A stretch of 39,183 nucleotides of DNA from an uncultured bacterium. Lineage in GTDB: Bacteria; Bacteroidota; Bacteroidia; Chitinophagales; CAIODY01. Under the pieces are notes generated by a model. The model had not been told where the DNA came from. It did no database searches and saw only the letters and a program-made list of their open reading frames with translations. Of this stretch, positions 1 through 39,183 are shown piece after piece. The DNA lies in NCBI GenBank assembly GCA_903857255.1, contig CAIODY010000115.1, positions 74,068 through 113,250 on the forward strand, written 5' to 3'. A program made the position numbers and the translations under genes. Position 1 is the first letter of the stretch. Each line of letters opens with the position of its first letter.

Positions 1-1532
1 TCAAAACCTGCCATCATCATTCGGGCAACCCAAAAGAAAATAATATCCTGCCCAGTTACCAAGACATTTGTTGGGTAATAATATTTTATCTCTTCATTTT
101 TTGGATTCGTAATGCCATTAAAAATTTCAATCGGCCACAACCATGAGGAGAACCAAGTATCGAGCACATCTTCATCTTGTTTGATGTCTTCAATTTGCAA
201 TGTTGAATTTGCAATTTGTAATTTTTTAAACGCTTCTTCTTTTGTTTCAGCAATAGCGAAAGTGCCATCTGGCGCATAATACGCAGGTATTTGTTGTCCC
301 CACCACAACTGCCGACTGATGCACCAATCGGTGATATTTTCCATCCAATATTTAAACGTGTTGTCGAATTTATCAGGATGAAATTTTACATCGCCACTTT
401 GCTGCGCATGCAAAGTTGGTTTGCTCATTTCGCCCATTTTCAAAAACCATTGTGTGCTGATACGTGGCTCTACCACTGCATTTGTACGTTCGCTAAAACC
501 ATTTTTATTGATGATGTCTTCTTCTTTCGCCAGCAAACCTGCTTCGGCAATGGCTTTCGCAATTTTCTTACGAGCAATGAATCGGTCTTCGCCCACAAAT
601 AATTGAGCAGCTTCGCTCAAAGTTCCGTTTGGATTTAAGGTATCAATGATGGGCAAATTGTGTTTCAAACCAATGTTGTAATCCGCCAAATCGTGCGCTG
701 GTGTGATTTTCAAGCAACCTGTTCCAAATTCTTTATCTACATACTCATCAAAAATGATGGGGATTTTTCTGTTGATTAAAGGCACATAAGCCGATGCCCC
801 TTTCAAATGTGCATAGCGTTCGTCAGTTGGATTTACGCAAATTGCCACATCACCCAAAATCGTTTCTGGTCGAGTTGTGGCGACTGTGATAAATTCCTCT
901 TTCGTAGAATTTGGAATTTCTAAGCGATATTTTACGTAATAAAGTTTCGAGTTTACTTCTTTGTAAATTACTTCTTCATCGCTCAAAGCCGTTAGTGCTG
1001 CTGGGTCCCAGTTAATCATTCGTGCGCCGCGATAAATCAACCCTTTGTTATACAAATCGATAAACACTTTTATTACTGCTTTATAATAATGGTCGTCCAT
1101 TGTAAAACTGGTGCGTTCGTAATCGCAACTACAACCTAATTTTTGCAATTGATGAATAATAATGCCGCCATATTTTTCCTTCCATTCAAAAGCATACTTC
1201 AAAAATTCTTCTCTCGATAAATTCTTTTTGTCAATTCCTTTTTCTTTCAACATGGCTACCACTTTTGCTTCTGTGGCGATGCTGGCATGGTCAGTGCCTG
1301 GCACCCAACAAGCATTTTTGCCCGTCATTCGTGCATGACGAATCAAAATATCTTGAACCGTTTCATTCAGCGTATGCCCCATGTGCAACACTCCTGTAAC
1401 ATTCGGCGGCGGAATCACAATCGTAAATGGTTCACGATTATCGGGCACCGAATGAAAATAATTTTTCTGCATCCAATGTGCAAACCATTTGTCTTCAAAT
1501 GCTGATGGGCTGTATGTTTTGGCTAATTCCAT
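1..1532 (-). CDS. valS: Valine--tRNA ligase, N-terminal part (runs off window)
   Basis: Charges tRNA-Val with valine in the cytoplasm. The ATG at 1532 opens a frame that reads without stops to base 1, giving about 510 residues of a protein usually near 870, so the C-terminal half with KMSKS lies outside the window. Class I signature [13 protein letters not shown] places the HMGH (HIGH) motif at residues 50-53. Further on are WVPGTDHA, the editing-domain stretch [12 protein letters not shown], and [15 protein letters not shown] followed by [14 protein letters not shown], all ValRS hallmarks. It is divergent from trpS with about 140 bases between. A short insertion before DEDVLDTW is encoded by repetitive ttgcaat-type DNA (see findings). 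Confidence 0.96.
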
Positions 1533-1670
1533 GTTATTCTTTCAAACTTTTTTTTAAATAAAATTGCAATTTGCAATAGTGGCAAAGTTATAAATTGATA
1601 AAGCATCTGTAAAGTGAATTCACTAATTTATGTGCAACATTTGCAAAAAAATATTTTCTATTTTCGCAGC

Positions 1671-2666
1671 ATGGAAACAGTAGTAAGCGGAATTCGCAGC
1701 ACAGGTTGCTTGCACCTTGGTAATTATTTTGGCGCAGTAGGCAATTTTTTAAAAATGCAGGACGATAAAAATTATCACTGTTATTTTTTTATTGCCGATT
1801 TGCATTCGCTTACCACTCATCCCACACCTAATGACTTCAAACGCAATACCAATGAGGTGTTGATTGATTATTTGGCATGCGGCATGGACCCCGAAAAAGT
1901 GGTGTTGTATGCACAAAGCGATGTGCCAGAAATTCCGCAATTGTATTTGTTGTTGAACATGATTGCTTATAAAGGTGAGTTGGAAAAAGTGGCATCGTTT
2001 AAAGATAAAATTCGCAAGCAAGATGAAAATGTGAATGCAGGTTTGCTCACTTATCCAGTGTTGATGGCGGCTGATATTTTAATTCACAAAGCCACCAAAG
2101 TGCCTGTGGGCAAAGACCAAGTGCAGCATTTAGAAATGACTCGAAATTTTAGCAACCGCTTTAATCATTTGTATAAAAACGATTTTTTTCCTGAATGTTA
2201 TCCTTTCACATTTAGCGGAAACCCAATCACAGTGCCTGGTTTGGACGGCACAGGCAAAATGGGAAAGAGCGATGGCAACGGAATTTACTTACGCGATGAG
2301 CCTGAAATCATTCGCAAAAAAGTGATGAAAGCGGTAACGGATAGTGGACCAACACAACCAAATTCCGACATGCCCGATTCGATAAAAAATATTTTTACGC
2401 TGATGAAATTAGTGTCGCAAGAGGCTACTGTGGCTCATTTCGAAGCTGCTTATAATAATTGTACCATTCGCTATGGTGATTTGAAAAAACAATTAGCTGA
2501 AGATATTATTTTGTTCACCAACCCAATGAGGGAAAAAATAAAATCCATCATCAACAATAAAACTTACCAAGAAAAAGTGTTGAAAATGGGTGCCGAAAAA
2601 GCACGAGAAAGTGCCAGCAAAACTTTGAATGGTGTGAGAGAAATTATTGGAATGAATAGAATGTAA
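1671..2666 (+). CDS. trpS: Tryptophan--tRNA ligase
   Basis: Charges tRNA-Trp. 331 residues from the ATG at 1671, the normal TrpRS length. The open frame extends upstream to 1614, but those residues do not look like TrpRS, while METVVSGIRSTGCLHLGNYF is the standard start. Class I motifs are visible: HLGN (HIGH equivalent) at residues 15-18 and KMGKS (KMSKS equivalent) at 196-200 followed by DGNGIYL. The LLTYPVLMAADIL segment is also typical of the family. A TATTTTCG box at 1659-1666 resembles a -7 element but sits so close to the ATG that the message would be almost leaderless; I treat that promoter as weak. Confidence 0.96.
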   Translation: METVVSGIRSTGCLHLGNYFGAVGNFLKMQDDKNYHCYFFIADLHSLTTHPTPNDFKRNTNEVLIDYLACGMDPEKVVLYAQSDVPEIPQLYLLLNMIAYKGELEKVASFKDKIRKQDENVNAGLLTYPVLMAADILIHKATKVPVGKDQVQHLEMTRNFSNRFNHLYKNDFFPECYPFTFSGNPITVPGLDGTGKMGKSDGNGIYLRDEPEIIRKKVMKAVTDSGPTQPNSDMPDSIKNIFTLMKLVSQEATVAHFEAAYNNCTIRYGDLKKQLAEDIILFTNPMREKIKSIINNKTYQEKVLKMGAEKARESASKTLNGVREIIGMNRM

Positions 2667-2705
2667 ATCATTTAGAATTACATTTGCCTACAAAACAAAT
2701 TTATC

Positions 2706-2900
2706 ATGCAAGAATTAGTAAAGTCAATTAGCGAAAAAGCAGGTATCAGCGAAGAACAAGCACAAAAAGCATTAGATGCGGTTGTAGAATATGCCAAAGA
2801 AAAAGTGCCACCAGCTTTTCAAGGCATGGTTGATGGCTTGTTGAAAGGCGAAAAGCCAAGCGGACTCGGAGGTTTGATGGGCGGCTTGTTTGGCAAATAA
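2706..2900 (+). CDS. Small conserved helical protein, function unknown
   Basis: 64 residues. The N-terminal 45 residues (ELVKSISEKAGISEEQAQKAL...) form predicted amphipathic helices reminiscent of the short helical DUF2267/DUF937-type families, and the tail is Gly-rich (GLGGLMGGLFGK). No signal peptide or membrane segment. It lies 39 bases after trpS on the same strand and 52 bases before the TonB receptor, so it could be read from the trpS transcript. The family comparison is from memory of pattern and is uncertain; the coding call rests on the clean frame, the conserved-looking composition and the placement. Confidence 0.75.
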   Translation: MQELVKSISEKAGISEEQAQKALDAVVEYAKEKVPPAFQGMVDGLLKGEKPSGLGGLMGGLFGK

Positions 2901-2952
2901 TTTCATCGTGTTTTTATTTTGAAATTCTCTTAAATCAAATTTCGATTTTTTT

Positions 2953-5322
2953 ATGAAAAAAATTTGTTTGTTGATTTTAATTTTTTCCTGCACAAAACTT
3001 TTTGCTCAACATACGCAAACGATTGTGGGCAGTGTGTTTGACAAAGAAACCAAATCAGCCATCATCGGTGCAACAATTTTAATGACTGATGACACAACGC
3101 ATCAAACTGGCTCTGCAACTGATGTTGATGGAAATTTCAAGTTGCAAAATATTGTTGTTGGCAAACACGATTTTCAAATTAATGCCATCGGCTATCATAG
3201 CAATACAATGATGAATGTGTTGGTTACCAGCGGCAAAGAAGTGGTATTGAATATGGAGTTGGAAAAATCAATTCATCAGTTAAAATCAGTAAAAATTACA
3301 ACTGATAAAAAGAACGCACAAAACGAAATGGCGATGGCAAGTGCCAGAACTTTTGATGTGCAAGAAACCGAACGCTATGCTGGAAGCCGCCAAGACCCTG
3401 CACGAATGGCAAGTAATTTTGCTGGAGTGAGTGGTACAGATGATTCCCGAAATGACATTGTAGTTCGTGGAAATTCACCACTGGGCGTTGTTTGGCGATT
3501 AGAAGACATGGATATTTTCAACCCAAATCATTTTAATATTCCGGGTTCAACTGGCGGACCAGTGAGCATAATCAACAATAAAACACTTGCCAACAGTGAT
3601 TTTTTTACTGGTGCATTTCCTGCTGAATATGGAAATGGAACTGCTGGAGTTTTTGATTTGAAATTAAAAAATGGGAATACTGAAAAACGAGAAAGTTCTG
3701 TTCAGTTTGGTGTGATGGGTGCAGAAGTGGCTACTGAAGGCTATTTCAGCAAACAATCAAAAGCAAGTTATCAGTTGGCTTATCGTTATGCAACGTTAGA
3801 TTGGTTGAATAGTTTGCACATTCCGATTGGAACAAATTCAATTCCGAAATACCAGGATGCTACTTTCAAATTGAATTTTCCCATCAACAAAAAAAGTAAG
3901 CTAACAGTGTTTGGGATTGGCGGTTTGAGCAAAATTGATTTAGTGGTAAGTAAATTTTCAAAGCCACCAACTGAAACTTATGGCGAAGATGACCGTGACC
4001 AATATTTCAAATCGAATATGGCTGTTGTGGGTGCAGGATATTCTTATAGATTGAGTAATAAGGCTTACATGAAAATTACTGTTGCTAAACAATGGCAGGT
4101 TGTAGATGTACATCAGACAAGGGTTTACAGAAATGCTAATTATGTGATTGATTCTATGAAACCGATTTTAGGCTATAATTTTTTAGAAGGAAAAAATTGT
4201 TTGAGTTGGTTTGTAAATAAACAACTTAACACTCAACATACTTTAAAAATTGGCTTTCAAGCCGAACAAGAAATTTATAAATTCATTGACAGCACTCGTG
4301 AACTGACTTACGATTGGCGCAAAAGATGGGACTATAATGGTAACGCTTTTTTATTTCAACCTTACATTCAATACAAATATAAAATCACGGATAGTTTGAT
4401 TTTTACAGCTGGAATTCATGGTCAAATTTTTACTTTGAACAACAACAGCAAATCAATCGAACCTCGAATGGGTTTAAAAAAAATAATGAAAGGCAATCAA
4501 AGCATTGGCTTTGCAACTGGCTTGCACAGCCAAACACAGCCGATGTATGCTTATTTTTATGCGCCAAACGGAAGCACTTATAATAAAGATATGGGCTTTA
4601 CAAAAAGTGTTCATGCTGTGTTGAGTTATGACAAATCATTGAGTAAATATTTACGCATTAAAATTGAAACGTACTATCAATATTTACTTGATGCGCCAAT
4701 TGAAAGCCGCACTGGAAGTAGTTTTTCATTGCTCAATATGGGTTCATCTTTCTCCAGATTTTTTCCTGATACGCTTGTGAATAAAGGAGTTGGCAGAAAC
4801 TATGGATTAGAATTTACCGTGGAAAAATTTTTCAGCAAAGGATTTTATTACATGCTCACAGGTTCGTTGTATGATTCAAAAGCAAAAGGAAACGACGGTG
4901 TGTGGCGCAATACAGATTTCAATGGCAATTTTGTTTTGAATGTTTTAGGTGGTTACGAAAAAAATATTTCTAAAAATACCACATTCAGTGTTGGCGGGAA
5001 AATAACTTGGGGTGGCGGAAAGCGTTATTCAGCTTATGATTCGGCTCGTTCAAAACAAATTGCCGATATTGCTGTGGTAGAAAATTCACGAAATAGTTTT
5101 CAATTCAAAAATTATTTCCGAGCTGATTTGAAATTGGGAATACGCATCAACGTGAAAAAACTAACACACGAAATCGCTATTGATTTAGTGAATGTCACGA
5201 ACAAGCAAAATATTCTTGGATATAGCTATGAACCTGATTTGCAAACACAAGGAAGAAGCCCATTTGTGATGCAATATCAATTGGGTTTTCTACCTCTATT
5301 TTATTACAAAGTTGATTTTTAA
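2953..5322 (+). CDS. TonB-dependent receptor with CarboxypepD_reg-like N-terminal domain
   Basis: Outer-membrane receptor, 789 residues. Residues 1-19 are a signal peptide (MKKICLLILIFSCTKLFAQ). Residues about 24-110 form the carboxypeptidase-regulatory-like beta domain common on Bacteroidota receptors (IVGSVFDKETKSAIIGATI, then DGNFKLQNIVVGKHDF). A plug-like region follows at about 140-240, with NDIVVRGNSPLGVVWRLEDM and FFTGAFPAEYGNGTAGVFDL. The rest is barrel-like, with alternating aromatics and a terminal Phe (YKVDF). There is no SusD-like partner beside it, so a glycan substrate is not indicated; the ligand is unknown. The barrel is somewhat shorter than in classical siderophore receptors. 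The thioesterase gene follows almost directly. Confidence 0.9.
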   Translation: MKKICLLILIFSCTKLFAQHTQTIVGSVFDKETKSAIIGATILMTDDTTHQTGSATDVDGNFKLQNIVVGKHDFQINAIGYHSNTMMNVLVTSGKEVVLNMELEKSIHQLKSVKITTDKKNAQNEMAMASARTFDVQETERYAGSRQDPARMASNFAGVSGTDDSRNDIVVRGNSPLGVVWRLEDMDIFNPNHFNIPGSTGGPVSIINNKTLANSDFFTGAFPAEYGNGTAGVFDLKLKNGNTEKRESSVQFGVMGAEVATEGYFSKQSKASYQLAYRYATLDWLNSLHIPIGTNSIPKYQDATFKLNFPINKKSKLTVFGIGGLSKIDLVVSKFSKPPTETYGEDDRDQYFKSNMAVVGAGYSYRLSNKAYMKITVAKQWQVVDVHQTRVYRNANYVIDSMKPILGYNFLEGKNCLSWFVNKQLNTQHTLKIGFQAEQEIYKFIDSTRELTYDWRKRWDYNGNAFLFQPYIQYKYKITDSLIFTAGIHGQIFTLNNNSKSIEPRMGLKKIMKGNQSIGFATGLHSQTQPMYAYFYAPNGSTYNKDMGFTKSVHAVLSYDKSLSKYLRIKIETYYQYLLDAPIESRTGSSFSLLNMGSSFSRFFPDTLVNKGVGRNYGLEFTVEKFFSKGFYYMLTGSLYDSKAKGNDGVWRNTDFNGNFVLNVLGGYEKNISKNTTFSVGGKITWGGGKRYSAYDSARSKQIADIAVVENSRNSFQFKNYFRADLKLGIRINVKKLTHEIAIDLVNVTNKQNILGYSYEPDLQTQGRSPFVMQYQLGFLPLFYYKVDF

Positions 5323-5332
5323 ACAAAAAAAT

Positions 5333-5767
5333 ATGCCTCGATTAAAACTTAAATTTCCCTGCGAAAAAATTTTCTCTACTAAAATTTCTATTCGAATAAC
5401 TGATTTGAATTATGGCGGTCACATGGGCAACGATGCACTGTTATCAATGGTTCACGAAGCCCGTGTACAATTTTTTAACAGTATAGGTGTAAGTGAAATT
5501 GAGTTTTTTGGTGTTTCTGTTATCATGAGTGATGTGTTGGTGCAATATAAAAGTGAAGGTTTTGCTGGCGATAAATTATTGTTTGAAATTGGCGTTGATG
5601 ATATTGCTGAACGCAGTTTCGATATTTGGTACCATATTTTTAAAATGATGAATGATGAAAAAAAAGAAGTGGCCATTGTGAAAACTGGCATGATGTGCTT
5701 TGATTACAATGCTCGTAAAACAACCGCCATTCCTGCGAAATTTAAAGAAACGTTTTCGGTAGAATAA
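5333..5767 (+). CDS. Acyl-CoA thioesterase, hotdog fold (4HBT/YbgC-like)
   Basis: 144 residues from the ATG at 5333. An in-frame ATG at 5312 would overlap the receptor gene, whereas MPRLKLKFPCEKIFS starts right after it and gives the usual family length. The segment RITDLNYGGHMGNDALLSMV fits the hotdog active-site loop and helix (general pattern D-x-N-x-x-x-H-x-x-N), followed by the beta strands DVLVQYKSEGFAGDKLLFEI. Likely hydrolyses a small acyl-CoA; the substrate cannot be told. It sits 10 bases downstream of the TonB receptor stop, so it is probably co-transcribed, and a strong terminator follows. Confidence 0.85.
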   Translation: MPRLKLKFPCEKIFSTKISIRITDLNYGGHMGNDALLSMVHEARVQFFNSIGVSEIEFFGVSVIMSDVLVQYKSEGFAGDKLLFEIGVDDIAERSFDIWYHIFKMMNDEKKEVAIVKTGMMCFDYNARKTTAIPAKFKETFSVE

Positions 5768-5770
5768 AAA

Positions 5771-5800
5771 AGAGGAGTAAAATTTTACTCCTCTTTTTTT
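5771..5800 (+). terminator. Bidirectional intrinsic terminator (perfect palindrome)
   Basis: A 24-base perfect palindrome (arm AGAGGAGTAAAA at 5771-5782, its complement at 5783-5794) runs into a T tract on the plus strand and is preceded by an A tract. It can therefore stop both the thioesterase transcript and the convergent MbnP-lipoprotein transcript. Confidence 0.93.
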
Positions 5801-5809
5801 GCAACCGAC

Positions 5810-6601
5810 TTACTCATAATGAAACAAATTAGCAATATTGTTGCTGATTTTATTTGCCACTGTTGATGAATTTGCTGCCACATTTGCCACAGATAAATTA
5901 GCACTTTGATTCAATTGCACACCAGTCAATAATTTACTGTAATCAATAATGATGTGAACATATTGCGGCGTATTTGCCGCAACAGTGTAATCTTGTTCTG
6001 GCATATTGATATTCGTCAAATGAGCATTGGTGCCAATTTTATAAGTGAATGGCTGCATATTGGCAACACTTCCATTGGCATTTGTTGTGGTATCTATCTT
6101 GCCTTGAAAATTTACAAACACGTACCCATCGCTACTCGAATAAGTTGAATTAAACCACATGGCTGGTGTATTGAAAATCGAACCAGTGGTTGGTGAAGCT
6201 GCATTGGTAGCGGCATCTAAGCCGACACTAAAGTTCACTGATTTATAATTTCCAACAGGAATATTGCCAATGACATAGGCTTCATTTTCCATTACTTTCA
6301 AAAAACTAAAGCCCGAAAAGTCAACAACAGAGCCATCTAACTTAACTGCTTGCACATGCGAAATAAACATTTGCGCTAAATGCACTGAAATTTTTCTTCC
6401 GCTTGATAATGTATAAACCGAATCGTAATTATCAACTTCAGTTGTATCAACATTGGTATGCAAATGCAGAATCAACGTGCCATTAGGCGTTGCAGCAGTT
6501 GTTGTGGTGGTTGATGAATCTTTTTTGCAAGAAAAGATAGAAATAAAAAATGCCAAGAAAATGACAAAGAAAATTGTTTTTGAAATATTATTTGATTCCA
6601 T
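5810..6601 (-). CDS. MbnP-like lipoprotein, probable copper-associated
   Basis: 263 residues. Lipoprotein signal ending at SIFSC-KKD with Cys25 as the lipidated residue. The mature part (GTLILHLHTNVD, then GRKISVHLAQMFIS, GNIPVGNYKSVNFSVGLD, MWFNSTYSSSDGYVFVNFQG, and VHIIIDYSKLL) follows the layout of the MbnP family, which occurs with copper-binding systems (MbnP/MbnH) in other bacteria. No MbnH-like di-heme partner is next to it. It is the last gene of a three-gene minus-strand set after the Met-rich barrel (13-base gap), which supports a metal role. Family assignment is pattern-based; the copper role is inferred. Confidence 0.75.
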   Translation of the reverse strand: MESNNISKTIFFVIFLAFFISIFSCKKDSSTTTTTAATPNGTLILHLHTNVDTTEVDNYDSVYTLSSGRKISVHLAQMFISHVQAVKLDGSVVDFSGFSFLKVMENEAYVIGNIPVGNYKSVNFSVGLDAATNAASPTTGSIFNTPAMWFNSTYSSSDGYVFVNFQGKIDTTTNANGSVANMQPFTYKIGTNAHLTNINMPEQDYTVAANTPQYVHIIIDYSKLLTGVQLNQSANLSVANVAANSSTVANKISNNIANLFHYE

Positions 6602-6614
6602 AAAATTTTTGTTT

Positions 6615-7694
6615 TTAAAATTGATAATTAATGTTTGCGTTGATTACATTTTTTATTGGCACTTGTACACCATTGTATTTTTGATAAGCCTGCAAGCCAT
6701 ATTCAGCACTGATTTTCATGGCTTTGTTAGCTGTTAGTTGAATTGGAAATGATGTACCAACAAAACATCGAAGTGTGTTGCCACCATAATTAATTGTGTT
6801 TGCTGCTGGTTCATTTAAAGCATAAATGGAAGCATCAACGTCATGAATTTTTCCAACACTTGCTGCTTCGACTCTTACTGATGGATTTAACCATTTGAAA
6901 ATAGAATAAGCACTCCAAATGTTGATGGTTGCTATATTTCCGAGCCGATAATGATTGCTGTTGAATGATGTTTTGATAGATGAATTGAATTGAGTGCCAA
7001 TGGCAAATTTATTTTGTTGAAACTTGTAACTCAAGCCTGGCAATACATCCAGCGTTCCAGTTCCCAATTGCATCATGTAAGTCAAATTAGAATTTGGATA
7101 AAATACATCATCGCTTTTTCCTTTTTGGTTGATGCTACCAGTTGGCAAATTCAATCCGCCAGTAACAATTAATTCGCTGTTTTCATCTTTCAGCAAAGCA
7201 TACATAGCATACAATTGTGCATCACCAAAACCAGCACTCATCATACTTGGCATCGTGCCATTGCTTCCCATCATTTCCATGCCAGGCATATTCATTGCTG
7301 CGGTTGGCAACATTTGCATATTCATTGAATTGCTATTAAAATTCAACATACCCATCACAGTTAATCTATCCGAAATGCCATACATACCCATCAGCATGTA
7401 CATCTGCATTTGCATTTTGGTTGATGCAGCGATGTAAGTCTTAAAAACTTCATTGGTGCTAATGTTTGATGAGCCATCAAGCAATCCATTCATGTTCATT
7501 TGCATAAAATTGTAAGCCAACATCCACTCTTTTTTTTTGTGAACATGGCTAAACATAATGCCTGCTGGTGCTAAATTTTTCGAGCAACAACAATTGCTGT
7601 TGCAAACAAATGAGCTGTCGGAAGCTGCATTTGAATTATGTTGTAGCAAAGTGAAACATATCACGATGCTCAACATCAACCTACTTTTTTTCAT
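6615..7694 (-). CDS. Met-rich outer-membrane beta-barrel protein (MetA/phenol-type transporter fold)
   Basis: 359 residues with signal peptide (MKKSRLMLSIVICFTLLQHNSNAA). The mature N-terminus has a CNSNCCCS cluster, then APAGIMFSHVHKKKEWMLAYNFMQMNM. The protein is unusually Met-rich (MQMQMYMLMGMYG, MNMQMLPTAAMNMPGMEMMG) and ends NANINYQF, with a terminal Phe as in outer-membrane barrels. The pattern resembles 'transporter'-type barrels found beside MbnP genes. Met and Cys clusters are soft-metal ligands, so binding or passage of Cu(I) is a reasonable inference, not shown. It lies between the Cys-rich gene and the MbnP gene on one strand. Confidence 0.75.
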   Translation of the reverse strand: MKKSRLMLSIVICFTLLQHNSNAASDSSFVCNSNCCCSKNLAPAGIMFSHVHKKKEWMLAYNFMQMNMNGLLDGSSNISTNEVFKTYIAASTKMQMQMYMLMGMYGISDRLTVMGMLNFNSNSMNMQMLPTAAMNMPGMEMMGSNGTMPSMMSAGFGDAQLYAMYALLKDENSELIVTGGLNLPTGSINQKGKSDDVFYPNSNLTYMMQLGTGTLDVLPGLSYKFQQNKFAIGTQFNSSIKTSFNSNHYRLGNIATINIWSAYSIFKWLNPSVRVEAASVGKIHDVDASIYALNEPAANTINYGGNTLRCFVGTSFPIQLTANKAMKISAEYGLQAYQKYNGVQVPIKNVINANINYQF

Positions 7695-7778
7695 TGTAAA
7701 ATTGTTTGTTGATTTAAAATAAATGATTGTAGCATTTCATTTTTTGTGAAATGCTTTCGTTAAAATCAATAAGTCAAA

Positions 7779-8147
7779 TTAACAACAAGGCGGATGGAAA
7801 ATTCCTTTGGAATGCAAGAACAGAGTGGAATTGAAAGCAATTGGAAATTGCAATTCAAAATTTTTATTCAGCTCAATTTTAAAGTCAGATTTTTTTTCGC
7901 AAAATAATTCTTCAAATTTTTCTTTTGAACTAGTTGGGTTGGGTGCTTTTTCATTTTTATCATCTTCATTCAACTGTTTTTTTAATTGACAAGAACCATG
8001 ACAACAACTTTTTTTCTTGAAACGATTTTCACACAAATTTTTAGCAATGAAAGTTTGATTCATTTTGAAATTAACTATCACCAAAACTTTTGTAAAGCTT
8101 TGAAATAACACTACAGCAGCTAATATTATGAACAGAATGTTTTTCAA
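7779..8147 (-). CDS. Small Cys/Lys-rich membrane-anchored protein of a metal-handling set
   Basis: 122 residues from a TTG at 8147. The open frame continues upstream to 8270, but that part overlaps the permease gene end, and a strong promoter lies at 8156-8186. The TTG start gives MKNILFIILAAVVLFQSF, a clean membrane segment or signal. The body has AKNLCENRFKKKSCCHGSCQLKKQL and ends HPPCC. The N-C-x-N-R...C-x-G-x-C-x-L-K-K-Q-L pattern recurs in small Bacteroidota proteins next to metal transport genes (recalled, not searched). Likely the first gene of the set with the Met-rich barrel and MbnP lipoprotein. Function unknown; metal binding inferred from Cys/His content. Confidence 0.72.
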   Translation of the reverse strand: MKNILFIILAAVVLFQSFTKVLVIVNFKMNQTFIAKNLCENRFKKKSCCHGSCQLKKQLNEDDKNEKAPNPTSSKEKFEELFCEKKSDFKIELNKNFELQFPIAFNSTLFLHSKGIFHPPCC

Positions 8148-8155
8148 TTGTGCTG

Positions 8156-8186
8156 CAAAGGTAGTTGGATAAAAGAATGAAAACAA
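8156..8186 (-). promoter_or_regulatory. Bacteroidota-type promoter for the metal-handling genes
   Basis: On the minus strand a TAccTTTG box (8156-8163) follows a TTG (8184-8186) with 20 bases between, matching the -33/-7 pattern of the Bacteroidota primary sigma factor. It lies between the permease stop at 8206 and the TTG start at 8147, so the message would have a leader of only a few bases. It supports the downstream start choice. Confidence 0.65.
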
Positions 8187-8205
8187 ATGATTTTTCTCAT
8201 CACCA

Positions 8206-9462
8206 TTATTTGAATTGAATAGCTTGTTTGGCGGCTCTGTATGCTGGCATCCATGAAGTAGCAATGCCAATTAACAGCATCACAAAAATAATTTTAACCA
8301 CATCGAACAACTGCAAATCAACTGGGTAAGCATCCACAACAAATGAGTTGCCGCCCAATTTTAGTAGATGAAAATGTTGTTGCAAAAGGCAAATCAATAA
8401 ACCAATTGTTAAGCCGATTAATGTGCCAAAACCTGCGGCTATCATACCTTCTAATAAGAAAATATTTTTTATCAAACTGCTATCAGCACCTAGAGTTTGT
8501 AAAACACCAATGTCTTTTTTCTTATCAATGGCTACCATGCTCAAGCTGCCAATCATATTGAATGATGCAATGATTAAGATGAAACTTAAAATGCTAAACA
8601 CCACCCATTTTTCAATTTTCATAATTCGATAGGTGAATGAATTTTGCTCAAAGCGATTTTTGATTTCCACTTTGTTATTGAAAATTTCTGATAATTTTCT
8701 TTTTACAGAATGCTCATCTGACGAGCTTGTTAAAGCAATATTCAACAAACTCACTTCATCTGAATAATCTAATAAATCTTTCAAGATTTGATAATCAATG
8801 AAACAATATTTGTTGTCAAAATCTTGTTGAATGGCAAATGTGCCAGCAGGAAAAACTTGTACAGAATGAAATGCATCAAACGGATTGGTGGTAATATTTT
8901 CTGCTTTTCTGTTAGGCAAAAATATTTGCATTGGCTCGTTCATAAATTCAGGATTGATGCCCAAAGATTGCGCTACACCTGCGCCTGGCACAATATTGTA
9001 TTGATACAATGTTTCGTTATTGCTTTCGTCAAAAATTGTATCAGTACTTAATTTAAAATTGCCTTTGTAAATATTTTTTGGCACATCGCTCACTTTCGAA
9101 AAATGTTCATCAACACCTTGCATGGTGGCAATGAATTGTTGATTATGAAAACGCATCAGCGCATTTTCTTCTACACATTTCGATACCGCTTTTATGCCTT
9201 GCAATTCATGCAATTGTTTCCATTGTGAATCATTCAAATGAAAAGTTTTTCCTTCGATGGGTGTTACTTGCAAATCGCTGTTAAACGAATGATACAATGA
9301 AATTACCAAAGTTTCAAAACCATTAAAAACGCTCAAAACAATTATTAATGCTGCTGTTCCAACGGCAATAGCACCCACAGTAATCCAATTAAGTACATTG
9401 ATGGCGGCTGTACTTTTTTTTGAAAAAAAATATCGAAGTGCTATTTTGAAAGAGAGTTTCAT
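8206..9462 (-). CDS. ABC transporter permease, LolC/E-FtsX (MacB-PCD) family
   Basis: 418 residues, inner membrane. The N-terminus KIALRYFFSKKSTAAINVLNW and the first membrane helix (about 26-48, VGAIAVGTAALIIVLSVFNG) are typical of LolC/LolE-type permeases. A large periplasmic domain follows, then three C-terminal helices in an FtsX domain, with MVAIDKKKDIGVLQTLGAD and LLEGMIAAGFGTLIGL. The family moves lipoproteins or other lipids out of the inner membrane with a LolD-type ATPase, which is not in this window. The start at 9462 directly abuts the stop of the omega-amidase gene, so the two are translationally close. Confidence 0.88.
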   Translation of the reverse strand: MKLSFKIALRYFFSKKSTAAINVLNWITVGAIAVGTAALIIVLSVFNGFETLVISLYHSFNSDLQVTPIEGKTFHLNDSQWKQLHELQGIKAVSKCVEENALMRFHNQQFIATMQGVDEHFSKVSDVPKNIYKGNFKLSTDTIFDESNNETLYQYNIVPGAGVAQSLGINPEFMNEPMQIFLPNRKAENITTNPFDAFHSVQVFPAGTFAIQQDFDNKYCFIDYQILKDLLDYSDEVSLLNIALTSSSDEHSVKRKLSEIFNNKVEIKNRFEQNSFTYRIMKIEKWVVFSILSFILIIASFNMIGSLSMVAIDKKKDIGVLQTLGADSSLIKNIFLLEGMIAAGFGTLIGLTIGLLICLLQQHFHLLKLGGNSFVVDAYPVDLQLFDVVKIIFVMLLIGIATSWMPAYRAAKQAIQFK

Positions 9463-10272
9463 TTACGACAAATGTAAATCGAAATTATCTGCATCTTTCC
9501 AAAACTGATAAGTTCGGCGAAATGCAATTAATTCTTCCATAGATAATTCAGCGAAAATTATTTTTTCATCGTTCGATTCACAAATCATGATTTCGCCAGA
9601 AGGGCTGATAATACTGCTATCGCCGCTGTGATAAATATTATTACCATCATCACCAACTCGGTTTGCACCGATGACATAACATTGATTTTCGATGGCACGA
9701 GCTTGCAACAAGGCTTTCCAAGCGGTATTTCGGCGTTCGGGCCAATTGGCAACGTATAACAACACATCATATTCACCTCGATAGTTTTCATCACTAAAAA
9801 ATTGCTGACGAGTCCAAACTGGAAAACGCAAATCATAACACACACTCAAATTGATTCTCCAACCCTTGCAATCTATTACTTGTCGCTGATTTCCAGATGT
9901 GTAAGTTTTATGTTCATTGCTTAATCGAAACAAATGATGCTTGTCGTAAGAGAATAAATTTCCACCAGGTTGCATCCAAATTAAGCGATTAAAAAACTGC
10001 TCATTTTCTTTGATAATTAAACTACCACAAATTGCTGCATTGGTCTGAATTGATTTTTCTTTCATCCACTCAATCGCCTTACCATTCATGGTTTCAAAGC
10101 AATTGGTAGCATTCATTGTAAAACCAGTGGTGAACATTTCAGGTAAAACAATCATATCTGTTTCTTCTTTTTTTATGGAAGAAATTTTCTCATCAAACAT
10201 TTTTAAATTGGCTGAAATGTTCTCCCAATGCAAGTTTGATTGAATGACAGTAACTTTTAAAATTGGTTTCAT
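9463..10272 (-). CDS. Omega-amidase / carbon-nitrogen hydrolase (Nit2/YafV-like)
   Basis: 269 residues, nitrilase fold. The catalytic triad is visible: Glu45 in VLPEMFT, Lys111 in YDKHHLF, Cys145 in SVCYDLRFP. The family hydrolyses the omega-amide of 2-oxo acids such as 2-oxoglutaramate. It overlaps the aminotransferase gene by four bases (ATGA, 10269-10272) and abuts the permease gene. The pairing with a glutamine/methionine-type aminotransferase fits a transamination/omega-amidase cycle in which the amidase pulls the reaction by removing 2-oxoglutaramate (established for Nit2 with GTK). The exact substrate is inferred. Confidence 0.88.
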   Translation of the reverse strand: MKPILKVTVIQSNLHWENISANLKMFDEKISSIKKEETDMIVLPEMFTTGFTMNATNCFETMNGKAIEWMKEKSIQTNAAICGSLIIKENEQFFNRLIWMQPGGNLFSYDKHHLFRLSNEHKTYTSGNQRQVIDCKGWRINLSVCYDLRFPVWTRQQFFSDENYRGEYDVLLYVANWPERRNTAWKALLQARAIENQCYVIGANRVGDDGNNIYHSGDSSIISPSGEIMICESNDEKIIFAELSMEELIAFRRTYQFWKDADNFDLHLS

Positions 10273-11432
10273 GGAATTAATTTTTGAAGTTTTTCAGCAG
10301 CCATTTCCAAGGTTTGTTTCTTTTTCGCAAAACAAAAACGCAACAATTTGTTATCCTTTGCTCGATGATAAAATGCTGAAACAGGTACTGCTGCTACACC
10401 ATATTCCTTTGTCAATCTTATCGCAAAATCTTTGTCCGATTCATCGCTGATTTTACTGTAATCAACACACTGAAAATAACTGCCTTTTGTTGGTACAAAT
10501 TTGAATGGCAAATCTTTTATGATTTCCGAAAACTGATTTCGCTTTTCTTCATAAAATTTTGGCAAATACAAATAATTATCGGCATCTTTTAAATAATCAG
10601 CCAACGCATATTGAATGGGTGTGTTGGTGCTGAAAACATTGAATTGGTGGACCTTTCGGAACTCTTTCGTCAAATTTTCGGGGGCAATTACATAACCCAT
10701 TTTCCAACCTGTTGCATGAAAAGTTTTACCAAATGAAAACACAGTAAAACTTCTTTCAGCCAACTTCGGATATTTCAAAACGCTTTCGTGTTTCGCATTA
10801 TCAAAAATGATGTGTTCATAAACTTCATCACTCAATAAAATGATGTCAGAAGTTTCAATTATTTTCTGCAATTGCAACATATCATCAGCTGAAAAAATAC
10901 TTCCACCTGGATTGTGTGGCGTATTGATAATTATCATTCGAGTATGGTGATTGATATGCTTTTTTACAAACTCCCAATCCACTTTAAAATAAGGTGCTTG
11001 CAATTCAATATAAACCGGAACGCCCCCACATAGCTCAATGGCAGGTGCATAACAATCATACGCAGGTTCAAAAATTATTACTTCATCGTTAGGATGAATT
11101 ACTGAAGTGATGGCTGAAAAAATAGCTTCCGTTCCGCCTGGTGTGATGGTAATTTCGGTGTCGGGATTTATTTCAACACCATACAAACTGTTACATTTTT
11201 CAGCAATCGTTTCTCTTAACGAAATCACGCCAGCCATTGCTGCATATTGGTTGTGCCCTTTTTGAAAGTGCTGATGAATGAGCGAAATTAATTTTTCATC
11301 CACTTCAAAATCAGGAAAGCCTTGCGATAAATTAATGGCTTGGTGTTCGTTTGCCAAAGCCGACATCACTGTAAAAATGGTAGTACCAACATTAGGCAAT
11401 TTGCTTCGTAAAGAAAGTGGATAGGTGTTCAT
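10269..11432 (-). CDS. PLP aminotransferase, methionine/glutamine type (YbdL/KAT-like)
   Basis: 387 residues from the ATG at 11432; the frame runs up to 11492 but the added residues are not family-like. Fold type I aminotransferase: LSQGFPDFEVDEKL, QYAAMAGVISLRE, TPGGTEAIFSAI, INTPHNPGG, LSDEVYEHIIFD, and SFGKTFHATGWKMGY with the PLP Lys. These match the YbdL / kynurenine aminotransferase / glutamine transaminase K group, which transaminates the methionine 2-oxo acid and aromatic substrates. The four-base overlap with the omega-amidase gene indicates a joint function in 2-oxo-acid salvage, probably methionine. Confidence 0.9.
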   Translation of the reverse strand: MNTYPLSLRSKLPNVGTTIFTVMSALANEHQAINLSQGFPDFEVDEKLISLIHQHFQKGHNQYAAMAGVISLRETIAEKCNSLYGVEINPDTEITITPGGTEAIFSAITSVIHPNDEVIIFEPAYDCYAPAIELCGGVPVYIELQAPYFKVDWEFVKKHINHHTRMIIINTPHNPGGSIFSADDMLQLQKIIETSDIILLSDEVYEHIIFDNAKHESVLKYPKLAERSFTVFSFGKTFHATGWKMGYVIAPENLTKEFRKVHQFNVFSTNTPIQYALADYLKDADNYLYLPKFYEEKRNQFSEIIKDLPFKFVPTKGSYFQCVDYSKISDESDKDFAIRLTKEYGVAAVPVSAFYHRAKDNKLLRFCFAKKKQTLEMAAEKLQKLIP

Positions 11433-11538
11433 TGCAACAAAGTAAATGAAAAAGAAATTATTTTGAGTGATGAAAAATAATGCTGAATTCAATAATGAAT
11501 TTAAGTGTTTGCTTAATTTAGCACCCTTAATAAAATAA

Positions 11539-12090
11539 ATGGATAATCAAATTTTAGAAGAAAAAGAAACTGCCAACACTGGTTTGAAATGGGGTGGATA
11601 TGCAGGTGCAGCTTATGTTTTAAGCACTTATGTGTTGTATATGGTGTACAAAGATGGCAGATGCATTTTGTGGACTAATGGATTTTTGCCTTACATTTTT
11701 GTGATTATTGCGATGGTTTTTGCAGCTTTTGAAAAACGAAAATTAATGGGCGGTTACATCACTTTTAAAGTAGCAGTTAGCAATACTTTTTTGGTTTTAG
11801 TGATAAGCTTATTATGTTTCGCTGTGTTTTATTTTTTCTTGTTTAATACTATTGCGCCTACATTAAACGTTTCTGTGAAACACATGCAATTGGATGCGAT
11901 TCAAAAAATGTTGTTATTGCTTCATACACCAAAAGAAAATTTAGAAGAAGCCATGTTCCCTTATAAAGCTGATGATTACATTATGACTGTTCCAAGAATT
12001 GCTTTGGAAACGGTTTTTTCAATAATGAAAGGTTTTTTCTGGGCAGCTATCACGGCATTAATTGTTCGTAAAAATCAACCTACCGTTTAA
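11539..12090 (+). CDS. DUF4199-family membrane protein
   Basis: 183 residues with about four membrane segments (near residues 20-40, 49-64, 80-104 and the C-terminal 155-176). The layout, including YITFKVAVSNTFLVLVISLL, a loop, then ETVFSIMKGFFWAAITALI, fits DUF4199, a Bacteroidota family of unknown function. It stands first in a plus-strand row with two glycosyltransferases (8 bases to the GT2 start), an arrangement recalled from other Bacteroidota. It may assist a membrane glycan or lipid pathway, but the sequence does not show how. Confidence 0.82.
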   Translation: MDNQILEEKETANTGLKWGGYAGAAYVLSTYVLYMVYKDGRCILWTNGFLPYIFVIIAMVFAAFEKRKLMGGYITFKVAVSNTFLVLVISLLCFAVFYFFLFNTIAPTLNVSVKHMQLDAIQKMLLLLHTPKENLEEAMFPYKADDYIMTVPRIALETVFSIMKGFFWAAITALIVRKNQPTV

Positions 12091-12097
12091 AATATTT

Positions 12098-13048
12098 ATG
12101 ACCGAAAACATCCAAATATCAGTAGTAGTGCCGCTTTTGAATGAAGCGGAATCATTACCCGAATTGTTTGAGTGGATTGATAAAGTGATGAAAACGAATC
12201 AATTTACTTACGAAATAATTGCCGTAGATGATGGCAGCACCGATGATTCGTGGGCAGTGATTGAAAATTTTTCACAAAAAAACATGTGCATCAAAGGGAT
12301 AAAATTTCAACGCAATTATGGCAAATCACCAGCTTTGAATGAAGCATTTAAAATGACGAAAGGTGATGTGATAATCACTATGGATGCTGATTTGCAAGAT
12401 TCGCCAGATGAAATTCCAGGATTGTATAAAATGATTACTGAACAAAATTTTGATTTGGTAAGTGGTTGGAAACAGAAACGTTATGATAATGCCATGACAA
12501 AAAATCTGCCATCAAAATTTTTCAATGCAGTGGCAAGAAAAATGAGCGGAATTCAATTGCACGATTTCAATTGTGGATTAAAAGCTTACAAGAAAAAAGT
12601 AGTGAAATCAATTGAAGTGTATGGCGAAATGCATCGCTACATTCCTGTGTTGGCGAAGTGGGCTGGATTTAAAAAAATAGGAGAGAAGGTGGTTCAACAT
12701 CAAGCCCGAAAATATGGTGTTTCGAAATTTGGTTTCGATAGATTTATTAATGGCTTTCTGGATTTAATGACGATAATGTTCATTGGTAAATTCGGAAAAC
12801 GACCCATGCATTTGTTTGGTCTGTTGGGCGTTTTGGCGTTTTTTATTGGCTTTGTAATTTCAATTTGGTTAGGCATTGCCAAGTTTGCTTTCAACGAATA
12901 TTCCATGACTGACCGACCAATTTTTTATATCGGATTAGTCATGATGGTGATTGGTACACAATTATTTTTAGCTGGTTTTGTAGGTGAATTGGTTACCCGA
13001 AATTCGAGTGAACGAAATCATTATTTGGTGGAAAAGAAAATAGTTTAG
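12098..13048 (+). CDS. Glycosyltransferase family 2 with C-terminal membrane helices (DPM1/GtrB-like)
   Basis: 316 residues from the ATG at 12098. An in-frame ATG at 12062 would overlap the DUF4199 gene, and the family start is near ISVVVPLLNEAESLPEL. GT-A fold signs: AVDDGSTDDS, the metal-binding DAD in ITMDADLQDSPDEI, and RNYGKSPALNEAF. Two membrane helices near the C-terminus (LFGLLGVLAFFIGFVISIWL and the later FYIGLVMMVIGTQLFLAGF) put it with polyprenyl-phosphate sugar transferases such as GtrB, ArnC and DPM1. Likely transfers a sugar from a nucleotide donor to undecaprenyl phosphate or a related lipid. It is followed 7 bases later by the next glycosyltransferase. Confidence 0.93.
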   Translation: MTENIQISVVVPLLNEAESLPELFEWIDKVMKTNQFTYEIIAVDDGSTDDSWAVIENFSQKNMCIKGIKFQRNYGKSPALNEAFKMTKGDVIITMDADLQDSPDEIPGLYKMITEQNFDLVSGWKQKRYDNAMTKNLPSKFFNAVARKMSGIQLHDFNCGLKAYKKKVVKSIEVYGEMHRYIPVLAKWAGFKKIGEKVVQHQARKYGVSKFGFDRFINGFLDLMTIMFIGKFGKRPMHLFGLLGVLAFFIGFVISIWLGIAKFAFNEYSMTDRPIFYIGLVMMVIGTQLFLAGFVGELVTRNSSERNHYLVEKKIV

Positions 13049-13055
13049 AATACTA

Positions 13056-14192
13056 ATGCCAGTAAAAAAGATAATCATCCTCGGCTCTGCACATCCACTC
13101 CGTGGTGGATTAGCAGCTTTTAACGAACGAATTGCGAAACAATTACAAGATGAAAATAATGAAGTAATTATCTACACTTTTTCGTTGCAATATCCTTCGT
13201 TTTTATTTCCGGGCACATCGCAATATACTGATGAGCCTGCGCCGAAAAATTTGAACATCAAAGTAAAAGTCAACTCTATCAATCCGTTGAATTGGATAAA
13301 AGTTGGTTTGGAAATTTGCAAACAAAAGCCTGATTTATTAATTATCAAATTCTGGCTTCCCTTTATGGGACCATGCTTTGGCACAATTGCAAGAATTGCT
13401 AAGTGGAATAAAAAAACCAAAGTGGTTTCGATTTTAGATAATGTAATTCCACACGAACATCGCATTGGCGATAAACAATTCACCAATTATTTTTTGAAAC
13501 CTGTGGATGGATTTATTGCGATGAGTGCTTCGGTGAAAAATGATTTGCACAAATTTTTGCCCGATGCAAAATGTGATTTTATTCCGCATCCGATTTATGA
13601 CAACTTCGGTGAAATTATCTCAAAACAATCTGCCAGAGCCATTTTGAAGATAGATGAGAACGAAAACGTGATTTTGTTTTTTGGTTTTATCAGAAAATAT
13701 AAAGGCTTGGATTTGATTTTGGAAGCGATGGATTTGATGAAGAAAAAATCTGCGAAAATTAAACTTTTAGTGGCTGGCGAATTTTATGAAGACCGAAAAT
13801 TTTATGATGATTTAATTGAAAAATTAAACCTCAAAAATGATTTGTATTTACACACCGATTTTATTCCAAATGAAGAAGTGAAAAATTATTTCTGCGCCGC
13901 CGATTGTGTGGTGCAACCTTACAGAACTGCCACCCAAAGCGGCATTTCGCAAATGGCTTATCATTTTAACAAACCAATGATTGTAACCAATGTGGGTGGA
14001 TTACCCGAAATTGTGCCCAACGGAAAAGTGGGTTATGTGGTAGAGCAAACACCACAAGCCATTGCTGATGCAGTGTTACAATTTTTCAACCAACAAAAAG
14101 AAAATGAGTTTGTTGAAAATGTAAAAATTGAAAAGCAAAAATATGGTTGGGATAAAATGACGAATTCGATAATGTCATTTTTGCAAAAATAA
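13056..14192 (+). CDS. Glycosyltransferase, GT4/GT-B fold
   Basis: 378 residues. N-terminal GT-B half begins KKIIILGSAHPLRGGLAAFN (Gly-rich acceptor loop). The C-terminal donor half has VILFFGFIRKYKGLDLILEAM, KLLVAGEFYE, and CVVQPYRTATQSGISQMAYHFNKP ending in VTNVGGLPEIV, the E-x7-E-like nucleotide-sugar site region of GT4 enzymes. Co-transcribed with the GT2 gene and DUF4199. Role in surface polysaccharide or glycolipid synthesis is an inference; donor and acceptor are unknown. Confidence 0.9.
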   Translation: MPVKKIIILGSAHPLRGGLAAFNERIAKQLQDENNEVIIYTFSLQYPSFLFPGTSQYTDEPAPKNLNIKVKVNSINPLNWIKVGLEICKQKPDLLIIKFWLPFMGPCFGTIARIAKWNKKTKVVSILDNVIPHEHRIGDKQFTNYFLKPVDGFIAMSASVKNDLHKFLPDAKCDFIPHPIYDNFGEIISKQSARAILKIDENENVILFFGFIRKYKGLDLILEAMDLMKKKSAKIKLLVAGEFYEDRKFYDDLIEKLNLKNDLYLHTDFIPNEEVKNYFCAADCVVQPYRTATQSGISQMAYHFNKPMIVTNVGGLPEIVPNGKVGYVVEQTPQAIADAVLQFFNQQKENEFVENVKIEKQKYGWDKMTNSIMSFLQK

Positions 14193-14204
14193 TTTCTACA
14201 AACC

Positions 14205-14747
14205 TTACCTATTTATATGAATATTGATGCCTGGCTGCGAAGGTGTTGAAGGATAATTGTTGATGATAACTGGTGCATGATTTGCTTCGTTGATTTCTCT
14301 ACGCCTTGCTGAATAACGACTTCCATTCACCATCACGAATCTTCCTTCTGCAACTTTATCAATTTTATCTTGCTTGATTAATTTTGATTCACAAATAAAT
14401 TCGGCAACTTTTGAATTGCGATAGATAAATTTCATTTCAGCCACCACTGAATCCTTTAAAAAATAAACTTCGTAATAAAATATATTACCATTTGGGTTAG
14501 AGGCTTGAATTTGTTGAGGGTCTTTAAACGAAACCATTTTGATGTACATTAAATCTTCATCTTTTGTGTTTCTTATAAAAAAATCAGTAGCGCCTTGTTC
14601 GGTCGCACTTTTAGTAGGAATGCAGTAAAAATTGTTACCATCGCCGCTTGTTACCAAATTTGTTTTTTTGTCGTAGCTGCAATCATCACCAGCAAACAAA
14701 TTAGCAGAACAGAAGAATAAGACAGAAAGCAAAAAAGGGTTTTTCAT
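14205..14747 (-). CDS. Secreted protein of unknown function
   Basis: 180 residues with a signal peptide (MKNPFLLSVLFFCSANLFAG). The mature part has two early Cys (DDCSYD and FYCIPTKS), a beta-rich middle, a basic RYSARRRE stretch and a Pro/Asn-rich tail (IINNYPSTPSQPGINIHINR). I do not recognise the family. It converges with the glycosyltransferase gene with only 12 bases between and is divergent from aconitase. Export to the periplasm or cell surface is the only supported statement. Confidence 0.75.
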   Translation of the reverse strand: MKNPFLLSVLFFCSANLFAGDDCSYDKKTNLVTSGDGNNFYCIPTKSATEQGATDFFIRNTKDEDLMYIKMVSFKDPQQIQASNPNGNIFYYEVYFLKDSVVAEMKFIYRNSKVAEFICESKLIKQDKIDKVAEGRFVMVNGSRYSARRREINEANHAPVIINNYPSTPSQPGINIHINR

Positions 14748-14896
14748 TTTTGGGTTGGTTTTATTTTAAAAATTTAAAACGAAGATAATATAAAGTTTGT
14801 TTTTCAATTCCTAATCTTCAAAAAAATCTTTGCTTTTTCTTATCTTCGCCACTTCTCTTTTTCCAAATTTTACAATCAATAAATCTAAAATAAATT

Positions 14897-17164
14897 ATGG
14901 CTTACGACATCGAAATGATTAAAAAGGTTTACGCTGAAATGCCTGCTAAGATTGAGGCTGCACGTAAATTGGTGGGCAAACCGCTTACCTTAACTGAAAA
15001 AATTCTTTACACCCATTTACATGCTGAAATGGTGGCAGCAAATTTTCAACGCAGTAAAGACTACGTTGATTTTGCACCAGACCGAGTGGCGATGCAAGAT
15101 GCAACGGCTCAAATGGCGTTGTTACAATTTATGACTTGCGGTCGCAAAACCGCTGCTGTGCCTTCATCAGTGCATTGCGACCATTTAATTATGGCAAAAG
15201 ATGGTTCGGCAAAAGATTTAGATTTTGCCAATCATGAAAGCAAAGAAGTGTTCGATTTTTTGGCTTCTGTTTCTAATAAATACGGCATCGGTTTTTGGAA
15301 ACCCGGTGCAGGAATTATTCACCAAATTGTTTTGGAAAATTATGCTTTCCCTGGCGGAATGATGATTGGCACTGATTCACACACCGTGAATGCAGGCGGC
15401 TTAGGCATGATTGCCATTGGTGTTGGCGGTGCTGATGCAGTGGATGTAATGGCTGGTTTGGCTTGGGAATTAAAATTTCCAAAATTGATTGGAATAAAAT
15501 TAACAGGAAAATTAAATGGTTGGACATCGCCCAAAGATGTGATTTTGAAAGTGGCTGGCATTTTAACCGTGAAAGGTGGAACAGGCGCTATTGTTGAATA
15601 TTTTGGCGAAGGCGCAACCTCGATGAGCTGCACAGGCAAAGGAACAATTTGTAACATGGGCGCAGAAATTGGCGCAACCACTTCCACATTTGGTTATGAT
15701 GAAAGTATGAGCCGCTACTTGAAAGCCACTGGCAGAGCAGATGTTGCAGCTTTGGCTGATGGCATTGCTCAACATTTAACTGGCGATGCGGAATGTTATG
15801 CTTCGCCCGAAAAATATTTTGATGAAGTTATCGAAATCAATTTGAGTGAGTTGGAACCATACATCAACGGACCTTTCACACCTGATTTAGCTACACCGAT
15901 TTCTAAAATGAAAGAAGCCATGGTGGCTAACAACTGGCCTGCAAAAATTGAAGTGGGTTTGATTGGTAGTTGCACCAACTCTTCTTACGAAGATATTTCA
16001 AGAGCTGTGAGTTTGGCAAAACAGGTTTCAGAAAAAGGTTTGAAATCAAAAGCTGAATTCGGCATCAATCCTGGTTCTGAGCAAATTCGTTACACCATTG
16101 CTCGTGATGGATTTATTGATGTGTTTGATAAAATTGGTGCTAAAGTTTTTGCCAATGCTTGTGGTCCTTGCATCGGTATGTGGAGCAGAGTGGGCGCAGA
16201 AAAGAAAGAAAAAAACAGCATCATTCATTCGTTCAACAGAAATTTTGCTTCGCGAAATGATGGCAATCCAAACACTTATGCGTTTGTGGCTTCGCCCGAA
16301 ATCACTACTGCTATTGCGATTGCAGGCGATTTAGGATTTAATCCTTTAACAGATTTTCTGACAAATGAAAATGGTGAGCAAGTAAAATTAGATGCACCGT
16401 TTGGTGATGAATTACCCACAAAAGGTTTTGCTGTGGAAGATGCTGGTTATGAAGCACCGATGAAAGATGGTAGCGGCGTAAATGTAGTGGTAGCAACCGA
16501 TTCAAAGCGTTTGCAATTGTTGAGTCCGTTTGCGGCTTGGGAAGGAAAAGATTTGAAGGGCTTGAATTTGTTGATTAAAGCAAAAGGAAAATGTACGACT
16601 GACCACATTTCAATGGCTGGTCCGTGGTTAAAATTTCGTGGACATTTAGATAACATCAGCAACAATATGTTGATTGGTGCACAAAATTTTTTCAACGAAA
16701 AAATTAATTCGGTTAAAAATGAAATCACTGGCGAATACGCTGCTGTGCCTGATGTACAAAGGGCTTACAAAGCTGCTGGCATTGGTTCAATTGTGGTTGG
16801 TGATGAAAATTATGGCGAAGGAAGTTCGAGAGAACATGCGGCGATGGAGCCACGTCATTTGGGTGTTCGAGCAATTTTAGTAAAATCTTTTGCTCGAATT
16901 CACGAAACCAATTTGAAAAAACAAGGCATGTTGGCTTTGACTTTTGCGAACAAAGAAGATTACAACAAAATCCAAGAAGATGATAAAATGGATATTGTTG
17001 GTTTAACAACATTTGCTCCAAACACACCATTGACAGTGGTTTTACATCACAAAGATGGTAGTTCTGAAAACATCACAGTGAATCACACTTACAACGAATC
17101 ACAAATTGGTTGGTTCAAAGAAGGTGGTGCATTGAATGTGATTAGAAGAGAGTTTAAGGCTTAA
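14897..17164 (+). CDS. acn: Aconitate hydratase, mitochondrial type
   Basis: TCA-cycle enzyme interconverting citrate and isocitrate through a [4Fe-4S] cluster. 755 residues, the length of mitochondrial-type aconitases and shorter than AcnA or AcnB. Cluster Cys ligands are visible in [13 protein letters not shown] and [13 protein letters not shown]. The N-terminal substrate region has [10 protein letters not shown] and [17 protein letters not shown]. The C-terminal swivel domain has [19 protein letters not shown] and [29 protein letters not shown] box at 14841-14848 may be the -7 element. Monocistronic: two hairpin terminators follow. Confidence 0.97.
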
Positions 17165-17174
17165 ATAATTTTTC

Positions 17175-17211
17175 AAGTTTGGCGAACTTTTAAAGTTCGC
17201 CAAACTTTTTT
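17175..17211 (+). terminator. Intrinsic terminator 1 after aconitase
   Basis: 16-base arms at 17175-17190 and 17192-17207 (AAGTTTGGCGAACTTT and its reverse complement), followed by a T tract to 17211. Eleven bases after the aconitase stop. Confidence 0.9.
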
Positions 17212-17212
17212 C

Positions 17213-17248
17213 AAAAAGAGCAACTCAGAAATGGGTTGCTCTTTTTTT
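17213..17248 (+). terminator. Intrinsic terminator 2 after aconitase
   Basis: A second, unrelated hairpin directly follows the first: arms AAAAAGAGCAAC (17213-17224) and GTTGCTCTTTTT (17235-17246), then T. It lies just before the GTG start of the next gene, which therefore must have its own promoter or depend on readthrough. Confidence 0.85.
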
Positions 17249-17263
17249 GTGTAGATTTGAAAA

Positions 17264-17806
17264 GTGAACAAAAAACATCTCCTTATTTCTGCAATTCTAT
17301 TGCTTCCATTCTGCCTCATCAGCGATTGGTTGATTGAACATCATTTTATTTTCAAAAAGGAATATTGGGGTTTGTATGATAATTGGGGTCATGGAATGAT
17401 TGCTGTTTTGATAGCACTTCCATTGTTTCAAAAATTTGAAATTAAGTCATTAATCATAGTTTTTCTAATCGCTTCATTGCTTGACCTTGACCATTTCATA
17501 GTCAACTTTTCTTTTTCATTGACTAAAGCAATTTCACTTCTAATGCGCCCTGCAACGCATAGTTTGTTGTTTGCTTTATTGGCATCAGTTATTTATTTCG
17601 TCATCACAAAAAATAAAAAATGGACTTGGTTGATTTTTATGGCAATCGCATCGCATGTGGTTAGAGATGCGTATAGTGGCATCACTCCGATTTTCTTCCC
17701 GATAAAAATTTATGAAATTCCATACTGGAGTTATTTATTAGTAGAAGTTCTTTTTCTTTTGATTTCTTATTTTCCAAAGTGGGAAAAGAACTTTGAGGTT
17801 TACTGA
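17264..17806 (+). CDS. Membrane-bound metal-dependent hydrolase, YdjM-like
   Basis: 180 residues, start GTG at 17264. Several membrane segments are interleaved with conserved polar motifs: LLDLDHFIVNF, RPATHSLLFAL and ASHVVRDAYSG. The D-x-D-H...T-H-S...H-x-x-x-D series is that of the YdjM (LexA-regulated, inner-membrane hydrolase) family. The substrate is unknown for the family. The gene begins only 15 bases after the second aconitase terminator, so its promoter is unclear. The GTG start is the only candidate before the first membrane helix. Confidence 0.78.
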   Translation: MNKKHLLISAILLLPFCLISDWLIEHHFIFKKEYWGLYDNWGHGMIAVLIALPLFQKFEIKSLIIVFLIASLLDLDHFIVNFSFSLTKAISLLMRPATHSLLFALLASVIYFVITKNKKWTWLIFMAIASHVVRDAYSGITPIFFPIKIYEIPYWSYLLVEVLFLLISYFPKWEKNFEVY

Positions 17807-17861
17807 CATTAAAATGAAAATCGAAGACGATAATTTGGGCTTGGAACAAAGATTAGTAAAA

Positions 17862-17921
17862 ATAAAAAACCCCGACAAAGAATAAACTTACATCGGGGTT
17901 AAAATCAACTACTATTCACCC
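17862..17921 (-). ncRNA. Candidate small RNA with its own promoter and terminator
   Basis: On the minus strand a canonical promoter (TTG at 17955-17957, TAcaTTTG at 17927-17934, 20-base spacer) should start RNA near 17921. About 20 bases later a hairpin with arms AACCCCGA (17893-17900) and TCGGGGTT (17868-17875) runs into a T-rich tract. The unit would be about 60 bases. It contains no credible reading frame (GTG AAT AGT AGT TGA only). It sits between the YdjM-like gene end and the terminator of the Cys-rich gene, so it is not the tail of either transcript. Boundaries are estimates. Confidence 0.55.
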
Positions 17922-17926
17922 TGAGA

Positions 17927-17957
17927 CAAATGTAGCGGCAGCTATAAAACTGTGCAA
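17927..17957 (-). promoter_or_regulatory. Canonical Bacteroidota promoter driving the candidate small RNA
   Basis: TTG at 17955-17957 and TAcaTTTG at 17927-17934 on the minus strand, 20 bases apart. It is among the best promoter matches in the window and has no protein gene behind it. Confidence 0.65.
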
Positions 17958-18022
17958 TTTTTTCCAAAACAAACAACCCAATCCGAATTGTGGAAATGTG
18001 TGTTTTTTGCTACACACAAAGA

Positions 18023-18058
18023 AAAAGCCGCTTAAACAGTGTTGTTCAAGCGGCTTTT
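18023..18058 (-). terminator. Terminator of the Cys-rich peptide gene
   Basis: Arms AAAAGCCGCTT (18023-18033) and AAGCGGCTTTT (18048-18058) with an inner AACA/TGTT pairing. A T tract follows on the minus strand, 30 bases after the stop of the Cys-rich gene. It is symmetrical enough to act in both directions. Confidence 0.88.
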
Positions 18059-18088
18059 GACAGAATAATAATTCTTTAAGAAAAGGAA

Positions 18089-18283
18089 TTATTTTTTTTC
18101 TGGTGTAGCAGCAGGTTTTTCGCCTTCATGCTTTTTGCAACAAGCAGCATCTTTCTTTTTGCAGCAAGATGAGTTGCCATGTTCTTTAGTGCAAGCTTTT
18201 GCACATTCTTTTTTGTCGCCCGCCATAACTGATGAAGCAGCTAAAAACAAAGCGAAACTTGATAATAAAAATACTTTTTTCAT
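18089..18283 (-). CDS. Small secreted Cys/Lys-rich protein, probable metal binder
   Basis: 64 residues: signal peptide MKKVFLLSSFALFLAASSVMAG, then a charged mature part with six Cys and two His in about 30 residues (KECAKACTKEHGNSSCC, AACCKKH) and a Pro/Ala/Lys tail. The spacing C-x3-C...CC...CC would suit binding of Cu or Zn, or disulfides in the periplasm. It stands alone with its own terminator. The family is not known to me; the coding call is supported by the signal peptide and clean terminator placement. Confidence 0.75.
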   Translation of the reverse strand: MKKVFLLSSFALFLAASSVMAGDKKECAKACTKEHGNSSCCKKKDAACCKKHEGEKPAATPEKK

Positions 18284-18328
18284 TTTGACTAAAATTTTAG
18301 AATGGTAAAACTAAAGTAAAAAAATGGA

Positions 18329-18985
18329 TTAAGCAATTTTTGCTAAAACGGTTTGATTTCCTTTAACAACTTGGTTTAATTGTACATCTACCTTCGTGCC
18401 AATCGGAAGAAAAATATCTACACGGCTACCAAACTTAATAAAGCCGAAATCAGCACCATGTTGCACTTTGTCACCTGGTTTTACATAGCAAATAATTCGC
18501 TTAGCTAAAGCACCAGCAATTTGTCGTAATAAAATTTCTGTTCTTCCATTGCTGAAAACTACTGTGTTACGTTCGTTTTCGGTAGATGATTTTGGATGCC
18601 AAGCCACTAAATATTTTCCTGGATGATATTTTACATACTTCACTTCTCCACCAATTGAACAGCGGTTTACATGCACATTTGCAGGCGACATGAAAACTGA
18701 AATTTGTAATCTTTTATCTTTAAAATATTCAGGCTCTTCTACTTCTTCAATCACTACCACTTTCCCATCGCAAGGCGATAAAACACAGTTGACATCTACC
18801 ACCACTGGGCGTTTTGGGTTGCGAAAGAAAGAGGAGATGGCTAAAAAAACAATTAGTAAAACAACGGATGCCGCAATTATTATGGTATTGTTGCTTACTA
18901 ATTTTATCAGCAATAAATCAATGGCTAAGCAAACAATAAATAATCCAGCCACTTCTTTTCTGCCTTCTTTATGAATATAACTCAT
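18329..18985 (-). CDS. psd: Phosphatidylserine decarboxylase, short (archaeal-type) form
   Basis: Makes phosphatidylethanolamine from phosphatidylserine at the inner membrane. 218 residues, as in the short Psd group. Two N-terminal membrane helices (about 12-52) are followed by FFRNPKRPV, LSPCDGKVVVIEEV, FMSPANVHVNRCSIGGEV and YHPGKYLVAWHPKSSTENERN. The self-cleavage site that yields the pyruvoyl group is the Gly-Ser in GFIKFGSRVDIFLP (the family usually has LGST or FGSR here). No pssA gene is adjacent in this window. Confidence 0.92.
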   Translation of the reverse strand: MSYIHKEGRKEVAGLFIVCLAIDLLLIKLVSNNTIIIAASVVLLIVFLAISSFFRNPKRPVVVDVNCVLSPCDGKVVVIEEVEEPEYFKDKRLQISVFMSPANVHVNRCSIGGEVKYVKYHPGKYLVAWHPKSSTENERNTVVFSNGRTEILLRQIAGALAKRIICYVKPGDKVQHGADFGFIKFGSRVDIFLPIGTKVDVQLNQVVKGNQTVLAKIA

Positions 18986-19055
18986 GGTAAAAATTTTAGC
19001 AAAAGTAGGTTTTAAAATTTAATGTAGTGAATGCAATTGCTGCATCAATTTTACT

Positions 19056-20144
19056 TTAATTATTTCTTTTTGAAGCATCATTATCAGCAAAAGAAATGTT
19101 TTCGGTTTTTAAAATTTTGATAACCGAAAAATTAATTTGCTGCTTGATTTGGTTGAATGTTTTAATGTCGGTTTGTTGCACCAAAAACACAATTTGAATC
19201 TCTAACGAAAACGCATTGATGGAATTAAATAGCACTGAAAATTCACTGTCAATCAATGTTTCAGAGCTTAATGAAACTTTTATTTTTTCCATTGCCGCAT
19301 TCATTTGTTCGGCTGATGTGTTTTGATTGAGTTGTAATTTTATTTCCACCCGGCGATGTGTTCGCTCTGTAATATTATCCAAAAATGAATCTACAATTTG
19401 TTTATTGGGCACAGTAACAAAAGTTTTATTTTCGGTTCTGATTCTTGTGCTTCTGAAACCCACACGTTCAACAACACCAGTAACACTTCCCACTTGTACT
19501 TGGTCGCCAACATGAAATGGTTTATCAATAAAAATAGTAAACGAACCAAGCAAATTTTCTAAACTTTCTTTAGCAGCTAATGCCACGGCTAATCCGCCAA
19601 TACCAATACCAGCCAATATTCCAGCCACATTCACTTTGTAAATCAAGCTCAACATCATGGCAATTGAAATGATACCGATGATAACCTTTGCGCTGTCTTT
19701 TACAAACGGAACAATTTGTTCATCAACACCTTTTTCGTGGTTAGAATATTTGATGTGAAAAACATAACTCAAAAAATCAATGATGCGTAGCACTACCCAT
19801 GTAATAGCAATTGCACCAACGGTTTTCATCAATTTATTCAACACACTTTTCAAATGTAAATCTTCATTGCCCAACTCAAGCGATGAAGGATAATGTAAAG
19901 TTTTGAATGCTAAATAAACGGTGATGAACAAAATTAAAAACTCCATTGGCTTACTTAATAAAGCAACGAATTTTTTGCCCTCGTTTTCAGTGGAAAATTT
20001 TCGAAATGGTTGATATAAAAGCGTTCCAAGGATATTTGAAATATATTTCTTCACTAAATAAGTGAGCAATACGAGCAAAATAAATTTGCCCCATCGCTCA
20101 ACTGTGTTATCCCAAAATAAAAGATTTAAAAAGTCGTGCATCAT
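19056..20144 (-). CDS. Mechanosensitive ion channel, MscS family
   Basis: 362 residues. Membrane helices occupy roughly residues 18-190. The pore helix and following beta domain are visible as VAGILAGIGIGGLAVALAAKESLENLLGSFTIFIDKPFHVGDQVQ, including the Gly/Ala-rich pore motif, then GVVERVGFRSTRIRTENKTFVTVPN, the MscS signature. It opens under membrane tension to release solutes. The start is one of two adjacent ATGs (20144 or 20141). Transcribed divergently from the trans-sulfuration enzyme gene. Confidence 0.93.
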   Translation of the reverse strand: MMHDFLNLLFWDNTVERWGKFILLVLLTYLVKKYISNILGTLLYQPFRKFSTENEGKKFVALLSKPMEFLILFITVYLAFKTLHYPSSLELGNEDLHLKSVLNKLMKTVGAIAITWVVLRIIDFLSYVFHIKYSNHEKGVDEQIVPFVKDSAKVIIGIISIAMMLSLIYKVNVAGILAGIGIGGLAVALAAKESLENLLGSFTIFIDKPFHVGDQVQVGSVTGVVERVGFRSTRIRTENKTFVTVPNKQIVDSFLDNITERTHRRVEIKLQLNQNTSAEQMNAAMEKIKVSLSSETLIDSEFSVLFNSINAFSLEIQIVFLVQQTDIKTFNQIKQQINFSVIKILKTENISFADNDASKRNN

Positions 20145-20187
20145 TATTAATTAACGCTCAAAAATACTTTATTCATCGCAATAACTT

Positions 20188-20221
20188 TTGCTAAAAATGA
20201 ATTTGCCTAAAGCTACCTTTG
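20188..20221 (+). promoter_or_regulatory. Promoter of the trans-sulfuration enzyme gene
   Basis: TAccTTTG at 20214-20221 with TTG at 20188-20190 (23-base spacer). RNA would start near 20226, which leaves about 13 bases before the ATG at 20239 and excludes the upstream in-frame ATG at 20197. Confidence 0.55.
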
Positions 20222-20238
20222 TCACTCAAATTTATTTT

Positions 20239-21435
20239 ATGAGCAAGTCATTGCATATCGAAAGCCTTTGTGTGAAAGCAGGTGAATATCCTGAACATAG
20301 CCATATTCTGCCCATTTATCCTACATCAACATACACATTTGATGATGCAGAACAAGGTGCAGCAATTCTGAGTAATCAGCAAAAAGGATATGTGTATAGC
20401 CGATTTGAAAATCCAACAAGCGATGCTGTGGCAGAAAAAATTGCAGCGTTAGAGGGTTTTGGTCTGAATATGCCGTTGCAAGCGTATCTCACGGCTTCGG
20501 GCATGGGTGCAGTAACGGTGATGATGATGTCATTATTAAAACAAGGGCAAAAAGTTTTAACGCATTATTCGCTGTATGGCGGCACCGAAGAGTGGTTGAT
20601 GCGATTTTTACCAAAGCTAAATGTAGAAGCAGTTGTAATAAATTTTGACGACTTAAATAAAGTAGAAGAAATTTTGAAACACGATAACTCAATTGGTTTG
20701 ATTCATCTCGAAACGCCTGCCAATCCTACATTGCAGTGTGTTGACATCAAAGCTGTTTGTGCATTGGCAAAGAAATATAACGTGAAAGTGAGCGTTGATA
20801 ATACTTTCGCAACACCAATTTTGCAACAACCATTTGCAATGGGTGCTGATTTAGTTTTTCATTCCGTTACAAAATATCTCAACGGACATGGAACAACAAT
20901 TGGTGGTGTGGTGATTGGAAATGATATTGAATTTATGAATTCTGTTTTCCGAAAAACTTATCGTTTGATGGGTGCTAATAGCAATCCGTTTGATGCTTGG
21001 TTGGTGATGAATGGCTTGAAAACACTATCGTTGCGGATGGAACGCCATTGCGAAAATGCAAAAAAAGTTGCTGGTTTTTTAATTACACAAAATGCAATTT
21101 CAAAAGTAAATTATTTAGGATTAACTGAACATCCCAATCATCAATTAGCCAAGCAGCAAATGAAGAATTTTGGAGGCATGATTTCGTTTGATTTGAAAGG
21201 AGGCATTGATGCTGGCAGAAAATTTATCAATGCTTTACAACTTTGTGTGAAAGCAGTTTCGTTGGGCACTGTCGATACTTTGGTGTCGCATCCAGCTTCG
21301 ATGACGCATGTGAACATACCTGCTGAAGAACGCATGAAATATGGCATTACAGATGGTTTGATTCGTGTAAGCGTTGGTTTAGAACATGCCGATGATATTA
21401 TCAACGATTTTGAAATGGCGTTGAGTAAAATTTAG
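20239..21435 (+). CDS. PLP-dependent trans-sulfuration enzyme (cystathionine/methionine gamma-lyase or synthase family)
   Basis: 398 residues from the ATG at 20239; the frame reads up to 20188 but a promoter lies inside that stretch. Cys/Met metabolism family: IYPTSTYTFDD, YSRFENPTSDAVAEKIAALEG, ASGMGAVTVMMMSLLKQG, LETPANPTLQCVDI, and HSVTKYLNGHG with the PLP Lys. At the position where methionine gamma-lyases carry a special Cys, the text reads YSLYGGTEE, so Gly is present and a typical methionine gamma-lyase is less likely. Reaction not settled: gamma-lyase, gamma-synthase or sulfhydrylase all remain possible. Confidence 0.88.
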   Translation: MSKSLHIESLCVKAGEYPEHSHILPIYPTSTYTFDDAEQGAAILSNQQKGYVYSRFENPTSDAVAEKIAALEGFGLNMPLQAYLTASGMGAVTVMMMSLLKQGQKVLTHYSLYGGTEEWLMRFLPKLNVEAVVINFDDLNKVEEILKHDNSIGLIHLETPANPTLQCVDIKAVCALAKKYNVKVSVDNTFATPILQQPFAMGADLVFHSVTKYLNGHGTTIGGVVIGNDIEFMNSVFRKTYRLMGANSNPFDAWLVMNGLKTLSLRMERHCENAKKVAGFLITQNAISKVNYLGLTEHPNHQLAKQQMKNFGGMISFDLKGGIDAGRKFINALQLCVKAVSLGTVDTLVSHPASMTHVNIPAEERMKYGITDGLIRVSVGLEHADDIINDFEMALSKI

Positions 21436-21446
21436 AGAATCAGGAA

Positions 21447-22277
21447 TTATTTTTTGAATTCTAAAATTGCTTCCACTGCTTCATGGTCTGATGGATAGTA
21501 AGTTCCATCATTATCATCAATAATTTTGTAGGCACTACAACTGAAATTTTTATCAGAAAAAATGAAATCAATTCGTTTGCAAATTTCACTTTTTACTTCA
21601 AAGCCTGTGAATGTACATTCTTTGTTAGAATGCTTCAAATAGTTGTCAAATAAAGGATGTACGCTGTTTGATGTAATGATTTGATAAGTACTGCTATTGG
21701 GTTCGCTATTCAAATCGCCAGTAAAAATTACTGGCGATTTGTCGGCAATTTTTTTTATTTTTTCGAGAATTAATTTTGCACTTTCTTTTCTTGCCACTTC
21801 ACCTTGATGGTCGAAATGTGTGTTGAACACAAAAAATATTTTGCCATTTTTTTGGGATTTTATTTTGGCATAAGTGCAAATGCGAACGCAAGCTGCGTCC
21901 CAGCCTCTACTGCCTGCTAAATCAGGTGTTGGAGATAACCAAAAATTGCCTGACGACTCTAATTTGAATAAATTTTTTCTAAAAAAAATCGCTGAATATT
22001 CTCCTTTTTCTTTGCCATCATCTCTTCCAACGCCTACATAAAAATAATCAGGTAACATAGTTTGCAAATCGTTCACTTGGTTGTTCAAGCCCTCTTGAAT
22101 GCAAAGCACATCAGGCGAATAGTGATGCAACAAAGAATCAACTTTATTTTTTCTTTTTTCCCATTGATTAATTCCATCGCCGGCATTATCATAACGAAGA
22201 TTATAAGTAATCACTTTCAAACTACCAGCAAATAAATTGTTGAAACAAAAAATAAACAACAATAAAAAGTAGCGCAT
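21447..22277 (-). CDS. Secreted endonuclease/exonuclease/phosphatase-family hydrolase
   Basis: 276 residues with signal peptide (MRYFLLLFIFCFNNLFAG). EEP fold motifs: VITYNLRYDNAGDG (metal Asn), VLCIQEGL (metal Glu), FNTHFDHQG, FTGDLNSEPNSSTY (D-x-N pair) and YPSDHEAVEAIL (catalytic SDH). Such exported members act on phosphodiesters or phosphomonoesters of nucleic acids, inositol or sphingolipids; the substrate is not evident. Converges with the trans-sulfuration gene with 11 bases between. Confidence 0.9.
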   Translation of the reverse strand: MRYFLLLFIFCFNNLFAGSLKVITYNLRYDNAGDGINQWEKRKNKVDSLLHHYSPDVLCIQEGLNNQVNDLQTMLPDYFYVGVGRDDGKEKGEYSAIFFRKNLFKLESSGNFWLSPTPDLAGSRGWDAACVRICTYAKIKSQKNGKIFFVFNTHFDHQGEVARKESAKLILEKIKKIADKSPVIFTGDLNSEPNSSTYQIITSNSVHPLFDNYLKHSNKECTFTGFEVKSEICKRIDFIFSDKNFSCSAYKIIDDNDGTYYPSDHEAVEAILEFKK

Positions 22278-22310
22278 AAAATTTGTTTTGGAGTAGTAAG
22301 ATAAAAAAAA

Positions 22311-22338
22311 AGCTGAACTTTTTGAGTTCAGCCTTTTT
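22311..22338 (-). terminator. Terminator of the Lys/Ala repeat peptide gene
   Basis: Arms GCTGAACT (22312-22319) and AGTTCAGC (22325-22332) are flanked by an A tract on the left and a T tract on the right. On the minus strand the left A tract becomes the T run, 27 bases after the stop of the 62-aa gene. Confidence 0.85.
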
Positions 22339-22358
22339 TAATTTGGTACTAAAAAAGA

Positions 22359-22547
22359 TTATTTTTTAGAAGCAGCAGCTGGTTTAGCTTCAGCTTTAGT
22401 TGCTTTAGCTTCAGCTTTTGGAGCAGCTTTAGTTGCAGCTTTAGCTTCAGCTTTTGGAGCTGGTTTAGCTTCTTTTGCACCTTGAGCAGAAACGTTCATT
22501 GCGATTGCAGCAACTGCGATTGCAGACATTAAAATTACTTTTTTCAT
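22359..22547 (-). CDS. Small secreted Lys/Ala-rich repeat protein
   Basis: 62 residues. Signal peptide MKKVILMSAIAVAAIAMNVSAQ, then a low-complexity tail made almost only of Ala, Lys, Glu and Pro, with repeats of the type KAEAKPA / KAAPKAEAKAT. The positively charged extended chain could bind the cell wall, nucleic acid or LPS, but nothing shows which. A TACCTTCG box (22591-22598 on the plus axis, read on the minus strand) may be its -7 element. Its design (MKKV start, small, own terminator) parallels the Cys-rich peptide at 18089-18283. Confidence 0.75.
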   Translation of the reverse strand: MKKVILMSAIAVAAIAMNVSAQGAKEAKPAPKAEAKAATKAAPKAEAKATKAEAKPAAASKK

Positions 22548-22656
22548 TTGTAAAAATTGTTTTGAATTGTTATTAATTAATACGGCGAAGGTAAGAATTT
22601 TTTAACGCTCGTTAAATTATTGTGAAATAATTTACAAATTCATTCCTCTGTAAGCT

Positions 22657-23109
22657 CTACTCCTTATTTTTTGTATCCAACCAAATAGTTACTGGTCCAT
22701 CGTTTACTAATTCAATTTTCATATCGGCTCCAAATGTGCCTGTGGCAATGGTTTTACCAAGATTAATTTCAAGCGCAGAAATAAATTTTTCGTAAATCGG
22801 AATGGCAAAATCGGGTTTTGCAGCTTCGATAAAACTTGGGCGATTGCTTCCTTTGGTTTGTGCAAATAGTGTAAACTGGCTTACTACAAGCATTTCAGCA
22901 CCAATATCTTTTACCGATAAATTCATCTTTCCGTTTTCATCACTAAAAATTCGGAGCTTACAAATTTTATCGGCAAGCCATTTTACATCTTCCTCATTAT
23001 CATCATTTCCAATACCAACAAACACCAACAAACCTTTGTTGATACTGCTTTTTAAATTGTTTTCAATAAAAACATTTGCTTTTGAAACACGTTGAATTAA
23101 TGCTCTCAT
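22657..23109 (-). CDS. dtd: D-aminoacyl-tRNA deacylase
   Basis: Removes D-amino acids (and Gly from tRNA-Ala) from mischarged tRNA. 150 residues, standard length. Motifs: MRALIQRVSKANV start, LLVFVGIG, SQFTLFAQTKGSNRPSF (active-site SQFTL), GTFGADMKIELVNDGPVT (the NxGPVT motif with cross-subunit Gly-Pro). Single gene between the repeat peptide and the ECF sigma gene. Confidence 0.97.
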   Translation of the reverse strand: MRALIQRVSKANVFIENNLKSSINKGLLVFVGIGNDDNEEDVKWLADKICKLRIFSDENGKMNLSVKDIGAEMLVVSQFTLFAQTKGSNRPSFIEAAKPDFAIPIYEKFISALEINLGKTIATGTFGADMKIELVNDGPVTIWLDTKNKE

Positions 23110-23183
23110 TTATACGCTTTTAAAATTCAAACATAAAGTTAATCGAAAAACATTCGTGCATTAGTGGCAAAAAACATTTAAAA

Positions 23184-23753
23184 TTGCATTCGCAAAATCA
23201 ACAACTTCTGCCAACCACTAAAAAAATATTTACCGAAGATGAATTGGTTGCTCAACTAAAAATGGGCAACGAAAAAGCGTTTAATTATTTGTATGATAAT
23301 TACTCGAAAGCCTTATTTGCTGTGGTTTTTCAGTTGTTACAAAATCAAATTTTGGCTGAAGATGTATTACAAGAATCGTTTGTAAAAATTTGGAAAAACA
23401 TAGCCCAATACGATAAACAAAAAGGAACTTTATTTACATGGATGTTGAATGTGTGTCGCAATCAAGCCATTGATGCAACTCGGAGTAAAGGTTTTAAAAA
23501 TGCACAACAAAACCAAACGATTGAAAACAACGTAAATGTGTGGAGTAAAAGTGTAGATAGTTTTAAACCCGAAAATATTGGCTTGCTAAAATTACAGGAT
23601 AAATTGAAACCCGAATATCGCGAAGTGATTGATTTAGTTTATTACAAAGGCTTTTCGCAAAGCGATGCAGCAGAGTGGTTGAAGATTCCGATTGGAACGG
23701 TAAAAACCAGATGCAGAGCAGCTTTGATAGAGTTAAGAAAATATTTCGATTAA
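23184..23753 (+). CDS. RNA polymerase ECF-type sigma factor
   Basis: 189 residues from a TTG at 23184. There is no ATG before residue 27, which is already inside region 2, so the TTG is the best start but not certain. Region 2: AFNYLYDNYSKALFAVVFQLL, EDVLQESFVKIWKNIAQYD, GTLFTWMLNVCRNQAIDATR. Region 4: LKPEYREVIDLVYYKGFSQSDAAEWLKIPIGTVKTRCRAAL with a clear helix-turn-helix. The next gene starts 5 bases after the stop and encodes a membrane anti-sigma factor, as usual for ECF pairs. Confidence 0.94.
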   Translation: MHSQNQQLLPTTKKIFTEDELVAQLKMGNEKAFNYLYDNYSKALFAVVFQLLQNQILAEDVLQESFVKIWKNIAQYDKQKGTLFTWMLNVCRNQAIDATRSKGFKNAQQNQTIENNVNVWSKSVDSFKPENIGLLKLQDKLKPEYREVIDLVYYKGFSQSDAAEWLKIPIGTVKTRCRAALIELRKYFD

Positions 23754-23758
23754 CAAAA

Positions 23759-24547
23759 ATGACACCAAAAGAATTAATAGAAAGTGGCAATTTAGAACTG
23801 TTCGTTGCAGGAAATCTCAACGAAGCAGATACCCATTTGGTGTATGAAGCCATGCAATCATTTCCCGAGGTAAAAAAAGAAATTGAGCGAATAGAACAGG
23901 CTATGATAGAGGCTTTAGAGCATGAAAACAAAATTCCTTCATCGGTTGTAAAAGAAAATATTTTGAAGGAATTGAACTTAACCAACCACAATATTTTGGA
24001 ATTAACACCCAAGAAAAAATCTTTCTTTTGGCAATATTCAGCCGCCGCAATGCTACTATTATTAATAGGTGCAGGGTTTTTGGTGAGCAACTTAATGAAG
24101 CAACGAAGCGATTTGCATGCATCACTTTTTCAAATAAAAAGTGATGACGAACAATTGAAATGGCAAAATGAAAATTTGCAAAAAAGTGTAGCAAAAGATT
24201 TTGCTGATTTAACAATTTTCCGTTCGCATGATTACAAAAGAATAGCATTAACAAGTGTTTCGGGCGAACATAAAATGGTTTGTGTGTATTGGAATGCAGT
24301 TACGCATCAAGTTTATTTAGATAATTGCGGTTTGCAAAATCCTGGCGAAGGAAAAGTTTATCAGTTGTGGGCAATGAAAGATGGCAAACCTATTAATGCT
24401 GGTGTGTTTGATAAAAATACTTTTAACAATGGTCTGCAAGCCATGAAAGCAATTGACACGGCACAAGCATTTGCGGTAACCATCGAAAATACAGGTGGTG
24501 CAAGCATTCCAACGCTTTCAACCATGCAAGTGTTGGGTAAAATTTGA
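23759..24547 (+). CDS. Anti-sigma factor, RskA-like
   Basis: 262 residues from the ATG at 23759. Cytoplasmic N-terminal part (about 1-85; ELIESGNLELFVAGNLNEADTHLVYEAM) with the anti-sigma helical layout but no zinc-binding HxxxCxxC motif. One membrane helix at about 90-112 (AAAMLLLLIGAGFLVS), a short coiled-coil-like stretch (LKWQNENLQKSVAKD), then a periplasmic RskA C-terminal domain (VYWNAVTHQVYLDNCGL, GKVYQLWAMKDGKPINAGVFD). It should hold the upstream sigma factor at the membrane. An ATG at 23675 in this frame lies inside the sigma gene and is rejected. Confidence 0.9.
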   Translation: MTPKELIESGNLELFVAGNLNEADTHLVYEAMQSFPEVKKEIERIEQAMIEALEHENKIPSSVVKENILKELNLTNHNILELTPKKKSFFWQYSAAAMLLLLIGAGFLVSNLMKQRSDLHASLFQIKSDDEQLKWQNENLQKSVAKDFADLTIFRSHDYKRIALTSVSGEHKMVCVYWNAVTHQVYLDNCGLQNPGEGKVYQLWAMKDGKPINAGVFDKNTFNNGLQAMKAIDTAQAFAVTIENTGGASIPTLSTMQVLGKI

Positions 24548-24594
24548 TTTTATTTTCGTTTCAATTTTATTTATTTTTGCTAAAACAATTTTTT

Positions 24595-24837
24595 ATGCAA
24601 GCCGAAAATATTTTACTCAATCGCATCACCATCAATCCCAAAGTGATGGTTGGAAAACCTGTTGTAAGAGGCATGAGAATTACTGTTGAGCAAGTTTTAA
24701 AATCGTTGGCTGCTGGAATTTCTTTTGATGAATTACAACAAGATTATCCGTTTTTAGAGCAGGAAGATATTGCTGCTTGTTTGCTTTATGCTTCCAATTT
24801 AGTTGGCGAAGAAACGGTTCATTCCATTGCTATTTAA
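24595..24837 (+). CDS. DUF433-family antitoxin
   Basis: 80 residues from the ATG at 24595 (a longer in-frame ATG at 24544 is inside the anti-sigma gene end). The segment LLNRITINPKVMVGKPVVRGMRITVEQVLKSLAAGISFDELQQDYPFLEQEDIAACLLYA is the complete DUF433 domain, a winged-helix-like DNA-binding fold of VapB-type antitoxins. A TATTTTTG -7 box at 24572-24579 can start RNA near 24585. The toxin gene begins one base after its stop. Expected to neutralise the PIN-like toxin and repress this promoter. Confidence 0.9.
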   Translation: MQAENILLNRITINPKVMVGKPVVRGMRITVEQVLKSLAAGISFDELQQDYPFLEQEDIAACLLYASNLVGEETVHSIAI

Positions 24838-24838
24838 A

Positions 24839-25192
24839 ATGAAATTTATTGTAGATGCTGGTGTAGGTAAGTTGGTGGAAAACTGGCTGCTGGCTAATTT
24901 GCATGATGTAAAAAGTGTTATTTCCATTAACCCACAAATGGAAGATGCTGCTATTTTAGCATTGGCAAACGAAGAAAACAGAATTGTGATTACAATGGAT
25001 AAGGATTTTGGCGAGTTGATTTTTAACGGCAAACATAGCATGTTTGGTGTATTGCTGTTGCGCTTAGAAGCCGCAACAGGATTGGAAAAATTACACATTG
25101 TGCAAGAAATATTTCAACACCACTCTGCATCATTACCACTTCATTTTTGTGTTTATCAAAATGGAAAATTGAGAGTAAAGAAACTGAAATAA
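24839..25192 (+). CDS. DUF5615-family PIN-like toxin
   Basis: 117 residues from the ATG at 24839. MKFIVDAGVGKLVENWLLAN holds the first acidic residue (FIVDAG), the middle has EDAAILALANEENRIVITMDKDFGELIF (family motif D-x-D-F), and the end is a short beta strand set. This is the DUF5615 / PIN-like layout, putative ribonuclease toxins almost always paired with DUF433 as here. The first motif reads VDAGVG, where the family usually has DANL or similar, so one substrate-binding residue differs from the usual pattern. Chromosomal type II toxin-antitoxin pair. Confidence 0.87.
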   Translation: MKFIVDAGVGKLVENWLLANLHDVKSVISINPQMEDAAILALANEENRIVITMDKDFGELIFNGKHSMFGVLLLRLEAATGLEKLHIVQEIFQHHSASLPLHFCVYQNGKLRVKKLK

Positions 25193-25324
25193 TTGTGTTT
25201 CTGATTTTCACTTTTCTTTTCTCTATTTTTGTCGAAATTATTTTGATTGAAAATATTTCATTCTTGCTCAAACATAGATGAATGCTGTGTTTTCATTCAC
25301 CATTGACAATTTACAATTCATCTC

Positions 25325-26620
25325 ATGTATCCAAATCTCTCTTATTTTTTCAACGATTTATTCGGTGGTCATTTGCCAGATTTTTTAAGCAAATTATTGC
25401 AAGTGTTCAACACATTTGGGGTGATGTTGGCATTATCTTTTTTGGCTGCGGTTTACATTTTGAAAAAGGGATTGCAAGAAAAAGAAGCAGCAGGAATTTT
25501 GAAACCATTATTGCGAAAGCAAATTATTGGCAAACCAGCATCGGCTATGGAACTGGCTTTCAATGGTATCATCGGTTTTGCATTGGGCTATAAATTGGGT
25601 TTGCTGATTACTGACTTTAACAACACCACCGCCGATATTCAAGCCGCAGTTTTTTCATCAAAAGGAAATTTTATTACCGCCATAATTTTAGCAGCGTTGA
25701 TGATATATTGGGTTTTTGCCGAAAAGAAAAAACAACAATTAGCCGAACCTAAAGAAGAAAATATTTTGTTGAAACCAAAAGATTGGGTGGGCGAAATCTT
25801 TATCCGTGCTGCGATTGGCGGCGTAATTGGCGCAAAACTATTTGATTGTTTTGAAAACTGGAGTGCTTTTATTGCCGACCCAATTGGCATGTTATTTAGT
25901 GGCGCAGGTTTAACTTTTTATGGCGGTTTGATTGTGGGCGCAGGCGCAGTGGGCTTTTGGGTAATTAAAAACAAAATTTCGTTTCATCGTATGGCTGATA
26001 TTATTGCGCCATCGCTAATGATTGCTTATGCTGTAGGTCGCATGGGATGCCAGTTTGCAGGCGATGGCGATTGGGGAATTTTTAACACCGCTTACGCCGT
26101 AAATGAAAATTCAAAAGTGATTGTAGCCAATTCGCCGAATGATTTTCACACTACATTTCAAACGCAAACCAATTTTTTCAACAATCATTTTGGCGACACA
26201 ACTCAAGCCCCACATGCGTTTTTCAAGGGTCCAAGTTTTTTACCCAATTGGTTATTTGCATACAACTATCCGCACAATGTGGGCAACGAAGGTGTGATGA
26301 TGAAAGACTGTATTGGCGGCAAATACTGCTCTGTATTGCCTTTGCCAGTTTTTCCAACACCACTCTATGAAATTTTGATGTGCTTGTTTTTGTTTTTTGT
26401 GATTTGGAAATTGCGCCATCGATTTAAATACCCAGGCCAAGTGATGGCATTTTACATGATTGTAAATGGCATCGAAAGATTTTTGATTGAATTAATTAGA
26501 GTGAATAGTACCTATTATATTTTTGGCATTCACCCTACACAAGCCGAAATTATAGCATTGATGCTGGTTTTGGGCGGAGTAATTTATTTTTATTTAACAA
26601 GTAGAATGAAGTTAAATTAG
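25325..26620 (+). CDS. lgt: Prolipoprotein diacylglyceryl transferase, extended form
   Basis: Transfers diacylglycerol from phosphatidylglycerol to the lipobox Cys of prelipoproteins in the inner membrane. 431 residues against about 260-290 in E. coli; the extra length is an N-terminal extension (about 1-140, additional helices) and a periplasmic loop. The diagnostic Lgt motif is YAVGRMGCQFAGDGDWG, and the C-terminal signature is NGIERFLIELIRVN. The extended form is usual in Bacteroidota. It converges on hemE with a 19-base gap. Consistent with the several lipoproteins in the window. Confidence 0.93.
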   Translation: MYPNLSYFFNDLFGGHLPDFLSKLLQVFNTFGVMLALSFLAAVYILKKGLQEKEAAGILKPLLRKQIIGKPASAMELAFNGIIGFALGYKLGLLITDFNNTTADIQAAVFSSKGNFITAIILAALMIYWVFAEKKKQQLAEPKEENILLKPKDWVGEIFIRAAIGGVIGAKLFDCFENWSAFIADPIGMLFSGAGLTFYGGLIVGAGAVGFWVIKNKISFHRMADIIAPSLMIAYAVGRMGCQFAGDGDWGIFNTAYAVNENSKVIVANSPNDFHTTFQTQTNFFNNHFGDTTQAPHAFFKGPSFLPNWLFAYNYPHNVGNEGVMMKDCIGGKYCSVLPLPVFPTPLYEILMCLFLFFVIWKLRHRFKYPGQVMAFYMIVNGIERFLIELIRVNSTYYIFGIHPTQAEIIALMLVLGGVIYFYLTSRMKLN

Positions 26621-26639
26621 GGTATTCGAAATTATTTTT

Positions 26640-27662
26640 TTAAACTTTATACTCCTTCACTGCATTCACAAAGGCTTTGGCATGGTTAACAGGAATGTTT
26701 GGTAAAATACCATGACCTAAATTAGCGATATAATTTTGTGTTCCAAATTCATCAATCATCTTTTTTACATCAGCTTTTATTTGCGAAATGGGTTGTAATA
26801 ATTTACAAGGGTCAAAATTTCCTTGCAAACAAATTTTGTGTGAAGTGGCTTCACGAGCCATTTTCGGGCTGATGCACCAATCTAATCCTAAACCACTTGC
26901 TTTTGAATTCGATAAATCTTTCAACGCATACCAACTACCTTTTGGAAATAAAATCACAGGTGCATGCGTATGTAATGCATCTGCAATTTGCAATAAATAA
27001 GGTTCAGAAAATTTCTTAAAATCTTGTGGCGATAACATGCCACTCCAACTGTCGAAAACCTGCACCACATCAGCACCTGCGGCTACTTGCAGTTTTAAAT
27101 ATTCGATGGTTACGTCAGTTATTTTTTGCAATAATTGATGTGCTAATTCAGGTTCGGAAAAACAAAATTGTTTCGCTTTATCAAAACTTTTGCTGCCTTT
27201 ACCTTCTACCATATAACACAACAAAGTGAATGGTGCGCCAGCAAAACCAATCAATGGTACACGATTGTTTAATTCCTTTTTCACCAATTTTATGGCATCA
27301 TAAACATAATTCAAATTATGCTCAGCATCCTTTACCTGCAAGGCTTCCAAGTCATTTTTTGTGGCAATAGTTTTGGGTAAAAATGGTCCTTTGCTTTCAA
27401 TTAATTGCACTTCCAAACCCATTGCTTGCGGCACTACTAAAATATCTGAAAACAAAATTGCTGCATCCACACCAACTTGGTCAACAGGCTGCAACGTAAT
27501 AGCACAAGCCAGTTCGGGCGTTTGCACTCGTGTAAAAAAATCATATTGATTTCTTAACTTGATGTAATCAGGCAAATATCTTCCTGCTTGTCGCATCATC
27601 CAAACTGGCGGACGATTTACTTCTTCGCCTTTCAAAGCCTTTATTAATAAGTGTTCTGTCAT
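26640..27662 (-). CDS. hemE: Uroporphyrinogen decarboxylase
   Basis: Decarboxylates uroporphyrinogen III to coproporphyrinogen III. 340 residues. Signature [17 protein letters not shown] near the N-terminus and the second signature [16 protein letters not shown], then [15 protein letters not shown] and [15 protein letters not shown] at the C-terminus. Last gene of the minus-strand heme cluster, starting 3 bases after the hemD stop. Confidence 0.97.
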
Positions 27663-27665
27663 TTT

Positions 27666-28355
27666 TTATTTTTTAAAATATTCTATCACTTTTTCCATCA
27701 CACTTTCTTCGCTTTTATTTTCTGCTATAAAAATGTTTTCAAATCCTTTATTTATCAGTGTTTCAGCCGTTGTTTCGCCAATGCTGAAAACTGGCATTTC
27801 TTTTTTTAAATCATTTTTCAATAAAAATGCTTCTACTTGCGATGGGCTGAAAAACATTGCGCCATGCATATTTTCAAACTGATGTGGGATTAAATTTTTA
27901 AAATAAACCACACGTTTTTCAACCGAAACATTTTCCTTTTTTAAATCAAAAATCCATTCTTCTAAATGTTCATCGCCGCAAAAAAACAAAACAGATTTGA
28001 TGCTATGTTTTAAAATTTCTTGTGCCAACAATTTGCTTGTAGCAGCAGTTGCAATCACGTTGAAACCATTTGTCAAAGCCAATTTTGAAGTTTCACCTTC
28101 GATACAAAAACATTTTACTCTTAGTAAATTTTCCGTCATGGTGAGCTTGTCGAACCTGAATTTTTCAAGAGCTTTTACAGCATGTTGACTGGTGAAAACA
28201 ACCGCATCAAAATTTTGTTTTGACAAATCGATTTTCGTAACGTAATCAATCTGTAACAAATCTACATCATCTATCCAAATGCATTGCTGCAAAGCGTTTT
28301 GCTTGTTGGCTGCTTTTATTTTTCGGCAAGATGCGATATGGATTTTGGGTTTCAT
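27666..28355 (-). CDS. hemD: Uroporphyrinogen-III synthase
   Basis: Closes hydroxymethylbilane to uroporphyrinogen III with inversion of ring D. 229 residues from the ATG at 28355. The frame extends to 28382 through a repeat element and that part (MKLCVFVAK) is rejected. HemD is poorly conserved; support comes from FDAVVFTSQHAVKAL, VLFFCGDEHLEEW, GAMFFSPSQVEAFL and VFSIGETTAETLINKGF, the usual two-domain pattern, together with its place between hemC and hemE. A MITE-like inverted repeat separates it from hemC. Confidence 0.9.
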   Translation of the reverse strand: MKPKIHIASCRKIKAANKQNALQQCIWIDDVDLLQIDYVTKIDLSKQNFDAVVFTSQHAVKALEKFRFDKLTMTENLLRVKCFCIEGETSKLALTNGFNVIATAATSKLLAQEILKHSIKSVLFFCGDEHLEEWIFDLKKENVSVEKRVVYFKNLIPHQFENMHGAMFFSPSQVEAFLLKNDLKKEMPVFSIGETTAETLINKGFENIFIAENKSEESVMEKVIEYFKK

Positions 28356-28359
28356 TTTT

Positions 28360-28426
28360 GCCACGAAGACACAAAGTTTCACTTTATTTTTCTAAAAAAA
28401 CATTTGCGACTTTGAGCCTTAGTGGC
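28360..28426. repeat. MITE/REP-like imperfect inverted repeat between hemC and hemD
   Basis: Arms of 17 bases, gccacgaagacacaaag (28360-28376) and ctttgagccttagtggc (28410-28426), match as inverted repeats at 14 of 17 positions around a 33-base AT-rich centre. The CTTTGTGTCTTCGTGGC-type sequence recurs between genes in Bacteroidota genomes (recalled). Here one end supplies the last codons and stop of hemC, and the other ends just before the hemD start. Confidence 0.7.
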
Positions 28427-29330
28427 TATTTAGTTTTACTTTTTCTAAAATTTCTTTACCCCCATTTTTCAATAAATATTCCGCTGCTTTTTTTCCTGCT
28501 TCTTCAAAATCCCACTCTCTAAAACTTTTATGCACATCAGCTTTTTCTTTGCCATCCACAGTAAAAACATTTCCTTGAAAATACATTCTTCCATTTTCAA
28601 TTTCCGCCAAAGCTGCTATGGGCATAGAACAGCCACCCATCAATGTTCTTAAAAATTGTCGTTCGGCATTTACGCAAATCGCAGTTTTTTCATCGTGAAA
28701 ATTTTTGCAAATAGTTTTTGTGGCTTCATCATCGGCTCTGCAAACTATTGCAATTGCGCCTTGTGCAGGCGCTGGCAACATCCAATCCAACTCGATATGA
28801 TGCGGAATTTCCAAAGCAATTCGTTCTACACCAGCGGCTGCAAACAAAGCACCAGCCCAGTGTTCGTTGTCTTTTAATTTTTGCAATCGTGTATTGATGT
28901 TGCCTCTCAAACTCTCGAAACTGTGATGTGGAAAGCGATTCAGCCATTGCGCTTTTCTTCGTAAACTGCTTGTTGCAATGGTTAATGGTTTTGAAAAATC
29001 AATTTGCTCATCTTTCACCACCATCCAATCTTTAAAATTTGCACGTGGTAAAATGGCTGCAATCGTAAGCCCAACAGGCAGTTGCGTTGGCACATCTTTT
29101 AAAGAATGTACTGCTACATCAATCTTTTTATTGAGCAAAGCAATGTCTAAAGTTTTTGTAAAAATGCCTTGCACACCCATTTCATACAACGGCGAAATCA
29201 AATCAATATCGCCTTCGCTTTTGATTTCAATTAACTCCGAAGTCGCTATGGTATTAATTTTTGATTGCACTAATCGAGCTTGCCACAAAGCTAATTGGCT
29301 ATCTCGTGTGCCTATTTTAATGCTTGGCAT
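28419..29330 (-). CDS. hemC: Porphobilinogen deaminase (hydroxymethylbilane synthase)
   Basis: Condenses four porphobilinogens to hydroxymethylbilane. 303 residues from the ATG at 29330; a TTG one codon earlier is not needed. Motifs: IKIGTRDSQLALWQARLV, AVHSLKDVPTQLP, TSSLRRKAQ, LRGNINTRLQKL, and RTLMGGCSMPIAAL with the Cys that carries the dipyrromethane cofactor. The start overlaps the hemA end by 14 bases. The last residues Ser-His and the stop are encoded by the end of the inverted repeat element, so the C-terminus was probably set by its insertion. Confidence 0.97.
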   Translation of the reverse strand: MPSIKIGTRDSQLALWQARLVQSKINTIATSELIEIKSEGDIDLISPLYEMGVQGIFTKTLDIALLNKKIDVAVHSLKDVPTQLPVGLTIAAILPRANFKDWMVVKDEQIDFSKPLTIATSSLRRKAQWLNRFPHHSFESLRGNINTRLQKLKDNEHWAGALFAAAGVERIALEIPHHIELDWMLPAPAQGAIAIVCRADDEATKTICKNFHDEKTAICVNAERQFLRTLMGGCSMPIAALAEIENGRMYFQGNVFTVDGKEKADVHKSFREWDFEEAGKKAAEYLLKNGGKEILEKVKLNSH

Positions 29331-30561
29331 CAACTAAAATGGAATGATTAATTTGAATAAAATATTGCACTGCATGTTCTACACTAATTTCTTCAGCAGG
29401 CTTTTGTTTGATGTCCTGAACGAGCTGATTAATCGCCACATTCATCATTTTGTTGCGTTTCGCCAAATCCATATCCATCAAGTGCGGACATTGATTCATG
29501 ATGCTCAACAAAGTATTTTTTAATTGCAAAATTTTATCGCGATGCCAATAAACTTTCAACCATTCTTCAAATTCGGCAATATTTTTTGAAACAATTTCTT
29601 GTGCCAATGGCAAAAAGAATTTTCGTTTTTCTAAAGTTTTATCCAACAGTTTTGAGATGTCATCCAAACTCATCACCTCAACGTCAAATGATTGTGCAAT
29701 CAATGGTTCAACGCTTTGCGGCACAGTTAAATCCATCAATAATTCGGTGTTGCCTTTTTCAAAATTATCATTGGTAAACAAAAAATTGTTGGCGCCAGCA
29801 CAAACCAAAATGGCTTGAAATTCATTTGCTTTTGAAATCATTTCGTTGTAAGCAATCGTGCTGTAACCCAATTCCATAGCCATTTTTTCTGCTTTTGAAA
29901 TGGTTCTGTTGGTTAAAGTTACAACAGCATTAGGCAAATATGTTTTGATGTTTTTCGCCACATTTTGCCCGAAACTTCCAATGCCAACTAACAAAACTTT
30001 CACAGGATTTTTGCCAAATTTATTCATCAATTCTTCCACCGCTGCAAACGAAACTGAAACCGTTCCTTTGCTCAAATCGGTGTTCGTTTTTATTTCTTTT
30101 GATGACTGAACGCAAGTATTGGTAAGCCTTTCAAAGTAAGGACTCATCAAATTATTCTTCTTAGAATTTTTGCAAGCTGTTTTAAATTGACCCAAAACTT
30201 CATAATCGCCCAAGATTTGCGAATCCAAACCAGCTGCTACTGAAAAGATGTGTTCAAAAGCCTCTTCGCCAGTTTTCACAAACTGTTGTTCGTCAAAAAA
30301 ATCAAGTGGTTGATTCACCGTTTCGCATAAAATTTCTTTAGCAATCTGTGGTTCGCCAATGCCATACATTTCCGTTCGATTGCAAGTGTGCAATAAAATA
30401 AAATCGTTGAAACCAGCTTTGGTAGCCATTTGCAAGCATTGCAGTTGTTGTTCTTCGGATAAAGAAAAATCGCTGCGAATGCTAATATCAGAGTTTTTAA
30501 AATTAACTCCGATGGCGAAATATTGCGATAAAGACAGTTGAAAGTCTTTGTTGTTTTGCAT
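29317..30561 (-). CDS. hemA: Glutamyl-tRNA reductase
   Basis: First committed step of the C5 heme pathway: reduces Glu-tRNA to glutamate-1-semialdehyde with NADPH. 414 residues. Active-site segment LLHTCNRTEMYGIG contains the catalytic Cys. Also GLDSQILGDYEVLGQFK, the nucleotide-binding VKVLLVGIGSFGQNVAKN and LTNRTISKAEKMA. First gene of hemA-hemC-hemD-hemE; hemL and hemB are not in the window. Upstream is a perfect -7 box without a recognisable -33 element but with a Crp/Fnr-like palindrome (see those entries). Confidence 0.96.
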   Translation of the reverse strand: MQNNKDFQLSLSQYFAIGVNFKNSDISIRSDFSLSEEQQLQCLQMATKAGFNDFILLHTCNRTEMYGIGEPQIAKEILCETVNQPLDFFDEQQFVKTGEEAFEHIFSVAAGLDSQILGDYEVLGQFKTACKNSKKNNLMSPYFERLTNTCVQSSKEIKTNTDLSKGTVSVSFAAVEELMNKFGKNPVKVLLVGIGSFGQNVAKNIKTYLPNAVVTLTNRTISKAEKMAMELGYSTIAYNEMISKANEFQAILVCAGANNFLFTNDNFEKGNTELLMDLTVPQSVEPLIAQSFDVEVMSLDDISKLLDKTLEKRKFFLPLAQEIVSKNIAEFEEWLKVYWHRDKILQLKNTLLSIMNQCPHLMDMDLAKRNKMMNVAINQLVQDIKQKPAEEISVEHAVQYFIQINHSILVDAKH

Positions 30562-30585
30562 TTAGTGTAGTGGTAAAAACTTTGG

Positions 30586-30593
30586 CAAATGTA
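30586..30593 (-). promoter_or_regulatory. -7 element of the hemA promoter
   Basis: TAcaTTTG on the minus strand, 25 bases upstream of the hemA ATG, so RNA should start near 30580. No TTG is found at the right distance for a -33 box, which suggests that an activator is needed. Confidence 0.55.
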
Positions 30594-30615
30594 ATAAAGC
30601 AGGTTGAAAAATTAG

Positions 30616-30631
30616 ACTGACGAAAGTCAGT
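30616..30631. promoter_or_regulatory. Crp/Fnr-like palindromic operator between hemA and the 67-aa gene
   Basis: ACTGACgaaaGTCAGT: two perfect 6-base arms around a 4-base centre, the geometry of Crp/Fnr sites (TGAN-N4/6-NTCA). Its centre (30623.5) is about 42-43 bases upstream of the predicted hemA start of transcription, the class II activator position. The regulator is not in the window. Confidence 0.5.
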
Positions 30632-30701
30632 TTCTTTAATGACTTTGATGTGGAAATGTTAATATCAGCATTGTAACTAGCGTTTAACAAAACTAACAAT
30701 C

Positions 30702-30905
30702 ATGAATTTTTTAAAAGTAAAAACAACTTGGTCGAATGCTGAATTTGCAGTTTTTAAAATTTGCGTTGCATCGGCTTATGCTTTGGTTGGTGCATATTTC
30801 CATAATTTTATTCGTGAAAATTATGTAATAGTGTTGGCAATATTTGCCATTTCAGTAGTTGCCACAATTTTAATGTGGCGGCATAAAATGAAGAAAGAAA
30901 ATTGA
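30702..30905 (+). CDS. Small two-helix membrane protein of unknown function
   Basis: 67 residues. Two predicted membrane helices (about 17-35 and 41-58: AEFAVFKICVASAYALVGAYF and IVLAIFAISVVATILM) and a basic C-terminus (WRHKMKKEN). Divergent from hemA, sharing a 140-base control region with a Crp/Fnr-like palindrome, so co-regulation with heme synthesis is possible. Its stop is 8 bases from the convergent LutA-type gene. The family is not known to me. Confidence 0.7.
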   Translation: MNFLKVKTTWSNAEFAVFKICVASAYALVGAYFHNFIRENYVIVLAIFAISVVATILMWRHKMKKEN

Positions 30906-30913
30906 GTTCTATG

Positions 30914-31633
30914 CTACCATCCACTTGCTAAAACATCAGCTAAGTGCATGGTTTTTACAGGCAACTTTTCTTTGTTGATTTTTCCTTCTAAATGCAACAA
31001 ACAACTCATATCGGTACTGATTAAATATTGCGCTTGAGTTGCTAAAACATTATCTAATTTTTGAGTTGCCATGCCATTTGAGATGTCATCAAACTTAACA
31101 GCAAATGTGCCGCCAAATCCGCAACACGTATCAGTTTCATTCATCTCAATCAATTCTAAACCTTTTACGTTTTTCAACAATTCACGAGGCTCTCTTTTGA
31201 TTTTGCACTCTCTCAATCCAGCACAAGAATCGTGATAAGTGGCAGTGCCATCCAACGTTGCACCAAAATCAGTGAATTTAATTTTGTTCACTAAAAAATC
31301 ACTCATTTCAAAAATGCGTTTACCAATATTTTTTGAAGTATTGTGTTGTGCTGAATTTTCAAATAATTTAGGATAGTAGTTTTTTACAAAACCGCAACAC
31401 GATGCGCTTGGCGTTACGATTATATTTTCACCCGAAAAATCTTTTAAAAATTTTTCACCTACGCCTCGTGCTTGGTCCCAGAAACCTGCATTGAAGGCGG
31501 GCTGACCACAGCAAGTTTGATTTTCATTATAATGCACTTTGCAACCAGCACGTTCTAACAATTTAATTAGGTTGATGGCTGTATTGGGATACATTTGGTC
31601 GATAAAACAAGGAATAAAAACTTCTACGTTCAT
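30914..31633 (-). CDS. (Fe-S)-binding protein, LutA/YkgE type (CCG domains)
   Basis: 239 residues, with two cysteine-rich CCG domains: ENQTCCGQPAF and SASCCGFVKNYYP in the first, HDSCAGLRECKI and TDTCCGFGGTFAVKF in the second. N-terminal VEVFIPCFIDQMYPN is the usual LutA start. LutA works with LutB and LutC in lactate oxidation to pyruvate, but neither is beside it here, so it may have another oxidoreductase partner. A TATCTTTG -7 box at 31653-31660 on the minus strand gives a leader of about 14 bases. Confidence 0.9.
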   Translation of the reverse strand: MNVEVFIPCFIDQMYPNTAINLIKLLERAGCKVHYNENQTCCGQPAFNAGFWDQARGVGEKFLKDFSGENIIVTPSASCCGFVKNYYPKLFENSAQHNTSKNIGKRIFEMSDFLVNKIKFTDFGATLDGTATYHDSCAGLRECKIKREPRELLKNVKGLELIEMNETDTCCGFGGTFAVKFDDISNGMATQKLDNVLATQAQYLISTDMSCLLHLEGKINKEKLPVKTMHLADVLASGW

Positions 31634-31734
31634 CTGTTGTTGTGAATTTCAACAAAGATAATTTTTACGTGAAATCTTTATAACTTTTATTTAATGCTAT
31701 TGTTGATAAATCTATTTTTGATAAAATTATTAAA

Positions 31735-32352
31735 TTGATTGCGTTGAAAAAAAGAATTGTGCTTATTGTTTTTGTTGCTGTTATATTTTTTTCATTTCGC
31801 CTACAACAGGCTGTGGAAGCACCTTCGGTGGCATTTAAAACTTTTATGCCCGATACGGCAATCAGCGGAATTGAATTAATTCATTGGAAATCGTTGGTAG
31901 ATAAATTTGCTGAAGACACTTCATTTGTGATGAAGCGATTGAAAAAACACAAGGATTTCGATTTCCCTTTTGCTGATTTTATTAATGATGATAAAACACA
32001 AGTATTGCTGTTGTACACTCATCCCACATTGGATTTGCACGATTTAAGTATCAGTGAATTGAAAGTAGAATATGCTGCTGATTATAAGAAATGTGGTTGT
32101 GTTCAGTTTCCTGATGATGATTATAAAACATCGCTTGGAATAAAATTGGGAATGAATTTGAAACAGGTTCGGAACATCGTAGGTAAGCCCACTTTGAAGT
32201 TTCAATACCAAGATGAAATTGTATTAGAATATCGAGAAACGAATAAAGAATCCGCCTTTTTGAAGCGTTACAATCAACCAGCTTATTTTGCTTTTTATCG
32301 TTTTAGAAATGACTCGTTGAAAATTATTCACATTGGGTTTGATACGCACTAA
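31735..32352 (+). CDS. Exported or membrane-anchored protein, function unknown
   Basis: 205 residues from a TTG at 31735; a second TTG at 31744 (giving MKKRIVLIVFVAVIFFSF) is equally likely and has the better signal-peptide charge. After the N-terminal hydrophobic segment the protein is soluble, with KCGCVQFPDDDYKTSLGIKLGMNLKQVRNIVGKP in the middle; the last part resembles the SmpA/BamE-like pattern 'G...L..V...LG.P', which is only suggestive. It converges with the lipoprotein gene and overlaps it by four bases. Confidence 0.65.
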   Translation: MIALKKRIVLIVFVAVIFFSFRLQQAVEAPSVAFKTFMPDTAISGIELIHWKSLVDKFAEDTSFVMKRLKKHKDFDFPFADFINDDKTQVLLLYTHPTLDLHDLSISELKVEYAADYKKCGCVQFPDDDYKTSLGIKLGMNLKQVRNIVGKPTLKFQYQDEIVLEYRETNKESAFLKRYNQPAYFAFYRFRNDSLKIIHIGFDTH

Positions 32353-32822
32353 TTGCAAATCAAATACACTTTAGGCGTTTGAATAACGTTGCTCACATGC
32401 CCAGCTCTGTCGCGAATTTTTATTTTGTACCAAACGGTATCATAAACAGCATGGTCGGGGCGGCAATGACAATCGCTTATCATATCAATGGTAAAGTTGC
32501 CACTTACTTGCTTGTAACTACCTTTCGGCGTGATGTATGGCATATCAAAAACATAGGTGTAATCACTTTTATCTAATCGAATATCAGTGATATAAATGGT
32601 GGTATCGCTGCTGGTATTTTGTCCTTGCTGATAACCTAAATCACCATCACCATCGGTAAAACTAAAAGTCACTTTTAACGAATCTTTATCAGGATGAATT
32701 TGATTTTGATTGAACGAAAGAAATGCAATGCTTGGAACAACAGGAAAATCAGGTGCTTTCTGACATTTCACAAAAAAGAAAACAGCAGGAAAAAGTAAGA
32801 GTATGATGAATTTTGTTTTCAC
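32349..32822 (-). CDS. Lipoprotein, function unknown
   Basis: 157 residues. Signal peptide ending in a lipobox-like VKC (Cys20 in FFFVKCQKAPDFP). Mature part is beta-rich with VTFSFTDGDGDLGYQQGQ, a cadherin/Ig-like D-G-D-G-D calcium-loop style motif, and CHCRPDH near the end. Typical of Bacteroidota surface or periplasmic lipoproteins. It is 49 bases from the end of the DUF5683 gene on the same strand. No function can be given. Confidence 0.8.
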   Translation of the reverse strand: MKTKFIILLLFPAVFFFVKCQKAPDFPVVPSIAFLSFNQNQIHPDKDSLKVTFSFTDGDGDLGYQQGQNTSSDTTIYITDIRLDKSDYTYVFDMPYITPKGSYKQVSGNFTIDMISDCHCRPDHAVYDTVWYKIKIRDRAGHVSNVIQTPKVYLICN

Positions 32823-32871
32823 AATTTTGTAAAGATAAACGTTTATTGAAAACGAAATTTTGTTTACGTTA

Positions 32872-33480
32872 TTATTTCCATTTCAAAGCAATGCCTACAC
32901 CATTTTGATTAGCTAATGGTTCGATGGCTAATTTTTCATCCGCATCAAACCCGTACAAATGTGCATCTACATTGGCATCTACAATGTTCAATACATACAC
33001 AATCACACCTGCCAACACCGACATATCTAAATTCTGCCTGAAATATTTTTTCACCGTTAATAAATCGGTTAAAGTTTCGCCATTCAAATCGTATTTTTTC
33101 AAATCAAAATTCCTAACGATGATAGGCTGATTATCATTAGTGGCATCGTTATCTTCCAATCGGGTAATACCGTTGCGAACACTATTGTAGCCAGAATAAT
33201 TGATGATGATAAAATACGCCACTGTGCCCACAGCCGCATACACCAAAGGTGCTTTCCAATATTTTCGATTATAAATTTGCCCCAAGCCTGGGCAAACGGT
33301 TGAATACAAGGCTGCTTTACGTGGAATAGGTTTGAAAGCTATTCGCAGCGAATCGGTTTTTGATAATTTGTTTTTTGAAATTGTAATAGAATCGTTTTTT
33401 GCTGTTTGTGCCAAAGCAACGCTGCTCATCACAAATGAGTACATTGAAAAAATAAAAACTAAGCCCTGCAAAAATTTCAT
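32872..33480 (-). CDS. DUF5683-family membrane protein
   Basis: 202 residues from the ATG at 33480. The longer frame to 33591 overlaps pdxJ and lacks a signal peptide, while the 33480 start gives MKFLQGLVFIFSMYSFVMSSVALAQ. The segment KAALYSTVCPGLGQIYNRKYWKAPLVYAAVGTVAYF, two later helices and HLYGFDADEKLAI are the DUF5683 pattern (membrane protein, unknown function, common in Bacteroidota). Located 19 bases after the pdxJ stop on the same strand. Confidence 0.87.
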   Translation of the reverse strand: MKFLQGLVFIFSMYSFVMSSVALAQTAKNDSITISKNKLSKTDSLRIAFKPIPRKAALYSTVCPGLGQIYNRKYWKAPLVYAAVGTVAYFIIINYSGYNSVRNGITRLEDNDATNDNQPIIVRNFDLKKYDLNGETLTDLLTVKKYFRQNLDMSVLAGVIVYVLNIVDANVDAHLYGFDADEKLAIEPLANQNGVGIALKWK

Positions 33481-33499
33481 TGGTGCAAAAATATTGAAA

Positions 33500-34219
33500 C
33501 TATTTGAGGCATTGTAAATATTGATGAATGGTATTTTGCAAACCAAAGTATAATGCATCGCTGATGAGGGCATGACCAATGGAAACTTCATGCAATGGCA
33601 CTACCTGTTCTTTGAAAAAATTCAGATTTTCTAAATTCAAATCGTGCCCAGCGTTTACACCTAAGCCTACTTGTTCAGCTGCTAAAGCACAGGCGGTATA
33701 AGGCTTTATCAACTCTGATTTATCAGCAGTTGAAAATTGATGGGCATAATCACCTGTGTAAATTTCAATCCTATCAGCACCAACTTTTTTTGCCCACTCT
33801 GCTTGTTTGATTTCAGGATTGACAAAAATGGAAACTCGTGTTTGTGTCAGCTTTAATCGTTGCACAATGGTTTTTAAAAACTCGAAATTCTTTTCAATGT
33901 CCCAACCTTCGCTGCTTGTTAAAACATGCGCTGCATCAGGCACTAAGGTAGTTTGCTCGGGATGAATGGCTTCAATTAATTGCAAGAATTTTTCATCAGG
34001 AAAGCCTTCGATATTAAATTCGGTGGTAACTATTTTCTTTAAATCATACACATCAACAAAGCGAATATGTCGTTCATCAGGTCGGGGATGAACTGTAATT
34101 CCTTCTGCGCCAAATTTTTCACAATCCTTTGCCACCTGCACCAAATCAGGCAAATTGCCACCTCGAGCATTTCGGAGCGTAGCAATTTTATTGATGTTGA
34201 CTGATAATTTTGTTTTCAT
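33500..34219 (-). CDS. pdxJ: Pyridoxine 5'-phosphate synthase
   Basis: Last step of the DXP-dependent vitamin B6 pathway: 3-amino-1-hydroxyacetone 1-phosphate plus DXP gives pyridoxine 5'-phosphate. 239 residues, standard length. Motifs: [45 protein letters not shown] (family has LVPE; here LVPD), [15 protein letters not shown], and [15 protein letters not shown]. First gene of a minus-strand pair with DUF5683. Confidence 0.96.
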
Positions 34220-34332
34220 CTTTTTTAAAATGAGGCAACAAAAATGCAGAAATAATTCAGATTAGTTTCTATAAAATTATTACTTCGTAATCCGTTTTGA
34301 AATTAACTTTACGGCTTCTACATTTTATTAAA

Positions 34333-35625
34333 ATGATAAAAAAAATATCGATTGGCTTAGCATTAGTAGTAATTCTATTAGTGATTGCAAAATGGCAAGG
34401 ATGGATTGGCGGCAACAATAATGAGCAAGTTGCTGTTGAAAAAATCAGCAAGCATACCATCATCGAAACGGTATCGGCAAGCGGAAAAATTTATCCAGTA
34501 GATGAAGTGAAAATCAGTCCTGATGTGCCAGGCGAAGTAAAAGAATTATTGGTGAAAGAAGGCGATGAAGTAAAAGCAGGGCAATTATTGGTTCGAATCA
34601 ATCCGAAAATTTATCAAAGTAGTGTTGAGCGTTCGATTGCTTCATTAAATTCGGCAAAGGCTAATGCATCATCAGCTGATGCTACCATTGAGCAAATGAA
34701 AGCGCAATTAGAAAAAGCAAAAGCTGATTTTGACCGCAACGAAAAATTGTATAACGACCATGTTATTTCAGTACAAGATTACATGAATTATAAATCAACT
34801 TTGCGCAATACACAAGCGCAATTAGATGCAGCTATGCAAAATAAAAATGCAGCAAAATTCAACATCAATAGTGCAGAAGCGAATATGAATGAATCAAACG
34901 AAAATTTGAGTAAAACAATTATTGTATCGCCTATGAGCGGCACGGTTACGCAATTGAACATTGAAAAGGGTGAAAGGGTAGTGGGTACATCGCAAATGGC
35001 AGGAACCGAAATGATGCGAATTGCCAACTTGAATGTGATGGAAGTAAGAGTGGATGTAAGCGAAAGCGATGTGGTGAAAATTCATGTAGGCGATTCGACA
35101 CACATTAAAGTTGATGCTTACCCTGATAAAGAATTTTTAGGTTTTGTAACTGATGTAGCAAATGCTTCAAAAAGTTCAACCACTGGAACAGCAGAACAGG
35201 CAACCACTTTCACAGTAAAAATCAGAATTGAACCATCATCGTATAAAGATTTTGCATCTGCAAAAAAAATGAAAACACCATTTTGGCCTGGTATGAATGC
35301 TGGCGTTGAAATATTTACCAATGCTTCGCATGATGTGTTGGCATCGCCTATTCAGGCGGTTACATTAAGAGATGATTCAGCAAAAAATGAGAATGATAAA
35401 ATCACACAAAGTGAAGTGGTGTTTATTGTGAAAAATAAAACTGCGGTGAAAAGAAAAGTAGTTACTGGTTTGCAAGATGCACATTTCATTGAAATAAAAT
35501 CAGGCATGGCAGATGGTGATGAAGTGATTGTTCTGCCTGCATCAGCCATCAGCCGAAGATTAACTGATAAAATGAAAGTGGAAGTAGTTGATAAACGGCG
35601 TTTGCAAAGTGTAGAAGGAAAATAA
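34333..35625 (+). CDS. Efflux periplasmic adaptor (MacA/HlyD family)
   Basis: 430 residues from the ATG at 34333; the in-frame ATG at 34297 adds residues before the normal membrane anchor. Residues 1-25 form the signal-anchor (IKKISIGLALVVILLVIAKWQ). Then a lipoyl half (GKIYPVDEVKISPDVPGEVKELLVKEGDEVKAGQLLVRI), a long coiled coil (about 95-190, INSAEANMNESNENLSKT), and the second lipoyl half (IIVSPMSGTVTQLNIEKGERVVG), beta-barrel and membrane-proximal domains. It should link an inner-membrane ABC or RND pump to a TolC-like channel; the partner genes are not downstream, since the tRNA gene follows. Confidence 0.92.
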   Translation: MIKKISIGLALVVILLVIAKWQGWIGGNNNEQVAVEKISKHTIIETVSASGKIYPVDEVKISPDVPGEVKELLVKEGDEVKAGQLLVRINPKIYQSSVERSIASLNSAKANASSADATIEQMKAQLEKAKADFDRNEKLYNDHVISVQDYMNYKSTLRNTQAQLDAAMQNKNAAKFNINSAEANMNESNENLSKTIIVSPMSGTVTQLNIEKGERVVGTSQMAGTEMMRIANLNVMEVRVDVSESDVVKIHVGDSTHIKVDAYPDKEFLGFVTDVANASKSSTTGTAEQATTFTVKIRIEPSSYKDFASAKKMKTPFWPGMNAGVEIFTNASHDVLASPIQAVTLRDDSAKNENDKITQSEVVFIVKNKTAVKRKVVTGLQDAHFIEIKSGMADGDEVIVLPASAISRRLTDKMKVEVVDKRRLQSVEGK

Positions 35626-35693
35626 TATTTTTTTGGTAATTAAAAAGCGGAAAATGATTCTTTAAATTATCTTCGCTGCTTTCTAATAAAAAT

Positions 35694-35767
<74 letters not shown>

Positions 35768-35779
35768 CACAATAAAATC

Positions 35780-35812
35780 GCCCGTTAAATCCTTATTTAA
35801 TGGGCTTTTTTT
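35780..35812 (+). terminator. Terminator after tRNA-Ala
   Basis: Arms GCCCGTTAAAT (35780-35790) and ATTTAATGGGC (35795-35805, one G-T pair) with a CCTT loop, then seven T. Ends the tRNA transcript. Confidence 0.9.
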
Positions 35813-35840
35813 ATGCCGAAAAAACTGATTTTTGAAGAAA

Positions 35841-35861
35841 TTTAGCACTGTTTTAGCACTG
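35841..35861 (+). repeat. Direct repeat TTTAGCACTG x2
   Basis: TTTAGCACTG at 35841-35850 and again at 35852-35861, an 11-base period, close to one helical turn. About 75 bases past the tRNA 3' end, where integrase arm sites or iterons of an integrated element would be expected. Confidence 0.6.
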
Positions 35862-35892
35862 CAATTACTGGAGTAAAACAACCCCAAATACC

Positions 35893-36429
35893 TTATTTTG
35901 TTATCTTTTTTATTATTTCAATTTTCCGTTCAGCACTTTTTTGACTTGCTAATTCAGCAATTTGTTGCTTTTTAGTTAGTTTTTGGGCTGTTTTGGCTGG
36001 TTGTATTATTTCTGTAACAACTTCTTTTGCAATCATTTTTGCATTCGGCATTTCATGTTCACGAAGCGTTTTTAGCATTTCATGCAATTTCAATTTTGAT
36101 GGAATAGTATGAATGCCATTTATCAATTCATAATGAATGATAAGTGTGTTTAGCGTATTAATGGTAAGTACAACATCATCAGTAGTAATATTAGCACCAA
36201 CGTGCTTTTCAGTGCTAATATTATTTTTCACATTGTATTCAAGCTGCTTTAGCTTTTCAACGGTTTGTAAAACATTACTGGTTTTAAAAATTACTGAATA
36301 TTTAACACTGGCAGTATGTCTAAATGAAGTTGCAAAACAACTATCAAGTAAATTTATAAGGTTTGTTATTGTCGTTTCCATTGGTTGCAAAATTGCAATT
36401 TCTGTATCGTCTAAAAAAATATTTTCCAA
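35893..36429 (-). CDS. Orphan protein of the accessory region, function unknown
   Basis: 178 residues from a TTG at 36429, or 162 from the ATG at 36381. No signal peptide or membrane helix. Predicted mostly helical, with Ile/Leu/Thr-rich N-terminal half (METTITNLINLLDSCF) and a basic C-terminus (KLTKKQQIAELASQKSAERK, then IEIIKKITK) that could contact nucleic acid. Not recognised. A perfect 12-base inverted repeat with TTAGCAC cores lies inside it (36186-36223). It is the only gene between the tRNA terminator and the HUH-like gene and points back toward the tRNA; composition is AT-rich. It is not an integrase by any motif I can see. Confidence 0.6.
   Translation of the reverse strand: MENIFLDDTEIAILQPMETTITNLINLLDSCFATSFRHTASVKYSVIFKTSNVLQTVEKLKQLEYNVKNNISTEKHVGANITTDDVVLTINTLNTLIIHYELINGIHTIPSKLKLHEMLKTLREHEMPNAKMIAKEVVTEIIQPAKTAQKLTKKQQIAELASQKSAERKIEIIKKITK
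36186..36223. repeat. Perfect 12-base inverted repeat with TTAGCAC core
   Basis: TAATATTAGCAC (36186-36197) and GTGCTAATATTA (36212-36223) around a 14-base spacer. The TTAGCAC heptamer also occurs at 35842-35848, 35854-35860 and 37422-37428, so it is shared across the accessory region. Confidence 0.6.
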
Positions 36430-36504
36430 AAACTATTGACTTTAAAAAAAACTGAACTATTTATTGTTTCAAAAGGGCGAAGATTTTGTGTGATTGATGT
36501 TGAG

Positions 36505-36533
36505 GGGTTGGCTATGCCAAAGCCCTTTTTTTA
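36505..36533 (+). terminator. Terminator-like hairpin upstream of the HUH-like gene (possible attenuator)
   Basis: GGGTTGGC (36505-36512) can pair with GCCAA plus CCC (36516-36525, two-base bulge), followed by a T tract. A competing pairing is possible between AAAAGGGC (36471-36478) and GCCCTTTT (36522-36529). It ends about 75 bases before the GTG of the HUH-like gene on the same strand. It could end a short RNA begun near 36470 or attenuate the downstream gene. Confidence 0.5.
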
Positions 36534-36549
36534 TTATAAATAACGGAAT

Positions 36550-36576
36550 ACCTCAAATATCCGTAATACGTGAGGT
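36550..36576 (+). other. Stem-loop before the HUH-like gene, candidate nick/origin site
   Basis: ACCTCA (36550-36555) and TGAGGT (36571-36576) form a 6-bp stem around a 15-base loop containing ATCCGTAATACG. It lies 30 bases upstream of the start of a putative HUH nickase; Rep-type enzymes often nick a loop in such a structure. Function is inferred from position only. Confidence 0.35.
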
Positions 36577-36606
36577 GTGTCCGATGGTGAATAATCAGCA
36601 CATGAA

Positions 36607-37209
36607 GTGAAAGATTTTAACGTAAAAAATTTATCAGTAATACAATTTAATGGATACTTCAAAGATTGGTTAAATTCACTGGTGCGTAAAACATTTAGTG
36701 GTGAAACTGATTTGTATTTCATCACGTATCAACCACATGAATTAACATTATTGAGCAATGAAGTTAAAGCACACACCAAAGCCCTATTTGGGAATGTAAA
36801 GTATGTTGAAGTTATTGAACAAACATTTATTGAAAACAAAGTTTACAATACTGGTAACTATATTGATGGCTATCATTCACACTTAATCGTAAAAGAAAGC
36901 GATTACAAAAAGATAGCACATACACTTACAGAATTTGATATTAAAGCAAAGTGGGTTTACGATTTAACAGGGTTAAAAGAATATTTAAGCAAGCAAGCTG
37001 GGGGAACAAGAAATAGAATATTACCTACTCGAAATGTACCACCACCAACGATTGAGATTATAGTAACCAATGTAAAACAAGCCACTTACAAGGTTATTAA
37101 TATAGTAGTTGTAACAGTTCGATTTATTCCAAGTAGCATTTTTGTTGCCGAAAGATTACTGCCAGTTAATAAGATTAACCGCAAACACATGTTTATTGAT
37201 GATACATGA
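36607..37209 (+). CDS. Putative HUH-type replication/nicking protein
   Basis: 200 residues from a GTG at 36607, as no ATG fits. Three features line up like a single-Tyr HUH nuclease: a hydrophobic strand LYFITYQP (about 36-43, motif I position), YHSHLIV with the metal pair His90-x-His92 (motif II), and LKEYLSKQ with Tyr126 followed by Lys129 and Gln130 (compatible with YxxK of Rep or YxxxQ of Y1 transposases). The region after residue 139 is hydrophobic and not family-like. The protein is short for a plasmid Rep and longer than TnpA of IS200/IS605. No phage or plasmid partner is recognised. Confident as a gene; moderate for HUH. Confidence 0.55.
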   Translation: MKDFNVKNLSVIQFNGYFKDWLNSLVRKTFSGETDLYFITYQPHELTLLSNEVKAHTKALFGNVKYVEVIEQTFIENKVYNTGNYIDGYHSHLIVKESDYKKIAHTLTEFDIKAKWVYDLTGLKEYLSKQAGGTRNRILPTRNVPPPTIEIIVTNVKQATYKVINIVVVTVRFIPSSIFVAERLLPVNKINRKHMFIDDT

Positions 37210-37510
37210 AAAACAGCAGCAATGGGGGTCGGGCTGGGTTTTGGCATTGGCTAAAAAAATGAAAATGAAAATTAGTTACCGCCCTTACTATACACAAATT
37301 GCAAGTTGAAATATGTACACATCAAATGCTGTTCAAAAATTTTTAAAAATTTTTTTAGATTTTTTTCATGTACCATTTGGGCTTATAGTGGCACGTTCAC
37401 GTTATTTAAGTATTAAGCAAATTAGCACGTTTATGCTATGTGGAATGAATGGCTAATCGTTTACAGCATTGGTTTTGTGTTTGTTTTTAAATACACAGAT
37501 ATTTATAGGT
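37210..37510. other. Gene-free AT-rich stretch with short repeats
   Basis: About 300 bases without a credible gene. It holds a G-rich tract (37224-37243, GGGGG, GGG, GGG and GG runs), a run of A/T around 37335-37370, and three CACGTT copies (37392-37397, 37398-37403, 37426-37431), two of them inside GCACGTT, one next to TTAGCAC (37422-37428). It separates the HUH-like gene from the 42-aa ORF. Confidence 0.5.
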
Positions 37511-37639
37511 ATGAAAATGAAAATCACACAAAAACAACTAAAATTAATTTTGCACAACGTGCCAAAAGGTAAAAGTATTAAAGCCAATATCAACGATTTA
37601 GATAGGCTTGCAAAAATGGTTACAAATAGAAAGAAGTAA
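37511..37639 (+). CDS. Small basic ORF, 42 aa, unknown
   Basis: ATG at 37511 to TAA at 37637-37639, giving MKMKITQKQLKLILHNVPKG and then KSIKANINDLDRLAKMVTNRKK. Strongly basic, predicted helix-loop-helix, possibly DNA-binding. No Shine-Dalgarno-like site of note. It lies between the gene-free stretch and the LytTR regulator. Too short to assign; coding status is supported only by the clean frame and composition. Confidence 0.45.
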   Translation: MKMKITQKQLKLILHNVPKGKSIKANINDLDRLAKMVTNRKK

Positions 37640-37771
37640 TGCTAAATTTCATAACGCCAACTTGTAAAACCAGTACGATAAAAACAAAAAACGCTACGTT
37701 AAATAATCTTCGTTTTTTGATATTCTGTTTTAGATTTAGTTTGCAGCGTTATAAAATTGTAAAACAAAAAA

Positions 37772-38548
37772 ATGATTACTTGCCTCATTATAGACGATGA
37801 AAAGAATTCACGAGATTTTTTAATCAAACTAATTAATCAATATTTTGGTTCAAAATTGTACGTTGTAGATGCAGTGGATTCAGTGGCTAAAGGTGTTGAG
37901 GTTATTAATAAACTACACCCCGAATTAGTGTTTTTAGATATTGAAATGAAGGGTGAAGATGGGTTTCAGTTATTTAAACATTTTGATAGTGTTTTATTCG
38001 ATATTATTTTCACAACAGCACATAAAAACTATGCAATAGATGCCATCAAACATGCAGCAATTGATTATCTATTGAAACCACTAAATTTTGTGGATTTGAA
38101 TGATGCAATAAAAAGATTAGAGCGAAAGCAAACAGCATCAACCAATCAACTTCGTATAAATGCACTCTTGCAAAATCTAAATACTGATTCAACCCTGTTT
38201 AATAAAATTGCATTGCCTACTGCTACTGGTTATGAGTTGGAGAAAATAAGCAACATTTTATATTGTGAAGGTGATGGTAATTATTCCAAAGTTGCCACGT
38301 TACAAAACAAAGAAATAGTTGTTTCAAAAACACTAAAATATCTTGAAAGCATCTTGCCTACAAGTGTATTTGTAAGAATACATAAATCAACTTTGGTAAA
38401 CTTAAATTACATAACCTCTTATAGTAGAGTAAATGGGTACAGCATCACAATGAGTTCGGGCAAAAAATTTGATGTTTCATTTAGAAAAAACGATGAGTTT
38501 CTATCTTCGATTTTACAAAAGAAAACACAGCCCGAAAATGAAAACTAA
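37772..38548 (+). CDS. LytTR-family response regulator
   Basis: 258 residues. Receiver domain (1-120): acidic pair Asp8-Asp9 in CLIIDDEKNSRD, phosphoacceptor Asp56 in LVFLDIEM, Thr in FTTAHKNYAIDA and Lys in DYLLKPLNF. LytTR DNA-binding domain (about 145-250): ISNILYCEGDGNYSKV, KTLKYLESILP, FVRIHKSTLVNLNYI and KFDVSFRKNDEFL. Overlaps the sensor gene by 11 bases, so the two form a two-component pair. The promoter may be TTG (37718-37720) with a TAGTTTG-like box near 37738; the match is imperfect. Confidence 0.94.
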   Translation: MITCLIIDDEKNSRDFLIKLINQYFGSKLYVVDAVDSVAKGVEVINKLHPELVFLDIEMKGEDGFQLFKHFDSVLFDIIFTTAHKNYAIDAIKHAAIDYLLKPLNFVDLNDAIKRLERKQTASTNQLRINALLQNLNTDSTLFNKIALPTATGYELEKISNILYCEGDGNYSKVATLQNKEIVVSKTLKYLESILPTSVFVRIHKSTLVNLNYITSYSRVNGYSITMSSGKKFDVSFRKNDEFLSSILQKKTQPENEN

Positions 38549-39183
38549 ATCGGTTTGTTTTGTAGTATTTTTTATAAGCCTATTTCTATTTCAGCTACAT
38601 GCCCAATCTTTATCAAGCATAAATATTACTGTAAATGATGGATTGCCAAGCAATACAATTCGTGCTATTTATAAAGATAGCAGAGGGTTACTTTGGATAG
38701 GAACTGATAATGGTTTGTGTAGTTACGATGGAATAAAATTTAAAGTCTATGATGAAATAAGCAAACAAAAAAACAATGCAATTTGGGCTATTGTTGAGGG
38801 CTTACAACACAATATTTGGTTTTCTGCTTACGGTAATGGATTGGTGAAATTTGACGGCAAAAAATTCACTTGTTACGACAATAAAAACGGACTGATTAAT
38901 AACAGTATTCGTAAACTTTATTTTTCTAAAAAGCACCAATGTTTAATAATTGGAACTGAAAATGGTTTATCTGTTTTCACTGGTTCAAAGTTTAAATCAT
39001 TTCCAAGTTTTCATCAAAAAACACCTTTGCAAGTTTTAGGAATTAATGAGTGGAACGATAAAGTGCTTATTACAACACGATACAACGGCGTTTATGCTTT
39101 AACTTTTTTCATCAAAAAATAATGAGGCTTATAGGCTCGATAGTTTTTTCAAAACTGAAATTTGCTTTTCGGGATTTGTAAAC
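38538..39183 (+). pseudogene. Two-component sensor with propeller (Reg_prop) repeats; frameshifted and cut by window end
   Basis: Starts at the ATG at 38538, overlapping the response-regulator stop. Signal peptide (KTKSVCFVVFFISLFLFQLHAQ region), then ligand-sensing propeller repeats: GLPSNTIRAIYKDSRGLLWI, GTDNGLCSYDG, GLINNSIRKLYFS, IGTENGLSVFTG. In the given frame it stops at 39120-39122 after ALTFFIKK. Removing one T from the T6 run at 39104-39109 restores a frame reading LTFSSKNNEAYRLDSFFKTE and on to the window end. The kinase domain would lie beyond the window. It is either a pseudogene, a phase-variable gene or a sequencing error. Sensor partner of the LytTR regulator by overlap. Confidence 0.8.

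Follow-up and report, generated by a model that had tools for sequence, protein, structure and literature searches.

Does a small nickase-like gene lying near a bacterial tRNA gene stand on its own, or is it part of a mobile element whose DNA replication it might start? The question is raised by an open reading frame at positions 36607-37209 (+) of the window, by which we mean the whole 39,183-nt stretch of DNA analysed here, taken from contig C115 of an uncultured member of the Chitinophagales. The frame begins with GTG and encodes 200 amino acids, and the initial annotation read the product as a possible single-tyrosine HUH enzyme encoded by an orphan gene. The motifs are located where that reading placed them: a motif I-like YFITYQP is followed by H90-S-H92 and then by Y126-L-S-K-Q130, and this I-II-III order is that of Reps and not of Mob relaxases (PMC5714925). 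The residue between the two histidines is serine, as opposed to the usual bulky hydrophobic residue, so the protein is HxH and not strictly HUH. Shuffling yields the two-motif pattern in ~0.25% of cases for either this protein or the homolog described below, and the motifs alone are therefore weak evidence; they count as evidence because they are conserved in that homolog.

The open reading frame is a real gene. Among the 395 genomes of the class that were searched, one has a full-length homolog (G446:C102, E 2.5e-39, 41% identity), and this host belongs to a different order of Bacteroidia. The two proteins agree at H90, H92, Y126, K129 and Q130, the longest identical run is YLSKQAG starting at Y126, and the GTG start agrees with the alignment because the ATG of the homolog sits at the matching place. 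The two genes differ by 0.49, 0.39 and 0.66 at the three codon positions, indicating constraint at the protein level. Judged on these two sequences only, the features of a Rep-type single-tyrosine HUH enzyme are present, namely an HUH-type motif and a later tyrosine with its lysine, arranged in the order I-II-III and conserved.

Beyond this pair, profile searches of the phylum, the order and the samples of relatives returned no further family member. The gene is absent from the other five genomes of the same taxonomic family; conservation and synteny of the region in all relatives, which the initial annotation had named as counting against its reading, are thus not seen. A motif-spaced DNA pattern run across ~85,000 species gave 16 matches, and a single one proved real, that on L055, which is the contig carrying the G446 homolog. 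Two separate matches on viral contigs were judged to be chance, and other scans of viral contigs for the protein gave nothing. No Rep homolog was found in plasmids or phages, and no homolog of the small ORF described below was found in phages. Weak matches (E 0.007-1) in genomes of relatives and in phage MT835833 were chance-like, being partial or involving unrelated long frames or internal stops. The motif-spaced pattern detects only members with identical motif spacing and the other scans were limited in reach, and rarity therefore refers to these searches, in which the HUH-like family appears to be very rare and undescribed.

The tRNA-Ala (GGC) gene is located at 35694-35768 (+; ARAGORN and Rfam), ~840 bp from the 200-aa ORF as first described, and forms the integration site of an element that continues past the end of the window. 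The 3' end of the tRNA gene contains an 18-nt attachment core, GATTCCGATATTCTCCAC (35751-35768, +), for which there is no second copy inside the window. The end of the window overlaps the end of contig C67 by 311 bp at 98.7% identity, with three substitutions and one indel, and we infer that C115 and C67 join at this point. On C67, the 18 nt of the tRNA-Ala 3' end recur without mismatch beside a gene for a tyrosine integrase of 393 aa (L039:5599-6780; Pfam Phage_integrase, E 1.8e-11). Given contigs joined at the overlap, the two att copies are 8,289 bp apart. Because C67 holds the integrase, the att copy and the same paired repeats as the window, we delimit an element of ~8.3 kb in tRNA-Ala that is bounded by direct repeats of the tRNA 3' end and has a tyrosine integrase, as is characteristic of tRNA-integrated elements. 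The initial annotation reported no integrase because the window stops inside the element; the integrase and second att site lie on C67. Likewise, a gene with a full-length homolog that belongs to a mobile element is no orphan.

Both ends of this element are marked by paired TTTAGCAC repeats. Beside the tRNA in the window, a TTTAGCACTGTTTTAGCACTG paired repeat (35841-35861, +) resembles integrase arm sites, a putative role, and the pair recurs at the C67 end and in three sister elements; on C67, TTTAGCACTTTTTTAGCAC is located between the integrase and the att copy and matches TTTAGCACTGTTTTAGCAC beside the tRNA in the window. A terminator-like hairpin follows the tRNA on the element side (35780-35805, +), and the att copy on C67 is followed by a different terminator-like sequence; outside that att copy, chromosomal-type genes (M23 peptidase, PhoU) are found. 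The tRNA-proximal gene (35893-36429, −) encodes 178 aa and is an element-end gene, perhaps, as a guess, for a recombination directionality factor. Within it, at 36188-36222, is an inverted repeat, AATATTAGCAC...GTGCTAATATT, with the TTAGCAC word of the arm-like repeats, which is possibly an internal protein-binding site. The cargo comprises a LytTR response regulator (37772-38548, +; Pfam), a propeller histidine kinase that starts at 38538-39183 (+; Pfam) and continues on C67 according to the contig overlap, and two small proteins, one DUF3575-like and one unmatched. At 39100-39122 the window has an extra T relative to the C67 end (L039) that breaks the histidine kinase frame, which is open on C67; the discrepancy probably reflects assembly or strain variation where the contig ends.

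The relatives yielded no empty site because their tRNA-Ala has other surroundings. In G001, of the same genus, homologs of window 20185-21432 and 34291-35622 are on different contigs (L036, L040), and tRNA-Ala is separated from the efflux-adaptor gene found before it in the window; the two genomes differ in gene order around this tRNA. G049 encodes a 46% relative of the integrase, and relatives of the 178-aa gene are found in G049, G103 and G141, in each of which (3/3) the gene is the first beside tRNA-Ser, with a TTTAGCACTGTTTTAGCAC-type pair between the tRNA and the gene. Directly upstream of the G049 integrase, the tRNA-Ser 3' end is repeated (TCCCTTTCTCTCCGC). This layout provides independent support for the architecture of the window element and for the contig join. 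The G049 integrase frame has an internal stop and adjoins a serine resolvase gene (L072 843-1445). In G141, a protein of 460 aa that weakly matches MarR and DnaD_N (L075 792-2174), ~14 kb from the tRNA-Ser end, is possibly a different replication initiator.

The G446 homolog resides in a separate 4.5-kb element in tRNA-Met, with its own tyrosine integrase (Pfam). At locus L035, a 22-nt stretch (7115-7136) matches the tRNA-Met 3' end at 20 of 22 positions, and the tRNA-Met copy is at 11602-11623, 4,487 bp away, with the HUH-like gene between them and GGTGCGT repeats close to both ends. The element also contains a weakly HTH_17-like gene, two hairpins, a 41-aa ORF and a leucine-rich-repeat protein. 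The 178-aa gene of the window was considered as a relative of this HTH gene and proved unrelated on comparison. Just past the other side of tRNA-Met, L035 11798-13768 encodes another tyrosine integrase together with an HNH protein bearing homing-endonuclease repeats, possibly a second element adjoining the first.

The HUH-like gene shares more than its coding sequence with this distant locus. Both loci have the same order of blocks: hairpin I with its T-run, hairpin II, rep, ~300-400 bp of non-coding DNA and a small ORF. The terminator/attenuator-like hairpin and the stem-loop described initially are thus both present upstream of rep and have counterparts at the homologous locus. Hairpin I (36503-36532, +; L035 8988-9015) is a candidate rep attenuator or part of an origin, and hairpin II (36544-36583, +; L035 ~9026-9066) is a candidate double-strand origin with a putative nick site in its loop. 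Folded as DNA, 3/200 shuffles of hairpin I and 2/200 of hairpin II from the window fold equally well. Hairpin I beats most shuffles at both loci; hairpin II has a z of -2.8 as DNA in the window and -1.0 in L035, where it is not significant taken singly. When the hairpin II stems are aligned, two two-sided changes (T-A to G-C and C-G to T-A) and several one-sided changes keep the pairing, and 9 of 13 loop bases agree, in a comparison made by hand between two sequences that is weak taken singly. RNAalifold on a MAFFT alignment missed the whole of hairpin II because the stems are offset by ~3 columns. Downstream of rep, the non-coding stretch (37210-37516, +) has short alignable blocks with L035 and no significant fold; a second-strand origin here would be a guess. 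The 40-aa ORF (37517-37639, +) is homologous to the 41-aa ORF at the equivalent place in L035, with an alignment score reached by 0 of 2000 shuffles. In the Rfam search, tRNA was the sole family matched. What the sequence shows directly is the pair of att copies, the arm-like repeats, the integrase, and a conserved set of rep, small ORF and hairpins.

We infer an HUH fold, excision, nicking, an origin hairpin, replication and attenuation, and we consider the following sequence of events probable. The tyrosine integrase would recombine the 18-nt tRNA-end cores and excise the ~8.3 kb element as a circle, for which the 200-aa protein would be a stand-alone HUH replication initiator. H90 and H92 would bind a metal ion, and Tyr126 would nick hairpin II in its loop, a short distance upstream of rep, so that rolling-circle replication could begin. 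Hairpin I and its T-run may limit rep expression through early termination. The best fit among the possibilities listed initially is the first, the Rep of a rolling-circle plasmid that has integrated.

The main rival is use of the protein as a relaxase, by itself or besides a replication role, since RCR-type relaxases are common in streptococcal integrative mobilizable elements (IMEs; PMC5704250). Under this explanation, which we regard as unlikely while giving it serious weight, the 200-aa protein is mainly a relaxase-like nickase, and a nick at an oriT, perhaps the same hairpin, lets a helper conjugative element mobilise the circle, which would class the element as an IME. The element does have an integrase, no further gene in it is a candidate for mobilisation, and it resembles both the streptococcal RCR-relaxase IMEs and the tRNA-integrated Bacteroidetes elements NBU1 and NBU2 (PMC5704250) in its tyrosine integrase, tRNA 3'-end att site, small size and nickase-like gene. 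However, the motif order of that gene is of Rep type, the Bacteroidetes IMEs tabulated in PMC5704250 use MobP relaxases, and the window element has no MobP relaxase. Furthermore, none of the genes of the element matches a relaxase profile, no relation of the nickase-like gene to Rep_2 or Rep_trans was detected, in contrast to IMEs with RCR-type relaxases, and neither a coupling protein nor a recognisable oriT turned up.

A further rival is that the protein is not an HUH enzyme, its motifs being coincidental and its role in the element some other. The protein has no match in Pfam or NCBIfam profiles, including the Rep/HUH and Y1_Tnp families proposed at the outset as a check, and no PDB match by sequence; PHROGs gave a single weak match to a family of unknown function, so none of these three libraries places it in a known Rep family. 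AlphaFold2 with two-sequence input gave a pLDDT of 38.9 for the full length and 51.3 for the core, and in both of these low-confidence runs the order of strands and helices is that expected for HUH enzymes, with HxH on a strand and the tyrosine on a later helix. Foldseek with these models found no significant fold match; the best weak matches are generic ferredoxin-like proteins, and the weak matches also include a Y1 transposase (2ec2) and parvovirus NS proteins. The models and the Foldseek result are compatible with an HUH fold without demonstrating one, and no confident non-HUH fold appeared. The serine between the histidines also favors a coincidence. Nevertheless, a pattern so infrequent in shuffles, with residues invariant at 41% overall identity, and a location beside conserved hairpins that suits a Rep make this explanation improbable in our judgment. 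The original proposal is supported in part: motif conservation, the predicted order of strands and helices, the conserved hairpins nearby and the element context favor a single-tyrosine HUH enzyme in a small integrated element, with an HUH fold that is still putative.

The integrases of the window and G446 elements have no significant BLAST similarity, and no HUH-like ORF was seen in the readable parts of the sister elements. As far as these few and in part incomplete elements indicate, the HUH block therefore appears to be an exchangeable module and not a fixed part of one element family. An IS200/IS605-style transposon consisting of hairpins, HUH-like gene and small ORF that landed in two unrelated integrative elements would also account for a block common to elements with dissimilar integrases and for hairpins at its left end, but we consider this the most improbable explanation, given no Y1_Tnp match, one copy in the genome, no significant candidate hairpin at the right end, and a block inside an integrase element in 2/2 known cases. 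A small, here putative, single-tyrosine HUH enzyme acting on hairpins is a likeness to the Y1 transposases of IS200/IS605; unlike in that family, integration of the window element is accounted for by a tyrosine integrase and tRNA repeats.

Integrated plasmids that carry HUH Reps have been described before, among them pCRESS1-9 and a 'Bacteroidetes' HUH cluster that is unassigned (Kazlauskas et al. 2019, PMC6668415), and the type of system is therefore already established. The window element resembles these plasmids (PMC6668415) in small size, site-specific integration, bounding direct repeats, a stand-alone Rep, the order I-II-III and a YxxK motif III. It differs in that its Rep matches no Rep profile and has serine in the HUH motif, and, unlike the pCRESS Reps (PMC6668415), has no SF3 helicase domain. 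The Rep family appears to be new to the libraries searched; the 'Bacteroidetes' cluster (PMC6668415) is known to us by its description and not by its sequences. Tentatively, and as a possibility we would not favor, the two loci may represent stand-alone HUH initiators of a single, so far undescribed family that pairs a bipartite hairpin origin with a conserved 40-aa partner, travels as a cassette among unrelated tRNA-integrated elements in Bacteroidia, and makes up an HUH cluster distinct from all described ones.

What appeared to be an orphan gene is now part of a delimited mobile element, with a putative replication module that profile libraries overlook. If the protein is an HUH nickase, it would enlarge by one family the group that supplied single-stranded DNA viruses with their Reps (PMC6668415), and would provide a compact origin from Bacteroidia that consists of one small protein and a 40-base hairpin.
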